Below are positions 1 to 64,000 of a DNA stretch of 64,000 nt, piece after piece. The notes beneath the pieces were generated by a model. It was not told the origin of the DNA and searched no databases. It saw nothing but the letters and a program-made list of their open reading frames with translations. Positions within the stretch are counted from its first letter, which is position 1. Every line of letters starts with the position of its first letter. The position numbers were made by a program, and so were the translations under genes. The stretch comes from Bacteroidota bacterium (lineage in GTDB: Bacteria > Bacteroidota > Bacteroidia > UKL13-3): assembly GCA_947460345.1 (NCBI GenBank), contig CANHGM010000011.1:1-64000 (forward strand), given 5' to 3'.

Positions 1-316
1 ATGAAATAAAGGGTTGGAAGTATAAGCATAGTATATGACCAAGACTTTTTTGAAAGACTACGAAGAAAGTAATTCTATATATATCTATCTTGAGGTTTGA
101 TTTAAGGTTTGATTTTGAGGCGGATGAAAAAAAGGCTTGGAAGTATACGCATAGTATATGACCAAGACTTTTTTGAAAGACTACGAAGAAAGTAATTCTA
201 TATATATCTATCTTGAGGTTTGATTTAAGGTTTGATTTTGAGGCGGATGAAAAAAAGGATTGGGAGTATACGCTTAGTATATGACCAAGTCTTTTTTGAA
301 ATACAACGAAGAAAGC
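1..316. repeat. 123-bp tandem repeat, about 2.6 copies, continuing off the left edge
   Basis: The string GTATATGACCAAG recurs at 31, 154 and 277, exactly 123 bp apart. The first two copies are nearly identical; the third diverges after about 300. Inside each unit are short direct repeats of GGTTTGAT(T). The period is a multiple of three, but every one of the six frames meets a stop inside the unit, so I treat it as non-coding. The true left boundary lies outside the window. The array abuts the 3' end of the Nramp gene. Confidence 0.9.
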
Positions 317-339
317 AAACTCTTAAATCAAACCGAACT

Positions 340-2199
340 CTATCTGACAATGAGAACTGGTATACTAACCCTATGCCTCACCGCATCAACAGTCTCACCC
401 AAAACAATATCTTTAATTCCAGAGTGACCATGAGCTCCCATTACTAGTAAATCTACTTGTTGCTTTGCTACAATTTTTGGAATAACATATATAGGTCCAC
501 CGTAGCCTATTTCTGCCTGTACGTTATATCCTAAGTTTTTTAATTTTCCAGTATATAATATTAAATTTTCGGTATCTTTTTGTGTTTCCAAATCATCAAT
601 ATCTTTTCCTAAAATTCTAGCACCAGCTGTTTCAACTATATGAATCAAAATATATGTTGCACTTTTACCACCTTGTGACAATGCATTTTCAATAGCTACT
701 TTATCCATCGAAGAAAAATCAACTGTAATCGCAATTCTGCTAAAAGTTTTTTCTACTATTTGTTCTAAATCTAAAGCGTCACCATGAGGTATTTTCTCCT
801 TTTTCTCTTTTAATTTCTTAAACATGGGAGAAAAAACTATATATAATAATAAAAACAAAGCAGCAGCTAAAAATGGAATTAAAATAAACCGCCAAGGATA
901 TGTATTGGTTTCAATAAAATCAATAGTTTGGCTACTAAGCCATTTCAAATTTAATCCGACAATAATGGCCGTACAAATCCAACCTGCAATTGCCCAAATA
1001 GGCTTAATAGAATGCTCACCTAGTTTAGATTTATCGCTTACAAATTGTACTAATGGTATCATTGCAAAACCTAGTTGCAAACTTAATATCACTTGACTCA
1101 AAACCAACAAACTTCCTAGAGCTTGTTCTCCAGCAATGACAATGGTAATAATGGCTGGAACAATGGCAATAGACCTAGTGATAATTCTTCTAAGCCAGGG
1201 TCTTAACCTTAAATTTAAATAACCTTCCATTACTATTTGCCCAGCTAAAGTTCCTGTAACTGTAGAGCTTTGACCTGCTGCTATTAAGGCTATGGCAAAA
1301 AAAGCAGGTGCCCACATCCCAAATATGTTTTTCAATAGTTGATGTGCATCGCCTATTTCTGCAACTTCTGTATATGCATTTTTATGAAATGCTGTTGCCG
1401 CTAAAATCAAAATTGCTGCGTTTACAAAAAAAGCCAAATTGAGTGCTATTGCAGAATCTATGGTATTATATTTAATCGCTTTTTTTATACCTTCTTTGTC
1501 TTTTTTAAACAATCGGGTTTGAACCAATGCAGAATGTAAATATAAATTGTGAGGCATCACTGTTGCACCTATAATACTTATTGCAATATATAATTTACTA
1601 TCTCGTAAAATTTCTGGCCTAAACCCTAAAATCACTTCTCCCCATATAGGTTTTACGATCACCATTTCAAACACAAACGAAATACCTATAACACATATAA
1701 GGGCTATTATAAATGCTTCCATTATACGCATCCCTTTTTTTAACAAAAACAACAGTAAAAAAGTATCAAGCAATGAAATCACCACACCCCACAACAATGG
1801 AAATCCAAACAGTAAATTTAATCCTATGGCCATGCCTACAACTTCAGCCAAATCACATGCTGCTATTGCTATCTCTGCCAATATATACAAACTAATATTA
1901 GCCCATTTGTGATAATATTTTCTTGATGCTTGTGCTAAATCTAATCCTGTAACAATACCTAACCTTGCTGAAAAACTTTGGAGTAATAATGCCATCAAAT
2001 TACTCATCAACAAAACCCAAATTAAATCATATCCAAACTTACTTCCTCCTGCTAAATCTGTTGCCCAATTACCAGGATCCATATATCCTACACTTACCAA
2101 ATATGCAGGACCAAAAAAAGCAAGTATCCTTTTCCATTTCCTGCCTTTTTGAGGCACTTCTACAGATTGGTTTACTTCGCTTAACGACCTATTATCCAT
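340..2199 (-). CDS. mntH: Nramp-family divalent metal (Mn2+/Fe2+) transporter with C-terminal UspA domain
   Basis: This is a 619-residue inner-membrane protein. The first ~450 residues form a multi-helix Nramp transporter carrying both signature metal-site motifs, DPGN at residues 41-44 (helix 1) and MPHN at 215-218 (helix 6), so import of Mn2+ or Fe2+ with protons is expected. After a charged linker rich in K and E, residues ~470-619 form a universal stress protein domain ending with GAHGHSGI...LGE, a G-2x-G-9x-G nucleotide-loop pattern that lacks the usual following Ser/Thr. Ordinary MntH proteins are about 410-450 residues, so the C-terminal domain is an addition; it may regulate transport. 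The gene follows the WG-repeat gene by 3 bp and is probably co-transcribed with it. Confidence 0.93.
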   Translation of the reverse strand: MDNRSLSEVNQSVEVPQKGRKWKRILAFFGPAYLVSVGYMDPGNWATDLAGGSKFGYDLIWVLLMSNLMALLLQSFSARLGIVTGLDLAQASRKYYHKWANISLYILAEIAIAACDLAEVVGMAIGLNLLFGFPLLWGVVISLLDTFLLLFLLKKGMRIMEAFIIALICVIGISFVFEMVIVKPIWGEVILGFRPEILRDSKLYIAISIIGATVMPHNLYLHSALVQTRLFKKDKEGIKKAIKYNTIDSAIALNLAFFVNAAILILAATAFHKNAYTEVAEIGDAHQLLKNIFGMWAPAFFAIALIAAGQSSTVTGTLAGQIVMEGYLNLRLRPWLRRIITRSIAIVPAIITIVIAGEQALGSLLVLSQVILSLQLGFAMIPLVQFVSDKSKLGEHSIKPIWAIAGWICTAIIVGLNLKWLSSQTIDFIETNTYPWRFILIPFLAAALFLLLYIVFSPMFKKLKEKKEKIPHGDALDLEQIVEKTFSRIAITVDFSSMDKVAIENALSQGGKSATYILIHIVETAGARILGKDIDDLETQKDTENLILYTGKLKNLGYNVQAEIGYGGPIYVIPKIVAKQQVDLLVMGAHGHSGIKDIVLGETVDAVRHRVSIPVLIVR

Positions 2200-2202
2200 T
2201 GA

Positions 2203-3435
2203 CTACTTTTTCTGATTTACTTTTTTATTTTTTATAAATTCTTTTGCTTCTTCTTCGTATTTTCTTTCAATATTATTCCAATAATACTCTTTCTTTTTAT
2301 CTTGAATCTTTACTTTTTTAACATTATAAGTAAAAATTGGTGTGCCATTTTGGTTTATATATATAGCGTTTTCATCATTCTCAACCAAACTTACTTTATC
2401 TTTAAAACTACCAACTATATTATATTGAGGCATCACCACCAAATTACCGGTTTTGTCTATATACCCCCACATATCTTTCATTTTAACTGCTGCAAGTCCC
2501 TCACAAAAAGGTGCATAATCTTGAAATATATTTCTGATAACCATTTCTCCTTTTGCATTCACCATACCCCATTTTCTATTTAAAACTACTCCTGCCATTC
2601 CTTCTGAATAACTCTCAGCATAATCATACTTAGGTTTTATAACTACCTTTCCTTTAGTATCTATAAAGCCCCACATACTATCAACCATAATTGGGGCAAA
2701 ACCATCGCCAAAATCACCTGCATTATCAAACCTTGGCTTAATAATTACTTTGCCCTTATTGTTGATATACCCATAATGATCTCCTTTTTGAATAATTGCA
2801 ACTTCATCAACAAATGGTCCTATATATATATATTGTGGTTTTACAATCACTTGATTTTGTGTATTTATAACCCCCATTTTTTTATCTAAAACTACTCTAG
2901 ATATACCTTGTTTATCAAAATCACTCACATCATCAAACATAGGATCTACAACTATTTTACCATTTACATTCATAAATCCCATATGATACCTTGGCTCTTC
3001 TACTGTAGATCTTATTTGAATATATAACTTACTAATCTTGCTAAATCCATTTACAAAGGGTTCTGCAAATGCTATCCCTTCTGGCAATTGTATGACTTGT
3101 TCACCTTTGTTATTAATAAAATATTGCTGATAATTGGTATCCGTCACCAATGAAAAACCATCTGAGAAGTCTGATGCATTTATATATATGTTTTTTATAA
3201 CCCAACTCCCTTCATTGTCTATAAAACCATATAATCCATTTTGCCTTACCCTACCTATATTTTCAGAAAAAAAATTGGCGTCATGATACTGATAGGAAAT
3301 TTTTAAATGACCTTGCATATCTGAATACCCCCAAAGGTTATCACTCCTCACAGGAAGTAGTTGTGACCATGCATTCGAAATCAAAACAAGTACTAATAAA
3401 ATAGTTGATATTCTCTTTTTCATATGATTAGGCAA
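2203..3435 (-). CDS. Exported WG-repeat protein
   Basis: The 410-residue product starts with a signal peptide (lysine/arginine pair, hydrophobic stretch, AWSQ cleavage region near residue 24). The body is a run of at least eight WG-type repeats of about 45 residues, recognisable by W/Y-G-[FY]-[IM]-[ND] strands such as LWGYSD, LYGFID, HYGYIN and MWGFID, each followed by G-x-[VL]-V-I-x-P. WG repeats (KWG family) are thought to form beta structures; the function is unknown. The C-terminus is a lysine-rich tail. It is upstream of, and only 3 bp from, the Nramp gene on the same strand, so the two are likely one transcript. Confidence 0.85.
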   Translation of the reverse strand: MPNHMKKRISTILLVLVLISNAWSQLLPVRSDNLWGYSDMQGHLKISYQYHDANFFSENIGRVRQNGLYGFIDNEGSWVIKNIYINASDFSDGFSLVTDTNYQQYFINNKGEQVIQLPEGIAFAEPFVNGFSKISKLYIQIRSTVEEPRYHMGFMNVNGKIVVDPMFDDVSDFDKQGISRVVLDKKMGVINTQNQVIVKPQYIYIGPFVDEVAIIQKGDHYGYINNKGKVIIKPRFDNAGDFGDGFAPIMVDSMWGFIDTKGKVVIKPKYDYAESYSEGMAGVVLNRKWGMVNAKGEMVIRNIFQDYAPFCEGLAAVKMKDMWGYIDKTGNLVVMPQYNIVGSFKDKVSLVENDENAIYINQNGTPIFTYNVKKVKIQDKKKEYYWNNIERKYEEEAKEFIKNKKVNQKK

Positions 3436-3637
3436 ATATATACTAAAATCTAAGGTGAAAACACAAGTTTAATTGGTATATAGTGAAAAAAATCAATTAC
3501 ACTTAATGTATATCAAAGTAAAACAACCCAACAAAAAATTATTCATTTATTGTATATTTATTACAAATCAAAAATTTTACAATACTATTCAAATATTTTT
3601 TAACATATTTGCCTATTAATAAAAATGCCTAAAAAGT

Positions 3638-3952
3638 ATGCAAAAGATAAATGTTAAAACGTTGCCTAAAGACTTAAAAAAAATGAAGTCTAATATGGAA
3701 CAGTTAGAAATTGGCCTTAAAAATCTTGACCCTAAATCTGATAGTTTTATATACGAATATGCAATTTACGAAAAGCGTATCTCTATTATTTCAAAGGCTT
3801 TCTCTGAACTAATTAGTTACCTTCAAAATATCCACGACAAACAAGGTCTGGCTCGCAGACAACTTAAAAGAGTAATTGAAGTTAACAACCGTATACACCT
3901 AAAAGCCCAAGGATTAAAGCCTATATATATTCAACTTTCTCAAGCTTCTTAA
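3638..3952 (+). CDS. Small helical protein of unknown function
   Basis: I do not recognise this 104-residue protein. It has no signal peptide or membrane segment. Its composition is rich in K, E, L, I and S with heptad-like hydrophobic spacing over residues ~10-95, suggesting an alpha-helical bundle or coiled coil. It stands alone between the divergently transcribed WG-repeat gene and the convergent luxE-like gene, whose stop is 4 bp away. About 200 bp of very AT-rich sequence precedes the ATG and may hold promoters for both directions. Coding potential is supported by a single uninterrupted frame with codon use like its neighbours. Confidence 0.65.
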   Translation: MQKINVKTLPKDLKKMKSNMEQLEIGLKNLDPKSDSFIYEYAIYEKRISIISKAFSELISYLQNIHDKQGLARRQLKRVIEVNNRIHLKAQGLKPIYIQLSQAS

Positions 3953-3955
3953 AAT

Positions 3956-4960
3956 TTATATATATAACAAGCTACAGCCTCTTGTATCACTATTATCAAT
4001 TCTACCTGCTATTTTAAACTCATTTTCACTTATTTTTTGACCAATATCTTCGGTAGCTATAAAACTACATGAATAAACATTGGCTAAATCAATCACATTA
4101 ATTTTACCCCATTGATTATTGCCTAAAATCTTAAATGGATCATTTATATCTGTAATAACTACACGCATCCATGGTGGTGTTTTATAGATACCTTCTTTAG
4201 TTGAATAAGCTTGAGAAAGCAATTCTGTCATCCCATATTCTCCTCCTATAGATTCTATTGAAAATGATTTTGTTAAGACTTCATGTAATTCTTCTTTGGT
4301 TATCTCCTCTCTCCTACCTTTCATTCCTCCTGTTTCTATTATTTGCACATGCTCTAAAGGAAGTTTATTTTTTTCAGCAAAATCAAGTAAAGCATACGTT
4401 ACTCCAAATAAAATAACTGGTATTTGTTTTTGACTTGTTTCTTTCAATAGCTCTCTCAACTCATCAAAATTATTAAGATAAAAATTTGATTCCTTTTGAT
4501 TAGATAATCTAATTAAATGATCAACCATATATACTAATGAAGAACCTCCTTTTTCTATATATGATGGTAGTAAACCAATAATTATATATGTATCTGTCTT
4601 CCCAAAATGTTTCTCAAATCCATATTTAAAACTCTTTTCATATATATCTTTATTTGCTACATAATGACTGCTTTGTCCAATGCCTGATGTGGCACTACTT
4701 TTAAAAACAATTTCAGATGACATTCCATCTGCAATAATTTTGTGTGTTTTAAATAATTGTATAGGTAAATATGGAATTTGTTGAGTAGAAGTTATTTTTT
4801 TTACTTCTAGTCCCAATAGAGATATATATTTTTTATATATCTCTACATGATTAAACTGATAAGCAAAGATTTTTAAAGCATATATATCAAATTCTTCTTG
4901 ACTTTTAATATTGAAAATTTGATTAATGTCAAACTCTGTCAAATTCAGAATTGAACTCAT
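3956..4960 (-). CDS. LuxE-like acyl-protein synthetase / acyltransferase
   Basis: The 334-residue product fits the LuxE family (acyl-protein synthetase, PF04443), relatives of AMP-forming ligases. Supporting features are the SATSGIGQSSHYV nucleotide loop (about residue 88), the GGMKGRR and GGEYGMTELLSQ motifs characteristic of adenylating enzymes, and a C-terminus DTRGCSLLYI whose Cys sits where LuxE carries its acyl-accepting cysteine. In luminous bacteria LuxE activates a fatty acid and passes it to the reductase LuxC. No luxA or luxB is in the window, so light production is not implied. A LuxC-like gene lies at 62.2 kb. The gene begins 3 bp after a small acidic-protein gene and is probably co-transcribed with it. 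The natural substrate is unknown. Confidence 0.82.
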   Translation of the reverse strand: MSSILNLTEFDINQIFNIKSQEEFDIYALKIFAYQFNHVEIYKKYISLLGLEVKKITSTQQIPYLPIQLFKTHKIIADGMSSEIVFKSSATSGIGQSSHYVANKDIYEKSFKYGFEKHFGKTDTYIIIGLLPSYIEKGGSSLVYMVDHLIRLSNQKESNFYLNNFDELRELLKETSQKQIPVILFGVTYALLDFAEKNKLPLEHVQIIETGGMKGRREEITKEELHEVLTKSFSIESIGGEYGMTELLSQAYSTKEGIYKTPPWMRVVITDINDPFKILGNNQWGKINVIDLANVYSCSFIATEDIGQKISENEFKIAGRIDNSDTRGCSLLYI

Positions 4961-4963
4961 ATA

Positions 4964-5200
4964 CTAATAATCATCGTCGTCATCTTCATCTATTTCTTCT
5001 TCATAATGTCTATGACTATCAAATTTTTTATCAATATCTTCGTCTTCTTCTTCTTCAAAATCACCATCGATAATTGGAGGTAAATCTAATTCTATCTCTT
5101 CATCACTTAGATCTAAATCTCTTTCTGAGTGGTCATCATCTCCATGTAATCTAGCATCTAAATCGTCATGATCATCGTCGTGTTTCTTCTTGTTTTTCAT
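4964..5200 (-). CDS. Small, extremely acidic protein
   Basis: Starting at the ATG at 5200 the product is 78 residues: a short basic head (MKNKKK) followed almost entirely by D, E and H with a terminal run DEDDDDDY. A longer frame up to 5290 exists, but its first 30 residues have unrelated composition and the internal ATG gives the cleaner protein. It looks intrinsically disordered; no family is recognised. Asp/His-rich tracts could bind metal ions, but that is a guess. The stop codon is 3 bp from the luxE-like start, suggesting co-transcription. Confidence 0.65.
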   Translation of the reverse strand: MKNKKKHDDDHDDLDARLHGDDDHSERDLDLSDEEIELDLPPIIDGDFEEEEDEDIDKKFDSHRHYEEEIDEDDDDDY

Positions 5201-5456
5201 ATTAAAAAAGGTAAAAAGTTTAAAATATAATTTTGTAATTGAGTTAGTGTGATGCGAATTTATATCACTATGGTAAATATATGCAAACAATTTTTTTGGG
5301 TCATTTAGCTAAAATGCTGCTAATTAGGTATAAAAATATTTTACGAATAATTGACTTTGCCTTTTTAGGGGCCAAATATGTATATATATTAATTAATTCC
5401 TCTTATTAATACCTTATCTAAATAAGACTTTGACTGATTTTACTCTTTAATTTAAA

Positions 5457-5464
5457 ATTAAAAA
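5457..5464. repeat. Target-site duplication, left copy (ATTAAAAA)
   Basis: These eight bases directly precede the left inverted repeat of the insertion sequence and are repeated exactly at 6491-6498. Eight base pairs is the duplication length expected of IS1595-family elements. Confidence 0.85.
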
Positions 5465-5487
5465 AATGATTCTCCGCAATGATACAC
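5465..5487. repeat. IS left terminal inverted repeat
   Basis: Sequence AATGATTCTCCGCAATGATA followed by CAC; 21 of 23 bases pair with the right end at 6468-6490. Confidence 0.85.
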
Positions 5488-5491
5488 GAAA

Positions 5492-6409
5492 TTAATACCA
5501 AATAGCGGCCACGGCTGCAACTAGTAAGCGATTGAAGATATTAGTTCCAAAATTCCTTCGGTTAAGCTTATACGCAAACTCATTAAGATAGTTTTGAATA
5601 TATTGATAGCTTACATGGTGGTATGTGCTTAGTAATGATCTCTTTGAATTCGCAATAGCAATATGCACCCATGGTAGAAGTTTTACTGTTTGTGATGGCT
5701 GCTTTACAACAGGTTGATGCTTGTTTACCACAGACAATAGCTTGTTGTAAGCTTTAAAACCATCACTAATGATGCTAGCATTGGGGTCTATAAAATCAGC
5801 CACTAATGATGTTATTTCATCTGCTTGAAATGATTGAATTTTCTTCATCTTAAAGAAGCCACAGGCTCTAGTTTTTGCATACTTATATTTCTTAGTTCCT
5901 GAGACCATCTCAGATTCAGCCATTACCAATATTTTGGATTGACGTTGACTTCCCCGACCACGTTTAGATTTAGTATCCGAGTAGGATTTTACAGATTCAA
6001 ACATCCCTTCATCTATTTCAACGGCTCCATGCAAATTATAACTATCATCTCTGTTGCCCATTGCAGCTCTGATTTTATGCATCATATACCAAACAGGTTC
6101 ATAACGTTTCATTCCTAATTGACGTTTCATTTCATTGGCAGAAATGTTTTTCTTTGTCACAGTCATTAGAAACATAGCTTTATACCATTGCAATATCTTG
6201 AGGTTACTACATTCCATTATTGTCCCACTGCGAAGAGTTGTTCTAAAACCACAATTGCTGCACTGCCATTGACAGCGACCACTTTGCCAGTAATGCTTAA
6301 TGCATTGACACTTTTTGCAAATGATACCTTGTTGTTCACGCAAATTACGTAGATCAATCCTACAGGATTCCTCATCAGGAAATTTTTGACTGAATTCAAA
6401 TATTGTCAT
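5492..6409 (-). CDS. IS1595-family (ISXO2-like) DDE transposase
   Basis: The 305-residue protein has the IS1595 layout. An N-terminal zinc-ribbon region carries two CxxC pairs (CKKC and CSNC, about residues 31-57) for end recognition. A helical segment follows, then a DDE-type catalytic core with EIDEGMFE (first Asp, about residue 132), an ISDGFKAYNK stretch (second Asp), and the typical H-I-A-x-x-N-x-K-[RK] to YLNEFAYKLNRR ending. Length is normal for a full enzyme and the frame is intact, so the element is probably active. The gene fills nearly the whole space between the inverted repeats. No passenger gene is present. Confidence 0.92.
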   Translation of the reverse strand: MTIFEFSQKFPDEESCRIDLRNLREQQGIICKKCQCIKHYWQSGRCQWQCSNCGFRTTLRSGTIMECSNLKILQWYKAMFLMTVTKKNISANEMKRQLGMKRYEPVWYMMHKIRAAMGNRDDSYNLHGAVEIDEGMFESVKSYSDTKSKRGRGSQRQSKILVMAESEMVSGTKKYKYAKTRACGFFKMKKIQSFQADEITSLVADFIDPNASIISDGFKAYNKLLSVVNKHQPVVKQPSQTVKLLPWVHIAIANSKRSLLSTYHHVSYQYIQNYLNEFAYKLNRRNFGTNIFNRLLVAAVAAIWY

Positions 6410-6467
6410 GTTGTTTATTTCTTATTTGGGCAAATAAACAACTTCGTTTTCTCAATTTGTGAGAATG

Positions 6468-6490
6468 GTGAATGATTGCGGAGAATCATT
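6468..6490. repeat. IS right terminal inverted repeat
   Basis: Reverse complement begins AATGATTCTCCGCAATCATT and ends CAC, matching the left end at 5465-5487 apart from two bases. The transposase ATG lies about 58 bp inside this end, so the promoter must sit within that space. Confidence 0.85.
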
Positions 6491-6498
6491 ATTAAAAA
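6491..6498. repeat. Target-site duplication, right copy (ATTAAAAA)
   Basis: Exact copy of 5457-5464, directly outside the right inverted repeat. Confidence 0.85.
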
Positions 6499-6563
6499 AT
6501 ATTTTTATAATCTTATTTGTTATTACCAATAAAATAAATTTATTTTGAGCCTAGATAATTCAA

Positions 6564-6986
6564 ATGAAAAAACCTGATAGTAGATTCTCAACTGTGATGT
6601 TGATTGACGATAATGAGATTGATAATTTTATTAATCAAAAAATGATTGAAGGGTGCAACTTTGCTGACAAAGTATATGTTCATACTTCTGCTAGAAGTGC
6701 CCTTGAATTTTTGCAAAATATTGAAAGAAACGAAAATTTCCCTCGTGAACTTATCCCTCAAGTTATTTTTCTTGATATTAGTATGCCCATCATGGATGGT
6801 TTTCAGTTTTTAGATGAGTTTGAAAAACTGAGTGGTAATATTAGAGATGGTTTAAAAATAATGTTGCTTACCAGTAGCATTAACCCTTTAGATCAACAAA
6901 AGTCTACTTCTATTCCTGCAATCGCAAATTATATGAACAAGCCTTTAACTAAAGACCATTTATCCAATTTATCTATTTTGGCTTAA
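6564..6986 (+). CDS. Single-domain (CheY-like) response regulator
   Basis: The 140-residue protein is a receiver domain with no output domain. The acidic pocket is D15-D16 in LIDDNEID, the phosphoacceptor is D71 in FLDISMP, the switch Ser/Thr is in MLLTSS (about residue 101-103), and the conserved Lys is in MNKPL near residue 128. It should therefore accept phosphate from a histidine kinase and act by protein-protein contact. It sits between the IS element and a thioredoxin-like gene; no kinase is adjacent, although an orphan kinase lies at 9.7 kb. Partner unknown. Confidence 0.9.
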   Translation: MKKPDSRFSTVMLIDDNEIDNFINQKMIEGCNFADKVYVHTSARSALEFLQNIERNENFPRELIPQVIFLDISMPIMDGFQFLDEFEKLSGNIRDGLKIMLLTSSINPLDQQKSTSIPAIANYMNKPLTKDHLSNLSILA

Positions 6987-7031
6987 TTTGGTATATGTTT
7001 TGACTAACACCTCGTAAATTACTATTCTATC

Positions 7032-7541
7032 ATGAAAAAAATAATCATACTTTTATCTTTAGCAATTCCATTTATTATTGCTAGTGCTTTTCAAAATGCA
7101 AAAAAACAACTGCCTGATATAAAACTTAAAGATGTAAATGGTAAAGAAATTAACATAAAAGATTATGGAAAATCTGGTAAAATCACTATCATTAGCCTAT
7201 GGGCAACATGGTGTAAACCTTGTATCTTAGAAATAAATAACATAAATGAACAACTTGATACCTGGAAAGAAAAATACAATGTTCAACTTGTAGCTGTTAC
7301 TATAGATCAAGCCAAAAATACACCTAAAGTAAAGCCTTTTGCTGATGGACAAGGATGGGATTTTGATGTAATTATGGACACTAACCAAGATTTAATGAGA
7401 GCTTTAAATGCACCCTCTGTTCCTTATATGGTTTTAGTAGATCAAAATGGAACTATTGTATACGAACACAATGGTTATAACCAAGGCGATGAATTTACTT
7501 TAGAAAAGAAGTTGGAAAAACTATCCGCTGAAAAAAAATAA
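7032..7541 (+). CDS. Exported TlpA/ResA-like thiol-disulfide oxidoreductase
   Basis: The 169-residue protein has an N-terminal signal peptide (MKKIIILLSLAIPFIIASAF) and a single thioredoxin fold with the active site WATWCKPC, the cysteines being residues 61 and 64. The cis-Pro loop appears as SVPYMVLVD near residue 137. Proteins of this type act outside the cytoplasm as reductants, for example in cytochrome c maturation or repair of oxidised proteins; the partner cannot be read from context. A strong hairpin terminator follows the stop codon and separates it from the convergent trxA. Confidence 0.88.
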   Translation: MKKIIILLSLAIPFIIASAFQNAKKQLPDIKLKDVNGKEINIKDYGKSGKITIISLWATWCKPCILEINNINEQLDTWKEKYNVQLVAVTIDQAKNTPKVKPFADGQGWDFDVIMDTNQDLMRALNAPSVPYMVLVDQNGTIVYEHNGYNQGDEFTLEKKLEKLSAEKK

Positions 7542-7557
7542 TTTAACATTTCAACAT

Positions 7558-7594
7558 AAAAAAACCGTTGACATAACTTGTCAACGGTTTTTTT
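7558..7594. terminator. Bidirectional rho-independent terminator
   Basis: A 13-bp perfect stem (AAAACCGTTGACA / TGTCAACGGTTTT, 7561-7573 with 7579-7591) with a 5-base loop, preceded by an A run and followed by a T run. It lies between the convergent tlpA-like and trxA genes and can serve both. Confidence 0.93.
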
Positions 7595-7615
7595 ATTTAA
7601 TCTGTTTCTTTAGAA

Positions 7616-7933
7616 TTACATATGAGCTAAAAGTTTTGAAGCCATAATGTTTTTAGGAACTGCACCTACTTGTTTGTCTACTAATTCACCTCCTTTAAAA
7701 AACAATAAAGTAGGAATACTTCTGATGCCATATTTAGCAGCTATGTTTGGATTGTGATCCACGTTAACTTTTCCAACTACTGCTTTGCCATCATATTCTT
7801 TAGCTAATTCCTCAACTAATGGTCCTACCATTCTACATGGTCCGCACCATTCTGCCCAAAAGTCTACCAATACTGGTTTGTCTGATTTTAATACAGTATC
7901 TTCAAAATTACTGTCTGTTATTTCTAATGCCAT
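7616..7933 (-). CDS. trxA: Thioredoxin
   Basis: The 105-residue cytoplasmic protein is a canonical thioredoxin with active site WAEWCGPC (Cys30 and Cys33), the buried Asp at D24 in VDFWAEW, and the cis-Pro loop RSIPTLLFF around residue 73. It transfers electrons from thioredoxin reductase to ribonucleotide reductase, peroxiredoxins and similar targets. No signal peptide is present, which separates it from the exported thioredoxin-like protein next door. On the coding strand a TATATTTG -7 box lies about 25 bases upstream of the ATG. Confidence 0.95.
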
Positions 7934-8015
7934 TTTGTTTAATTAATTTTACTTGAGCAAATATATATCAAATTTTTATCCTCAATATTTTTTTGTGACA
8001 AAGAGGCATTTTAAT

Positions 8016-8660
8016 TTATTCTTTTACAAAAGGCACAAACCTGAAAATACCATGCTTACTCCTTTCAAAACGGGTTTCATCTATTCTTACTATTTTATTC
8101 ATTTCTAAATCATCGTCTTTGCCAACGGGTATCACTAGTATTCCACCAATCTTCAATTGTGACAACAATGCTTGAGGAACTTCTGTTGCCCCTGCTGTTA
8201 CAATTATCTTATCAAAGGGTGCCTCACTAGGCCATCCCAAATACCCATTCCCATGAATTAAAAATGGTTTATATTCTAATACAGATAATATTTTCTGTGC
8301 TTTTATATTTAATTGTTGGTGTATTTCAATCGAATATATGTGCCTACTTAACTCACATAATACTGCACATTGATATCCTGAACCTGTTCCTATTTCTAAA
8401 ACTTTATCTGTTTGCTTTATTTCTAATAGCTGCGTTTGTGTAGCAACTGTAAATGGCTGTGAAATGGTTTGATTAGAATCTATAGGGAAGGCTTTGTCTT
8501 CATAAGCATAATGTTCAAAATCTGCTGTAAAAAAAACATGTCTAGGTATTTTTTCTATGGCTTGCAAAGTACCTAAATCACTAATTCCTTTGCTTTGAAG
8601 CAGGGTAACTAGACCTCGTCGTAGGCCTTTATGTTTGTATGTGTCTATAAACTTGGTCAT
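8016..8660 (-). CDS. pcm: Protein-L-isoaspartate O-methyltransferase
   Basis: The 214-residue protein is a class I SAM methyltransferase with the family's motif I, VLEIGTGSGYQCAVL (about residue 88), and the PCMT-specific DSNQTISQPF motif (about 62-71) that binds the isoaspartyl substrate. It methylates L-isoaspartyl residues in aged proteins so they can revert to aspartate. Length matches bacterial Pcm. It is transcribed divergently from the oxidoreductase at 8739 and has its own intergenic region, so it is probably a single-gene transcript. Confidence 0.93.
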   Translation of the reverse strand: MTKFIDTYKHKGLRRGLVTLLQSKGISDLGTLQAIEKIPRHVFFTADFEHYAYEDKAFPIDSNQTISQPFTVATQTQLLEIKQTDKVLEIGTGSGYQCAVLCELSRHIYSIEIHQQLNIKAQKILSVLEYKPFLIHGNGYLGWPSEAPFDKIIVTAGATEVPQALLSQLKIGGILVIPVGKDDDLEMNKIVRIDETRFERSKHGIFRFVPFVKE

Positions 8661-8738
8661 TAATTAACAAAAGTGCAAAAACCACATTAGTGTAGCTTTG
8701 GCAGCAAAAATATATTTGCAATCTGATAATACTAACTT

Positions 8739-9725
8739 ATGTTAAAGAAAATAAAAATAGGATTGCTAGGTACAGGGCATCTTGGTAAAATACACTTAAA
8801 GTTACTTTTAGAGATACCGACTTTTGAAGTTATTGGTTTCTTTGATGCTGACCAAGAGAGAAAAAAACTTATTGCCGATGAATTTGGTATCAAAGCATGG
8901 GACAATGCCGATGATCTCATATACGCATCTGAGGCTATTGATATTGTTACACCTACTATTTACCATTATGAAAACGCAGTAAAAGTGCTAAGAGCTCAAA
9001 AACATTTGTTTATAGAAAAACCTGTAACTAACACAACTGATGAAGCTCATGCTCTTAAGGCATATGCTCATGAGGCAAATGTAAAAATCCAAATTGGCCA
9101 TGTTGAACGTTTCAATCCTGCTTTTATAGCAGCCCAACAATATGAACTTAATCCTATGTTTATTGAAACTCATCGTTTAGCCGAATTTAATCCAAGAGGA
9201 ACAGATGTTCCTGTGGTACTTGATCTCATGATTCATGACATTGATATTATGCTTAAACTTGTTAAAGCAAATGTGAAGAAAATAAGTGCAAGTGGGGTTG
9301 CTGTGGTTAGCAATACAGCAGACATAGCTAATGCTCGTATTGAGTTTGACAATGGATGTGTTGCAAACCTAACTTCTAGCCGAATCAGTATGAAAAACAT
9401 GCGTAAAACTCGTTTGTTTCAAAGAGATTCATATATGTCTATTGATTTCCTTACCAAACAATTAGAAGTACTAAAATTATCTGAAATTGATGGAGAACCT
9501 GGCCCATTAGATATGGTGTTAGATTTAGGTAAAGATAAAAAGCCTAAGAAAATTATCTTTAACAACCCTGAAGTTCTTCCTATAAACGCAATCAAAGAAG
9601 AGCTTACTCAATTTGCTCAAAGTATCATTAATAACACAGAAACAGCTGTTACTTTAGAAGATGGCACCAAAGCTTTAGAAATAGCCTATCAAATTCTTGA
9701 AAAAGTAGAACGCAACCTTATATAA
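8739..9725 (+). CDS. Gfo/Idh/MocA-family NAD(P)-dependent oxidoreductase
   Basis: The 328-residue protein has an N-terminal Rossmann fold with GLLGTGHLGKIHLK (residues ~9-20), the EKPVTN motif (about 93-98) whose Lys is catalytic in the family, and the C-terminal alpha/beta domain with HDIDIM around residue 165. Members oxidise or reduce sugars and related molecules, for example nucleotide-sugar or inositol dehydrogenases; the substrate cannot be told from sequence. A possible -7 box TATATTTG lies at 8711-8718. The histidine kinase gene starts 5 bp after the stop, so the two may be co-transcribed. Confidence 0.87.
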   Translation: MLKKIKIGLLGTGHLGKIHLKLLLEIPTFEVIGFFDADQERKKLIADEFGIKAWDNADDLIYASEAIDIVTPTIYHYENAVKVLRAQKHLFIEKPVTNTTDEAHALKAYAHEANVKIQIGHVERFNPAFIAAQQYELNPMFIETHRLAEFNPRGTDVPVVLDLMIHDIDIMLKLVKANVKKISASGVAVVSNTADIANARIEFDNGCVANLTSSRISMKNMRKTRLFQRDSYMSIDFLTKQLEVLKLSEIDGEPGPLDMVLDLGKDKKPKKIIFNNPEVLPINAIKEELTQFAQSIINNTETAVTLEDGTKALEIAYQILEKVERNLI

Positions 9726-9730
9726 CAAAT

Positions 9731-10798
9731 ATGATTAGGAACCCTACCCCATCTCTAATATCTCTTATTTCTTCTTTTATTGTTTCCATCATATCTACCA
9801 TATTTGTTTATTTATTTAGCAGAAATATTGGTATTGCTTTCTCTATGTTTGGAGTAGTAAATCTGATTTGTTTTGTGGTTTTTTATTTTTCTTTAGAAAT
9901 TTTTATATACCGTAAAATCAAACTTATATATAAAACCATTCATGATGTTAAATCACAAAAGAAAACACCTGGTTTTTTTCGAAAAATTGATATTGACGCT
10001 GACCCTATAGGTGAAGTAGAACTAGAAGTAGTTGATTGGGTAAAAAGTAGTACCTCTGAAATTGCCTTACTAAAGCAACAAGAAGAGTTTAGAAAAGAAT
10101 TTTTAGGTAATGTTAGTCATGAATTAAAAACACCCATTTTCAACCTCCAAGGTTATATACACACGTTGCTTGATGGTGCCATTCACGACCCAGAGGTAAA
10201 CACCCGCTTTCTTGAAAAAGCTGCCAAAAGTGCAGACAGAATGAGTGCATTGGTGCAAGACCTAATCAGTATATCTCAATTAGAATCGGGGCAAATGATT
10301 ATGGATATGGAAAAATTCGATATCAACGAATTGGTAAAAGATATTTTCGAACAATTGGAAGTGAGAGCCAAAGCCAGAAATATTCAACTGCACATCAAAG
10401 ATGGATGTGATGCCGCTTTCATTGTTGTTGCTGACAAGTACCGAGTAAGACAAGTTTTACTAAACTTAATGATTAATGCTATACAATATGGCAGAGAAGA
10501 AGGGCAAATTACCTTAGCATACTACGATATGGGAGACAATATACTAACCGAAGTTGCTGACAATGGTGAAGGTATTAACCAAGACCATTTGCAACGATTA
10601 TTTGAACGCTTTTACAGAGTTGACAAAGGACGAAGTCGCGATGAGGGAGGAACTGGTTTGGGGTTAGCTATTGTTAAACATATTATCGAAGCTCATCAAC
10701 AAACTATAAACGTTAGAAGTACACTTGGTAAAGGAACTACTTTTGGATTTACACTTAAAAAAGCTAAGTCAGATACTTTACTTGGCTTAGGTGAGTAA
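9731..10798 (+). CDS. Two-transmembrane sensor histidine kinase (PhoR-like core)
   Basis: The 355-residue protein has two transmembrane helices (residues ~9-29 and ~37-60) with almost no extracytoplasmic loop, then a HisKA domain with phosphoacceptor His130 in NVSHELKTP and a HATPase_c domain with N box NLMINAIQYG, G1 DNGEGI, F box FERFYRVD and G2 GGTGLGLAIV. It is a complete kinase, but with no recognisable sensor domain it may sense membrane state or a partner protein. No DNA-binding response regulator is adjacent; the only receiver nearby is the stand-alone one at 6.6 kb. It follows the oxidoreductase by 5 bp. Confidence 0.9.
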   Translation: MIRNPTPSLISLISSFIVSIISTIFVYLFSRNIGIAFSMFGVVNLICFVVFYFSLEIFIYRKIKLIYKTIHDVKSQKKTPGFFRKIDIDADPIGEVELEVVDWVKSSTSEIALLKQQEEFRKEFLGNVSHELKTPIFNLQGYIHTLLDGAIHDPEVNTRFLEKAAKSADRMSALVQDLISISQLESGQMIMDMEKFDINELVKDIFEQLEVRAKARNIQLHIKDGCDAAFIVVADKYRVRQVLLNLMINAIQYGREEGQITLAYYDMGDNILTEVADNGEGINQDHLQRLFERFYRVDKGRSRDEGGTGLGLAIVKHIIEAHQQTINVRSTLGKGTTFGFTLKKAKSDTLLGLGE

Positions 10799-10854
10799 AT
10801 ATATAAGTTTAATAAATTTTATATATTTAATTTTTTGTTTGCAAAAACAACAAA

Positions 10855-12411
10855 CTACTCTTCTACTATTTCATGCTCAGTAGCATTCATAAATATATAC
10901 TGACCATTATGCAAACTTCTATCACTTATTACTTTTACCCATTGACGGTATTTAAAAAACCATTTCCATTGCATGCTTTTAAATAATCCTTTAGTTAAAT
11001 ATGCAGCCACAAAAGGGTGTGCAACTATGCTTAATCCTTTTTGGCTCATTTCTAAAATATAATGCTTCAGCTGGTTTTCAATTTTATCTATAATAAACAT
11101 TGAAGGTCTTACTTCTCCGGTTCCTTCACAAAGAGGGCATTTTTCATCTACTGTAAGTTTTACATCAGGTCTTACTCGTTGTCTAGTGATTTCTATTAGA
11201 CCAAATTTGCTCATTGGCAATATTGTATTCCTAGCCCTATCTTTTTCCATCTCTTCTCGCAAAGTATCATATATTTTACGTTTATATGTTGGATTGCGTA
11301 AATCTATAAAATCTACCACTATAATACCTCCCATATCTCTCAACCTTAACTGTCTTGCTATTTCTTTAGCAGCTTCAATATTTAAGGCTAATGCATTCTC
11401 TTCCTGGTTAATTTCACCATCTGATTTGTTACCACTATTTACATCTATCACATGTAAGGCTTCTGTATGTTCAATAATCAAATAACCTCCACCAACTAAT
11501 GGAACATCTCTACCAAATGCAGATTTAATTTTTTTATCAATATCAAAATATTCAAAAATGGGAGCTTTCCCTGAATGCACTTTAACTATCTTTTCTTTCC
11601 CATCACCTAATGGTCTTAAAAACGACCTAATCTCATCAGCCATTTTCTCATCATTCACAACTATACTGTTAAAATCCTCTTTCATCATATCTCTAATGAT
11701 GGTTATAGCTCTATCGCTATCACTATGGATTTTCAATGGAGCACTAGCTCCTTTCATTTGCTTATATATATTGTCCCATTTTTCTTCTAACTCTAGCAAA
11801 TCTTTATGAAGCTCAGCTACAGATTTACCTTCAGCTATGGTTCTTATAATTAAACCACAATGAGCGGGTCTAATGCTTTCAGCTAATTTTTTTAACCTAG
11901 TTCTTTCCTCTATTGTCTTGATTCTTTTAGAAACAGATACTACTTCACTAAATGGAACTAATACCATATAAACACCAGGAATAGTAATTTCACTAGTTAA
12001 CCGCGGACCTTTAGTTGAAATAGGTTCTTTTGTTATCTGAACAGGTAATTGTAAACCTTTAGTGAAAATTTGAGTGATTTTTCCTGATTTATGAGTGTCT
12101 CCTTCTGGTTTAAAATCAGTTAAATGGCCTGAAGGATAAGCACCTCTTCTAGCTTGATCTGTAAATTTAAGTAAGCTTCTTATCTGAGGGCCTAAGTCGT
12201 GATAATGCAAAAATGCATCTTTGGCATAACCCACATCTAGAAATGCAGCATTGTGACCTGGCATTATTTTTTTGATTGCAGCAAGGTAAATATCACCCAC
12301 AGCATGTTGCTCATTATTCTTTTCTTCGTGATACTCAACTAATGTTTTCTCTTGAAGCAAAGCAATGGCAACACTGTCTTGGTTACTATTAATGATTAAT
12401 TGGTATGCCAA
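10855..12411 (-). CDS. rng: Ribonuclease E/G family endoribonuclease
   Basis: The 518-residue protein carries the RNase E/G catalytic core: an N-terminal S1-type RNA-binding region (about residues 35-120), the metal-binding Asp motif HVIDVNSGNKSD (about 320), the second Asp motif IVVDFIDLRNP (about 364) and the Zn-link cysteines CPLCEGTGEV (about 425). It lacks the long C-terminal scaffold of RNase E and so resembles RNase G in size. It should process rRNA and initiate mRNA decay. It is the last gene of the row HU - TPR - 29-residue basic protein - rng, after a 70-bp gap. Confidence 0.93.
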   Translation of the reverse strand: MAYQLIINSNQDSVAIALLQEKTLVEYHEEKNNEQHAVGDIYLAAIKKIMPGHNAAFLDVGYAKDAFLHYHDLGPQIRSLLKFTDQARRGAYPSGHLTDFKPEGDTHKSGKITQIFTKGLQLPVQITKEPISTKGPRLTSEITIPGVYMVLVPFSEVVSVSKRIKTIEERTRLKKLAESIRPAHCGLIIRTIAEGKSVAELHKDLLELEEKWDNIYKQMKGASAPLKIHSDSDRAITIIRDMMKEDFNSIVVNDEKMADEIRSFLRPLGDGKEKIVKVHSGKAPIFEYFDIDKKIKSAFGRDVPLVGGGYLIIEHTEALHVIDVNSGNKSDGEINQEENALALNIEAAKEIARQLRLRDMGGIIVVDFIDLRNPTYKRKIYDTLREEMEKDRARNTILPMSKFGLIEITRQRVRPDVKLTVDEKCPLCEGTGEVRPSMFIIDKIENQLKHYILEMSQKGLSIVAHPFVAAYLTKGLFKSMQWKWFFKYRQWVKVISDRSLHNGQYIFMNATEHEIVEE

Positions 12412-12481
12412 ATTAGTGTATATAAATGTTTAGAAGCGGCAAGAAAAATTCAAGCCGCTAAAACAATCACTTTAAAAGAAA

Positions 12482-12571
12482 TTATTTCTTTTTGTGACGA
12501 TTCTTCCTTAAACGTTTTTTACGTTTGTGGGTAGCAATTTTATGGCGTTTTCTTTTTTTACCGCTTGGCAT
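12482..12571 (-). CDS. 29-residue, highly basic AURKAIP1/COX24 (mS38-like) domain protein
   Basis: A tiny gene from ATG 12571 to TAA 12482 encodes MPSGKKRKRHKIATHKRKKR followed by LRKNRHKKK. The product is almost half Lys or Arg and matches the short C-terminal domain known from mitochondrial AURKAIP1/COX24 (ribosomal protein mS38), found as an equally tiny conserved protein in Bacteroidota. This suggests a ribosome-bound peptide; the assignment rests on pattern recognition. It lies between the TPR gene (12 bp gap) and rng (70 bp gap) on the same strand. Its size hides it from many gene finders. Confidence 0.85.
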   Translation of the reverse strand: MPSGKKRKRHKIATHKRKKRLRKNRHKKK

Positions 12572-12583
12572 GATGATAATATT

Positions 12584-13438
12584 TTATTTGTTAGTAATTT
12601 CTTTAATTTTTTCGTCAACTACCTTTAATTGTTCAGGTGATTTCAGAAGTGATTTGCAAGTTTCAAGCATTTGCAAGGCCTGTTTTTTGTCTCCTCCGGT
12701 CGATAATAAATCAGCGAGTCTAAAATAATTTTCAGGATTCATTGGCTCTAATTTGATGAGCTTATTAAATCGCATAATCGCTTTTTCAGTTTGACCTGAT
12801 TTAACTGAAAGCATCGCTAAATTATAAATGGCTGCAATATTATTGCTGTCTTTAGATTCAATATTCTTTAATATTGGAATCACTGTCATAATGCTATCAT
12901 CGCTTTGTTCGATAATGCATTGTGCTAGTAAATTCTGAGCATCTAAATTGGTAGCATCCATTTGTAAAGTAGTTCTAGCTGCTGCTTTACCTTTATTAAT
13001 TAAATACAACCTCTCTGCACTGGCATTAGCAAATTGTAATGCATTGGCATAACGATTTGCTACAAATAACCATGCTGCTGGTGTTTGTTTAATTTGAGCC
13101 ATCTTTTCTGCAAAATAACCAGTAAGTGCAAATAGTGAGGCACTATCGCACAATAAACCTGCTTTATTTAAAAAGTCAATTTTTTGGTTACTATTTCTAG
13201 CTCCATTGATATTGGTGTTAAAAGATTTGAGTTGCTCAGCTAAAGTTGGGCTAAGATCTTTCAGTGAGTTTTCAAAGAACGATTCGTCGGTAAGCAATTC
13301 TGCTGAAACTTTAGGTATTGCTGATGTTTCTTTTTTAGATAAATCAGCCTCAGAAGTATGCATTCCTTTGTAGAATAATAAAACCAGAAGCACTATTGAT
13401 ATGGCTATCGCATATGTTTGAGGTCTTTTCATCAACAA
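12584..13438 (-). CDS. Membrane-anchored TPR protein
   Basis: The 284-residue protein has an N-terminal membrane anchor (about residues 9-25) after a basic MLMKRPQ head, then a periplasmic part. Residues ~150-275 show tetratricopeptide repeats, for example NIAAIYNLAMLSVKSGQTEK and the following NPENYFRLADLLSTGGDKKQ, spaced about 34 residues apart. TPRs mediate protein-protein contacts; the partner is unknown. The gene starts 5 bp after the HU stop and ends 12 bp before the 29-residue basic gene, forming a compact row that I recall as conserved in Bacteroidota. Confidence 0.85.
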   Translation of the reverse strand: MLMKRPQTYAIAISIVLLVLLFYKGMHTSEADLSKKETSAIPKVSAELLTDESFFENSLKDLSPTLAEQLKSFNTNINGARNSNQKIDFLNKAGLLCDSASLFALTGYFAEKMAQIKQTPAAWLFVANRYANALQFANASAERLYLINKGKAAARTTLQMDATNLDAQNLLAQCIIEQSDDSIMTVIPILKNIESKDSNNIAAIYNLAMLSVKSGQTEKAIMRFNKLIKLEPMNPENYFRLADLLSTGGDKKQALQMLETCKSLLKSPEQLKVVDEKIKEITNK

Positions 13439-13443
13439 CTAAT

Positions 13444-13761
13444 TTATTTAGATTTTTTGCGAGGAGCTTTTGCTATAGGTTTAGCATTCTTTTTCACTTT
13501 ATCTGAAAAAGTTTTTGCTGGTTTGAAAGATGGGATGAAATGTTCAGGAATTTCAATAGCAGTATTTTTACTGATATTACGAGCAATTTTTTTAGCACGT
13601 TTTTTTACTATGAAACTACCAAATCCACGGAAATATAAATTTTTTCCATCAGTCATTGATGTTTTAACTACTTTGAAAAAAGTCTCCAAAGATTCTGAAA
13701 CCATGTTTTTATCGATTCCTGTCTTGTTTACAATTTCTGCAATTACTTCTGCTTTAGTCAT
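13444..13761 (-). CDS. HU/IHF-family DNA-binding protein
   Basis: From the ATG at 13761 the product is 105 residues and begins MTKAEVIAEIVNKTGIDK, the standard HU N-terminus; a longer frame up to 13809 adds unrelated residues and is not chosen. The DNA-binding arm region FRGFGSFIVKKRAKKIARN and the following P near residue 64 are present. The tail is unusually basic (KPIAKAPRKKSK). HU bends and compacts DNA as a dimer. It is the first gene of the HU-TPR-basic peptide-rng row and faces the carB promoter region. Confidence 0.92.
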   Translation of the reverse strand: MTKAEVIAEIVNKTGIDKNMVSESLETFFKVVKTSMTDGKNLYFRGFGSFIVKKRAKKIARNISKNTAIEIPEHFIPSFKPAKTFSDKVKKNAKPIAKAPRKKSK

Positions 13762-13941
13762 TTTATTTGAAATATTATTTTTAAAATTGGGGCTGCAAAA
13801 GTAAGGCAATCTTTCTAATTTTCAATATGTTTTACAAAAAAAAATACGATAATTTATTTTAGGTAAAACTTTAACCTCTATTTTTTTAGAATTGTTGAAA
13901 AAAGTTAGTACTGCCATATAGATAAATACAAGCATAGATAT

Positions 13942-13949
13942 TACATTTG
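13942..13949 (+). promoter_or_regulatory. Possible -7 box (TACATTTG) for carB
   Basis: TACATTTG followed by CTGCAC fits the Bacteroidota -7 consensus TAnnTTTG. It lies about 70 bases before the chosen carB start at 14019 and supports that start over any reading from 13947. No clear -33 TTTG is seen. Confidence 0.4.
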
Positions 13950-14018
13950 CTGCACAAAATCAGTTCAATTTATTTAGTATTCATTTGTCCGGCTTTAACA
14001 AAGCAGGATAAAAAAAAA

Positions 14019-15662
14019 ATGCCCAAAGATACCTCCATTAGGTCAGTACTTATTATAGGAAGTGGCCCAATTATTATCGGTCAAGCTTGCGAGTTCGATT
14101 ATTCAGGCACTCAAGCTGCCCGCTCTCTCAGAGAAGAAGGTGTAGAAGTAATTCTAATCAATAGTAATCCTGCTACCATTATGACAGACCCAGTTATGGC
14201 TGATCATGTTTATCTTAAACCTCTAACTGTTCAAAGTATTGTAGAAATTCTTGAAGCACATAAAATTGATGCTGTTTTGCCTACCATGGGCGGACAAACA
14301 GCCTTAAACTTATGTAAAGAAGCTGATGAACTTGGAATTTGGGAAAAATACAACTGCAAACTTATAGGTGTAGACATTCAAGCCATTGAAACTACAGAAA
14401 ATCGTGAAAAATTCCGCCAACTAATGATTGAAATTGGTATTGGTGTAGCTCCTTCAAATGTAGCTAACTCTTTCTTAGAAGGAAAAGAAATAGCTCAAAA
14501 AATTGGATTCCCTTTGGTAATTCGCCCTTCATATACCCTTGGTGGTTATGGTGGCGGATTCGTGCATCGCAAAGAAGATTTTGATGCAGCCCTTAGCCGT
14601 GGTCTTAAAGCAAGCCCAACCCATGAAGTGCTAGTTGAAAGAGCTGTGCTAGGTTGGAAAGAATACGAACTAGAATTACTCAGAGATAAAAATGACAATG
14701 TAGCCGTTATATGTACCATCGAAAATTTTGACCCTATGGGCATTCATACTGGTGATAGTATAACAGTGGCTCCAGCCATGACTTTAAGTGATGTGTGTTT
14801 TCAAAACATGCGTGACATGGCAATAAAAATGATGCGTAGTATCGGAAATTTTGCTGGTGGGTGCAATGTGCAATTTGCTGTAAACCCTGAGGATGAAGAC
14901 ATCATCTCTGTTGAAATAAACCCTAGAGTAAGTCGCTCTTCAGCCTTGGCAAGTAAAGCTACTGGATACCCTATTGCCAAAATTGCTGCAAAACTTGCTT
15001 TAGGATTTACACTTGACGAACTAACCAATCCGGTTACAAAAACTACTTCAGCGTATTTTGAACCAGCACTAGACTATGTGATTGTGAAAATACCACGTTG
15101 GAATTTTGATAAATTTAAAGGTGCTGATAAAACTTTAGGGTTACAAATGAAATCAGTGGGTGAAGTCATGGGAATTGGTAGAAGCTTTTTAGAAGCCTTG
15201 CAAAAAGCCATACAAAGTTTAGAAATAAACAGACAAGGTTTAGGTGCTGATGGCCTACAAATAAAAAACCTAGACCAAATTATGGATAGCTTGTCAAACC
15301 CAAGTTGGAACAGAATTTTTCATTTGAAAGATGCATTAAGTCTAGGAGTTCCAATTACCACCATAGAAAAAGTAACTCGCATCGATCGTTGGTTTTTAAC
15401 ACAACTTCAAGAACTTGTTTTGATAGAAACCGAGGCTAAAAGATATTCGATCAATAACATTCCTTATGATCTCATGTTTGAACTCAAACAAAAAGGATAT
15501 AGCGATACCCAGTTGGCTTATTTGCTAGGAAGCACCGAAGATGAAGTGTTTGAGAAACGATATAATGAAATGGACATCAAAAGAGTATATAAAATGGTAG
15601 ACACCTGTGCTGCTGAGTTTACTAGTACCACCAATTATTTCTATAGCACTTTCGAAAATTAA
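14019..15662 (+). CDS. carB: Carbamoyl-phosphate synthase large subunit, N-terminal half (split gene)
   Basis: The 547-residue product covers the carboxyphosphate ATP-grasp domain and the oligomerisation domain of CarB, ending with MVDTCAAEFTSTTNYFYST, exactly where E. coli CarB (about residues 530-547) passes into its second ATP-grasp domain. Hallmarks are LIIGSGPIIIGQACEFDYSG at the start, GGQTALNL, GGYGGGF and the VEINPRVSRSSALASKATG metal/ATP site. The second half is a separate gene at 16652 after two unrelated small genes, so this is a domain-boundary split and not a frameshift. It should supply the bicarbonate-phosphorylating site for arginine and pyrimidine synthesis. No carA is in the window. 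Confidence 0.93.
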   Translation: MPKDTSIRSVLIIGSGPIIIGQACEFDYSGTQAARSLREEGVEVILINSNPATIMTDPVMADHVYLKPLTVQSIVEILEAHKIDAVLPTMGGQTALNLCKEADELGIWEKYNCKLIGVDIQAIETTENREKFRQLMIEIGIGVAPSNVANSFLEGKEIAQKIGFPLVIRPSYTLGGYGGGFVHRKEDFDAALSRGLKASPTHEVLVERAVLGWKEYELELLRDKNDNVAVICTIENFDPMGIHTGDSITVAPAMTLSDVCFQNMRDMAIKMMRSIGNFAGGCNVQFAVNPEDEDIISVEINPRVSRSSALASKATGYPIAKIAAKLALGFTLDELTNPVTKTTSAYFEPALDYVIVKIPRWNFDKFKGADKTLGLQMKSVGEVMGIGRSFLEALQKAIQSLEINRQGLGADGLQIKNLDQIMDSLSNPSWNRIFHLKDALSLGVPITTIEKVTRIDRWFLTQLQELVLIETEAKRYSINNIPYDLMFELKQKGYSDTQLAYLLGSTEDEVFEKRYNEMDIKRVYKMVDTCAAEFTSTTNYFYSTFEN

Positions 15663-15669
15663 TTATAGC

Positions 15670-16101
15670 ATGAAAAAACTATTCATTCTATTATCTATCA
15701 CTGCTTTGATAGCCTGTAACAGCAAGCCTAAAAGTGAAACTCCAACTGAGTATGCAACCAATATAGATGCTTCAAATCAAGACCAATCTTCTTCCCAAGA
15801 CCCAAACAGCGAAATGAATCCTATGGAAGCATTTGCTGGCACTTGGACCCAAGATCCGCCAAAAGAAACTAAAGCCAAAAGTGCTTTGTCTTTAGCTAAA
15901 ATGGAGTTGGACTTGAAAGCAGATGGTACGTTTGAAGGTAAATCAGAAATGATGGGTAAAAACAATATCGTACAAGGTACTTGGAATCTCTCAGGTAATA
16001 CCGTAGAACTTGTATGGGATGAAGTGGCTCTCTCTTTAGTTGCTGATGCTTCAATGAAAGAATTATCAGATGAGAAAAACGGAGTAACTTTAACAAAATA
16101 A
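15670..16101 (+). CDS. Putative lipoprotein between the carB halves
   Basis: From the ATG at 15670 the product is 143 residues with a lipoprotein signal, MKKLFILLSITALIAC, whose Cys16 would be lipidated; a Ser/Asp/Gln-rich linker follows. The C-terminal ~80 residues (GTWTQDPPKET to VELVWDEVAL) resemble small lipocalin-like or copper-resistance NlpE-type beta domains in rhythm, with G-T-W motifs, but no family is certain. An upstream start at 15607 would overlap carB and lacks a signal peptide. It starts 7 bp after the first carB half and ends 3 bp before the next gene, so it is probably co-transcribed with carB. Confidence 0.75.
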   Translation: MKKLFILLSITALIACNSKPKSETPTEYATNIDASNQDQSSSQDPNSEMNPMEAFAGTWTQDPPKETKAKSALSLAKMELDLKADGTFEGKSEMMGKNNIVQGTWNLSGNTVELVWDEVALSLVADASMKELSDEKNGVTLTK

Positions 16102-16104
16102 CGG

Positions 16105-16635
16105 ATGAAAGTCTTCTACTTTTTTATGGCAATCTTCATCGGAACTTATGTTTCATGCAAAAAGACAGAAGGCTTTGTTACACATGATTGCGGCATAGAT
16201 ATTACTTTCAATTTTGCCAAAGATAGTACTTTAGAAACTAAGGTTTTTATTGCAAATGCCTTCACTCCTAATGGTGATGGAATAAATGATTGTTGGAGAA
16301 TAAGTGGTACCAATTTAACCAATACTAATTTTTTTCTTGAAATAAAATCAGGTAATAAAATCATCTTTACCTCTAGAAATTTATTTGCTTTTTGGAATGG
16401 CACCAATGTCTCAAGAGTATGTGCCGGTGCTGGGAAATACACTTACCAAGTCTTTGTCACCGGAAAAAATAGTCAAAGACAAGAATTTAAAGGAGAGGTC
16501 ACTTTGCTTCTAATGGATAGTGGCGGAAAGTGCCTTGGCATAAATTCTTCAAATCTATACAAATTGCGTTTTCAAGATATGATAGATCCTGTTCAAGGGT
16601 TTATATATCAAACCCAAGAACCAGTTTGTATTTAA
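16105..16635 (+). CDS. Putative exported protein with gliding-type (T9SS type B) FTPNGDGIND motif, between the carB halves
   Basis: The 176-residue protein has a signal with lipobox-like ending (IFIGTYVSCKK). Residues ~50-135 contain ANAFTPNGDGINDCWRISG, the hallmark of the gliding-motility C-terminal (CHU_C, T9SS type B) domain, followed by a FAFWNGTN segment where the family normally has a W-x-W/DG-x strand. In most proteins this domain is the end of a large adhesin; here it makes up nearly the whole protein with a further 40-residue tail. It may be a small surface protein. It is 3 bp after the lipoprotein gene and 16 bp before the second carB half. Confidence 0.75.
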   Translation: MKVFYFFMAIFIGTYVSCKKTEGFVTHDCGIDITFNFAKDSTLETKVFIANAFTPNGDGINDCWRISGTNLTNTNFFLEIKSGNKIIFTSRNLFAFWNGTNVSRVCAGAGKYTYQVFVTGKNSQRQEFKGEVTLLLMDSGGKCLGINSSNLYKLRFQDMIDPVQGFIYQTQEPVCI

Positions 16636-16651
16636 CCAACAAAAAAATAAA

Positions 16652-17833
16652 ATGAATCACAACGAATCTATATCAACCGACAAAAAGAAAATCATCGTAC
16701 TAGGCTCAGGCCCTAACCGTATAGGTCAAGGTATTGAGTTTGATTATAGCTGTGTGCATGGCTTAATGGCTGCTCAAGAGTGCGGCTATGAAGCCATCAT
16801 GGTGAACTGTAATCCTGAAACGGTTTCAACCGATTTTGATATGGCTGACAAACTCTATTTTGAACCAGTATTTTGGGAACACCTCAGAGAAATCATTCTA
16901 CACGAAAAACCTGTGGGTGTGATTGTTCAATTAGGTGGTCAAACCGCTTTGAAATTGGCTAAAAGAATTGAAGCCATGGGTGTGAAAATAATAGGCACCA
17001 GTTACGCCAACATGGACCTTGCCGAAGACCGTGGTTTGTTTAGCGATTTGCTTAAAGAACTTGGCATTCCTTACCCAAAATATGGAGTAGCCGAAACTGC
17101 CGATGAAGCCATAAAAGTAGCCAACGAAGTGGGTTACCCTGTGTTGGTGCGTCCTTCATACGTTCTAGGCGGACAAGGGATGAAAATCGTAATCAACGAC
17201 CAAGAGTTAGAATCAGCAGTGATTGCACTTTTAGGAGACTTACCTGGCAATAGAGTATTGATTGACCATTTCTTAGACAGAGCAGAAGAAGCCGAAGTAG
17301 ATTGTATATGCGATGGTGATGATGTGCATATCATAGGCGTGATGGAACATATAGAACCTGCTGGAATCCACAGTGGCGATAGCAGTGCAGTATTGCCTCC
17401 TTTTAGCTTGAATGCTGGTGTGGTAAAAACCATGACCGACTATGCTGTAAAACTTGCTCATGCCATTAACGTTAGAGGACTTTTGAATATACAATTTGCC
17501 ATCAAAGACAATTATGTATATGTGATTGAAGCCAACCCAAGAGCCAGTAGAACGGTGCCTTTTATAGCTAAAGCATACCAAGTGCCTTATATCAATATTG
17601 CAACACAGATTATGCTTGGTGATAAAAAATTGAAAGACTTTAATATCATCAGAAAGCTTGAAGGTTTTGCCATCAAAGAACCAGTATTCTCATTCAATAA
17701 ATTCCCTGAGATTGAAAAAGAACTAGGTCCTGAAATGAAATCTACTGGTGAAGCCATTCTCTTTATCAAAGACCTTTACGATCCTTACTTCAGACAATTA
17801 TACAAAGAAAAAAGTATGTATTTGAGTAAGTAA
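16652..17833 (+). CDS. carB: Carbamoyl-phosphate synthase large subunit, C-terminal ATP-grasp half (split gene)
   Basis: The 393-residue product begins, after a short leader, with IIVLGSGPNRIGQGIEFDYS, the start of the second (carbamate-phosphorylating) ATP-grasp domain of CarB, and contains MVNCNPETVSTDFD, GGQTALKLAKR, RPSYVLGGQGM and VIEANPRASRTVPFIAK. It stops right after GPEMKSTGEA, so the methylglyoxal-synthase-like allosteric domain (about 135 residues in E. coli) is absent. I recall that many Bacteroidota CarB proteins are also short, so loss of the allosteric domain may be lineage-wide while the split is the rarer feature. It must associate with the first half (14019-15662) to form an enzyme. 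Confidence 0.93.
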   Translation: MNHNESISTDKKKIIVLGSGPNRIGQGIEFDYSCVHGLMAAQECGYEAIMVNCNPETVSTDFDMADKLYFEPVFWEHLREIILHEKPVGVIVQLGGQTALKLAKRIEAMGVKIIGTSYANMDLAEDRGLFSDLLKELGIPYPKYGVAETADEAIKVANEVGYPVLVRPSYVLGGQGMKIVINDQELESAVIALLGDLPGNRVLIDHFLDRAEEAEVDCICDGDDVHIIGVMEHIEPAGIHSGDSSAVLPPFSLNAGVVKTMTDYAVKLAHAINVRGLLNIQFAIKDNYVYVIEANPRASRTVPFIAKAYQVPYINIATQIMLGDKKLKDFNIIRKLEGFAIKEPVFSFNKFPEIEKELGPEMKSTGEAILFIKDLYDPYFRQLYKEKSMYLSK

Positions 17834-17921
17834 TCATTACTGACTCTTAAAGAATACACTTAAATATACAGGGTGTGGATTAATAGGTAATTCTATATTC
17901 ACATTGTTGCAGCTATTCTGT

Positions 17922-17929
17922 TAAATTTG
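17922..17929 (+). promoter_or_regulatory. Possible -7 box (TAAATTTG) for ftsK
   Basis: TAAATTTGC lies 11 bases before the ftsK ATG at 17941, which predicts a transcript with a very short leader. A TTGTTG stretch at 17904-17909 may be the -33 element, though the spacing is short. Confidence 0.35.
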
Positions 17930-17940
17930 CCTTTGTATAT

Positions 17941-20460
17941 ATGGCAAAAAAGAATAAAATAGATACTGATAACTTTGAACCTGAAAAAGAAGCGAAATCA
18001 ACACCTAACCGCAGGTGGTTCGATTTTATTTTTGACGAAAGATTTCATAAATCTATTGGTCTTTCATTTATACTTCTCTCAGCTTATTTAGCCGTAGCAT
18101 TCACTTCTTTTTTATTCACATGGCGTGTAGACCAAAGCGTAGTGAATGATGCAGGTTGGAAAATGTTTGTTGAAACAAACCCCGACGCAGCTGAAAATTG
18201 GATGGGCATTGTAGGTGCTGTTATTTCTCATGTGTTTATTCACAGTTGGTTTGGCATTGCTTCTTTTGCTTTTGTATTAATTGCCTTTTTGGTTGGTTTT
18301 AGAATCTTGTTCAAACGTTGGGTATTGCCCATTATAGACACTTTAAAATATAGTTTCTTCACCATCATATGGATTAGTTTGACTTTAGGTTTTATATGCA
18401 GCCTTACCAATGATTTTTATTTTTTAGGTGGTGCTTTTGGTTTTCATGGATACCAATGGCTTGAAAGTTTGTTAGGAAAGTTTGGAGCCCCAATTTTTCT
18501 ACTCTTTTACTCACTCATTTTTGTAGTTGCCGTTTGGAATATTGAGTTTTACAAACCCAAACCCATAGTAATACCAAGTGATGAAGCCTTGGCCAATGCA
18601 GGTATAAACCCAGATATAGATGAAAACCACGATTACTATACCCATAAAGATGAGATAGTTATACCAGAAATTGAGGAAGATGATTTGCCTTTAAACGAAG
18701 ACGATTTTAAGCTTATCATCAAACCAGATGAACATGAAACCGAAACCAGAGTAGATGATCCATCGCTCAGAGAAGAAGATGCAGATGAACCTGAAGTAAA
18801 ATTCGACTTGCATGACGATTTTCTTCCCCCACCTGTTACGCCACCAATACCTAAACCTTCAGCAGAACCTTCATTTGAAATAACGGAAGCACTTGCCGAA
18901 GAATTGCCCATCATCACATCAGAAAGAAAAGAACACTATACCACTGATGATGCTTACGACCCAACTTTAGATTATCCCAACTACAAATTCCCTTCACTAG
19001 ACCTATTGAAGGATGTAGATGAATCAAAACCTAAAGTGAGCATTGAAGAGCTCGAAGAAAATAAAAGATTGATTGTAGAAACGTTAAAAAACTACAATAT
19101 AGCCATTGATAAAATTAAAGCAACTATTGGCCCCACAGTTACTTTATACGAAATAGTGCCTGCAGCCGGTGTGAGAATCTCTAAAATAAAAAGTTTAGAA
19201 GATGATATAGCTTTAAGTTTGGCAGCTCTTGGTATCAGAATTATTGCCCCTATTCCAGGCAAAGGCACTATTGGTATTGAAGTGCCTAACCAAAAACCTG
19301 AAATGGTGGCTATGAGAGCCGTATTGGCCAGCCAAAAATTTCAACAAAGTGATGCTGACCTTCCATTGTGTTTAGGCAAAACCATTTCAAACGAAATATA
19401 CTTAGCTGATTTAGCCAAAATGCCACATCTATTGATGGCAGGAGCAACAGGGCAAGGAAAATCAGTAGGTATCAATGTCATACTTACTTCGCTGTTATAT
19501 AAAAAACATCCATCACAGTTAAAGTTTGTGTTGGTAGACCCTAAGAAAGTTGAGCTTTCTATATATAAAACCATTGAGAGACATTTTCTAGCTAAAATAC
19601 CAGGAAACCAAGATGCCATTATTACAGATACCAAGCTGGTAGTAAACACGCTCAACAGCTTATGTATACTGATGGATACGCGTTATGATTTGCTCAAGGA
19701 TGCAGGTGTTAGAAACATTAAAGAATATAATACCAAGTTTATTGCCCGCCAACTAAACCCACTGAACGGACATCATTTTATGCCATATATAGTGGTGGTG
19801 ATAGATGAGCTTGCCGACTTGATGATGACCGCTGGCAAAGAAGTAGAATACCCTATTGGTCGTATAGCACAATTGGCACGTGCCATTGGTATCCATTTAA
19901 TCTTAGCCACACAACGACCATCAGTAAACGTAATCACCGGAACTATTAAAGCCAACTTCCCGGCCAGGGCAGCCTTTAAAGTAAGTTCTAAAATAGACTC
20001 ACGTACCATTTTAGATGGCAATGGTGCCGACCAATTGATAGGCAAAGGAGACATGCTCATCAGCAATGGCAGCGATGTGGTGAGGGTGCAATGTGCATTT
20101 GTTGACACACCGGAAGCAGAAGCTATTGCTCAATTTATAGGAGCCCAAAACGGACGAGAAGCATACGAATTACCTGAAGTAAAAGACGACAGTGCAGATG
20201 GCACCAAACTAGAAGTTGATGATGAAGGCAGCAGAGATGCCATGTTTAGAGAGGCTGCTCAAATTATAGTGCAACACCAACAAGGCAGCACATCGCTGCT
20301 CCAACGAAGATTGAAACTAGGCTATAACAGAGCAGGAAGGCTCATAGACCAACTAGAAAGAGCAGGCATTGTAGGGCCTTTCACAGGCAGCAAAGCCAGA
20401 GAAGTATTGATACCTGATGAGTTTCATTTAGAGCAGCATTTAAAAGACTTGGGTATATAG
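17941..20460 (+). CDS. ftsK: FtsK/SpoIIIE-type DNA translocase
   Basis: The 839-residue protein has four predicted transmembrane segments (residues ~35-205), an acidic proline-rich linker (~215-350), an alpha/beta motor with Walker A GATGQGKS at 501-508, Walker B IVVVIDELADLMM (about 615) and the LATQRPSVNVITG motif, and a C-terminal winged-helix gamma domain (about 765-839) that reads polar DNA motifs. It pumps chromosomal DNA through the division septum and activates dimer resolution. The linker is much shorter than in E. coli FtsK. It follows carB by about 107 bp and is likely a separate transcript. Confidence 0.95.
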   Translation: MAKKNKIDTDNFEPEKEAKSTPNRRWFDFIFDERFHKSIGLSFILLSAYLAVAFTSFLFTWRVDQSVVNDAGWKMFVETNPDAAENWMGIVGAVISHVFIHSWFGIASFAFVLIAFLVGFRILFKRWVLPIIDTLKYSFFTIIWISLTLGFICSLTNDFYFLGGAFGFHGYQWLESLLGKFGAPIFLLFYSLIFVVAVWNIEFYKPKPIVIPSDEALANAGINPDIDENHDYYTHKDEIVIPEIEEDDLPLNEDDFKLIIKPDEHETETRVDDPSLREEDADEPEVKFDLHDDFLPPPVTPPIPKPSAEPSFEITEALAEELPIITSERKEHYTTDDAYDPTLDYPNYKFPSLDLLKDVDESKPKVSIEELEENKRLIVETLKNYNIAIDKIKATIGPTVTLYEIVPAAGVRISKIKSLEDDIALSLAALGIRIIAPIPGKGTIGIEVPNQKPEMVAMRAVLASQKFQQSDADLPLCLGKTISNEIYLADLAKMPHLLMAGATGQGKSVGINVILTSLLYKKHPSQLKFVLVDPKKVELSIYKTIERHFLAKIPGNQDAIITDTKLVVNTLNSLCILMDTRYDLLKDAGVRNIKEYNTKFIARQLNPLNGHHFMPYIVVVIDELADLMMTAGKEVEYPIGRIAQLARAIGIHLILATQRPSVNVITGTIKANFPARAAFKVSSKIDSRTILDGNGADQLIGKGDMLISNGSDVVRVQCAFVDTPEAEAIAQFIGAQNGREAYELPEVKDDSADGTKLEVDDEGSRDAMFREAAQIIVQHQQGSTSLLQRRLKLGYNRAGRLIDQLERAGIVGPFTGSKAREVLIPDEFHLEQHLKDLGI

Positions 20461-20504
20461 TTTTATTAAACCTATTTTATAACTCAATTGTAATGTATAT
20501 ACTT

Positions 20505-20606
20505 GGTCATCCTGAACTTGTTTCAGGATCTGATTTGGTTTGATATAGCTAAATACAGCAGACTACTCTTTATAAAGTTACTGAAATAAATTCAGTATGA
20601 AATATG
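20505..20606. repeat. REP-like palindromic element, degenerate copy
   Basis: The left end GGTCATCCTGAACTTGTTTC and then AGGATC carries the internal palindrome CCTGAACTTGTTTCAGG. The right end ACTGAAATAAATTCAGTATG is a diverged reverse complement of it. I recognise this GTCAT-C-TGAACTTGTTTCAG-ATCT pattern as a dispersed palindromic element found between genes in many Bacteroidota. The right arm has several substitutions, so this copy looks old. Only one copy was seen in the window. Confidence 0.6.
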
Positions 20607-20766
20607 AGCAAAACTACTTAAATATTTAAATAAGCCAATTGGTATTTTAAAATATAAAGAGTTCTAATCTTCAATACTGAACTTAATCTGATTAAGTCTT
20701 TATGAATTTGTTGAAGAATTTGATTTTAAATTATATATAATTGCGAATACTTCAGATATATAAATG

Positions 20767-20796
20767 TTATAAAAAAAAGATTACTTTTTTTTATAA
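20767..20796 (-). terminator. AT-rich hairpin, probable terminator of the GH16/lipoprotein/S74 operon
   Basis: A perfect 13-bp stem (TTATAAAAAAAAG / CTTTTTTTTATAA) with an ATTA loop directly abuts the stop codon of the S74 protein. Only one pair is G-C, so thermal stability is modest, but position and symmetry argue for a 3' end structure. Confidence 0.5.
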
Positions 20797-21969
20797 TCAA
20801 TCAGTAATAATCATTCTTTTTGTATCAATCTCTTTATTATCTACTATTAAAGAATACAAATACATACCCGCTTTATACTCATTTGCAGCTACTAAAACTT
20901 GAGATGAGCCTTTGGTTAAACTATACTTTTTGAGTTGTTTGCCTTGCATATCATATACTATAATGAATGCAGTTTTGCTGCTCTCAGGTATACTGAATTT
21001 AATCACTGAGCTTTCATTAAATGGATTAGGAACATTTTGGTAAAGTTCTGCTTTGGCTATATTAAAACCATTGTTTTTGTCTACTCCTAAGTAGTTTTGC
21101 CCACCAGTATTTGTAGTTTTGGTTTTTAATATATTTTGGGTAGAACAACACTCATTTAACTGAGACTGAATAGCATCTATTTGTGCTTGATAGTTACTCA
21201 AAGTGTTGTTATTAGTTATTGTATTAATTTGAGTTTGTAAAGATTCAATTTGAGTTTGATAACTGCTAATGGTGCTGTAACTATTAGCGAGTTGTGACAC
21301 TTGGTTTTGTAAAGTTGTGATGAGTTGACCTTGGTATTTAATACCTTCTACAAGCAGAGGTATAATTGCTGTATACTCAATTGCTTTGGTACTATCTTCT
21401 ATGGTTGAAACCACTTCAGGTACTACTCTCTCCACTTCTTGTGCTATAAAACCATAGCGAACAGGTTGAGTGGTTGCAGAGTCTGTAAGTGTGTCCGTTA
21501 TACAATCCTTGCAATATGCATGAGGCTTAAACTGATAAGTTACTCCTCTCAATTGCATTAGCTTTTCATAAGGGTTTACAATAGTATTCACATTAAATTT
21601 ATAAGTTGAATCTGAAAAAAAGAAATAACCATTTTTCGAAACAACATAACCATCTGTTCTTACATAAAAGTTTTGCTTTCCAAAAAAATCAACAATCCAA
21701 TGTTTAGCATACAGACGATTTGCAGATGAAATTTCACACCATCCCCAATCATCTGGGTGCCATTGATCTATTACCAAAGATGGCAAATTATTGTTTTTAA
21801 TTTGTAATTTGCCGGCACAATATAAAGGTGTTGTGTTACCAATAATAACAGTGTTACTTGGGTTTGTAGGTTTGCACATTAAAATATTCCCTCCAGTACT
21901 AACTTTTATTTGTGCATCAGAAGTTCTAATAAAAAAAACTGTGATTAAATATATTATTAACTTTTTCAT
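20797..21969 (-). CDS. Secreted protein with S74 intramolecular chaperone domain, coiled coil and T9SS sorting domain
   Basis: The 390-residue protein starts with a signal peptide (to about residue 20, TSDAQ). Residues ~115-215 match the Peptidase_S74 / endosialidase-type chaperone: SDSTYKFNVNTI, NPYEKLMQLRGVTYQF, RYGFIAQEVERVVPEVV and IEYTAIIPLLVEGIKYQ. A Gln/Ser/Asn-rich coiled coil (about 215-275) follows, then a T9SS type A C-terminal domain (about 308-390) starting LYQNVPNPFNESSV. In phage fibres S74 domains trimerise and cleave themselves off; here the domain is followed by a coiled coil and a secretion signal, a layout seen in Bacteroidota. It is the last gene of an operon after the lipoprotein gene (4 bp gap). 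Confidence 0.9.
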   Translation of the reverse strand: MKKLIIYLITVFFIRTSDAQIKVSTGGNILMCKPTNPSNTVIIGNTTPLYCAGKLQIKNNNLPSLVIDQWHPDDWGWCEISSANRLYAKHWIVDFFGKQNFYVRTDGYVVSKNGYFFFSDSTYKFNVNTIVNPYEKLMQLRGVTYQFKPHAYCKDCITDTLTDSATTQPVRYGFIAQEVERVVPEVVSTIEDSTKAIEYTAIIPLLVEGIKYQGQLITTLQNQVSQLANSYSTISSYQTQIESLQTQINTITNNNTLSNYQAQIDAIQSQLNECCSTQNILKTKTTNTGGQNYLGVDKNNGFNIAKAELYQNVPNPFNESSVIKFSIPESSKTAFIIVYDMQGKQLKKYSLTKGSSQVLVAANEYKAGMYLYSLIVDNKEIDTKRMIITD

Positions 21970-21973
21970 TTAT

Positions 21974-22495
21974 TTATTTGTTTAAAGAAACATTATGATT
22001 ATATGGTAATTTTTTACCTGAATACGGACAGGAACAATACATTTGATAAAATGTATAAAATATACCATTTAATTGTTTTGAATTATTATTATATTTACCC
22101 GTAAAATAACCTACACTATCTCCATTTAAATCTTCATAAATAGAAAATGTAATTGAGTCATTTTCTGTATTTACTCTTGCATTTCTCTTTTTAAAATACC
22201 TACCATCTACACCTTTATCTCGAACATAAGGGCAACTTATTTCATACAAAGTATTACTATCATTAAGTTTATCAATAAAGAAACCAAAACTTGTTGATTT
22301 TTCAGGAAATGGAAGAAATGAAAATGTAACTTTCCCATTATTAGTATCAATATAATTTAATATAGGAAAAGACATTCCCCACAGTCCAGATAAATCAGGA
22401 TAAGTTTTGGGTGGGGTAATTACTGGTTTATCTTGTTTACAACTATTGTAAAATAGTAATGTTAAGATAGATAAAAAATAAAAAGTTATTTTCAT
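21974..22495 (-). CDS. Putative lipoprotein
   Basis: The 173-residue protein has a lipoprotein signal, MKITFYFLSILTLLFYNSC, with Cys19 as the likely lipidated residue. The mature part begins with a proline-rich stretch (KPVITPPKTYPDLSGLWG) and continues with beta-rich sequence of no recognised family; the LSGLWG...TLYEIS...YFTGKYN rhythm could be a small lipocalin-like barrel. It sits 6 bp after the GH16 gene and 4 bp before the S74-T9SS gene, so all three are probably translated from one mRNA and may act together at the cell surface on a polysaccharide. Confidence 0.75.
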   Translation of the reverse strand: MKITFYFLSILTLLFYNSCKQDKPVITPPKTYPDLSGLWGMSFPILNYIDTNNGKVTFSFLPFPEKSTSFGFFIDKLNDSNTLYEISCPYVRDKGVDGRYFKKRNARVNTENDSITFSIYEDLNGDSVGYFTGKYNNNSKQLNGIFYTFYQMYCSCPYSGKKLPYNHNVSLNK

Positions 22496-22501
22496 TTTAG
22501 T

Positions 22502-23728
22502 TTAATATAAATAAGAACTTGCATCAATATATAATTCACCAGAATCATCAGTTTCAAAGCCACCATATAATCCTACTTCAGTTCTGGCTCTTAAAACCAA
22601 GTTTTTATTGGCAGGTATTTTCGCATCGCACCAAGGGTTATTAGTTTCTAAATAGTCTCCAAGTTCAATCTTTTCTCTTCTATGATTACCAAGTACATTA
22701 TAGTCAGGATAGTTTGCTGAATAAGCTGGGTCAATATTTACTGTTGGCTTATAATATCTTATATAATCAATTTCAAAAATAAATGGAAACTCAGAACCAG
22801 TGTCTGGGTTATCTGTGAAACCACTTCCTGCAGAAGCATCTATAATCATATTCATTTCGCACATATCATTTTGATGCCAATTGGTACTTCTCTCAAGTTT
22901 GCCGTCAACATAAATATTTACAAACTCGGGCATCCATTCAAAACCTACAATATGAAAATTTCCATCATCAAAGTTAATATTATAATTGAGTGGGGCAGCC
23001 CAAATCACTTTGCCTTTTTTACTATTAAATCCCCATCCAATATCTTCCCATGCATCATTTTGCGTAGGTCCACCATTATTTGTACCACCATAGTGAATTG
23101 TTGGGCACATTAAATAATGTGATACAGAATTAGTTTCAAACACATCAATTTCTTGGTAGTTCGGGTCTGGTATAGAACATGGGGTAACAGGGAAAAACCA
23201 AAAATCAGCTTGTATGCCTTTGTTTTTATATACTGTATAGGAACGATTTGGCAAACGGAACTTAAGCTCAAAATATCCATATTTAAATGTGTTTTTAGAA
23301 ATTAGTTGCCCATTTGTATAGTCATAAGATTGATAATTGGGAGTACCATTAAAAGGAGCTGAGTTTAATGTATAACAATCGTCAAAACAAGGGACAGGCT
23401 GAACTCCTGGTTTTTTTTCAACTTTTAAAGAACATATACCATTGTATACGGTTACATTTTCACCAAATTGAGAATTATAAGAAATATTAGTTTTATTTCC
23501 AGTGTTTACGTCAAAGGCATTACCCCAAGGTGCTAAAAATTTCCATCTATTCAATTTCATTGCATTTCTAATATAATTTTGATTCTGTTGAGGGTATGAA
23601 AACTCATCACTTGTATATATAACTTTATACCATGTAGGATCATTAGGGGGTAAATTAATAGGATTTGTTTGTGCTTTTGCTAAAAGGTAAAAACACAAAA
23701 CAAAAGAAATGGTAATTAATTGTTTCAT
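22502..23728 (-). CDS. Secreted glycoside hydrolase family 16 protein
   Basis: The 408-residue protein has a signal peptide (to about residue 20, LLAKAQ). The GH16 fold is indicated by GYFELKFRLP (151-160), the catalytic motif EIDVFE at 193-198 with both glutamates present, FHIVGFEWMPEFVNIYVDG and the closing FEIDYIRYYKP strand. GH16 enzymes cut beta-1,3 or beta-1,4 glucans or galactans, including laminarin and agar types; the exact substrate is not readable. About 60 residues after the catalytic domain are of unknown role and no T9SS sorting domain is present. It is the first gene of a three-gene operon; the upstream 319 bp carry its promoter. Confidence 0.88.
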   Translation of the reverse strand: MKQLITISFVLCFYLLAKAQTNPINLPPNDPTWYKVIYTSDEFSYPQQNQNYIRNAMKLNRWKFLAPWGNAFDVNTGNKTNISYNSQFGENVTVYNGICSLKVEKKPGVQPVPCFDDCYTLNSAPFNGTPNYQSYDYTNGQLISKNTFKYGYFELKFRLPNRSYTVYKNKGIQADFWFFPVTPCSIPDPNYQEIDVFETNSVSHYLMCPTIHYGGTNNGGPTQNDAWEDIGWGFNSKKGKVIWAAPLNYNINFDDGNFHIVGFEWMPEFVNIYVDGKLERSTNWHQNDMCEMNMIIDASAGSGFTDNPDTGSEFPFIFEIDYIRYYKPTVNIDPAYSANYPDYNVLGNHRREKIELGDYLETNNPWCDAKIPANKNLVLRARTEVGLYGGFETDDSGELYIDASSYLY

Positions 23729-24047
23729 TCAATTATTTTATTAAGACAAATGTAAATGAATAAATTTTATAAATACTAATTTTATTTTAATTTTTTTTCT
23801 CATTATCAAACAGATACGTACAAATACTTAACATACATTTGAGTTGTTTTACTACTTACTAAAAGTTAATAATAGATTTTTCAATATACATTTTCAAATA
23901 TCTTTAACAAAAGTTAAATAGAAGGAAAGTAAAAGTTTTATTCATTAAAAATTATACAATCTTAGCGTTTTACATTTATTTTCTATATCGTTATTATTTT
24001 TAACTTCCCCTTTTGTGCTTAATTTCGTGGCTTATATAATTTAGAAT
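23729..24047. other. Gene-free divergent intergenic region of 319 bp
   Basis: Very AT-rich, without a supported coding frame. It must carry the promoters of the GH16 operon (minus) and the methyltransferase-glycosyltransferase gene (plus). A small palindrome TTTAACAAAAGTTAAA lies at 23903-23918, and a TACATTTG sequence near 23832 matches the -7 box but has no nearby start. No RNA gene was recognised. Confidence 0.5.
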
Positions 24048-25475
24048 ATGATTGATTTTCCTTATTTAAACCAATTAAGAAAAGACATTGCTGAAAAGAA
24101 TGATAGTATCACGCCTAGACGAATAAAATGGATTAGGGGAAATAGCTATTACTATAAACAACTGCTTAAAACACTTAAGTTTATTGTTGAGCCTGAGAGC
24201 AGGGTCTTGCATATACGCTCGAGTATTGGTTTTGTATTAAATGAGCTAAACCCTTCATACGGTGTCGGAATTGACGATAGCAAATTGCAAACAGAAGAAG
24301 CTGCTAAATTATATCCAAAACACAAGTTCATCAACCAAAGTCCTGAGAGTTTTAACCTTGGTGAAAAATTCGATTATATACTCATCACTTCATTAGAAGA
24401 TATTGTAGATGTTAAAGCTGTATTAGATTGTGCTTATAAACATTGCCACGAGAGAACCCGCGTCATCGTTGTACATTATAACTATCTTTGGGAGCCATTG
24501 ACTGTATTAGCTGAAAAAACACGTTTAAGAATCCCTCAAAAACTGCACAACTGGTTTGGAGGTGAGGATGTGTCAAACATGCTTCGCATCAGTAATTTTG
24601 ATAAAATTATTCAAAGAAGAATTATCCTTTTCCCGTTTTTTATACCCATACTGAGTTATATACTCAATAGGTTTATAGCCCAACTTCCTATCTTTAACTC
24701 TTTGTCATTGATTAGAGTGAACGTAGCTAGGCCATTGATGGAAGAGAACAAAAACCTGTCGGTATCAATAGTAATACCATGTAGAAACGAAGCGGGGAAT
24801 ATTGAAGATGCGGTGAAGAGAATTCCTAAATTGGGTGCAAATACTGAGATCATCTTTGGTGACGACAAATCTACCGACGGCACACCTGATATTGTGAGAG
24901 AGATGATGAAAAAATATCCTGAGAAAAATATACGTTTGGTTGATTCGCCGGGTATATGTAAATCTATGAATGTTTGGACTTGTTTTGATGCGGCTAAAAA
25001 TGATGTGTTGATGATATTAGATGCAGACCTTACAGTGATACCTGAAGAGCTTCCATACTTTTATGAAGCCATCAGCAAAAGACATGGAGAGTTTATTAAT
25101 GGCTCTAGGTTGGTGTACCCTATGCACAACCAAGCCATGCCATTCTTTAATGTATTAGGAAACAAATTCTTCAGTATGGCTTTTACGTATATATTGGACA
25201 CGCCTATAAAAGATACTTTATGTGGCACCAAAGTTTTACTCAGAACAGATTTTGAAAAGATAAAAAAACTAAGAGGAACCTGGGGCATCAACGACCGTTG
25301 GGGAGATTATGAATTAATCTTTGGAGCAGCTAAACAAAACCTAAAGATTGTGGATTTACCGGTGCACTATTACGAGCGTACATATGGAGAAACCAAAATG
25401 ACTGGACGTATCAAAAATGGATTGATTATGTTAAAAATGTGCAGAACAGCTTTATTGAAAATTAAGTTCAGATAA
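24048..25475 (+). CDS. Fusion of SAM-methyltransferase-like domain and family 2 glycosyltransferase
   Basis: The 475-residue protein combines two domains. Residues ~30-190 resemble a class I methyltransferase (VEPESRVLHIRSSIGFVLNE and YGVGIDDSK), though the glycine-rich motif I is weak, so activity is uncertain. Residues ~232-475 are a GT2 glycosyltransferase with VSIVIPCRNEAGNIEDAV, IFGDDKSTDGT and the DADLTV metal site. A hydrophobic stretch between them (about 190-215) may anchor it to the membrane. It probably transfers a sugar to a lipid or polysaccharide precursor. It precedes the DUF2452 gene by 37 bp. Confidence 0.82.
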   Translation: MIDFPYLNQLRKDIAEKNDSITPRRIKWIRGNSYYYKQLLKTLKFIVEPESRVLHIRSSIGFVLNELNPSYGVGIDDSKLQTEEAAKLYPKHKFINQSPESFNLGEKFDYILITSLEDIVDVKAVLDCAYKHCHERTRVIVVHYNYLWEPLTVLAEKTRLRIPQKLHNWFGGEDVSNMLRISNFDKIIQRRIILFPFFIPILSYILNRFIAQLPIFNSLSLIRVNVARPLMEENKNLSVSIVIPCRNEAGNIEDAVKRIPKLGANTEIIFGDDKSTDGTPDIVREMMKKYPEKNIRLVDSPGICKSMNVWTCFDAAKNDVLMILDADLTVIPEELPYFYEAISKRHGEFINGSRLVYPMHNQAMPFFNVLGNKFFSMAFTYILDTPIKDTLCGTKVLLRTDFEKIKKLRGTWGINDRWGDYELIFGAAKQNLKIVDLPVHYYERTYGETKMTGRIKNGLIMLKMCRTALLKIKFR

Positions 25476-25512
25476 AACAATATACCGTATAATCTTGTAG
25501 TTAGTATATATC

Positions 25513-25953
25513 ATGACAGAAGAGCATAACGAACTCGAGAAAAAACAAAGCACCTCACCTATCCCTATGCATGTGGGTTCAGCCCCCATCAAGCCAGAAG
25601 ATAGAAGACTTTTACAAGCCAATGCCGTAGAGGCCATGCATATACATGCCAACGAGCAGGTAGACATGCTGCGTAAACAAGCAGAACTTATCATGACCCA
25701 AGCCAGAGAGGTGGAAGAGCGTTTAAAAATAGCTAACGAAATATATAAAGCAGAGATTCGTTTTACTCCAAAAATTCATGGCACTTACCACTTATATGAA
25801 AAGAAAAATGGAGAACGCCTATTGAGTATGGTGGCTCCTAACGAGTGGGGAAGATCATTCCCTTGGGAAAAACATATAGCCACTGTAAGACTGCTAGGCG
25901 ACCAAACATGGGAAGTGCTAGAACGCACCGAACATGATATCATGATGAAATAA
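25513..25953 (+). CDS. DUF2452 family protein
   Basis: The 146-residue cytoplasmic protein matches the DUF2452 family: a disordered head, the PMHVGSAPIKPEDRRLLQANA segment, a long helix (about residues 45-80, HANEQVDMLRKQAELIMTQ) and a compact C-terminal part with PKIHGTYHLYEKKNG, FPWEKHIATVRLLGDQTWEV. The family is widespread in Bacteroidota and has eukaryotic relatives (C1orf50-like); its function is unknown. It is convergent with the Fic gene, and about 108 bp without a clear terminator separates the two. Confidence 0.85.
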   Translation: MTEEHNELEKKQSTSPIPMHVGSAPIKPEDRRLLQANAVEAMHIHANEQVDMLRKQAELIMTQAREVEERLKIANEIYKAEIRFTPKIHGTYHLYEKKNGERLLSMVAPNEWGRSFPWEKHIATVRLLGDQTWEVLERTEHDIMMK

Positions 25954-26061
25954 TTTTATGTTAGGGTTTTTCAAACTACTCAATATTTTTTTATACTAAG
26001 ACGCAAATTTGAAATTAAGTATCAATTGATTCCATTGTTTTGTCTTCTAAATTATAGTTTT

Positions 26062-27183
26062 CTAAATCGTGGGATTAAGTTCGTAATTGGTACTTCTACC
26101 TCCTTGATTGCTTTTAATTAGAATTCCCTTTTCAATTAAGTTTTGAATGTCACGCAAGGCAGTATCTTGAGAACATTTGGCTATTTTAGCCCATTTTGTT
26201 GTATTCAAAACTCCGTCAAAATCTTCTAGTAATAAATTCATAATTTTTCTTTGTCTGTTGTTTACAATTTCAGTTGAATGTTTATTCCAAAACATGTGCT
26301 TATATATAATTTTCTCAAGCAATATTTCTGAACTTTCGAGGGTGTTTAATAAACAATTTAAAAACCATTCAAGCCATTGCGTAATGTCTAATCCTCCTTT
26401 TTGAGTTTTTTCTAAGATAACATAATAGCTATTGCGTTCTTTTCTAATTTGAGAAGACATACTATAAAACCTAAATGATTGCTCATCAGAACGAGCCAAT
26501 AACATATCACTAAGTGCTCTTGAAATTCTTCCATTACCATCTTCAAATGGATGGATTGTTAGAAACCACAGATGAGCTATAGCTGCTTTTAATACCAAAT
26601 CTATATTTTGTTCTAAATTGAACCAATCAAAGAATATTCTCATCTCATTTTCGATTTGAGAAGCAGGAGGTGCTTGATAGTGCACTTTTTCTTTTCCTAA
26701 TGCACCAGAAACTACCTGCATTGGCCCTGCTAAATCTTTACGCCATTGACCCGTTTCAATTTTATACATACCGCTCTGCCCCGAAGGAAAAAGAGATGCA
26801 TGCCAAGTAAATATTCTATCTTTATTTAATTCTTCTTCAAAATTCTTAGTTGCATCAATCATTAAATCTACAATCCCATCAACATTTCGTTCTGAATATA
26901 CCAAACCTGCTATATCTAAACCCAACCGTCTGGCTATAGAAGACTTAACTTGCCCCCTATCTAAAATTTCACCTTCGATTTCAGTAGATTTAATAATGTC
27001 TTGAGTTAAGGTTTCTAAATTTGCCTCATTTCGAAGTTCGAATCCCAATGCTCCCATCTTGCCTATCAGTTTTCCTTGTTTGTTTCTAACAAATGAAAGT
27101 AATGGCATTAACATCTCACTATCCCATTTAAAGACTGGCCAATCGGGATTATTATAAATGTATATATTTCTTATTCTCCGCAT
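26062..27183 (-). CDS. Fic-family AMP-transferase-like protein with N-terminal DUF4172 and C-terminal winged helix
   Basis: Using the ATG at 27183 the product is 373 residues; a TTG at 27195 would add four. Domains are DUF4172 (about 1-90), the Fic core with the complete motif HPFEDGNGR at 211-219, and a C-terminal helix-turn-helix (about 300-373, WAKIAKCSQDTALRDIQNLI). STEIEG at 66-71 fits the [S/T]xxxE[G/N] inhibitory helix, so this is a self-inhibited class II enzyme that would transfer AMP to a protein hydroxyl. No antitoxin-like gene adjoins it. Four copies of TTTGCGGAGAWTA lie upstream, the last over the start codon, suggesting self-regulation through the winged helix. Confidence 0.9.
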   Translation of the reverse strand: MRRIRNIYIYNNPDWPVFKWDSEMLMPLLSFVRNKQGKLIGKMGALGFELRNEANLETLTQDIIKSTEIEGEILDRGQVKSSIARRLGLDIAGLVYSERNVDGIVDLMIDATKNFEEELNKDRIFTWHASLFPSGQSGMYKIETGQWRKDLAGPMQVVSGALGKEKVHYQAPPASQIENEMRIFFDWFNLEQNIDLVLKAAIAHLWFLTIHPFEDGNGRISRALSDMLLARSDEQSFRFYSMSSQIRKERNSYYVILEKTQKGGLDITQWLEWFLNCLLNTLESSEILLEKIIYKHMFWNKHSTEIVNNRQRKIMNLLLEDFDGVLNTTKWAKIAKCSQDTALRDIQNLIEKGILIKSNQGGRSTNYELNPTI

Positions 27184-27272
27184 ATATTGCAACAAATATA
27201 ACTATTAATCTCCGCAAATAAAATAATCTCCGCAAATATTGCGTATATTAAGCAAAATATTCTCCGCAAATA
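27174..27272 (-). promoter_or_regulatory. Repeated operator-like motif upstream of and overlapping the Fic start
   Basis: On the Fic coding strand four direct copies of W-T-W-T-[TA]TGCGGAGA-W-T-A occur; the core CTCCGCA on the plus strand is at 27176, 27210, 27228 and 27262. Spacings are 34, 18 and 34, that is, a 52-bp unit duplicated with two motifs per unit. The copy nearest the gene contains the ATG itself. Position and repetition suggest a binding site for a repressor, possibly the Fic protein's own winged helix. Confidence 0.6.
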
Positions 27273-27323
27273 ATCAGTAATTTATCGTACGATTATAAAG
27301 AAAGAACAGATCACAAAACAAAC

Positions 27324-27374
27324 AAAAGCCTTTCATTATATATCCGTCATCACGAATGTAAAGGAAAGGCTTTT
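27324..27374 (-). terminator. Probable terminator of the Rieske/OMP pair
   Basis: An 11-bp inverted pair AAAAGCCTTTC / GAAAGGCTTTT with a loop of about 29 bases, followed on the minus strand by a T-rich run. It lies 30 bp after the Rieske stop codon. Confidence 0.5.
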
Positions 27375-27403
27375 ACTTTCTCAAAAAAAACAATCAACTA
27401 TCT

Positions 27404-27799
27404 TTAGGCATATACCCTTAAAGTATTCCCACTTAATGCCGTTTTATATTGTGTAAGTGATGTATTCGCTGGTCCTTTAGTCACAGAACCCGAGCTATTA
27501 AAGGTAGCACCATGACTCGGACAAACAAAATTATTACCTGATGAACTATACCTGACTGAAGTGCCTTCATGGCTGCAAGCTGCTGTTACTGCTATAAAAT
27601 CACCAGTTAATGTTTTAGCCACTATCACCCCATTGTTTATTAAATATCCTCCACTTTGAGATAATGCACCCGTAGAAACATCAAGTGTAAAATCAACAGC
27701 TGTAGTATTTTGTTTATTACACCCAATGCCACATTGTGCAGCTAACAGTGCTACGGCTCCAAAACCAACATTGGCAATAAAATCTTTTCTATTCATCAC
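27404..27799 (-). CDS. Rieske [2Fe-2S] protein, exported
   Basis: The 131-residue protein (second Met at residue 2 is an equally likely start, MNRKDF) carries the Rieske ligands C-S-H in CSHEGTSVRY (about 77-79) and C-P-S-H in FVCPSHGATF (about 93-96), spaced as in high- or low-potential Rieske clusters. The N-terminal segment KDFIANVGFGAVALLAAQCG is hydrophobic and resembles a Tat-like or lipoprotein signal, but the twin arginine is reduced to RK. It should be an electron carrier in the periplasm. It follows an outer-membrane protein gene by 2 bp, so the pair is likely functionally linked. Confidence 0.85.
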   Translation of the reverse strand: MMNRKDFIANVGFGAVALLAAQCGIGCNKQNTTAVDFTLDVSTGALSQSGGYLINNGVIVAKTLTGDFIAVTAACSHEGTSVRYSSSGNNFVCPSHGATFNSSGSVTKGPANTSLTQYKTALSGNTLRVYA

Positions 27800-27801
27800 G
27801 A

Positions 27802-28425
27802 TTATTTTTTATATGTTTTACCAAAAACCCCAAATTTCAATCCCACATCAAATGAAAGACCATATAGCGTGCTGCTACTTAAAGGGTTGGTAGAGCTAGC
27901 GTTAATTAAATCAGAAAAACGATAGGTAGAACCAGTATATAATTTAACAAACTTAAACAAATTGGCTTCCACTTGAAAACCAGTTTGAGCCACAAAAAAA
28001 GAATTGGCACTTCTATTCCCACCTCTTCCAAAGTTTTGAGTAGCTTGTGCTGTTCCGGTGCCTATATATAAAGGAAAAGTAAAATGGATGACAGAATTAG
28101 GCTTTAAGGTATATTCAAGTTTTAATCCACCATATCTGGCATTGGCGGCATCAGAAGTGACAGTATTTAAAACATAATTGGGATTTAACACTGAAGTAGA
28201 AAACAAACCAAGAGAGAAGGTATTATTAAAAACTACAGAAGCAGATAAACCTTTGAATGACGTAAAGTTGTTAGATAGCTGACCGTTTTGATACTCAGGA
28301 TTGATAATGACACTTATATTTTTAAGTTTGGGAGCATTGAACAATGTTTTAGGAGCATCTTGTGCGAATGTTGAAGCAGCGGTCATCAAAAAGATAACAG
28401 AGGCTGCGATGGTTGATTTTTTCAT
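27802..28425 (-). CDS. Putative outer-membrane beta-barrel protein
   Basis: The 207-residue protein has a clean signal peptide (AASTFAQ, cleavage about residue 22). The mature part shows alternating hydrophobic strands with aromatic ends (SNNFTSFKGLSASVVFNN, TFSLGLFSTSVLNP, LYGLSFDVGLKFG) and ends in a basic FGKTYKK, consistent with a small outer-membrane barrel. I do not recognise a family. It is the first gene of a two-gene unit with the Rieske protein and is divergent from the ECF sigma gene 149 bp away. Confidence 0.7.
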   Translation of the reverse strand: MKKSTIAASVIFLMTAASTFAQDAPKTLFNAPKLKNISVIINPEYQNGQLSNNFTSFKGLSASVVFNNTFSLGLFSTSVLNPNYVLNTVTSDAANARYGGLKLEYTLKPNSVIHFTFPLYIGTGTAQATQNFGRGGNRSANSFFVAQTGFQVEANLFKFVKLYTGSTYRFSDLINASSTNPLSSSTLYGLSFDVGLKFGVFGKTYKK

Positions 28426-28574
28426 TTTAAATATTGATTAATTATTGACAAAACGAGATGCTTTACCTAAAGTGGGGTGATATATAAAAAAAATTCTTAA
28501 AAAAAATCAATACCCAACCCCACTATAATTATCTTTGATACGTATTGATATTAAAAGTATAAAATACCATCCAT

Positions 28575-29189
28575 TTGTTTTTCAGAAAAAAGCCCATATC
28601 GTTTGATGAAGATGACATTAACAGTGTGATTCAAGCTTGTTTAAAAAACAATGCAGATGCACAACATACACTTATTAAGCAGTATCATTCTTACGCTAAG
28701 AGTATATGTTTAAGATACTCATCAGTTAAAGAAGATGCAGAAGAGATTATCAATGATGGATTTTTAAAAGTGTTTCACAATTTACATCAATATATACACA
28801 CACAAACTTTCAAAGGATGGATAAGAAAGATCATGGTAAATACAGCTATTGATTATTATAGAAAACATCAAAAATATCAATTTCATGAGGATGTATGCGA
28901 ACTTGAGAAAATGGACGAAGTAAATGAAGATGTAATATCTAAAATATCAGCTTCAGAAATCCTAAAACTAATTCAAAATTTACCTACTTCTTATAGAATG
29001 GTATTTACACTGTTTGTAATAGATGGATATAGTCACAAAGAGATAGGAAACATGCTTGGCATACAAGAAGGAACCTCCAAATCTAATTTGAGAGATGCTA
29101 GAGCCAAATTACAAAAAATGATTAAAAACAATTACCCACACTTATACCTAGCATATGGTTTAAAATCTAACAAAATTCATGAAAACTGA
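28575..29189 (+). CDS. ECF (RpoE-type) RNA polymerase sigma factor
   Basis: The 204-residue protein has sigma region 2 (about residues 28-100: LIKQYHSYAKSICLRYSS, DAEEIINDGFLKVFHNL, FKGWIRKIMVNTAIDYYRK) and region 4 (about 130-185: LPTSYRMVFTLFVIDGYSHK, EIGNMLGIQEGTSKSNLRDA). No ATG is available near the front; a TTG at 28575 gives the listed start, which is uncertain. The gene overlaps the following membrane-protein gene by 11 bp, the usual arrangement of a sigma factor with its anti-sigma partner. Its target promoters are unknown; the divergent OMP/Rieske pair is one candidate. Confidence 0.88.
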   Translation: MFFRKKPISFDEDDINSVIQACLKNNADAQHTLIKQYHSYAKSICLRYSSVKEDAEEIINDGFLKVFHNLHQYIHTQTFKGWIRKIMVNTAIDYYRKHQKYQFHEDVCELEKMDEVNEDVISKISASEILKLIQNLPTSYRMVFTLFVIDGYSHKEIGNMLGIQEGTSKSNLRDARAKLQKMIKNNYPHLYLAYGLKSNKIHEN

Positions 29190-30441
29190 TAATTTCGACG
29201 ATTCAATCAAAAACAAGCTTAACAGCTTAAATCAGCCATCTACTGATGCTGAGATTGATCATGTTCATCAATATATACAAACTAATTTACACGCAACAAA
29301 AGTTTCGAGTATAAGAAAATATATATTGATTGGTTCAACAGTGATTACTATTGGCAGTTTAGTATTGTGGAGTACTTATATATATAATGAAAACAAGAAT
29401 TTAGAACACAAGATTGAAAAGTTAACAGATGAAATTAAACACACCAATCAAGCTGATACAGATATTCAAAAAAATAACAAAGCAATTGAGTCGTCAACTT
29501 TAGAAATAAATAAATCATCAGAAAATACAAGTAATCAACATACAAAAAATACAATTAGTGATTTTAAAGAGAATAAAAACAAGTCTGCTGACAATAGAAT
29601 ATATACAGGCAATAAAACCGCTAAACTTACACTTGTAAAAAATACCGAGTTAGATCGTAAATCTTCTCAATTGGTTGAAAACAATCAAAATAATATAAGT
29701 AAAATTGAAGAACTCACAGCAAATAATATTCAAAAAGTAGAAGACCCAAAAGAACAAATTACTGAATTATCTAAACCTGATTCGGTATTAAAGCCTGACA
29801 GTATATATATGTTAGCAGATGGCAAAAAACCAAAGCCTAGAAAAAAAACAAACCTGTCTTACTTGGTTGGATTAGAGTATGATAAAGGAAAATTTTCTTC
29901 AGGTATGTCACTTCAAAACAGCTTAGTCTTAAACAACCAATGGAGTTTTAGTTTGGGGTTAAGAATGGTTAATCCCATACAAGAGAGATTTCATGATAAA
30001 GACGATTTTCATGATAGACGAGGATCAGAATTTCAAAAAACTTACCCAAGTGAAGTAGTGGATACCATAGCTATTTCTAATATAAATATCCATACCCATA
30101 TTATTCAATTACCTGTTTATATAGGCTATATACTACCCATAAAAAAACAATTTTCGCTTGTGTTAAATGCAGCCACAGACCTTGATATCAGAACCAAACA
30201 AGAGGTTGAATATAGACATCCAATTAATTTTCCAGGAGAAGAACGAAAAGAGTTTCATAGCCATGTAGCCCCAACAGTGTTTAACAACCTTTGTTTTTCA
30301 GTTGGTTTACAAAAACAAATCAATAACTTCCAATTTCAAATAAGCCCATATGTATATTCACAAACAAAACAAGTGGCTTATAAGAACAATGAATCATATT
30401 TAGGCATTAGATTTAGGGCATTATATAGCTTTAAAATATAA
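29179..30441 (+). CDS. Membrane partner of the ECF sigma factor with C-terminal beta-barrel-like domain
   Basis: The 420-residue protein has a short acidic cytoplasmic segment (1-45), one transmembrane helix (about 47-68, YILIGSTVITIGSLVLWSTY), a coiled coil (NKNLEHKIEKLTDEIKH), a low-complexity Asn/Lys/Thr-rich linker to about residue 215, and a C-terminal region with repeated amphipathic strands (YLVGLEYDKGKFSSG, WSFSLGLRMVNP, IIQLPVYIGYIL, FQFQISPYVYSQ, YLGIRFRALYSFKI) typical of porin-like beta-barrels. Position and overlap with the sigma gene suggest an anti-sigma role for the N-terminus. No zinc-binding HxxxCxxC motif is present. The link between inner-membrane anchor and barrel-like end is unusual. 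Confidence 0.7.
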   Translation: MKTDNFDDSIKNKLNSLNQPSTDAEIDHVHQYIQTNLHATKVSSIRKYILIGSTVITIGSLVLWSTYIYNENKNLEHKIEKLTDEIKHTNQADTDIQKNNKAIESSTLEINKSSENTSNQHTKNTISDFKENKNKSADNRIYTGNKTAKLTLVKNTELDRKSSQLVENNQNNISKIEELTANNIQKVEDPKEQITELSKPDSVLKPDSIYMLADGKKPKPRKKTNLSYLVGLEYDKGKFSSGMSLQNSLVLNNQWSFSLGLRMVNPIQERFHDKDDFHDRRGSEFQKTYPSEVVDTIAISNINIHTHIIQLPVYIGYILPIKKQFSLVLNAATDLDIRTKQEVEYRHPINFPGEERKEFHSHVAPTVFNNLCFSVGLQKQINNFQFQISPYVYSQTKQVAYKNNESYLGIRFRALYSFKI

Positions 30442-30566
30442 GCTAAAAGCTACGTTGATAATTTGAGCTGACCTATTCAAACATTTTTCCACATAGAAAA
30501 GTGTGTAATTAAACTACGATTGTGGACGTAACTGAAAAAAAAAGTTGTTATTTTGCTGTGTAAATT

Positions 30567-32426
30567 ATGGCAAAAGAGAATTCATATACCGAAGATGATA
30601 TACGGACCCTAGAATGGGCCGAGCATATCAGACTAAGACCAGGGATGTATATTGGCAAGCTTGGCGATGGATCAGCACAAGACGATGGAATCTATGTTTT
30701 ATTAAAAGAGATTATTGACAATGCTATAGATGAGCATGTGATGGGACATGGCAAAGCCATTGATATAAAAATAAACGACCAAAAAGTATATGTGAGAGAC
30801 TATGGTCGTGGTATACCTTTGGGAAAAGTGATAGATTGTGTTTCTAAAATAAATACTGGAGGTAAATATGACAGTAAAGCTTTTCAAAAATCAGTAGGGT
30901 TAAATGGTGTAGGTACTAAAGCAGTGAATGCACTATCGTCGTATTTTAGAGTTCAAAGTTGGAGAGAAGGTAAAACAAAAGCTGCCGAGTTTTCTCATGC
31001 TAAACTCACACAAGATTTTAAAGAAGCTGCTGAGGATAAAACTAACGGAACAGCAGTAACGTTTATACCCGATGAAGCCATATTCAAAAACTACCGATAT
31101 ATATCAGAATTTATAGAGAATCAAATCAGGAATTATTCTTATTTAAATGCTGGTTTGACAATAAACTACAATGGTCAAAAATATATAAGCAAAGATGGAT
31201 TATTAGACTTACTTAAAGCCAAAAGCAATGAAGAGTCTATTAGATACCCCATAGTACATTTAAAAGGAGAAGATATAGAAGTTGCACTTACACACGACAA
31301 CCAATATGGAGAAGAATATTATTCGTTTGTAAACGGCCAACACACCACACAAGGTGGAACACACTTGGCTGCTTTTAGAGAAGCCTTAGTAAAAACATTA
31401 AGAGAATTTTATAAAAAAGATTTTGATGCCGCAGATGTGAGAGCATCTATTATAGCAGCAATTTCTGTTAGGGTGCAAGAGCCCGTTTTCGAAAGCCAAA
31501 CTAAAACCAAACTTGGTTCTATAAATATGGAACCAGATGGAATTACAGTAAGGCAATTTGTGAATGATTTTATGAAGAAAGCACTTGACGATTTTTTACA
31601 TAAAAATCCTCAAACAGCTGAAGCATTGCTTAAACGAATCATGCAAAGCGAGCGTGAACGTAAAGAAATGGCTGGTATAAAAAAACTAGCAAATGAAAGA
31701 GCTAAAAAAGCCAACCTTCACAACAAAAAACTAAGAGATTGCAGACTACATTTAGGGGAAGATAAAGATGAAAAAGTAAGCGAATCTACTTTGTTTATTA
31801 CCGAAGGAGACTCTGCAAGTGGAAGTTTAACAAAAGCAAGAGATGTTCAAACCCAAGCGGTATTTAGTTTGAGAGGAAAACCGCTTAACTGTTATGGCAT
31901 GACTAAAAAAGTAGTATATGAGAATGAAGAATTTAATTTACTTCAACATGCTTTAAATATTGAAGAAGGTATTGAAGGACTTAGATATAATAGGATTGTG
32001 GTATCTACCGATGCTGATGTGGACGGAATGCATATACGTTTGTTATTGCTTACTTTCTTTTTACAGTTTTTCCCTGATTTGGTTAAAAATGGTCATCTTT
32101 TTATTTTAGATACACCACTGTTTAGGGTAAGGAACAAACAAAAAACTATATATTGTTATAGTGAAGATGAAAAAAGAAAAGCGATTAGTGAATTAGGTCA
32201 CAAGCCAGAAATAACACGATTCAAAGGCCTAGGAGAAATATCTCCAGGAGAATTTGAACAATTTATTGGCGAACGAATGAGGCTAGAACCCGTGTTTATG
32301 AAAGACGATACCAGCATTCAAAAACTACTCGAATATTATATGGGTAAAAACACACCTGACCGCCAAAACTTTATCATCAACAATCTTAGGTTTGAAAAAG
32401 ATGAAGTGATGGAAGTTGAAGCTTAA
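30567..32426 (+). CDS. parE: DNA topoisomerase IV subunit B
   Basis: The 619-residue protein is a type IIA topoisomerase ATPase subunit: GHKL site [13 protein letters not shown] (about residue 46), [14 protein letters not shown], the transducer domain, and the TOPRIM domain with [14 protein letters not shown] (about 413) and [15 protein letters not shown]. It lacks the ~170-residue insert of many GyrB proteins and the size fits ParE. It decatenates daughter chromosomes together with ParC. In many Bacteroidota parC follows directly; here the next gene, 11 bp on, is an MFS transporter, so parC must lie elsewhere. Confidence 0.9.
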
Positions 32427-32437
32427 TCACGATTAAA

Positions 32438-33625
32438 TTGAAAAAATGGCTTACACCTAATATTTGGAAACTTTCAATTGTAAGTCTGTTTACAGATATT
32501 TCAAGTGAAATGCTCTATCCTATTTTACCATTATATATGCAAAAAATAGGACTAAATGGAACTACCATAGGTCTAATAGAAGGGATAGGTGAAAGTATAG
32601 CTGCATGGGGAAAGGGCTATTTCGGTAAATTAAGCGATGACAAAGGAACTCGAAAATCATTCATAGTTATAGGCTATGGACTAAGTGCTATTTCTAAATT
32701 GCTGTTAGCCTTTTCTATTTTTCCTTTTGTAATTTACCTCGCCCGTTTTTCTGACAAACTGGGTAAAGGAATTCGTTCATCGCCGAGAGATGGAATACTA
32801 GCAAATGAATCAGACAAAGAACATTTAGGAAAAGTATTTGGCTTTCACAGAAGCATGGATACTGTAGGGGCAGCAATAGGACCGTTTTTAACTTTAGGTC
32901 TACTATATTATTTACAGTTTGAATATATACAAATATTTTATATTGCATTTATTCCTGGAATGTTAGGCTGGATAATCACAACCCTAATCACTGAGACTAA
33001 AACGGAGCCTAAACTCAAGCCCAAAAGTGGTTATTTTTCTTTCTTAATGTATTTTAAAAATGCTAGCAATGAATATAAAAAAATTATATTCCCGATTTTA
33101 ATATTTGCTTTATTTAACTCAAGTGATTTCTTTTTAATTTTATGTCTTAAAACAAATGGGTTTGACGATATTTTTATCATAATTGCATATATCATATATA
33201 ATCTTTCATTTGCACTTTTTTCATATCCCGCGGGTTATTTAGCTGATAAATTCGGGTTTAAATTGATGTTGGGTTTGGGTTTTGGTATTTTTATTTTAGT
33301 TTATAGTTTGATTGGAAATGTACACTCTCAATTATCAGCCATACTTATATTTATATTATATGGTATATATGCTGCTTTTACAGATGGCAATGCAAAAGCA
33401 TGGTTAACCAAGAATGCCAACAAAGAAGATAAAAACACTGCTATAGGATTTTTCAATGCCATACAGTCTATAACAATAGTATTAGCAAGTCTTTGGACAG
33501 GTATTATTGTTGATATTTTTAACTACCAAACAGCATTTTATATTTCGGCAATTGGTGCAGGTGTTTCAATTGTCTTATTTTTGTTTTTGAAATTTAATCA
33601 TGAATATAGCCATACTAGCATATAA
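32438..33625 (+). CDS. Major facilitator superfamily transporter
   Basis: The 395-residue inner-membrane protein shows about 12 hydrophobic helices. The loop between helices 2 and 3 (GKLSDDKGTRKSFIVIG) and its repeat in the second half (GYLADKFGFKLMLGLG) are the MFS motif A pair, and KLGKGIRSSPRDGILA after helix 4 is typical of a drug- or metabolite-exporting subgroup. The start is a TTG (32438) directly before KKWLTPN; no ATG fits. It follows parE by 11 bp, and its end overlaps the next gene by 26 bp, so translation may be coupled. Substrate unknown. Confidence 0.85.
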   Translation: MKKWLTPNIWKLSIVSLFTDISSEMLYPILPLYMQKIGLNGTTIGLIEGIGESIAAWGKGYFGKLSDDKGTRKSFIVIGYGLSAISKLLLAFSIFPFVIYLARFSDKLGKGIRSSPRDGILANESDKEHLGKVFGFHRSMDTVGAAIGPFLTLGLLYYLQFEYIQIFYIAFIPGMLGWIITTLITETKTEPKLKPKSGYFSFLMYFKNASNEYKKIIFPILIFALFNSSDFFLILCLKTNGFDDIFIIIAYIIYNLSFALFSYPAGYLADKFGFKLMLGLGFGIFILVYSLIGNVHSQLSAILIFILYGIYAAFTDGNAKAWLTKNANKEDKNTAIGFFNAIQSITIVLASLWTGIIVDIFNYQTAFYISAIGAGVSIVLFLFLKFNHEYSHTSI

Positions 33626-34709
33626 TAGAATTGATTCACTTAAACGTCTGCTTGATTCACTCAAAAGTACACGCTTAATTGACACATGTGATGTATATAT
33701 ATTTCTAGATTATAATTCAAGCAAAATATCTCGAAGCGAAATATGGACATTGTTAAAAAATTATACTATTGCAGATATATATGAGTCTGAAGTTAACTTA
33801 GGACTTAAAGAGAACATGCATCGGGTTTTAAAATGGGCTTCAATTCAAAGTAGCCCCACCATGGTGCTTGAAGACGATTTATATGTTTCTAAAAATGCTA
33901 TTGATTATGCCATACAAGTGTTAGATTTTTATATAGATGAACCTAGAATTGGCATGTATTCATTATACCACCAACACTATATATACACAACTGAATTCCC
34001 TTTTATTCCTTTGATTGAAAACTCAGATGTATATATGATGCAATTCCCTTCTTCATCAGGGTTTGTTGTAACAAGTGAGATAGCAAATAAATATATACAA
34101 TTTGTTCAAAAACATAATGACAACAATTCATTCCCTATTCATCCCAAAATTTCAAATTGGCCCGATACCAGTTGGAAAAAAATATATACAGCATTTTTAG
34201 TTAAAGAAAATTTATATACAGTATTTCCGAGAATTTCATATACAACAAACTTTGGCGAGAAAGGTGAAAACCATCATTATAAAAGCAATCACTTTCAATC
34301 TCTTTTATCAGTATTTGAAACAGATTCGTTTACATTTAAAAAATTAAATTCGACATTTGCCATTTATGACCATTGTATGGAATGGCAACCAAGTGAGCTT
34401 TTATTCCCTGATTTTAAAAATACCACATTTGATTTAAATGGAGCAAAAAATGCTGAGCTTATAGATACAGATTGGGTAATTACATTAAGAAAAACCAAAG
34501 AACATGATGGTCAATATGCACGAAGACTAAAACCACAAGAAGCAAATATTATTGAAAAAATGGATGGCGATACTTTTTATAAAATTAATAAAGTTCAATT
34601 TGAAAAAGCAAAACTTCCAAAAAAGTTCTACCAAGATTTAATTGACTACCACTATATATTTACCTCTAAAAAAAGTCTCTTAGCATACGTAAAAGATTCT
34701 TTGTTTTAA
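33600..34709 (+). CDS. Glycosyltransferase-like protein (GT-A fold, GNT-I/GT2 type)
   Basis: The 369-residue protein begins MNIAILAYNRIDSLKRLLDS, a typical GT-A start, and has PTMVLEDDLYVS around residue 81, the metal-binding acidic motif in the position seen in GNT-I/POMGnT-like and other nucleotide-sugar transferases. The middle contains SSGFVVTSEIA and WPDTSWKKIYTAFL, consistent with acceptor and sugar recognition. The C-terminal 110 residues are unassigned. It overlaps the transporter gene by 26 bp and the convergent small gene by 4 bp. It likely glycosylates a surface polymer or protein, but no polysaccharide cluster surrounds it. Confidence 0.7.
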   Translation: MNIAILAYNRIDSLKRLLDSLKSTRLIDTCDVYIFLDYNSSKISRSEIWTLLKNYTIADIYESEVNLGLKENMHRVLKWASIQSSPTMVLEDDLYVSKNAIDYAIQVLDFYIDEPRIGMYSLYHQHYIYTTEFPFIPLIENSDVYMMQFPSSSGFVVTSEIANKYIQFVQKHNDNNSFPIHPKISNWPDTSWKKIYTAFLVKENLYTVFPRISYTTNFGEKGENHHYKSNHFQSLLSVFETDSFTFKKLNSTFAIYDHCMEWQPSELLFPDFKNTTFDLNGAKNAELIDTDWVITLRKTKEHDGQYARRLKPQEANIIEKMDGDTFYKINKVQFEKAKLPKKFYQDLIDYHYIFTSKKSLLAYVKDSLF

Positions 34710-35134
34710 TAATTCAAAAGAACACCAAATTGATTAAAAATATAGTGTTTCTTGGTTTTCCCATCAAACATTTCTATATAATATAAATTTTGTGTATAAG
34801 GTGTATTTATTTGATATACAGAATAAGTCCACAGTTTATTTTTCATATATATATCATTCCAGTTTTTATTAAGCTCTTCAGGGATTTCATTTTTTTTAAG
34901 TTTACTACCCGTGAACTGCCAATAACCTTCCTTGCTATATCTAGCAATTAACTGTTGAAAATTTTGTTTAAATAAAAAATAATAATTTAGAGATGAATCT
35001 GAATAAACTTGTTCATAAGTCTGAGATGGAAACATGGTTTCAAAATTAAATTTAACTCCTTGAGGAACTTTGTTTTGAGCCACAGAAACTGAAGCCATTA
35101 ATAAACCAAAAATAAACAAATAAATTCTTTTCAT
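34706..35134 (-). CDS. Small exported protein, possibly PepSY-like
   Basis: The 142-residue protein has a signal peptide (MKRIYLFIFGLLMASVSVAQ). The mature part (FETMFPSQTYEQVYSDSSL, YWQFTGSKLKKNEIPEEL, YIEMFDGKTKKHYIFNQFG) resembles the PepSY-like / beta-lactamase-inhibitor-like domains common as small periplasmic proteins in Bacteroidota, but the match is weak. The stop overlaps the stop of the convergent glycosyltransferase gene by 4 bp. Function unknown; a periplasmic inhibitor or binding protein is one possibility. Confidence 0.65.
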   Translation of the reverse strand: MKRIYLFIFGLLMASVSVAQNKVPQGVKFNFETMFPSQTYEQVYSDSSLNYYFLFKQNFQQLIARYSKEGYWQFTGSKLKKNEIPEELNKNWNDIYMKNKLWTYSVYQINTPYTQNLYYIEMFDGKTKKHYIFNQFGVLLNY

Positions 35135-35238
35135 TTTACATGCAAAATTACTAAAAACTGAGTCAATATTTTTATTTTTTTTATTAGAGAATTTAAGCCC
35201 AATTTTGTTCCGTATTTTTACATATAAATAACGCAGCG

Positions 35239-36021
35239 ATGATAAACAATTTTAAATTAAAGAACCTCCCCAAACGCACTATAAAACCAAGAGAAGATGG
35301 CTTAACTATGGTTATGGATAAAGGCTTAAGTATAAGAGAAGCAGAAGACTTTCTATCGGTTGGAGCAGCATATACAGACATCATCAAATTAGGATTTGGT
35401 ACTGCCTATGTAACCCCCAATTTAAAAGAGAAAATCAAATTGTATAAGTCGGCGGGAATTGCTACTTATTTTGGCGGAACCTTATTTGAAGCGTTTTTGG
35501 TTCGTAAACAATACGATGATTATTTAAAATTATTAGAAAAATACGAATTAGAATATGCTGAAATATCTGATGGATCATTAGAAATGGCACATGATAAAAA
35601 GTGTCAATATATAGCTGACATGTCTAAAAGAGTAACAGTTATATCAGAAGTGGGATCTAAAGATGCAGAAAAAATAATTCCTCCCTACAAATGGATAGAA
35701 TTGATGAAAAAAGAAATTGAAGCAGGTTCATGGAAAGTAATAGCTGAAGCTAGAGAAAGTGGGAATGTAGGAATATTCAGAGGCACTGGAGAAGTTCGCT
35801 CAGGATTGGTTGAAGAAATACTGACTCAAATACCACAAGAAAAAATCATTTGGGAAACACCGCAAAAAGGACAACAAGTATATTTTATAAAATTATTAGG
35901 TGCTAATGTAAATATGGGAAATATTGCTCCTAATGAAGTGATTCCTTTAGAAACATTAAGAATTGGTTTGCGTGGAGACAGTTTTTCTTTTTTTCTAAAA
36001 AACCCTAATACTAAATACTAA
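35239..36021 (+). CDS. comA: Phosphosulfolactate synthase (ComA family)
   Basis: The 260-residue TIM-barrel protein matches ComA, which adds sulfite to phosphoenolpyruvate to give (2R)-phospho-3-sulfolactate. Recognisable blocks are KPREDGLTMVMDKGLS, TDIIKLGFGTAYVTPNL, YFGGTLFEAFL, EISDGSLEM, VISEVGSKDA, VIAEARESG and GLRGDSF at the end. In methanogens this begins coenzyme M synthesis; in bacteria it appears in sulfolactate formation, for example in spores. Here the product might feed a sulfonate such as a sulfonolipid head group, which Bacteroidota make, but that is inference. Its stop overlaps the start of the phosphopantetheinyl transferase gene by one base (TAATG). Confidence 0.9.
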   Translation: MINNFKLKNLPKRTIKPREDGLTMVMDKGLSIREAEDFLSVGAAYTDIIKLGFGTAYVTPNLKEKIKLYKSAGIATYFGGTLFEAFLVRKQYDDYLKLLEKYELEYAEISDGSLEMAHDKKCQYIADMSKRVTVISEVGSKDAEKIIPPYKWIELMKKEIEAGSWKVIAEARESGNVGIFRGTGEVRSGLVEEILTQIPQEKIIWETPQKGQQVYFIKLLGANVNMGNIAPNEVIPLETLRIGLRGDSFSFFLKNPNTKY

Positions 36022-36656
36022 TGCCAGTTTCATATATACATCAAGACGAAAATGTATATATAAATGTTTGGGATATTACTGAAGATGAATCTTTTTTTGT
36101 TGAAAAAATAGATTTATTGATTCATGATCTTAATACTGACTACAAACAAATAAGTCAAGGCCATTCAAGATTACAATATTTGGCTTCGAGATATCTTTTA
36201 GCCAAAATGTTTAATCATTCTAATAAATTAGAAATTTATAAATCTGAATTTGGGAAATTATATATAAAAGACCAAGATATTAATTTTTCAATATCTCATT
36301 CAGAAAAACAAGTTGTTGTTGCCATTTCTAAGTACCCTGTTGGAATTGATATTGAAGAAAAACAAAGAGATATTTCAAGAATTAGGCATAAGTTTATAAA
36401 CACAATTGAAGACAGTTGGGTTCAAAACGCTGAAGACATATTAAGTGTATGGTGTTGTAAAGAAGTTGTTTTTAAAATATATGAAAAAAAGGAAGTTGAC
36501 TTTTTAAAACACATTACTATAAACCCATTAAAATCAAACACTTTCGAGGCATTTTTTAATAAAAAAAGTATAGAAAAAAAATATCACTTACAAAAATTTA
36601 ACTTAGAAAGTTCAATCTTAATTTGTGGTATTGATTTTGATTTTGTAGTATTGTAG
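36021..36656 (+). CDS. 4'-phosphopantetheinyl transferase superfamily protein
   Basis: The 211-residue protein has the family's two metal and CoA motifs: VGIDIEEKQRD near residue 110 and WCCKEVVFKIYEK near residue 147 (the W-x-x-KE-[AS] motif, here with V after KE). The N-terminal ISFSISHSEK-like stretch (about 90) is the upstream substrate loop. It would attach phosphopantetheine from CoA to a carrier protein, most likely acyl carrier protein. Coupled translation with phosphosulfolactate synthase suggests that sulfolactate metabolism may meet acyl chemistry, but chance adjacency is possible. Length fits Sfp-type minimal enzymes. Confidence 0.87.
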   Translation: MPVSYIHQDENVYINVWDITEDESFFVEKIDLLIHDLNTDYKQISQGHSRLQYLASRYLLAKMFNHSNKLEIYKSEFGKLYIKDQDINFSISHSEKQVVVAISKYPVGIDIEEKQRDISRIRHKFINTIEDSWVQNAEDILSVWCCKEVVFKIYEKKEVDFLKHITINPLKSNTFEAFFNKKSIEKKYHLQKFNLESSILICGIDFDFVVL

Positions 36657-36663
36657 TAAATAA

Positions 36664-37164
36664 ATGCTCATGCAAAAAACAAAAATTATCTTTATAGGCC
36701 TTTTTTGTGGCTACCTTTTTATGGGAGCTCAGTTAAGCTCTGAACAAGAAAGTGAGTTCTGTACCGCTTTAAAACAAATGATTGCAGCCAGCCAAGAGAA
36801 CTTCGAACCAATTAAAAAAGATAGAAAAAATGGTGTTATAGAATTATATTATACATCATCTATTTCTTTACCTACATCTTTAGATACCAAAATAATATTA
36901 AGTGGAGAAAATTGGTATATGAGCTGCAAATTGCAAGAAAAAACAGATATTAAAGTTATTAATAAAAGTTTTACTCAAATATCTAATATACTTAAAAATT
37001 GCCTTAAAAACTGGAGACAAACTACAGTTTCAAACGAAAAATTCAATTCAGTTATATTTAAAGATATATCTGATAAAGAATGCGGAACACAATTAAAACT
37101 TTCAGTAAGCGAAAATGTAGCAAAAGTAGGATATTATAAAATCATGCTTACTATAAATCCATAA
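36664..37164 (+). CDS. Exported protein of unknown function
   Basis: The 166-residue protein has an N-terminal hydrophobic signal (TKIIFIGLFCGYLFMGAQ); a second ATG at 36670 is an equally good start. The mature part includes EFCTALKQMIAASQENFEPI and two cysteines later (NCLKNW and KECGTQ), and ends in short beta strands (LKLSVSENVAKVGYYKIMLTI). I do not recognise a family. It follows the phosphopantetheinyl transferase gene by 7 bp, so it may be the third gene of that transcript. Confidence 0.65.
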   Translation: MLMQKTKIIFIGLFCGYLFMGAQLSSEQESEFCTALKQMIAASQENFEPIKKDRKNGVIELYYTSSISLPTSLDTKIILSGENWYMSCKLQEKTDIKVINKSFTQISNILKNCLKNWRQTTVSNEKFNSVIFKDISDKECGTQLKLSVSENVAKVGYYKIMLTINP

Positions 37165-37202
37165 TATATAGAGACGCTACTTTTTGTTAGATATATATTG
37201 AA

Positions 37203-38723
37203 CTAATGTTTAAAATGACGAATCCCTGTAAACACCATAGATAGTTGATTTTGGTTACAGTAGTCAATAGATAATTGGTCTTTTACCGAACCACCCGGTT
37301 GTAATATATTTTTTATTCCTTCCTGATGTGCTACTTCTACACAATCAGGAAATGGAAAAAATGCATCGCTAGCCATAGCTGCATCTTGAAGTGAAAGTCC
37401 AGCTTCTTTAGATTTATTTATGGCATGTTTTAATGCATCAATTCTAGAAGTCATACCACAACCCAAACCTAACAATTTTTTATTTTTAGCCAAAACTATC
37501 GTGTTTGATTTGGTGTGTTTTACAATTTTTTCAGCGAATAACATATCATCAATACCTGAATCATTTGGTTTGATTTCAGTGACCAATTGAAGCTTTTCTT
37601 TATCAGAAGATTTTAAATCACATTCTTGAACAAGAACGCCATTCAGCATCGATTTATATTGGAATTGATTTGGTTTGTATGATTTAAGTTTGAGTATAAT
37701 TCGATTGTTTTTTTTGGTTAATATCTCAAGTGCTTTATCTGAATAACTTGGAGCAATTAAAATTTCAAAAAAGAGCTTTTCAATTTCTAAAGCGGTTGCT
37801 TCATCAATAGTGCTATTAAATGCTATTATACCCCCAAATGCAGAAACCGGATCAGCAGACAATGCATCAGACCAAGCTTCTAAGGCTGAACTTCTTACTG
37901 CAACACCGCATGCATTTGTATGTTTAATAATTACACATGAAACGCCATCCTTAAATTCGTTAGATAATGCCAAAGCTCCTTCTAAATCATTTAAGTTATT
38001 ATAGCTAATTTCTTTCCCAGCTAGTTTTTCATATATATCATTTGAATTCCCAAAAAAAGCACTCTTTTGGTGTGGGTTTTCACCATATCTTAATTCGTTT
38101 TTGTTTTTATAAGTCTCAGTAAAAGTCTCTAGAGTATTAGGTTGAAACCAACGATGAATCATCCCATCATATTTATTTGTTTCAAAGAATGCTTTTGAAG
38201 CAAATTCTTTTCTTTGCTCTATAAATGTTTCCCCATTTTGCGAGGTTAATAATTGATAAAAATACTCATAATCATTTTTTGAAGAAACTATCAAAGTATC
38301 ATTAAAGTTTTTGGCAGCAGCTCTTATTAAAGAAACACCACCGATATCTATTTTTTCAATTATTTCTGCTTCACTTCCTCCTGCTTTCAATGTCTCTTCA
38401 AATGGATATAAGTCTACAATAACTAAATCTAAACTAGGTATTTCATATTGTTGCATTTCATCAATGTCACTTTGCAAATTTCTTCTTCCCAAAATCCCCC
38501 CAAACACCTTTGGATGCAACGTTTTAACTCTCCCTCCTAGTATTGAAGGATACCCCGTTAAATCTTCAACATGTAAAACTGGAATATTTAATTTTGTTAT
38601 AAAATCAGCTGTACCTCCAGTTGTGTAAATATTTATTCCAAGTTCGTGAAGTTTCTTTACAATAGGTTCTAATCCATCTTTATAAAAAACAGAAATTAAA
38701 GCATTTGATATTTTTTGTGACAT
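37203..38723 (-). CDS. purH: Bifunctional AICAR formyltransferase / IMP cyclohydrolase
   Basis: The 506-residue protein carries an N-terminal IMP cyclohydrolase domain with an MGS-like fold (YTTGGTADFI, VLHVEDLTGYPSILGGRVKT, LVIVDLYPFE) and a C-terminal AICAR transformylase domain (LRYGENPHQKSAFF, SYNNLNDLEGALAL, KHTNACGVA with the catalytic Lys-His, ASDAFFPFPD). It catalyses the last two steps of de novo purine synthesis. The C-terminal VFTGIRHFKH is typical. It stands 13 bp downstream of the alpha/beta hydrolase gene and may be co-transcribed with gldD and the hydrolase. Confidence 0.95.
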   Translation of the reverse strand: MSQKISNALISVFYKDGLEPIVKKLHELGINIYTTGGTADFITKLNIPVLHVEDLTGYPSILGGRVKTLHPKVFGGILGRRNLQSDIDEMQQYEIPSLDLVIVDLYPFEETLKAGGSEAEIIEKIDIGGVSLIRAAAKNFNDTLIVSSKNDYEYFYQLLTSQNGETFIEQRKEFASKAFFETNKYDGMIHRWFQPNTLETFTETYKNKNELRYGENPHQKSAFFGNSNDIYEKLAGKEISYNNLNDLEGALALSNEFKDGVSCVIIKHTNACGVAVRSSALEAWSDALSADPVSAFGGIIAFNSTIDEATALEIEKLFFEILIAPSYSDKALEILTKKNNRIILKLKSYKPNQFQYKSMLNGVLVQECDLKSSDKEKLQLVTEIKPNDSGIDDMLFAEKIVKHTKSNTIVLAKNKKLLGLGCGMTSRIDALKHAINKSKEAGLSLQDAAMASDAFFPFPDCVEVAHQEGIKNILQPGGSVKDQLSIDYCNQNQLSMVFTGIRHFKH

Positions 38724-38736
38724 AAGTATTGATATA

Positions 38737-39531
38737 TTAAAAACAGAAATTCAAAAATTGGTGTATATATAAAATTGATTCACTAGGTTGTTCCTTCATG
38801 CCTGTATGACCAGATTTTTCAAGTATATGAAAAGAACATATATTGGGTAAAGAAGCTTGATGAGCAGATATACTCACTGGAATGCCTGCATCTTGTTTTC
38901 CTGAAATTATCAGTGTTGGTTTTATAATTTTTTTAAACACATCCGTGTAATCCTTTCTTTCTCTCATAGCTAAAGTTGCATGAACCAAACCATCAATTGA
39001 ACATCTACCTCCTACTTCTATTGCTTGTTCTATTATAGAAGCAGACGTATATTCTTTTGAAAACAAGGTTGGTACTAACACTTTTGAAAATGCTAAAGAG
39101 CCGTTTTCTTGAATAAATGCTGCTGTTTTCAACCTATTCTCTTTTTTTTCTATGGAGTCTGATAATGTAGTAGAATGAAATAATCCAATGCCAGCATATG
39201 ATTCAGGAAATTGATCAGCATAGGCAAGTGATATATACCCACCCATAGAGTGACCAATTATAGCTGGATTATATATAGCTGCATGAAGAATTATTTGGTT
39301 TACTACTTCTGCCATATCAGGTATGGTCATTCCAAACCATGATTCTGTTTGGCCAAATCCTGGCAAATCAGGAACAACAACTTTATATGTTTTACTTAAG
39401 TCTTCAACTATGCTTTGCCATACTGATGCATCTTCACAGAAACCATGTAACAGCAACAAAGGCAGTTTATTCTTTTCACCATAAATAGTATATACTACCT
39501 TTCGGTTATTCAAAAGAAACTCTTTTTTCAC
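38737..39531 (-). CDS. Alpha/beta hydrolase
   Basis: The protein (264 residues from a GTG at 39531; a TTG at 39543 is the alternative) is an alpha/beta hydrolase with the oxyanion-loop region LLLHGFCED, the nucleophile elbow GHSMGGY (Ser about residue 93), an acid in GKQDAGIPVS and the catalytic His in EKSGHTGMKEQP. Such enzymes cleave esters or related bonds; the substrate is unknown. The GTG start shares its first base with the gldD stop (TAGTG), which supports this start and suggests translational coupling with GldD. purH follows by 13 bp. Confidence 0.85.
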   Translation of the reverse strand: MKKEFLLNNRKVVYTIYGEKNKLPLLLLHGFCEDASVWQSIVEDLSKTYKVVVPDLPGFGQTESWFGMTIPDMAEVVNQIILHAAIYNPAIIGHSMGGYISLAYADQFPESYAGIGLFHSTTLSDSIEKKENRLKTAAFIQENGSLAFSKVLVPTLFSKEYTSASIIEQAIEVGGRCSIDGLVHATLAMRERKDYTDVFKKIIKPTLIISGKQDAGIPVSISAHQASLPNICSFHILEKSGHTGMKEQPSESILYIHQFLNFCF

Positions 39532-40112
39532 TATTTGTTCCAATTAATAGATTGAATTAAATGTTCAGCATCAGCCCTCAAAAATTTAAAGACAGGTTCT
39601 ACAGAATCAGCATCAGTTTGTGTATTAAAATAGAGTGCGGCTCTAATAAAATGCTTTTTTTGATCAGTTAAATAAAATTGATACCAAGTGGCGGTATTCC
39701 CAAAAAGTTCGTATATGATACCAACATTCCCATTATTGGTTTTAAAGGCCCCTTCTGTGATCTCATCTGCTTTTACCGAATGTTTATAAACCAATGTTCT
39801 TTGATCATTAATCATTTCCATCAATTTCTTTGGAGAATCTCCAACATTTTTATAACTCAAATGAAGTGTAGCTCTATATTGCGGATACTCTATATTATAC
39901 CAACATGGTTCAGCTTTTTTATCAGCAGTATCTGGCACCACAACAGCATATTGTGGAATTTCAAATTGATAATTACAAGGGGTTTTAAAAACAGTATATG
40001 TTTTTTTAGGTAATTCTATTCTTTGGAATTCTCTTTTTTTAGGAGCAAAATCATCATGGCAAGCCGAAAGAGCAATTGCAAAAATGACGTATATAATTTG
40101 TCGAATTTTCAA
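39531..40112 (-). CDS. gldD: Gliding motility / T9SS lipoprotein GldD
   Basis: The 193-residue protein has a lipoprotein signal ending ALSAC (Cys18) and the GldD hallmarks: KTYTVFKTPCNYQFEIPQYA, PCWYNIEYPQYRATLHLSYK and NTATWYQFYLTDQKKHFIRA with a closing RADAEHLIQSINW. In Flavobacterium johnsoniae GldD is needed for gliding, which depends on the type IX secretion machinery. Its presence fits the T9SS-tagged proteins in this window. It is upstream of and overlaps the hydrolase gene, and a tRNA gene follows on the same strand, upstream in transcription order. Confidence 0.92.
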   Translation of the reverse strand: MKIRQIIYVIFAIALSACHDDFAPKKREFQRIELPKKTYTVFKTPCNYQFEIPQYAVVVPDTADKKAEPCWYNIEYPQYRATLHLSYKNVGDSPKKLMEMINDQRTLVYKHSVKADEITEGAFKTNNGNVGIIYELFGNTATWYQFYLTDQKKHFIRAALYFNTQTDADSVEPVFKFLRADAEHLIQSINWNK

Positions 40113-40123
40113 AATTAGGTATT

Positions 40124-40198
40124 TGGTAGTCCCGCCCAGAATCGAACTGGGATCAAATGTTTAGGAAACATCTATTCTATCCGTTGAACTACGGAACC
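40124..40198 (-). tRNA. tRNA-Arg (anticodon CCT)
   Basis: The reverse strand starts GGTTCCGTAGTTCAACGGAT and folds as a cloverleaf: acceptor GGTTCCG/CGGGACT (with two G-T wobbles), D arm GTTC...GAAT, anticodon stem GATGT/ACATT with loop TTCCTAA giving anticodon CCT, and T arm with GTTCGAT. The terminal CCA is encoded. It reads the AGG arginine codon. It lies 11 bp upstream of gldD on the same strand. Confidence 0.95.
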
Positions 40199-40234
40199 AA
40201 AGCCGTGCAAAGTTAATGCAAAAAGGTAGTAACA

Positions 40235-40266
40235 AAAAACTCTGAGTATATATACCCAGAGTTTTT
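40235..40266 (-). terminator. Rho-independent terminator after the CsgG-like gene
   Basis: A perfect 10-bp stem AAAAACTCTG / CAGAGTTTTT (40235-40244 with 40257-40266); the loop contains GTATATATAC, which can extend the hairpin after one mismatch. It separates the CsgG-like gene from tRNA-Arg. Confidence 0.8.
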
Positions 40267-40292
40267 CATATATATAACTAACACAACTTAAC

Positions 40293-41426
40293 CTACAAGT
40301 TTTCTTTAGTTGTTCTAGTTTTAGAATTGAAGCCAAAAGTGACTCCAAATCGGTAGCTATTTTTTGAAATAGTCATATAAGCATTGAGCGGTAGGTTCAT
40401 AGAACCTGAACGAATAGATTTACCAGCTGCAAATACAAAGGCATAATTGATACTGGCATCACCTCTTTTATCTATATTATAAATAAATTGAGTGTTAGGA
40501 TTTTTAATTATAGTTGGGTCATCAAACTCATTAGCTAAATGCCATTTATCACCAGCATCATAAAAACCTCTTGCAGTTTGTGTAATTCCAATTTGTGGTC
40601 CTAAGGCAAACTCCCATCCACGTTTGTTATCTCTAAATCCATTCATAAAAGTAAAACTTGGAATAAATCTACCAGCATCTAAACCACTCACCATCGGTAT
40701 AAACTCGAACAAAGCTTGGAAATTTCCTTCATTTATATATTGCACTTCTTTTTGATAACCAAATACGGTCATGATGTTTCTTTTAATACCATATCCACCT
40801 TCTGACTCGTCAGCACTTAATCTTCTTGCTTCTTCGCCAGTAACCATTACTACACCTATTCTTGGACCTGTTAGTACTAATTTACCAACACCTGGGTTAT
40901 TTGTTTTTGAATCAAAAGTTTTGATGGTTAATGAAGAAAGAGTTGCATCGTCAACTGATTCACCTAATAGCTTCATGATGCTTATTCTTAACATCGTTTG
41001 AAGTTCAGGTTGGATGTTTAAGTATTCCATTACATTTGATTTTTCGGCAAAGCCTCCATTTACATTAAGAAGCATCAGTCTAATTACTATTTTTTCACCG
41101 AATCTAGATACATAGCCGCTTAACATATAATCGGCTTTCATTAATTTACCTACTTGAATTAAAGTTTCTTTGTTGTAGCAGCTATCTATTTTGATACCTG
41201 CTTTTGATAAAACAACTTTGGCGTCTTCTCTTTGTAACACTTCATACTTGTTTAATTTTTCCATTTCAAGTCTAAGAAGATCTCCTGTTTGTTCGTTGTC
41301 ATAAACCACGTTAGAAGTTTTGATGTTAAGTACTCCTAAAACTGGTAATTGTTGAGATTTTGAACTATTTGCTATAACTATAAAAGCAAATAAGAATACG
41401 ATTTTTTGAATAGTTAGTGATTTCAT
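40293..41426 (-). CDS. Exported CsgG/FlgO-like protein
   Basis: From the ATG at 41426 the product is 377 residues with a signal peptide (IVFLFAFIVIANSSKSQ); a frame reaching 41477 adds a low-complexity Asn run and is not chosen. Residues ~25-150 (VLGVLNIKTSNVVYDNEQTG, KYEVLQREDAKVVLSKAG, LMKADYMLSGYVSRFGEKIVIRLMLLNV) have the CsgG/FlgO/TolB-like fold that senses or builds export structures. The C-terminal half looks beta-rich, perhaps an outer-membrane part. Its upstream region holds a six-copy phased repeat array, so it is one candidate for control by that array. Confidence 0.75.
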   Translation of the reverse strand: MKSLTIQKIVFLFAFIVIANSSKSQQLPVLGVLNIKTSNVVYDNEQTGDLLRLEMEKLNKYEVLQREDAKVVLSKAGIKIDSCYNKETLIQVGKLMKADYMLSGYVSRFGEKIVIRLMLLNVNGGFAEKSNVMEYLNIQPELQTMLRISIMKLLGESVDDATLSSLTIKTFDSKTNNPGVGKLVLTGPRIGVVMVTGEEARRLSADESEGGYGIKRNIMTVFGYQKEVQYINEGNFQALFEFIPMVSGLDAGRFIPSFTFMNGFRDNKRGWEFALGPQIGITQTARGFYDAGDKWHLANEFDDPTIIKNPNTQFIYNIDKRGDASINYAFVFAAGKSIRSGSMNLPLNAYMTISKNSYRFGVTFGFNSKTRTTKENL

Positions 41427-41808
41427 TTTGTTTTTTTTTAAATTGTTGTTGTTATTTAATGAGACAAAATTGCTCACCTCCTCACCTTAAAAATAATTGA
41501 TTTCTGCAAATCGGGGGTACTAATTTTAGTAATTTCTGCAAATCGGTCGAAACTTTTTAGTAATTTCTGCAAATTTTGGGTTAGGCTTTAGTAATTTCTG
41601 CAAAAAATGACAAACCCTTTAGTAATTTCTGCAAATTTTGGGAAAGTCATTAGTAATTTTTGCAAAAAACGACAAGTCCAAACCCCAAAAAAGGAGCTAA
41701 AATGGGCCCAAAAACATGCTTAAAATAGATTACATTAAATTTTATTAGCTTGTATTTCTGATATTTAAAAATTATTTTTATTTTATAAAAATTAGGTTCA
41801 AGAATTAA
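41427..41808. other. Gene-free divergent region of 382 bp with a repeat array
   Basis: No supported coding frame. It holds six phased direct repeats (41494-41668) and a further ~140 bp of AT-rich sequence before the plus-strand gene. It must contain the promoters of the CsgG-like gene and of the 179-residue protein gene. Confidence 0.8.
41494..41668. repeat. Array of six direct repeats TTTAGTAATTTCTGCAAA with a 31-bp period
   Basis: The core TTTCTGCAAA starts at 41501, 41533, 41564, 41595 and 41626, with a sixth copy at 41657 reading TTTTTGCAAA. Spacings are 32, 31, 31, 31 and 31 bp, close to three turns of B-DNA. Copies 2-6 share a fuller consensus TTAGTAATTTCTGCAAA; the first begins TAATTGATTTCTGCAAA. 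The ~13 bases between copies vary. This is not a CRISPR (repeat and spacer too short, no cas genes). Regular helical phasing suggests a cooperative protein-binding array. Confidence 0.9.
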
Positions 41809-42348
41809 TTGCAACAAAAATTATCTAAAGAGAAAGATACTTTAGAAAAACAAAGTACCTTTCCCCAAAGATTTTTACTTACTTCAAATGCATTTGCACA
41901 ATGCAGTGTAATACCTATGTCAAAACCTTACCCATTTATTAGTCCAAATCCATTTTATGATTGTGATGTTAGACTATATTTGGATTATATGTGTATTTGT
42001 ACTCAACAATGTTCACAATACACAAGTAATTACCTAGCTGTGACTGTTATTGACCATAATAATTTCCCAATAAATTATTATACAGAAAGTTCGCCTTCAC
42101 AGTGTTGTGTTTTTGTTTTGGTTGGAGCTCATATTACTAAAACAGACTATTATGGTGGAACAGAAATATTATTTTGTCCATCAGGAAGTCTTCAAACATT
42201 ACAAGGTATTTTAGATGGTTCTATTAATTATACAAGTGTTGGATTTTTAGGAACATTTATTAAAGATTGTAATGGAAATAGTTTAGCTTCACCAGTTGGT
42301 TTTAGTATGTCTGGAACACCTATGGGACTTTTTATTCAATTTCCTTAA
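41809..42348 (+). CDS. Cysteine-rich secreted protein of unknown function
   Basis: The listed 179-residue frame starts at a TTG; an ATG at 41917 gives 143 residues. LLTSNAFAQ at residues 23-31 looks like the end of a signal peptide, yet what precedes it is hydrophilic, so the N-terminus may be truncated or frameshifted. The rest has nine or so cysteines in pairs (YDCDV, MCICTQQCSQY, SQCCVF, LFCPSG, IKDCNG) and beta-like segments. No family recognised. It lies 140 bp after the phased repeat array and 12 bp before a T9SS cargo gene, probably in one transcript. Confidence 0.6.
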   Translation: MQQKLSKEKDTLEKQSTFPQRFLLTSNAFAQCSVIPMSKPYPFISPNPFYDCDVRLYLDYMCICTQQCSQYTSNYLAVTVIDHNNFPINYYTESSPSQCCVFVLVGAHITKTDYYGGTEILFCPSGSLQTLQGILDGSINYTSVGFLGTFIKDCNGNSLASPVGFSMSGTPMGLFIQFP

Positions 42349-42360
42349 TCAAATTAAAAA

Positions 42361-43701
42361 ATGTTTTATTTAAAAAATTTAGGCTTTTGTTTTTTTATAA
42401 TAATAAACTTAAATAATCCTTGTATTGCTCAAAAATGGTCTGCCTTAGGTCAAGGAGTTAAATCGTTAAATGCAAATGATAATATTTTAGCCATTACAAC
42501 TGATATAAATGACAATATTTTTGTAGCTGGAAAATTTGCACATATAGACTATGACTCAGGGTACAATTGTGTAGCAAAATGGGATGGTAATAAATGGAGT
42601 ATTTTAGGTAAGTTTAATGAATTAGAAGCCAATGACAGTATATTAACTTTAACTACAGACATAAATGGTAATATATATGCTGCTGGAAAATTTAAAGACA
42701 AAAATGGTTATTGTTATGTAGCAAAATGGAATGGATTTACTTGGAAAAAAATTGGAGATTTAAACGCAAATGGCAGAATCTCTAAATTGGTTTCAGATAA
42801 AAACGGATTTATATATGCAGGTGGTGATTTTAAAAATGATAGTGGTTATTGTTACATTTCAAAATGGAATGATACCATATGGCAAGAAGTAGGTGCAGGT
42901 TCAATTTCTTTTAAATCAAAAGCTGCGATAAATGATATATTAATAAATAAAAAGGGTTCTATAATTACCTCAAGCATCAGAATTTATGAATGGGATGGAT
43001 TATTATGGAAAGAAATAGGTGATTTATTTAACTATGTTCATACTTTAGCAGAAGATAACCAAGGGGCAATATATGCAGCTGGTGATTTTGTTGACATGAA
43101 TAATAATAAATATGTAGCTAAACTTGAAGGTAATAAGTGGGTTCAGCTAGGAATAGGTAAAGATGCATTAAATGCCACGGGCTACATTTCATCCATTTTA
43201 ATAGATGGTTCAAACAATGTATATGCAGCAGGTTGGTATATGTTTGATAGCACTGGTAATACATATGTAGCTAAATGGGATGGGACTACTTGGAGTAAAC
43301 TTGGAAATAATACTTATAATCAAGTTGCTTACAATCAAAATAATTTTATATATGCTTTGACATTTGATAATTCTGGAAGCCTTTTAGCTGTTGGAGATTA
43401 TACAGATTCTATGGGAAGAAAATTTGTTGCTCGTTATGGCTTCCCTTTAGGTGGTTTAAGCAATCAAACTACTCATCAATCTTTTTCAATATATCCCAAT
43501 CCTTCAAATGGTAGAATTACTTTACAATACACAGCTTCAAAAAAAGAAACTTTAATCATATATAATAATTTAGGCATTAAAGTTTATCAAACAACTATAT
43601 TGCCATATTCTTCAACTCATCAAATTGAAATTAGTTCATTAGCCAAGGGAATATATTTTATTCAAATTGATGAAAATATTCAAAAACTCATAGTCGAATA
43701 A
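42361..43701 (+). CDS. T9SS-secreted repeat (beta-propeller-like) protein
   Basis: The 446-residue protein has a signal peptide (FFIIINLNNPCIAQ) and about seven repeats of ~45-50 residues with the pattern [VI]AKWDG-x-x-W-x-x-[LI]G followed by LTTDINxNIxxAGKF, for example around residues 70-120 and 280-340. This resembles delta-60 / propeller repeats on cell-surface proteins. The final ~75 residues are a T9SS type A sorting domain starting SIYPNPSNGRITLQY and ending IYFIQIDENIQKLIVE. It should be exported through the outer membrane and may be surface-bound. The ligand is unknown. Confidence 0.87.
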   Translation: MFYLKNLGFCFFIIINLNNPCIAQKWSALGQGVKSLNANDNILAITTDINDNIFVAGKFAHIDYDSGYNCVAKWDGNKWSILGKFNELEANDSILTLTTDINGNIYAAGKFKDKNGYCYVAKWNGFTWKKIGDLNANGRISKLVSDKNGFIYAGGDFKNDSGYCYISKWNDTIWQEVGAGSISFKSKAAINDILINKKGSIITSSIRIYEWDGLLWKEIGDLFNYVHTLAEDNQGAIYAAGDFVDMNNNKYVAKLEGNKWVQLGIGKDALNATGYISSILIDGSNNVYAAGWYMFDSTGNTYVAKWDGTTWSKLGNNTYNQVAYNQNNFIYALTFDNSGSLLAVGDYTDSMGRKFVARYGFPLGGLSNQTTHQSFSIYPNPSNGRITLQYTASKKETLIIYNNLGIKVYQTTILPYSSTHQIEISSLAKGIYFIQIDENIQKLIVE

Positions 43702-43721
43702 AATACGTTGATGAAAAACTA

Positions 43722-44729
43722 TCAGTTAGATTTCAACTTATATAAAATCTCTTTATCAGCTATTACTATCAATGACATTCTATAAATAATGGTTAAATCT
43801 AAAGAAGGATTAATGGTATAATTTCCTGAGTCATCTTTTAAACCAATAGTGTTTATATTATATTCAATATTAATTTCTTTAATGCTTTTGCCTAGCAATG
43901 GTGATGACTCATTTACAAATATCTCTTCAATTATAGAAGAAGTGTTTTGAGTAAGTATATAATCAATAAATTCTATCACATCAGGTTTTACCAGTAAACT
44001 AGCCATATGCGATCCACCTAATTTGTCGGGCATAATTACATTATTTGCCCCGGCTGATTTCAATTTTCTTACGCTGGTATCAGCTGATGCTCTTGAAATA
44101 ATATGAGCTTGGGCATTCATTTCTCTGGCAGTGAGCACTACAAATAAATTTTTAGCATCCTCAGGTAAAGTAGTAATAAGTGAACGAGCTTGAGCAACAT
44201 TGGCATCCATCAAACATTTATCTAGTGTGGCATCACCTTTAATGTATAACATCTTCTTTTCTTTTAATCCTTCTATCAGTTTTTCATTTTCTTCAATAAC
44301 CACAAAAGGTATATGATGAGATAACAATACCTCAACAGCCTGCTGACCGTTTCTTCCATAACCACATACCACACAGTGTTGCTTTAGTTTTAAAATTTGT
44401 TGATTCATTTGATGTAGTTTTTTTCTGAGTTGGTATTCACCATCAAAAAAGTAAGAAGTAACTATGGTAATAGCATAGGTTACAATACTTAAGTTGATGG
44501 TAATTAAAAAAATTAAAAACACTTTCCCTATTGGTGATAAAGGCTTTAACAAACCAAAACCAACAGTAGAAATGGTCACAAATGTCATATATATAGCATC
44601 TAAAAAGCTATAGTTTTCTATGAGCATAAAACCCAACACTCCGATAGAGAGTGAACCCAACATTAATAAAGTAGCTATATATACTCTATATTTATATTGG
44701 TGGTGTTTTAAGTTTTTAAAATATGACAT
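43722..44729 (-). CDS. Potassium channel with cytoplasmic TrkA-N/TrkA-C regulatory domains
   Basis: The 335-residue protein is a two-helix K+ channel: helix 1 (about residues 20-38), pore loop with filter TVGFG at 55-59, helix 2 (about 68-92). The cytoplasmic part begins with a Rossmann RCK/TrkA-N domain (VVCGYGRNGQQAVEVL, about 118) with VKGDATLDKCL-like nucleotide contacts (IKGDATLDKCLMDA) and ends with a TrkA-C domain (about 260-335). The layout resembles MthK and Kch-type ligand-gated channels. Filter GFG instead of GYG is common in bacterial channels. It is divergent from the phospholipase D-like gene. Confidence 0.9.
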   Translation of the reverse strand: MSYFKNLKHHQYKYRVYIATLLMLGSLSIGVLGFMLIENYSFLDAIYMTFVTISTVGFGLLKPLSPIGKVFLIFLITINLSIVTYAITIVTSYFFDGEYQLRKKLHQMNQQILKLKQHCVVCGYGRNGQQAVEVLLSHHIPFVVIEENEKLIEGLKEKKMLYIKGDATLDKCLMDANVAQARSLITTLPEDAKNLFVVLTAREMNAQAHIISRASADTSVRKLKSAGANNVIMPDKLGGSHMASLLVKPDVIEFIDYILTQNTSSIIEEIFVNESSPLLGKSIKEINIEYNINTIGLKDDSGNYTINPSLDLTIIYRMSLIVIADKEILYKLKSN

Positions 44730-44828
44730 GATACAAGTAGCAAATTTAAATGTTAATAGGAGTTTAATGCGTCTAAAATTTTACATTAAATACATGTTTA
44801 GTTGTTATTAATTACCTTATTTTGCAAC

Positions 44829-47402
44829 GTGAAAAATATTTATTTAACAATAGTTTTATCTGTAATTTGCTTAATATCTCAAGCACAAGTAATTACAATA
44901 GCAGAAGCACGTACTAAAGCTTTAGGAACAACCGTTACAATTAGAGGAATTGTTCTCAATGGTGATGAAATAGGAACATCAAGATATATTGATGACGGAA
45001 CAGGCGGAATAGGGGTATATTCTTTATTAAACTCAACATTACATAGAGGTGATAGCATAGAAGTTTCAGGTGTATTGGGTCATTTCAACAATCTGTTACA
45101 GCTTTCAAGCAATGTAACATTTACAAAATTAGATTCAAATAAAGCTTTGCCTCAACCTATTGTATTTAATGGAGTGAATGCAGGTGCTTTTGCCAAAGCA
45201 TATGAATCAAGGTTGGTTATGATAAAAGGCATTACATCATTAGCAAATATATCAGGAACTACATGTACTGGAGCTGCTTCAGTTTTTGCTGGAAACAAAA
45301 ATTATTGTTTAAATAATGCAAGTGCAACCCCAGTAAGGGTTAGTAATCCGACAAATGGAGCTGGTGATATTATTGGCAAAAATGCTCCTTCAGGCTCGAT
45401 AGCTATTGTAGGCATCATGAGTATGTTTAACAAAGGTGCACTACCTGGAGGAGGGACTACAACAGACCCTCAATATTATGACACAACTTTAAGCTCAGGT
45501 TTTCAATTATTAGCTAGACTTTATGAAGATTTTATTTTACCTGCAAAACCAAATTTTATTGAAGATCCAAAACCAACTTGGAACTTAAAAACACAGTTAC
45601 CTAATATTAAAGAAAATGAAATTGAAGTTGAATTTACTACTCAAAACCTTGGAACAACATTTTTAGAATTTGGAACAACACCTACATTTGGTAGCTCATT
45701 AGGAGATTCATTATATGTAAAAAAACATATAGTTACACTTTCAGGATTATCGCCAGCAACTATTTATTATATAAGAGCAACTTCTTCAAATCCTAATGGT
45801 GTATCTGTATCAAAAATTTCTTCTGTAGTTACAAAAAGTAATTCTACTGGTAGTATTAAAGTTTATTTCAACCACATGCCTGATACTTCGTTGGCTACTT
45901 TTAATAAAGCTGTATATCTAGACAAACAAATGGATGATACCGTATTTGCTTATATGAATAGAGCAACAAAATCTATTGACTTAGCTATATATAATTTAAA
46001 CCCAACAAACTTAGCAGATTTTATAAAAGCATTAAATGATGCACATACTAGAGGAGTTAGAGTAAGAGTGGTGTATGAAGGAAGCACAGCCAATATTGGA
46101 TTAAACAGCTTAGACCCAGCCATTGGTATTATAGGAAGAAATGATGTTGGCACCATTATGCATAATAAATTTATGGCTATAGATGCAGATGATGAAAACG
46201 CAAAAAATGCTATGGTATGGACAGGTACTACAAACCTTACCAAAGCTCAAATTGAAACAGATCAAAACAGTATAATTTTTATACAAGACCAATCATTAGC
46301 AAGAGCCTATACTTTAGAATTTGAAGAAATGTTTGGATCTACTACTAATTTACCTAATGTAAACAAATCTAAATTTGGTGCTAAAAAATCTAATAATACC
46401 CCGCATGATTTTATCATCGGAGGTAAATATATAGAGCAATATTTTAGCCCTTCAGATTTAACCACTTCACATATCATTAATTCATTTAATACAGCCAACA
46501 CTGACCAATATTTTATGAGCATGAGTTTTACTCGTTCTGATATCTCAACTGCCATTAGAAATCGTGCCTATGCTGGTACCTATGGAGCAGGCATCATGAA
46601 TGATACTACTGGAGCATCTGCCAATGTTTTTAATATGTTAGCTGCAAACAATGTATTAGGCACTAGAGTATATATTGATAACCAATCAGGAATTATGCAT
46701 GAAAAAACAGGCATTATCGATGCAAACAATTGTGGTAGCGATCCTTTAGTACTTTCAGGTTCTCACAACTGGAGTAACAATGCAGAAAATGATAATGACG
46801 AAAATATAGTGATTATACATGATGCAGACATTACTAACCAATATTATCAATCTTTCTCAAGCTTATACAAAGCTGTATCTGGTAAAACTTTAAAAGGTTT
46901 TGTAAACTTTATTGCTGATGCTTATATAACAGACAAAACTACCTCTATCAACTTCGCAGATAAAAGTACCATTAAACCAAATACTTGGTCTTGGGATTTT
47001 GGCGATGGAAAAACAGATAATGGAGCAGCCACCACTAGCCACAAATATGATGCAGCCGGAACATATAAAGTAAAATTAATTGCATCTAATGGTACTATTT
47101 CTGATTCATCTGTTCAGTATGTAGTGATTAATGATAATATAGGTTTCATTAAAACAATTGACTATCAAAATATATCAGTGTATCCAAACCCTGCTTCAAA
47201 TTATATATATATTCAAACTACTCAACGCAATTCAAACAATATATTTATATATGACATGAGTGGAAGAATTATAACTTCTAAAGTGATGAAAAACAATACT
47301 GAAGCTTTTGATATTTCTGCTCTTTCAAAAGGTCTATATATACTTCAAGTTACAAACACAGAAGGAGCATCTATTTATAATCAAAAAATTATAGTTCAAT
47401 AA
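44829..47402 (+). CDS. T9SS-secreted phospholipase D-like protein with OB-like, PKD and sorting domains
   Basis: From a GTG at 44829 the product is 857 residues with a signal peptide (IVLSVICLISQAQ); an earlier TTG at 44802 is less likely. Domains are an OB-like region (about 20-110), a fibronectin-type segment (about 245-330), a phospholipase D-like core with two HxK motifs, HNKFMAID (His445) and HEKTGIID (His624), a PKD domain (WSWDFGDG, about 718) and a T9SS type A domain (VYPNPASNYIYIQ to the end). The PLD superfamily includes nucleases and phospholipases; the OB fold and secretion suggest an extracellular nuclease, but this is inference. A TTATTTTGC -7-like box lies directly before the GTG. 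Confidence 0.87.
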   Translation: MKNIYLTIVLSVICLISQAQVITIAEARTKALGTTVTIRGIVLNGDEIGTSRYIDDGTGGIGVYSLLNSTLHRGDSIEVSGVLGHFNNLLQLSSNVTFTKLDSNKALPQPIVFNGVNAGAFAKAYESRLVMIKGITSLANISGTTCTGAASVFAGNKNYCLNNASATPVRVSNPTNGAGDIIGKNAPSGSIAIVGIMSMFNKGALPGGGTTTDPQYYDTTLSSGFQLLARLYEDFILPAKPNFIEDPKPTWNLKTQLPNIKENEIEVEFTTQNLGTTFLEFGTTPTFGSSLGDSLYVKKHIVTLSGLSPATIYYIRATSSNPNGVSVSKISSVVTKSNSTGSIKVYFNHMPDTSLATFNKAVYLDKQMDDTVFAYMNRATKSIDLAIYNLNPTNLADFIKALNDAHTRGVRVRVVYEGSTANIGLNSLDPAIGIIGRNDVGTIMHNKFMAIDADDENAKNAMVWTGTTNLTKAQIETDQNSIIFIQDQSLARAYTLEFEEMFGSTTNLPNVNKSKFGAKKSNNTPHDFIIGGKYIEQYFSPSDLTTSHIINSFNTANTDQYFMSMSFTRSDISTAIRNRAYAGTYGAGIMNDTTGASANVFNMLAANNVLGTRVYIDNQSGIMHEKTGIIDANNCGSDPLVLSGSHNWSNNAENDNDENIVIIHDADITNQYYQSFSSLYKAVSGKTLKGFVNFIADAYITDKTTSINFADKSTIKPNTWSWDFGDGKTDNGAATTSHKYDAAGTYKVKLIASNGTISDSSVQYVVINDNIGFIKTIDYQNISVYPNPASNYIYIQTTQRNSNNIFIYDMSGRIITSKVMKNNTEAFDISALSKGLYILQVTNTEGASIYNQKIIVQ

Positions 47403-47414
47403 ACTATAAAGTAC

Positions 47415-49415
47415 TTGAAACATACTAACAGACTTATACATTCATTAAGTCCTTATTTACTTCAACATGCACACAATCCTGTAGATTGGCAAACATGGAG
47501 TGAAGAGGCATGGGCACAAGCCAAGAAAGAGGACAAGTTAGTCATTGTCTCTATTGGGTATGCTGCTTGTCATTGGTGCCATGTAATGGAACATGAATGT
47601 TTTGAAGATGAAGAAACAGCTGAGCTGATGAATCAGCGGTATATATGTATTAAAGTAGACCGAGAAGAAAGGCCAGATGTGGATGCTGTATATATGGATG
47701 CGTGTCAGCTTATCACTCAAAGAGGAGGCTGGCCACTAAATGTATTTTGTTTACCCGATGGAAGACCTATACATGCTGGTACATATTTTCCGAAGCCACA
47801 ATGGAATGATATGTTAGTGAAACTTTCTGTTTTCTATCAAAATAAAAGTGAGGAAGCTGAGGTATATGCCCAAAGACTTCAAGAAGGTGTGAAACAAATG
47901 GATTTAGCATCTATTGCCAAAACACCATCAATGAATGAGGAACTTATCATTGACCAAACTTTTGAGAAGTGGCAAACCATGTTCGACCCAGTATTAGGTG
48001 GATATAATTGGTCACCTAAATTTCCTATGCCATCTAACTACAGCTGTCTAATACATTTACACAGCCATATATGCAACCCAAGAGCTTTACATCAAATAGA
48101 AAACACCTTAAATAAAATGGCTTTAGGTGGTATATATGACCAATTGGGCGGAGGGTTTGCGAGATATTCTGTAGATGCAGAATGGAAAATCCCTCATTTT
48201 GAAAAAATGTTATACGACAATGCTCAATTGTTAAGTATATATAGCAAAGCATATTGTTTAACAAAAAACAATTTATATAAAAAAACAGCATTTGAAACCA
48301 TTGAATTTTTACAAAGAGAATTGATGCATAACAATGGGTTATTCTTTTCTGCACTTGATGCAGATAGCGAAGGAGTTGAAGGAAAATATTATATATGGAA
48401 GAAATCAGAAATAGAACAAATACTTGGTAAAGATGCCGTTCTATTTAATGATTATTTTAGGGTTGATAAAGAAGCTTTGTGGGAGGATGGGGAGAACAAT
48501 TTACTAGCCCTAGAAAGCATAGAATCGTTTGCTTCAAACAAACAAATGCCGACAGAAGAGATTCAAAACTTTTTAGATAGTTGTAGAACAAAATTACTCG
48601 AAAAACGAAACAAAAGAGTTAAACCTTCATTAGATGATAAAGTTGTATGTAGTTGGAATGCTTTGCTAATAAAAGGCTTATGCGAAGCTTATCAAACTTT
48701 TGGAAATATAAATGTATTGAATTTAGCGGTTACACTTTGTGATACACTTTTAGACAAATTATATATTAACAACATACTATATAGAATTTGGAAAGATGAT
48801 CAAATATCAACACCTGCATTTGCTGAAGACTATGGCACCTTGGCTGAAGCACTCATTAGTATGTATCAAATCACATTAGATGAGAAGTATTTAACTCTAA
48901 GCAAAAAAATCCTAGAACAAAGTATTGATTTATTTTATAACAATGAATTAGGTTTTTTTAAAATGAAATCAAAAAACGATACTCCATTGTTTGCAGACAA
49001 AATAGATATTGGTGATGATGTAATACCTTCAGCCAATTCGATTTTTGCTCATGTGTTATATAAACTTGGATTTTATTTTTCAAATCAAACATTTATAAAT
49101 ATGTCTGTAGAAATGGTAAATCAAGTAAAAGGTAAATTCCCAAAATTTCCAACAGGTTATTCAAATTGGATGGAAATATATATGATACAAAAGTTTGGAC
49201 TTTATCAGATTGTATATACACAAACACCTGATACTTTCTTTATTTCAAGTTTAAGAAATTATTTCATACCCAATGCCATTTATATGAAAGCTGGCGAGAT
49301 ACCATTATCGCAAGGCAAGACATCTAGCGAATTTAAGGTATACATATGTAAAGATTTTGTTTGTTATGAACCTGTAAAAAATATAGAAGAATTAATTTCA
49401 AAAATCTTTAATTAA
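47415..49415 (+). CDS. DUF255 / thioredoxin-domain protein (YyaL, SPATA20 type)
   Basis: The 666-residue protein matches the DUF255 family: the N-terminal thioredoxin-like part ([56 protein letters not shown] with two cysteines, [24 protein letters not shown]) and a long alpha/alpha-barrel region (about 190-560) like glycosidases or epimerases ([32 protein letters not shown]). The activity is unknown. It starts at a TTG (47415) 12 bp after the phospholipase D-like gene. It may be co-transcribed with it, though their roles look unrelated. Confidence 0.9.
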
Positions 49416-49571
49416 GACAAGATTTATAAGAATTAAAAAAACCATTTTGTTGTATTTATTTATAGCCCTTTTAGTATGGCTTTGATAAATAAACAGTTAA
49501 ATTTAAAATACTTCTTGTTTTATAGGAATAAATTGCCTTTTTTCGCGGCAAAATTAAAATAGATAAAAACA

Positions 49572-49793
49572 ATGTATTGGACACTTGAATTAGCATCATA
49601 TTTAGATGATGCACCATGGCCAGCTACCAAAGACGAGTTAATTGACTATGCAATGCGTAGTGGAGCTCCAATGGAAGTAATAGAGAACTTACAAGAATTA
49701 GAAGATGATGGCGAACCTTTTGAGAACATGGAAGAAGTATGGCCTGATTATCCTTCTGATGATGATTACTTTTTCAACTCTGACGAGTTATAA
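49572..49793 (+). CDS. Small DUF2795-type conserved protein
   Basis: The 73-residue acidic protein (MYWTLELASYLDDAPWPATK, then DELIDYAMRSGAPMEVIENL and an Asp/Glu-rich tail ending YFFNSDEL) matches a small protein conserved across Bacteroidota that resembles DUF2795. Its function is unknown; size and charge suggest a soluble regulatory or binding role. A TTGCC...GGCAA inverted pair sits about 25-45 bp before the ATG, and a hairpin terminator follows at 49822, so it is a single-gene transcript. Confidence 0.88.
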   Translation: MYWTLELASYLDDAPWPATKDELIDYAMRSGAPMEVIENLQELEDDGEPFENMEEVWPDYPSDDDYFFNSDEL

Positions 49794-49821
49794 AATTAAA
49801 ACTTTATTTAAAATATTTGAG

Positions 49822-49852
49822 AATCCGCTTTGCATAAAGGCGGATTTTTTAT
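49822..49852. terminator. Bidirectional terminator
   Basis: AATCCGCTTT (49822-49831) pairs with AAAGGCGGATT (49836-49846) with one bulged base and a short loop, followed by a T run. It separates the small acidic gene from the convergent cinA. Confidence 0.85.
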
Positions 49853-49870
49853 TTATTTAAAAAAGGACTA

Positions 49871-51112
49871 TTATTTTACTAGTTCTTTTCTTAGCATTTC
49901 TAAAGCCACAATGCCTGTACGCTCTATCACTCTGATACGTTCATCACCTAAGTGATATACTTTGGCTACAGTTCTATCAGCACTAGCAAGTGCAATCCAA
50001 ACCGTGCCTACAGGTTTGTCTGAAGTTCCACCTGATGGGCCTGCAATGCCTGAGGTTGCTATGGCATAATCTACGTTTAAAAGTTTACGAGCATTTTCGG
50101 CCATTTGCACAATACATTCTTCACTTACAGCTCCTTTAGTATCAATGGTTTCTTTACTTACACCCAAAACATTCTCTTTAATTTCATAAGCATATGCTAC
50201 TAAAGTTCCTTTAAAATATAACGAACTCCCAGCAACTGATGTAATTAAATGCGAAACATAGCCACCAGAACAACTTTCAGCTAAGCCAACCGTAGCTTTT
50301 TTTTCAAGCAATAGCTGACCAATAACTTCTGGTAATGAAATATCCTCATCGCCATATATATAGTCTTTGGCTAATGCTTTTATTTGATTGGCGTATTTTT
50401 CAACCTCTTGTTGTATTGCATCTTTTTCAGAACCATGACCAGAGAGCCTTAGTCTGACTTGAGCCACAGCAGGTAGATACGCAAGTTTTATATGTGAAGG
50501 TAAACTTTCTTCGACTGATTTTATTTTCTCTGCTAAAAAAGATTCACCAATACCTGCAGTGAGTATCGTATGATGAACAATAAAAGGTAATTTAAAAGAT
50601 GCTTTTAGTCTTGGTGTAACTTCTTTAGTAAAAATGTGTTTCATTTCATATGGAACACCAGGCATACTTATATATATTTTATTGTTTTGGTTGAACCACA
50701 TACCAGGAGCTGTACCTTTTTCATTTTCTAAAACTTCGCAATTTTGTGGCACCATGGCTTGCAAATAATTTGATTCGAGCATGGGCATCTTACGCAAACT
50801 AAAAATACCCTCTACCCTTATTTTGGTGGGCTCATGCATAATCATACCTGTATTGAAGTATTCTGCCAAAGTTTTTTTAGTGATATCATCTTTGGTAGGT
50901 CCTAAACCTCCTGTCATTATTATAATATCAACCCGATGATTAGCCATGGTCAAAGCTTCTTTAATATGATTAGCATCATCGCTACAAGAAGTGATTTGTT
51001 TTACTTGAATACCAAGTTCACTTAATTCTTTACCAAGCCAAGCTGAATTGGTGTCTACCACTTGTCCAATCAACAACTCATCGCCTATTGTTATAATTTC
51101 TGCTAATATCAT
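49871..51112 (-). CDS. cinA: CinA-family nicotinamide-nucleotide amidohydrolase
   Basis: The 413-residue protein has both CinA parts: an N-terminal MoaB/MogA-like domain (AEIITIGDELLIGQVVDTNS, MTGGLGPTKDDITKK, PGVPYEMKHIF) and a C-terminal PncC deamidase domain (about 255-413) with GLAESCSGGYVSHLITSVAG and ATSGIAGPSGGTSDKPVGTV. PncC hydrolyses NMN to nicotinate mononucleotide in NAD recycling; the N-terminal domain has ADP-ribose pyrophosphatase activity in some members. Length matches full-length CinA. It is divergent from the LutA-like gene. Confidence 0.94.
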   Translation of the reverse strand: MILAEIITIGDELLIGQVVDTNSAWLGKELSELGIQVKQITSCSDDANHIKEALTMANHRVDIIIMTGGLGPTKDDITKKTLAEYFNTGMIMHEPTKIRVEGIFSLRKMPMLESNYLQAMVPQNCEVLENEKGTAPGMWFNQNNKIYISMPGVPYEMKHIFTKEVTPRLKASFKLPFIVHHTILTAGIGESFLAEKIKSVEESLPSHIKLAYLPAVAQVRLRLSGHGSEKDAIQQEVEKYANQIKALAKDYIYGDEDISLPEVIGQLLLEKKATVGLAESCSGGYVSHLITSVAGSSLYFKGTLVAYAYEIKENVLGVSKETIDTKGAVSEECIVQMAENARKLLNVDYAIATSGIAGPSGGTSDKPVGTVWIALASADRTVAKVYHLGDERIRVIERTGIVALEMLRKELVK

Positions 51113-51190
51113 TTGGGTTATTTAAAGTACAAATATGACCATAACCACAGCATATTTATTCTTTCTATTTTAAAATAGTTGGTTAAAGTG

Positions 51191-51198
51191 TAAGTTTG
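51191..51198 (+). promoter_or_regulatory. Possible -7 box (TAAGTTTG) for the LutA-like gene
   Basis: TAAGTTTGCTGCACAG ends right before the ATG at 51207. The same TTTGCTGCAC string is at the carB -7 box (13946-13955). A transcript with a leader of only a few bases is predicted. Confidence 0.35.
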
Positions 51199-51206
51199 CT
51201 GCACAG

Positions 51207-51947
51207 ATGAAAGACAACAGAGTACCCGTTCAAATTATGATTCCTTGTATCACTGACCAGTTCAGCCCGAATACAGGATTCAATATGGTGAAACTACTTG
51301 AAAGAGCTGGGTGCAAAGTATCATACAATATTGAACAGACTTGTTGTGGACAGCCAGCCTACCATGCAGGATATTTTGATTTTGCTAAAGAAGTGGGTGA
51401 AAAATTTATTGATGAATTTAAAGCAGGTAACTATGTCGTAAGTCTTTCTAGCTCATGTACTGCTATGGTTAAATCTGACTTCAATGCCTTATTTGAAAAC
51501 ACAGCTATACATAATACTTGTAAAAGTTTACAAAAAAACTTTTATGAATTTAGCGATTTCATGGTGAATGTATTAGACAATCCTAATTTAGGAAGCAAAC
51601 TCGGAGCAAAAGCGACCTTATTAGATAGTTGTAGAGGATTGCGTTCGTGTGGCATACACAGCACACCCAGACAAATGTTAAAGCAAATAGAAGGGTTAGA
51701 ACTAATTGAAATGCATAAATCTGAAGAATGTTGTGGGTTTGGAGGCGTTTTTTCTACTAAGTTCGAAAACCTATCTGTAGCTATGGCCAAAGAAAAACTT
51801 GAAATGGCATTAGATACAGGAGCTGAATTTTTGGTGTTTACTGACCCAGGTTGTATGATGCATTTAGAAAGTTATATATCTAAAAACAATTTACCGATCA
51901 GACCTATTCATTTGGTTGATTTAATTGTGAAGGGAATTAGAGATTAA
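51207..51947 (+). CDS. LutA/YkgE-type (Fe-S)-binding cysteine-rich domain protein
   Basis: The 246-residue protein has the two CCG-domain motifs: CCGQPAYHAGY (about residue 46) and CCGFGGVFSTKF (about 175), with SSSCTAMVKSD and SCRGLRSCGIHSTPR between. In heterodisulfide reductases and LutA these cysteines bind a non-cubane Fe-S cluster. LutA works with LutB and LutC to oxidise L-lactate; neither is adjacent here, so it may act with partners encoded elsewhere. It is the only gene in its transcript as far as can be seen. Confidence 0.9.
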   Translation: MKDNRVPVQIMIPCITDQFSPNTGFNMVKLLERAGCKVSYNIEQTCCGQPAYHAGYFDFAKEVGEKFIDEFKAGNYVVSLSSSCTAMVKSDFNALFENTAIHNTCKSLQKNFYEFSDFMVNVLDNPNLGSKLGAKATLLDSCRGLRSCGIHSTPRQMLKQIEGLELIEMHKSEECCGFGGVFSTKFENLSVAMAKEKLEMALDTGAEFLVFTDPGCMMHLESYISKNNLPIRPIHLVDLIVKGIRD

Positions 51948-52034
51948 TAAATAATTGAAATAACATGTTTGTTTAATTTTCCAATCATATATATTTTAAC
52001 AACAATGACTTTTTATAGTATAACTTAAATTAAC

Positions 52035-52544
52035 CTACCAATTAATCACTGCTTTATTAAATATTTCTATCACTAATAGGTCGCTGATATCATTAATTAA
52101 TTTGGTCTCTACACTATTCAAGTTTTGAGTGCCTGGGAAATCAGCAAAATTGGTAAACTGTTGTTTAAAATTAAGAGTGGTATCTTTTAGGTTTTTACAA
52201 ACAATATCTACGGTGATGGTTAGTCTATTATTAGCTACTTGGTTATTGCTTTGCTGTCCAGCATTGCTCACGCTGTAGTTGCTTATAAACCCGCTGAATT
52301 GCAAATCACCATCTGTCCTCACTGATTTTAAAGAAGTTTCGTTTGTTAGTTTGTTTTTTAATTTCTCAGTTAACACATTGCTTAATTGAGGTGCTACTAT
52401 AGATGCTTTGTTTTCTATATAAGTAACGCTAAATGTCTTTACTTCTTTGGGTAGATTCGCACCTTTAAATGTATACTTAACACAACAAGAAGTTAATACA
52501 AGCATCAAGCAAAACACCTTTAAAACATATATATATTTTCGCAT
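52035..52544 (-). CDS. lptE: LptE-like LPS-assembly lipoprotein
   Basis: The 169-residue protein has a lipoprotein signal ending LVLTSCC and the Bacteroidota LptE pattern: YTFKGANLPKEVKTFSVTYI, IVAPQLSNVLTEKLKNKL, DLQFSGFISNYSVSNAG and NRLTITVDIVCKN. LptE plugs the LptD barrel in the outer membrane to insert lipopolysaccharide. lptD lies 1.7 kb further on the same strand, with purB (opposite strand) between. It has its own promoter region, shared divergently with purB. Confidence 0.87.
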   Translation of the reverse strand: MRKYIYVLKVFCLMLVLTSCCVKYTFKGANLPKEVKTFSVTYIENKASIVAPQLSNVLTEKLKNKLTNETSLKSVRTDGDLQFSGFISNYSVSNAGQQSNNQVANNRLTITVDIVCKNLKDTTLNFKQQFTNFADFPGTQNLNSVETKLINDISDLLVIEIFNKAVINW

Positions 52545-52631
52545 AGATTTTACCTGACAAATATAATGCCTTTCATACTTGAAATTAAAGTGAATATAAT
52601 TAATACATCCGCTAATTGACTAGGTTGTTTT

Positions 52632-52660
52632 TTTGGTTTAACTATTCAAATCTATCTTTG
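52632..52660 (+). promoter_or_regulatory. purB: Bacteroidota-type promoter of purB
   Basis: TTTG at 52632-52635 (-33) and TATCTTTG at 52653-52660 (-7), 17 bases apart. The purB ATG follows the -7 box by only four bases, so the mRNA should have almost no leader. Confidence 0.5.
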
Positions 52661-52664
52661 CCCA

Positions 52665-54017
52665 ATGGAATTGACTTCACTTACAGCTATTAGTCCGGTA
52701 GATGGGCGTTATCGTAGGCAAACAGCTGCCTTAGCAAACTATTTCTCAGAATATGCTTTAATAAAATATAGGGTACAAGTAGAGATTGAGTACTTTATTG
52801 CTTTATGTCAATATCCATTACCTGAACTTGCTGCAGTGCTTACCCCAAAAAACACCAATAGCTTAAGAAATATTTATATACATTTTAGTGAGAAGCACGC
52901 ATTAGCCATTAAAGAAATAGAGAAGACAACCAACCACGATGTAAAAGCAGTTGAATATTTTATAAAAGATGAATTTGACGCAATAGGTTTATCTGCTTAC
53001 AAAGAGTATATACACTTTGGGCTTACCTCACAAGACATTAACAACACTGCAACACCTTTGATGTTAAAAGACGCCATTAATCAAGTATATATACCGTTGT
53101 GCAACGATTTGATAAGCAAACTAAATGATCAAGCAAAGGCATGGGAACACATCACACTTCTAGCCCGCACGCATGGCCAACCTGCCTCCCCTACTCGTTT
53201 AGGCAAAGAATGGAGGGTATATATAGAGCGATTAGAAATTCAAGTTAACAGCTTAAAATCTATTCCGTTCTCAGCTAAATTTGGAGGAGCTACTGGTAAT
53301 TTTAATGCCCATGCGGTAGCCTACCCTGAAATAGATTGGGTAGCTTTTGCTAATGAATTTGTAAACAACCAATTGGGGTTATATAGAAATCAATATACTA
53401 CTCAAATAGACCACTACGACCAAATAAGTGCTTTGCTAGACAATACCAAGCGTATACATACCATACTGATGGATTTCTGTCAAGATGTGTGGTTATATAT
53501 ATCGATGAATTATTTTGGTCAGAAGATTAAAGAAGGAGAAGTGGGTAGCAGTGCCATGCCTCATAAGGTAAACCCAATTGATTTTGAAAACGCCGAAGGA
53601 AATTTAGGTATGGCTAACGCCATAGCTGAGTATATGAGTAGAAAGCTTCCTATATCTAGACTACAAAGAGACTTAACAGATTCAACTGTGTTGAGGAATA
53701 TAGGTATGCCTTTCTCTCACGCACTTATAGCTTTTAAATCAATTCTAAAGGGTCTAGACAAACTTATAGTAAACGAAGCGAACATTGCAGCAGATCTAGA
53801 CAATAACTATGCTGTAGTAGCAGAAGCAATACAAACTGTTTTGAGAAGAAATGGTTATCCTCAGCCTTATGAAGCATTAAAGGGATTGACAAGAAAAAAC
53901 CAAAAAATCTCTCAAGAAACCATCAATGAATTTATTGATTCTTTAGAGATAGAAGAAGTTTTAAAAAACCAACTCAAAGCAATTACACCTGCTAATTATG
54001 TGGGTATAGTAAAATAG
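52665..54017 (+). CDS. purB: Adenylosuccinate lyase
   Basis: The 450-residue protein is a fumarase-superfamily lyase with the signature GSSAMPHKVNPIDFENAEGN (about residue 288), the substrate loops KTTNHDVKAVEYFIKD and HFGLTSQDINNTATPL, and TLLARTHGQPASPTRLGKEW with the catalytic His. It forms fumarate and AMP or AICAR in purine synthesis. The size fits the E. coli-type PurB (456 residues). The start directly follows a strong -7 box. An imperfect hairpin terminator lies downstream. Confidence 0.96.
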   Translation: MELTSLTAISPVDGRYRRQTAALANYFSEYALIKYRVQVEIEYFIALCQYPLPELAAVLTPKNTNSLRNIYIHFSEKHALAIKEIEKTTNHDVKAVEYFIKDEFDAIGLSAYKEYIHFGLTSQDINNTATPLMLKDAINQVYIPLCNDLISKLNDQAKAWEHITLLARTHGQPASPTRLGKEWRVYIERLEIQVNSLKSIPFSAKFGGATGNFNAHAVAYPEIDWVAFANEFVNNQLGLYRNQYTTQIDHYDQISALLDNTKRIHTILMDFCQDVWLYISMNYFGQKIKEGEVGSSAMPHKVNPIDFENAEGNLGMANAIAEYMSRKLPISRLQRDLTDSTVLRNIGMPFSHALIAFKSILKGLDKLIVNEANIAADLDNNYAVVAEAIQTVLRRNGYPQPYEALKGLTRKNQKISQETINEFIDSLEIEEVLKNQLKAITPANYVGIVK

Positions 54018-54263
54018 ATTATATATATAATTTTCTTTTTTTTAACTATTTTTTGGGTCTGAGGCAATAAAAACATATTTATTGCGTTACTATATCAACT
54101 TGAGAGAAAGATGTCAAAAAACAAAACAGCTTTTATCTAAGTAGAAAAGGCTTCTGAGTTTGCACTCTGACTTATATGTCTAACCAAAACTTGACAACTT
54201 TCCCTCATTTTTTAAATCTGCCCTGCATTATATATTTAATGTGGGGTAGATTTTTTAATCAAA
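54018..54263. other. Intergenic region between convergent purB and lptD
   Basis: Contains a probable terminator at 54214-54256. The preceding ~195 bp (with a palindromic-looking AACATATTTATTG area and Thr/Leu-poor frames) show no gene that I can support; a small RNA cannot be excluded. Confidence 0.4.
54214..54256. terminator. Bidirectional terminator between purB and lptD
   Basis: AAATCTGCCCTGCATTA pairs with TAATGTGGGGTAGATTT with two mismatched or wobble positions, 6-base loop, followed by a T run on the plus strand and preceded by TTT/AAA on the other. Confidence 0.8.
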
Positions 54264-56897
54264 CTATCTATCCCAAGCGTCTCTTCTTTTGTTTAGTTTT
54301 AAATCTTGAAGCAATGCTGATTTTGCTTTAAGGGTGAACATATATCTTTGAAATGGTCCGATTGGAATCCAATTAAAGCTCATTTCCCAACAATGTAAAT
54401 CTCTATACAAATCTATGGTAGTAGCAGTTAAAGCTTTTTGATGAATATCATAACCAGAACTTATACTCACTTTCCATTTAGTAGTTAAACTTACACTTCC
54501 AGTAAAGGTGATATATTGCGTATATGTTTTTAAAGGCAAACCATTGGTGTAATAATTTGAATAATTGAAAGTGTAGTTCAAAGACAAGTTCCAAGGCATA
54601 TTAAAATCTATATAGTCATCAGGATTTTCTTGCACCATTTTTCTTTCGGCTTCAGTTCCGAAGCTACTTGATTTTTCTTTCTTATTTTTCTTAAACATAT
54701 CACTGTTAAACTGTGTATTAAGTGCAATATTCCCTACGGCCAATCTACCAAGTTTTCCTTTTGAGAATTGCAGATCATATATATCTTTTTTAACTCCATT
54801 TATATATTTATAAGGGTCGACCGAACCATTAAAATTTATATTTAGATTTTTGAAAAGCTTTATAAATCCACTAATTCCAAGGTTTGACAATTTAAAAGAA
54901 TCTGCTAAAAAGTTATAACTGGTATTAAAAGATAGGTTATCTATAAGTGACATTTTTTGAGTTTTAACTACAGAATCTTTTTTCTCTTTATACTTTAATT
55001 CAAAATTATTGTTCAATGAAAAATTGATGGTTCCTTGTTTACCAGCAGATGGGCCACCTATAACGCTATTGGTAAATGATGAATATTTACCTGTATATTT
55101 CAGAATAGAGTCTGGCCTTTCGTATCTATAAAAATGATACTGAGGGCTAGCAAAATCTGGTTGGTAAGTAAAGTTAATGCTTGGAGTAGCAGTATGTCTT
55201 ATGGTCACTAAATTCCATTTATTAATATTAAAGAAGCCGAATATACGAGTAGTTAATGATGCAGAAGTATTCCAATCGTAGGCTCTTCTCATTTCATTGT
55301 TATATGACTCTTTGAATTTGTTTTGGCTTTGATACCAAGTTTTTTCATAGGTCTGTGTATACCAATATTCTTGATATCTAAATTGAGGAGATAAAGTAGC
55401 GTATTTAAGAATTTTTAGCGTGGGCAATTGTAGTGGGATTTGGTGTATTATTCCATTTTTAATTGAATCAAATACTTGGGGTTTAAATAAATTTTCGTCT
55501 TTCACATCTACTTTATTAAGCATATGCATATTATATCCAATTCGGATATTCTCATACCATTTAGAAGTACCTACCATTTGTTTGCGAGCAAGAGGGGCAA
55601 AACTATTTATTGAAAAATTGACATCAGGCAAAGAGAGGCTCACATCATGTGTTTGAGTATTTTGACTGTGACGCATGGCAGCAGTAATATTATATTTTCC
55701 TTCGCCAAAAGTATAGCCATAATTTATACTAGAGTTGAATTGATTGTTTGTGAGGTCTTGATAACTAGCTGTAGGAACGTTGGTATTATATCCACTAGAT
55801 TGAGCATTGATGCTTAAGTTAAAAGTAGTGCCTGGTCTAGCCTTGGGGTCAACAGTATGAGCCCAGTTAACTTTAAACAATTTAGATTTTGTATACTCAG
55901 TTGGCACATCAGGATCACCTTTTTTAATGGTATTATATAAAAAAGAAAAATTGCCTTTAAACTTATATATATAATTATAACTACTGCTAACAGTAGCACC
56001 CCAACTGGTATTGGTATATATATCAGTCAGCAATTTGAGGTCTATATGTCTGTTAATGGGAATATAATATCCTAGATTTCTAAAAAAGAAACCAATACCT
56101 GGAGACTCTCCATAAGTAGGAAACAAGAAACCTTTCTTTTGACCTTGGCTAATAGGAAAAAAACCAAACGGAACAAAAGCAGGAGTGGGCACATCTCCAA
56201 CTACTAAGTTTGCTGGACCTGTAATGATTTGTTTTTTAGGAATAATTTTAAGTTTGGTAGCATTGATATAAAAATGTGGATGAAGAGTATCTATACATGT
56301 AGAATACCTAGCATGAGCCCCATATAAATTATCAGCAGAATCTTTTTTTACATCAGCACAATATATAATTCCATCACCTTCTTTAGTAACAAAACCTGAA
56401 ATTTTACCGCGTTTTGATTTGAAATTGTAAGACATGGAGTCAACATGAAACTCTTTATCACCATCCTTAAAAATAGGTTTACCCATGACACCTTCAAAAC
56501 TATCAACCATAGGAACTGCATGGAGCGTATTATTTTTAAAATCAATCCATATATATGCAGCTTGTAAATCTATTTTATCGTAATGCATTTTAGCATCTCC
56601 CCATAAATGAACAATTTTATTTTGAGCATCAAAATATATACTGTCTTTTGACGAATAAGTAACATCCGTTTTAAATGCATCTTTTGAAGAAGGTAAACTA
56701 TCATCAAAATTTTGAACAGTTGAATCTGAATTATTAAATTGAGTTGAGTCTGCTGCTTGAATTACTTGAGAAAAAGAAACATCTGAACTAAATAATATAC
56801 ATATACACAACAATGCGGGGATAAATACCTTGAACTTTTTGAGTTCGGCAAGGTAATTGAAAATACATTTGCACTGATGCTTACTGATATGATACAT
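54264..56897 (-). CDS. lptD: LptD-like outer-membrane LPS-assembly protein
   Basis: About 877 residues from the ATG at 56897; a frame open to 57113 runs through the divergent amidase gene and is rejected as a start. A hydrophobic signal (FIPALLCICILFSSDVSFSQ) precedes an OstA-type periplasmic domain (VHLWGDAKMHYDKIDLQAAY, ADVKKDSADNLYGAHARYST) and a large beta-barrel (KKGFLFPTYGESPGIGFFFR and many alternating strands to the end). LptD inserts LPS into the outer leaflet with LptE. The start is uncertain because its 5' end overlaps the start of the amidase gene. Confidence 0.87.
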   Translation of the reverse strand: MYHISKHQCKCIFNYLAELKKFKVFIPALLCICILFSSDVSFSQVIQAADSTQFNNSDSTVQNFDDSLPSSKDAFKTDVTYSSKDSIYFDAQNKIVHLWGDAKMHYDKIDLQAAYIWIDFKNNTLHAVPMVDSFEGVMGKPIFKDGDKEFHVDSMSYNFKSKRGKISGFVTKEGDGIIYCADVKKDSADNLYGAHARYSTCIDTLHPHFYINATKLKIIPKKQIITGPANLVVGDVPTPAFVPFGFFPISQGQKKGFLFPTYGESPGIGFFFRNLGYYIPINRHIDLKLLTDIYTNTSWGATVSSSYNYIYKFKGNFSFLYNTIKKGDPDVPTEYTKSKLFKVNWAHTVDPKARPGTTFNLSINAQSSGYNTNVPTASYQDLTNNQFNSSINYGYTFGEGKYNITAAMRHSQNTQTHDVSLSLPDVNFSINSFAPLARKQMVGTSKWYENIRIGYNMHMLNKVDVKDENLFKPQVFDSIKNGIIHQIPLQLPTLKILKYATLSPQFRYQEYWYTQTYEKTWYQSQNKFKESYNNEMRRAYDWNTSASLTTRIFGFFNINKWNLVTIRHTATPSINFTYQPDFASPQYHFYRYERPDSILKYTGKYSSFTNSVIGGPSAGKQGTINFSLNNNFELKYKEKKDSVVKTQKMSLIDNLSFNTSYNFLADSFKLSNLGISGFIKLFKNLNINFNGSVDPYKYINGVKKDIYDLQFSKGKLGRLAVGNIALNTQFNSDMFKKNKKEKSSSFGTEAERKMVQENPDDYIDFNMPWNLSLNYTFNYSNYYTNGLPLKTYTQYITFTGSVSLTTKWKVSISSGYDIHQKALTATTIDLYRDLHCWEMSFNWIPIGPFQRYMFTLKAKSALLQDLKLNKRRDAWDR
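56838..56871 (+). promoter_or_regulatory. Bacteroidota-type promoter of the amidase gene
   Basis: TTTG at 56838-56841 and TACATTTG at 56864-56871, 22 bases apart. The first in-frame ATG (56877) is 5 bases past the -7 box. The promoter lies inside the 5' coding end of lptD on the other strand. Confidence 0.5.
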
Positions 56898-57689
56898 AGA
56901 AAAGAATGGCAAAAATACGGATTCTACCTTTTGATAGGTATTGCAATATTGACTATTCTTATTTTGGGAGCTTTTAAAGACCCGAAATCTAAAACCAAAA
57001 CAATAGTTATAGATGCAGGACATGGTGGACATGACCATGGTTGTATGTATGGAGGAGCTAACGAAAAAGATATAACGTTGTCTGTTTCTTTGTTGTTTGG
57101 TAAGATGATTCAAGATAGTTTTCCTGACTATAAAATTATATTTACACGTAATAACGATTCGTTTGTAGAATTGTATGAGAGGGCAAACATTGCAAACAGA
57201 AATAATGCCGATTTATTTATCTCAATCCATGTAAATGCATCACCATCTATAAGTGCTTATGGAACAGAAACTTATGCCATGGGACTACATAAAACAGCGG
57301 GCAATTTATCTGTAGCTAAAAGAGAAAACGCGTCTGTTTTAATGGAAAAAGACTATCAACAAAACTATGATGGTTTTGACCCCAACTCACCTGAAGGACA
57401 TATTATTTTTAGTTTATATCAAAACCAATTTTTAAGTCAGAGTTTGTCTTTAGCTTCTATTGTTGAAAACAAATTTAAGTCAAAAGAAAGATACAGTAGA
57501 GGTGTAAAACAAGCGGGGTTTCTAGTACTTTGGAAAACAACCATGCCTAGTATACTTATAGAAACAGGTTATTTAAGCAACGCTATCGAACGAAAATATT
57601 TAGTGAGTAATGATGGTCAATTAAAAACTGCTGAGTCTATATATGAAGCATTTAAGAGCTATACTGCAAGTGCTTGGAAAGAACAATAA
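56877..57689 (+). CDS. N-acetylmuramoyl-L-alanine amidase (Amidase_3)
   Basis: The 270-residue protein (a second ATG at 56889 is an equally good start) has an N-terminal membrane anchor or signal (YGFYLLIGIAILTILILGAF) and an Amidase_3 domain: zinc ligands in DAGHGGHD, GANEKD and SIHVNAS, and the catalytic Glu in LIETGYLSN near the end. It cleaves the amide bond between N-acetylmuramic acid and L-Ala in peptidoglycan, for example at division. Its 5' end overlaps the divergent lptD start. It is a single-gene transcript, convergent with kdsD by 1 bp. Confidence 0.92.
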   Translation: MLTDMIHRKEWQKYGFYLLIGIAILTILILGAFKDPKSKTKTIVIDAGHGGHDHGCMYGGANEKDITLSVSLLFGKMIQDSFPDYKIIFTRNNDSFVELYERANIANRNNADLFISIHVNASPSISAYGTETYAMGLHKTAGNLSVAKRENASVLMEKDYQQNYDGFDPNSPEGHIIFSLYQNQFLSQSLSLASIVENKFKSKERYSRGVKQAGFLVLWKTTMPSILIETGYLSNAIERKYLVSNDGQLKTAESIYEAFKSYTASAWKEQ

Positions 57690-57690
57690 A

Positions 57691-58653
57691 TTAAATAATT
57701 CCTTCTCTATTTAGGTCGTGGATATGAACCATACCTGCATATATATATTGATTGGTAACAATCATCTGAGAAATTTTCTTTTCTCTAAAAATTATTAATG
57801 CCTCAGCAGCAAGCGTATTTATATCTAGTGTTTGAGGATTTTTATTCATAATATGTTCAGCTGTTAGATCAAATATATTTCGATGATTCTCAAGCATTCT
57901 TCTTAAATCTCCATCAGTTATTATACCTATTAATTTATTATTTTCAATTACAGCAACAGCACCCATTCTGCCAAGAGATATAGCTGATATAATTTCTTGA
58001 ATACTGGCATTTATTGAAACCTGAGGTTTGTTATCATTGATCAAACCTCCTAAGGTTAAGTATAATTTTTTTCCTAAAGCACCTCCAGGGTGATATTTCG
58101 CAAAATCTATGGCTTTAAAATCTCTGCATTTAAGTAATGTTACAGCCAATGCATCACCCATAGCCATTTGAGCTGATGTGCTACTGGTAGGGGCAAGATT
58201 ATTGGGGCACGCTTCTTTTTCTACTGTGGTATTTAAAAATATATCCGATTGTAAAGCGAGAGTAGAGTTTGATTCACCTGCAATTCCAATAAGTATATTT
58301 TGACTTCTTTTTAATAATGGGATAAGCGATTTAATCTCAGGCGTTTCACCGCTTTTGCTAATACAAATAATAATATCACCTGATTGCACCATTCCTAAAT
58401 CTCCATGTATAGCATCAGCAGCGTGCATAAACAATGCAGGTGTTCCGGTGCTGTTAAATGTAGCTGCAATCTTTTGAGCAATGATAGCACTTTTGCCTAC
58501 CCCTGTGATTACAACCCTACCTTTTGATTGGTATATTGCAACAATGGCTTTGCAAAAACTTTCACCAATATATTTTTTCAAACCACTAATGGAAGCAGAC
58601 TCTATATCAAAAGTTTCATTGGCAACTGCTATTATATCATTAGAACTTAACAT
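57691..58653 (-). CDS. kdsD: D-arabinose-5-phosphate isomerase (KpsF/GutQ family)
   Basis: The 320-residue protein has an N-terminal SIS sugar-isomerase domain (VVITGVGKSAIIAQKIAATF, STGTPALFMHAADAIHGDLG, ISKSGETPEI, ACPNNLAPTSSTSAQMAMGD) and two C-terminal CBS domains (about 205-320, GIITDGDLRRML). It turns ribulose-5-phosphate into arabinose-5-phosphate, the first step toward Kdo in LPS. It follows lptB by 7 bp on the same strand, so synthesis and export of LPS are co-transcribed here. The CBS pair may sense a nucleotide. Confidence 0.94.
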   Translation of the reverse strand: MLSSNDIIAVANETFDIESASISGLKKYIGESFCKAIVAIYQSKGRVVITGVGKSAIIAQKIAATFNSTGTPALFMHAADAIHGDLGMVQSGDIIICISKSGETPEIKSLIPLLKRSQNILIGIAGESNSTLALQSDIFLNTTVEKEACPNNLAPTSSTSAQMAMGDALAVTLLKCRDFKAIDFAKYHPGGALGKKLYLTLGGLINDNKPQVSINASIQEIISAISLGRMGAVAVIENNKLIGIITDGDLRRMLENHRNIFDLTAEHIMNKNPQTLDINTLAAEALIIFREKKISQMIVTNQYIYAGMVHIHDLNREGII

Positions 58654-58660
58654 ATATATA

Positions 58661-59386
58661 TTATTTTCTTAGTTCAAAATTCTGGCCCAAATATACCTTT
58701 CTAACCATTTCATCATTGGCTAAGTCTTCAGCAGAACCAGCCTTCAAAATATTGCCTTCAAAAAGCAAATATGCTCTATCAGTTATACTCAATGTTTCAT
58801 GAACATTATGGTCGGTAATTAATATCCCTATATTTTTACTTTTAAGTTTATAAATTATAGATTGAATATCTTCAACAGCAATTGGGTCTACCCCTGCAAA
58901 AGGTTCATCTAATAATATAAATTTAGGGTCAACGGCTAAAGCACGGGCTATTTCTGTCCGTCTACGTTCGCCACCTGATAAAACATTTCCTAAACTTTTT
59001 CTCACTTTTTCTAAACTAAACTCTTCAATCAATTCGTCAACTCTTTGTTTTTGAACACTTTTAGGCAGATCCGTCATTTCTAATACAGCCGCAATATTAT
59101 CTTCTACTGTTAACGCTCTAAATATAGAGGCTTCTTGGGGCAAATACCCAATACCCTTTTGTGACCTTTTATACATGGCTAGTTTGGTCAGGTCTTGGTC
59201 GTCCAAAAATATCTTACCTTTATCAGGTCTAATCAACCCAACTATCATATAAAAACTAGTTGTTTTACCAGCTCCATTAGGGCCAAGCAAACCCACAATC
59301 TCACCTTGGTTTACTTCAATAGAAACATCATTCACTACGGTGCGACTTTTATATTTTTTGACTAAATGTTCTGATCGAAGTATCAT
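58661..59386 (-). CDS. lptB: LPS export ABC transporter ATP-binding protein LptB
   Basis: The 241-residue protein is an ABC ATPase with Walker [10 protein letters not shown] (35-43), [17 protein letters not shown] typical of LptB, signature [15 protein letters not shown] (about 137) and Walker [14 protein letters not shown], plus switch His in TDHNVHET. It drives LPS from the inner membrane through LptF/LptG. It is the first gene of an lptB-kdsD pair; lptD and lptE lie within 7 kb. Confidence 0.95.
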
Positions 59387-59520
59387 ATATATGTGCTATA
59401 AATTCAAGGCAAAGGTATTAAAAACAGATGAGTAAATGGAGGATAAAATAATTGGAAATTAGTAGCCATAGGCAGCCAATAATATTTAAATTAATCATAC
59501 TTAAAATAAAAATATAACAC

Positions 59521-59528
59521 TAATTTTG
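59521..59528 (+). promoter_or_regulatory. Possible -7 box (TAATTTTG) for the copper ATPase gene
   Basis: TAATTTTG is followed after seven bases by the ATG at 59536. No -33 TTTG is clear. Confidence 0.3.
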
Positions 59529-59535
59529 TGAGCAC

Positions 59536-61668
59536 ATGAGTAACCAAATAGAGATAAAAGTAAAGGGAATGACTTGCAGCGGATGTGCCAATACAGTTAC
59601 CAAATATTTAGAAAATCAAGGTTTAAAAAATGTATATGTAAACTTTACTACAGATGAAGTGAGATTTACGAATGAGGCACTACTTTCAATAGACAAACTA
59701 GCCAAAGGCATTAACTCACTTGGATATCAGGCCATTCTTCCTGACGCCCAAAAGTCTTCCTTCATTAATTTTAACAATATACAATTTAAGTTTTGGGTAA
59801 CCCTCCCATTTACTTTGATTTTGATGCTACATATGTTTGTCAATTGGCATCCATTACATATGGCTTGGGTACAATTTATTTTATGTTTACCAGTAGCTGC
59901 CATAGGTTTTTGGCATTTTGGCAGAAGTGCTTTCCAAAGTATCAAACAAAAGCTACCCAATATGGATGTTCTTATTTTTATTGGAGCTAGTTCGGCGTTT
60001 ATATATAGTTTAATAGGTTGGTTGGTATATAATGCCAATATGCAATATATATACTTTGAAACTACAGCATCTATTATCACACTGGTGTTGCTCGGAAATA
60101 TGATTGAAAAAAATGCAGCTTCTCGCACAGCATCTGTGATATCAGACTTAGAAAAACTTAAGCCATCAAAAGCTACTAAAGTTATAAAAGATTTGTTAAG
60201 TGCGAATGAAATTTATACTGAAGTTTCTGTCAAAGACTTAAATGTTGGAGATTTAGTATTGATAAATTCTGGAACTTTAGTACCTGTGGATGGTTTGGTG
60301 ATGAAAGGCCAAGCAACTATAAATGAGGCTATGATTAGTGGAGAAAGCATACCTGCTGCAAAAAATATAGGCAGTAAGGTAATTGCAGGAACCATGATAT
60401 TAGATGGAAACATATATGTTAAAACAACTGCATTAGAAAAAAATACAAGGCTGAGTGGGTTGATAGAAATGATTAAAAACGCACAACTTGAGAAACCATC
60501 AATTCAAAGATTTGGCGATAGAGTAGCAGCTATATTTGTTCCGGTGGTAGTTACAATTTCTATATTAACTTTTATTATAAATTATATTTTTATAGATAAA
60601 ATAGTAAGTGAAAGTATGATGCGAGCTATCGCCGTATTAGTAATTTCTTGCCCTTGTGCTATGGGGTTAGCAACGCCTTTAGCTGTAATGGTGGGTATTG
60701 GATCAGCTGCTAGAAAAGGAATTTTAATAAAAAGTGGTGCACAAATAGAAACATTATCACAAGCCAATTATTATATATTTGATAAAACAGGAACTTTAAC
60801 CACAGGCAATCTTAAAGTTTCAGATTTTAAAGTATATGATTTCTCAGAAAGAGATGCAAAAAACTATATACATTTTTTAGAAAGACATAGCAATCATCCG
60901 ATTGCTAAATCAATATTAGAACAATGTGAAGATTGGAACCACCACAATATTGCATTTAATAAAATTGAAGAAATAAGAGGACTGGGAATGCATGCTAATG
61001 ATATGTTTGGAAACAAATACACTGTAGGAAGTTTAAAATTGGTTGAAATTCCTATTAAAACCAATATACAAGCTGATATATATTTTACTTATAATGGGAA
61101 AATAGCAGCTACTTTTAATATAAATGACGAGGTGATCAACGCTGCAGCACAAACCATCAAAGCCATTCAAAACTTCCAAGCAAAGACGATGATTTTAAGT
61201 GGTGATTCACTTAGAAAATGTGAAGATGTAGCAAAACAATTAGGTATCACTGAGATTAAAGCCCATCAAACACCTGAACAAAAATTAAGGCTTGTAAAAA
61301 AACTAAGCAAAGAATACAAAACAGCCATGATTGGTGACGGAATTAATGATGCTCCAGCATTGGCCTTGGCACATGTGGGCATTTCACATGGGTTAGCAAC
61401 AGATATTGCAAAAAATACTTCTGGTATTGTATTAACAGGTAATGCCATTGACCAATTGAGAACTGCAGTAGGTTTGAGTAAGGTGACGTATCAAACTATA
61501 AAGCAAAACTTATTGTGGGCAATGTTATATAATGCTGTTGCTATTCCTTTAGCGGCAGCCGGATATTTAAGTCCGATATTGGCTGCACTTGGTATGGCAT
61601 TTAGTGATTTAGTAGTGATAGGAAATTCTTTGCTTTTAAAATGGAAAATTAGTAGGTCTTACAAATAA
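59536..61668 (+). CDS. copA: Copper-translocating P1B-type ATPase
   Basis: The 710-residue protein has an N-terminal heavy-metal domain with GMTCSGCANTV (Cys14 and Cys17), six or more transmembrane helices with the metal site CPC in SCPCAMGLATPLAV (about residue 371), the phosphorylation motif DKTGTLT (Asp416), and GDGINDAPALA in the hinge. The CPC motif and HMA class fit Cu+/Ag+ export. The HP motif typical of the N domain appears as SNHPIAKSI. No CsoR or CueR regulator adjoins. It is followed by a hairpin terminator. Confidence 0.95.
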   Translation: MSNQIEIKVKGMTCSGCANTVTKYLENQGLKNVYVNFTTDEVRFTNEALLSIDKLAKGINSLGYQAILPDAQKSSFINFNNIQFKFWVTLPFTLILMLHMFVNWHPLHMAWVQFILCLPVAAIGFWHFGRSAFQSIKQKLPNMDVLIFIGASSAFIYSLIGWLVYNANMQYIYFETTASIITLVLLGNMIEKNAASRTASVISDLEKLKPSKATKVIKDLLSANEIYTEVSVKDLNVGDLVLINSGTLVPVDGLVMKGQATINEAMISGESIPAAKNIGSKVIAGTMILDGNIYVKTTALEKNTRLSGLIEMIKNAQLEKPSIQRFGDRVAAIFVPVVVTISILTFIINYIFIDKIVSESMMRAIAVLVISCPCAMGLATPLAVMVGIGSAARKGILIKSGAQIETLSQANYYIFDKTGTLTTGNLKVSDFKVYDFSERDAKNYIHFLERHSNHPIAKSILEQCEDWNHHNIAFNKIEEIRGLGMHANDMFGNKYTVGSLKLVEIPIKTNIQADIYFTYNGKIAATFNINDEVINAAAQTIKAIQNFQAKTMILSGDSLRKCEDVAKQLGITEIKAHQTPEQKLRLVKKLSKEYKTAMIGDGINDAPALALAHVGISHGLATDIAKNTSGIVLTGNAIDQLRTAVGLSKVTYQTIKQNLLWAMLYNAVAIPLAAAGYLSPILAALGMAFSDLVVIGNSLLLKWKISRSYK

Positions 61669-61695
61669 TTATATATAAGTATAAAGCACAAAAAA

Positions 61696-61717
61696 AATCC
61701 TGCACAAAGGCAGGATT
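61696..61717. terminator. Bidirectional terminator
   Basis: AATCCTGC / GCAGGATT perfect 8-bp stem with a 6-base loop, A run before and T-rich sequence after, between convergent copA and the ferredoxin gene. Confidence 0.88.
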
Positions 61718-61740
61718 CTTATAAAAATTTTAAGAGAAGT

Positions 61741-62085
61741 TTACATATGCATACGCATTTTCTTTCCTAATAAATCTTCTTGTGATTCAGTATGTTCAGG
61801 GTCAGGAACGCAACAATCTACTGGACAAACAGCTGCACATTGAGGCTCTTCATGGAAACCTACACATTCAGTACATTTATAATGAGAAATAAAGTAGGTA
61901 TCTTCAGATATCGGAGCAAATCTTTTAGAAACATCCACCATTTGTCCATCCATTTCAATTTGACCAGAGATAGAAGTTCCATCGCTAAAAGCCCATTCAG
62001 CACCTGATTCATAAATTGCATTGTTCGGACATTCTGGTTCGCAGGCACCACAGTTGATGCACTCGTCGGTAATCATTATTGCCAT
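61741..62085 (-). CDS. 2[4Fe-4S] ferredoxin
   Basis: The 114-residue protein has an N-terminal cluster motif [12 protein letters not shown] (Cys9, 12, 15, 19) and a second motif [20 protein letters not shown] with an 8-residue insert between the second and third Cys, the Alvin/YfhL-type arrangement. [14 protein letters not shown] stretch separates the two. It is a low-potential electron carrier. It is divergent from the LuxC-like gene across 135 bp, and the two may serve a common fatty-acid reduction; this is inference from adjacency. A good promoter precedes it. Confidence 0.92.
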
Positions 62086-62173
62086 TTCAGTATATTTTTT
62101 TTAATTTTAAATGTTTATCTTATAAAGGTGCATTTATCTTTGTAAACAAGTATTTGCTACCTATAATTAGGTG

Positions 62174-62205
62174 CAAATGTACTTTTAAAAATCTGATAAC
62201 TCAAA
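62174..62205 (-). promoter_or_regulatory. Bacteroidota-type promoter of the ferredoxin gene
   Basis: On the minus strand TTTG (62205-62202), a 20-base spacer, then TACATTTG (62181-62174): a close match to the -33/-7 consensus of Bacteroidota. The start codon is about 90 bases on. It sits within 20-45 bp of the LuxC-like start, so the two promoters are interlocked. Confidence 0.6.
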
Positions 62206-62220
62206 TTTGCTATAATTTTT

Positions 62221-63267
62221 ATGCATTATAAACAACGAATAGAATCTATTGAATACCTGGGACATATACTTGAAGATGTAAACAGTGAACATTGGCAACC
62301 ATGTATCAGCAAGACCTATCAAGAAAATCAATGGTTTACACCTACCAATACTGTAAAAGCATTGTCAAACCTTGGAAACATGCTCAGCAAAGATTTAGTG
62401 AGCCAATGGCTTAATCAGTATAACATATCAGATGAAAGTTCAAATAAAAAGATAGGTATTATTATGGCTGGTAATATCCCATTAGTGGGCTTGCACGACT
62501 TGGTGAGTTGTATGATTGCAGGCCACGATGCTGTTATAAAAATGAGTAGGGATGACAAAGTTTTATTGCCATATTTATTAGAGCAATTGTTTAATAAATT
62601 CCCTTACTGGAAAGAACATATCACACTAGTAGACAAACTCACAACATATGATGCTGTAATAGCCACAGGCAGCAATAATACTTCGAGGCACTTTCAATAT
62701 TATTTTAAACATGTGCCGCACTTAATTAGAAAAAACAGGCACAGTGTAGCCATAATAAAAGGAGATGAAACCAAGTCTGATTTTGAATTATTAGCAGAAG
62801 ATTTGTTTTCATATTTTGGTTTGGGTTGCCGCAATGTCTCAAAATTTTATGTGCCTGAGCCTTTTGATTACCCAACATTTTATGACTCTATAGAATCTTT
62901 TAACGATATCAAAAACCATAATAAATACGCCAATAATCATACATATAACAAAGCTATTAATATTATGAATTTGGTAAAAATATATGATAACGACTTTTTG
63001 ATCTTATATGAAAGCGAGCAAGTGGGAAGTCCGGTGGCGGTGTGTCATTATGAGTTTTACAAGAACGAAGTAGATTTACAAAGACTATTACAAAGAGATG
63101 CAGAACATATACAATGTGTGGTAAAATCAAACCAAAATCCATTTGAAGTTACCATAGATGAACTAAAAGACAGAACATTTTTGTTTGGTGAAGCTCAATG
63201 CCCAAACCCTTGGGACTATGCTGACGGGGTTGATACTTTGCAATGGTTGATAGAGAGAAATCAATAA
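62221..63267 (+). CDS. LuxC-like acyl-CoA/acyl-protein reductase
   Basis: The 348-residue protein fits the LuxC family (PF05893), which reduces an activated fatty acid to an aldehyde with NADPH. It has the catalytic Cys203 in LGCRNVSKFYVP, a GIIMAGNIPLVGLHD nucleotide-binding region (about residue 79-93) and the C-terminal EAQCPNPWDYADGVDTLQWL. LuxC of Vibrio is ~480 residues, so this is a shorter Bacteroidota version. The LuxE-like partner is at 3956-4960. The phosphodiesterase gene follows 10 bp later. The product and its use are unknown; no luciferase is present. Confidence 0.83.
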   Translation: MHYKQRIESIEYLGHILEDVNSEHWQPCISKTYQENQWFTPTNTVKALSNLGNMLSKDLVSQWLNQYNISDESSNKKIGIIMAGNIPLVGLHDLVSCMIAGHDAVIKMSRDDKVLLPYLLEQLFNKFPYWKEHITLVDKLTTYDAVIATGSNNTSRHFQYYFKHVPHLIRKNRHSVAIIKGDETKSDFELLAEDLFSYFGLGCRNVSKFYVPEPFDYPTFYDSIESFNDIKNHNKYANNHTYNKAINIMNLVKIYDNDFLILYESEQVGSPVAVCHYEFYKNEVDLQRLLQRDAEHIQCVVKSNQNPFEVTIDELKDRTFLFGEAQCPNPWDYADGVDTLQWLIERNQ

Positions 63268-63277
63268 AAAATTATAT

Positions 63278-63799
63278 ATGATTAAAATAGGCCTTCTCTC
63301 AGATACTCATGGATATATAGACCCCAAAATATATACATACTTTGAACAAGTGGATGAGATATGGCATGCAGGAGATTGGGGTGTATATGAGGAGACATTT
63401 GTAAAACTAAAAGCTTTTAAACCTATAGTAAGAGGCGTTTATGGCAATATTGATGGCAGACAAATAAGAGCAGAATTTCCAGAGAAAAACATATATACAG
63501 TTGAAGGCTTAAAAGTGGCTATGATACATATAGGTGGATATCCCGGACGCTATGCCATGGACGTTAAAAAATGGTTAGAAGTAGTGAAGCCCGACTTATT
63601 TATATCAGGTCATTCGCATATATTAAAAGTGATACGTGACCCACGGTTACAACTCCTACATATGAACCCAGGAGCTGCTGGAAATGTGGGGTTCCATCAC
63701 GTTCGAACTGCTATCAGATTTTCTATAGACGCTGGAAAAATTATCCAACCAGAGGTGATAGAACTAGGTCCGAGAAGCTTGATGCAACCTGATGAATAA
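63278..63799 (+). CDS. Calcineurin-like phosphoesterase (MJ0936/YfcE type)
   Basis: The 173-residue protein is a small metallophosphoesterase with the ordered motifs GLLSDTHG (Asp and His), WHAGDWG, YGNIDGR, MIHIGGYPG and ISGHSHI, binding two metal ions. The family hydrolyses phosphodiesters such as cyclic nucleotides in test reactions; physiological substrates are mostly unknown. GNxDG replaces the more usual GNCD. It starts 10 bp after the LuxC-like gene, with which it is probably co-transcribed. Confidence 0.92.
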   Translation: MIKIGLLSDTHGYIDPKIYTYFEQVDEIWHAGDWGVYEETFVKLKAFKPIVRGVYGNIDGRQIRAEFPEKNIYTVEGLKVAMIHIGGYPGRYAMDVKKWLEVVKPDLFISGHSHILKVIRDPRLQLLHMNPGAAGNVGFHHVRTAIRFSIDAGKIIQPEVIELGPRSLMQPDE

Positions 63800-63806
63800 T
63801 ATATTA

Positions 63807-64000
63807 CTATAAATTAGTCAGCAGCCACGAAGTAATTTTACTAAACAAATGCAACCTGGTTTTACCACCGCTAATGCCATGGTTGCGGTTTGGGTAATAC
63901 TCTGAATCGAATTTGATATTGTTTTTAATCATGGCATCTACCATCGAAACAGAATTTTGGAAATGCACATTATCATCACCAGTTCCATGTATAATGATAA
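63807..64000 (-). CDS. Dipeptidyl peptidase IV (S9) C-terminus, gene cut by the window edge
   Basis: The reverse strand from the right edge reads IIHGTGDDNVHFQNSVSMVD, then ...YYPNRNHGISGGKTRLHLFS, ending in a TAG at 63807. HGTGDDNVHFQ carries the catalytic Asp and RNHGI the catalytic His of the prolyl oligopeptidase S9B family. About 64 codons are visible; the start and the serine nucleophile lie beyond the window. The enzyme usually removes X-Pro dipeptides in the periplasm. It is convergent with the phosphoesterase gene, 7 bp away. Confidence 0.85.
   Translation of the reverse strand, partial: IIIHGTGDDNVHFQNSVSMVDAMIKNNIKFDSEYYPNRNHGISGGKTRLHLFSKITSWLLTNL

Follow-up and report, generated by a model that had tools for sequence, protein, structure and literature searches.

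A phased array of six predicted operators upstream of an envelope gene in a Bacteroidota genome and a BetR/XRE-type candidate for its regulator

Regulators of the BetR/XRE (lambda repressor-like) type are the described proteins closest to the system discussed here. Their dimers typically recognize a dyad of 17 bp in which about one helical turn separates the centres of the half-sites, and the unit of the array reported here has the same dimensions. Likewise, the predicted model of the candidate regulator, encoded on contig C40 of the same genome, has an XRE-type N-terminal domain like that of DdrO or SinR, whereas the roughly 250 C-terminal residues of its family are without a confident match to a family or solved fold. 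BetR is a domain name only, and an operator or regulon for this regulator group was not found in the literature searched. Within the same phylum, the LexA-like SOS repressors of Bacteroidetes are phage-repressor-like proteins with N5-spaced dyads, namely CTAA-N5-TTAG and GGA-N5-TCC (PMC8565304). Both motifs are absent from the array, the half-sites of which differ from those of LexA, and its predicted target is an envelope gene. A parallel in arrangement is found in BvgA at the ptx promoter, a single promoter with several weak upstream sites in helical phase through which it is activated (PMC7250471). The array resembles this arrangement, its weak binding being judged from site scores, but it involves another class of regulator, a local target of one gene and steps of 31 bp instead of shorter ones.

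The window, by which we mean the whole stretch of 64,000 nucleotides that was analysed, contains six repeat copies that start at 41494, 41526, 41557, 41588, 41619 and 41650. Their spacings are exactly 32, 31, 31, 31 and 31 bp, and all positions and spacings reported in the sequence-only reading were borne out. The conserved unit is 17 bp long, TTAGTAATTTCTGCAAA; it is identical in copies 2-5, differs at one base in copy 6 (C to T) and at three in copy 1, which retains only the TTTCTGCAAA end. Read toward the left-hand gene, the 17-mer is TTTGCA-N5-TACTAA. The 10-mer TTTCTGCAAA occurs five times within 175 bp, compared to about 0.14 occurrences expected per strand in the whole window. The predicted operators are listed below, with ranks from the weight matrix described further on.

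41494..41510, minus strand, predicted operator copy 1, promoter-proximal and degenerate, TTTGCA-GAAAT-CAATTA
41526..41542, minus strand, predicted operator copy 2, TTTGCA-GAAAT-TACTAA, matrix rank 5 (tied) of 63984 window positions
41557..41573, minus strand, predicted operator copy 3, identical to copy 2
41588..41604, minus strand, predicted operator copy 4, identical to copy 2
41619..41635, minus strand, predicted operator copy 5, identical to copy 2
41650..41666, minus strand, predicted operator copy 6, distal, TTTGCA-AAAAT-TACTAA, matrix rank 2 of 63984

In the 17-bp core, copies 2-6 share a mean pairwise identity of 98%, versus 39% in the spacers, and the invariant columns of the 31-bp unit fall in the core without exception (16/16, hypergeometric P = 5.7e-8). 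The sequence-only reading had described a conserved core with freely varying gaps and had dismissed plain tandem duplication. The conserved core stands, but free variation of the spacers does not: spacer 3 is related to spacer 5 (TTTTGGG...) and spacer 4 to spacer 6 (AAAxGACAA...), with a period of 62 bp. This periodicity makes part of the array look like the tandem duplication of a two-unit block. Copies 3-4 and 5-6 look as if they derive from such a duplicated block, in which the spacers have since diverged and the core has remained unchanged. Elsewhere in the 3.0-Mb genome, no site comes closer to the 17-mer than two mismatches, and the other matches of the genome to TTTGCA-N5-TRCWAA lie inside ORFs. 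Viral contigs, plasmids, phages and 85k species were also searched, and the matches examined were coding repeats or simple tandem repeats built from different units. The array as such is absent from the 97 related genomes searched, but the 17-bp dyad recurs before the orthologues of the left-hand gene.

40293..41426, minus strand, likely target gene, 377-aa exported protein with an LpoB/TolB-N-like domain followed by an OmpX/Ail-like eight-strand barrel

The array probably controls this LpoB-like/beta-barrel gene on its left and activates it, as judged from the upstream regions compared below. The protein matches no Pfam family at E 0.01, the CsgG family included, and has weak NCBIfam matches to LpoB and TP0183. 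Its predicted model consists of an LpoB/TolB-N-like domain and a subsequent eight-strand barrel resembling OmpX and Ail, and the earlier designation as CsgG-like is replaced by this description; CsgG is a fold relative only. GldD and an alpha/beta hydrolase gene lie downstream.

Upstream regions of 400 bp were scanned at orthologues of the left-hand gene, with the window excluded, in a first set of 31 and a larger set of 51. The 17-bp inverted repeat TTTGCA-N5-TGCAAA recurs in these regions. Among the 31 orthologues the dyad is perfect in 12, present with at most one mismatch in 18 and with at most two in 24, while dinucleotide shuffles average 0.03, 0.42 and 3.7, respectively, and alternative gaps of 0 to 20 between the half-sites give 0-2 perfect matches. 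The larger set yields 21 perfect dyads, 34 with up to one mismatch and 43 with up to two; in both sets the genomes were sampled as relatives and are not independent, so that shared ancestry inflates the figures. About one fifth of the upstream regions are devoid of a good dyad. Since 57 of the 58 genomes contain only 0-11 perfect dyads each, a perfect dyad within 400 bp is rare by chance. The exception, G059, has 30, about ten times the usual number, many of them in pairs 20 bp apart (for example at C12:9251-9287 and C43:7141-7177 of that genome); they are an unrelated repeat family.

The window core, in reverse complement TTTGCA-GAAAT-TACTAA, shares the 17-bp length and the N5 layout of this dyad, with one half perfect and the other degenerate (4/6), like the second sites of the relatives. 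By a weight matrix built from other genomes only, window copies 2-6 take ranks 2 and 5-8 among 63984 positions. Single window copies score 10.9-12.6 versus 17-23 for the best orthologous sites, and single scores comparable to theirs arise by chance in 64 kb. Hence, several sites may make up by number for what each has less in score. In 12 of 43 orthologue loci there is a second site at +30 or +31, against a mean of 0.23 per offset; where present, a second site is usually weaker and 30 or 31 bp nearer the gene, and the pitch in the window is 31 bp. The G005 second site at +31, ATTGCA-GAATT-TACTAA, even has the same TACTAA half as the window copies. The window array therefore looks like an expansion of this weaker, asymmetric kind of site: related bacteria have 1-3 sites at the orthologous gene, the species of the window has six. 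In two genomes, G010 and G029 (L038, L229), the target gene is preceded by three operator-like sites spaced 29 and 50 bp apart, which suggests other in-phase arrangements. The earlier proposal of a phased protein-binding array is well supported.

41465..41472, minus strand, putative -7 promoter element CAATTTTG, to be compared with TAnnTTTG of Bacteroidota

Promoters of Bacteroidota follow the consensus TAnnTTTG, and a binding site just upstream of the polymerase is usual for activators. Directly after operator copy 1, a T-run (41490-41493) occupies the position expected of a -33 element. In the window as well as in G004, G016 and G026, which belong to the nearest genus, the proximal operator begins 38 bp upstream of the -7-like box, and the bases between them differ. 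The box itself is CAATTTTG in G026, as in the window, CACTTTTG in G004 and GTTGTTTG in G016. Taken together with the consensus, the 38-bp distance puts the predicted operator in this activator-like position. A general distance between operator and -7 box was not found over all orthologues; there the distances peak at 68 and 118 bp, and 38 bp is found only in the clade of the window (four genomes).

The sequence-only reading had left the binding protein unnamed. A likely candidate can now be given, a regulator of the BetR/XRE type, and the array can be assigned to the left-hand gene on the strength of the orthologous upstream regions. In 15 genomes the orthologous gene is divergent from a helix-turn-helix regulator of about 330 aa, 175-931 bp away, that has a BetR/XRE-like N-terminus and beyond that no recognised fold. 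The genome of the window encodes exactly one such regulator, unlinked to the array at C40:18957-19949. Its immediate neighbours are a PorZ-type T9SS gene on one side and a gene for a UvrD-like helicase on the other (G000, L214 1157-4471), the regulator itself occupying L214:3452-4471 on the minus strand. The C40 protein scores 23.9 bits with Pfam BetR, above the gathering score of 21.6, while other family members fall just below the cut-off (18.8 and 20.3), and it keeps the conserved recognition helix DSAYRRIRGEK. Its own upstream region contains no recognisable operator. Gene and regulator co-occur in the 58 genomes: 31 have both, one the gene only, eight the regulator only and 18 neither (Fisher P = 5e-8). 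In the genome with the gene only, G080, no operator was found. The eight with a regulator and no LpoB-like/barrel gene are G007, G009, G018, G020, G023, G068, G077 and G079; of these, G068 carries a perfect operator a short distance upstream of its own regulator, and with the target gene absent other targets may exist.

Further links between regulator and operator come from genomes with exceptional arrangements. The regulator is unlinked in G010 and G029, yet perfect operators precede both regulator and target gene. Only the regulators of G022 and G030 have DSTYRR instead of DSAYRR, and these are loci without the usual dyad, which carry a changed TTTGCR...CCGTAAA sequence, TTTGCRCAAAWCCGTAAA, in its place. 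Both genomes belong to one genus, and the change of helix and operator thus counts as one event. We show here, by sequence comparison, a predicted operator that is orthologous across the family in its place at this gene and in its architecture, together with the 30/31-bp pitch, the distance from the promoter, and the linkage and co-occurrence of regulator and gene. From these comparisons, we infer physical binding by the C40 protein, cooperativity, and activation in preference to repression.

It seems highly probable that the six 17-bp operators are an expanded array for the C40 regulator, through which the gene at 40293-41426 would be activated. With a pitch of 31 bp, all six operators would lie on one face of the helix. 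A regulator dimer might make strong contact with TTTGCA and weak contact with the degenerate TACTAA half, and dimers in phase may help one another, so that number could compensate for the lower score of each site. From just upstream of the -33 element, the dimers would then touch RNA polymerase and activate the envelope gene. Only tentatively, and with some doubt, we suggest an undescribed pair of regulator and operator in Bacteroidota, in which the regulator lost its linkage to the target while one strong palindrome gave way to six weak, asymmetric operators in phase. If true, a bacterial promoter would here have switched naturally from affinity to avidity. Searches of the open-access literature for the motif and for phased arrays returned no description of the regulator-operator system, which is weak evidence of novelty. 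Few operators are known in Bacteroidota, and the locus provides a target gene, a DNA site and a candidate regulator for an uncharacterised BetR-like family. Moreover, relatives with 1, 2, 3 and 6 sites at one promoter offer a natural experiment on operator number versus strength versus helical phase.

The same operators and regulator could also act in repression, with a cooperative repressor complex that spreads over the array until a signal releases it. Activation and repression share array and regulator and differ only in sign, and the confidence assigned to each overlaps accordingly. A helix-turn-helix of the lambda-repressor/XRE kind would fit repression, and autorepression would suit both the divergent placement over the regulator's own promoter and the perfect operators at the unlinked regulators of G010 and G029. 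We nevertheless regard repression as rather unlikely because the whole of the proximal operator, in the window as in the sister genus, is upstream of the -33-like position, with no overlap with the -7 box in any of these genomes, which is more activator-like. It is improbable that the operators are real but bound by another protein, the linkage to the BetR-like regulator being incidental. The unlinked position of the regulator in the genome of the window would agree with this; the co-occurrence (P = 5e-8) with 15 divergent pairs, the self-operators at unlinked regulators and the fact that recognition helix and operator changed together in one genus speak against it, as does, for LexA in particular, the missing CTAA-N5-TTAG motif (PMC8565304).

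That the array is a neutral minisatellite, generated by tandem duplication and functionless, appears very improbable to us. The 62-bp duplication visible in the spacers of copies 3-6 and the fact that no relative searched has the array as an array speak for such an origin, but the confinement of all invariant columns to the core (P = 5.7e-8) argues against it, and the core matches the independently found operator of the relatives in length, layout, pitch and position. We find it hardly credible that the locus is a mobile-element remnant, a CRISPR-like array, an iteron origin or a structured RNA. An insertion-sequence end does lie about 120 bp to the right of the array; the fuller copy of that element, however, is without such repeats, plasmid and phage records gave no match, and the hits in 58 viral contigs (two-copy pattern) and 37 genome stretches (three-copy pattern) are unrelated repeats. 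The suggestion that the array is left over from an element now lacking its own gene is likewise not supported, given the orthologous operator at the same gene in relatives. Against a CRISPR-like array or an iteron origin, the neighbours are envelope and T9SS genes and plasmid or phage matches are lacking, and against a structured RNA, no Rfam family matched and the predicted fold is not unusual (z 0.33 and -1.5).

Activation of the left-hand gene remains our preferred explanation, and the right-hand side of the array contains the following features.

41790..41882, plus strand, remnant of one insertion-sequence end, IS30-like, 91% identical to C12:84648-84738 of the same genome
41809..42348, plus strand, cysteine-rich ORF, the first ~25 codons of which are insertion-sequence remnant
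42361..43701, plus strand, T9SS cargo-type protein (Por_Secre_tail), a neighbour outside the operator system

The cysteine-rich ORF starts inside the insertion-sequence remnant, and hence its natural start appears to have been lost, along with its own signal peptide; it is a probable pseudogene. Apart from a 28-residue stretch derived from the insertion sequence, it has no relative in the 58 related genomes. What had been taken for a cysteine-rich gene is therefore an ORF truncated at its 5' end and joined to the end of an insertion sequence. This ORF was considered as the target of the array and rejected, as it begins in the remnant and is without relatives beyond that stretch; its regulation by the array is unlikely. 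The fuller insertion-sequence copy on C12 encodes a transposase of the IS30 type (HTH_38 and rve); a stop lies inside the transposase frame (L043 1479-2548), and this copy looks likewise decayed. The window opens (1-315) with a 123-bp unit that is repeated 2.6 times with 95% identity.
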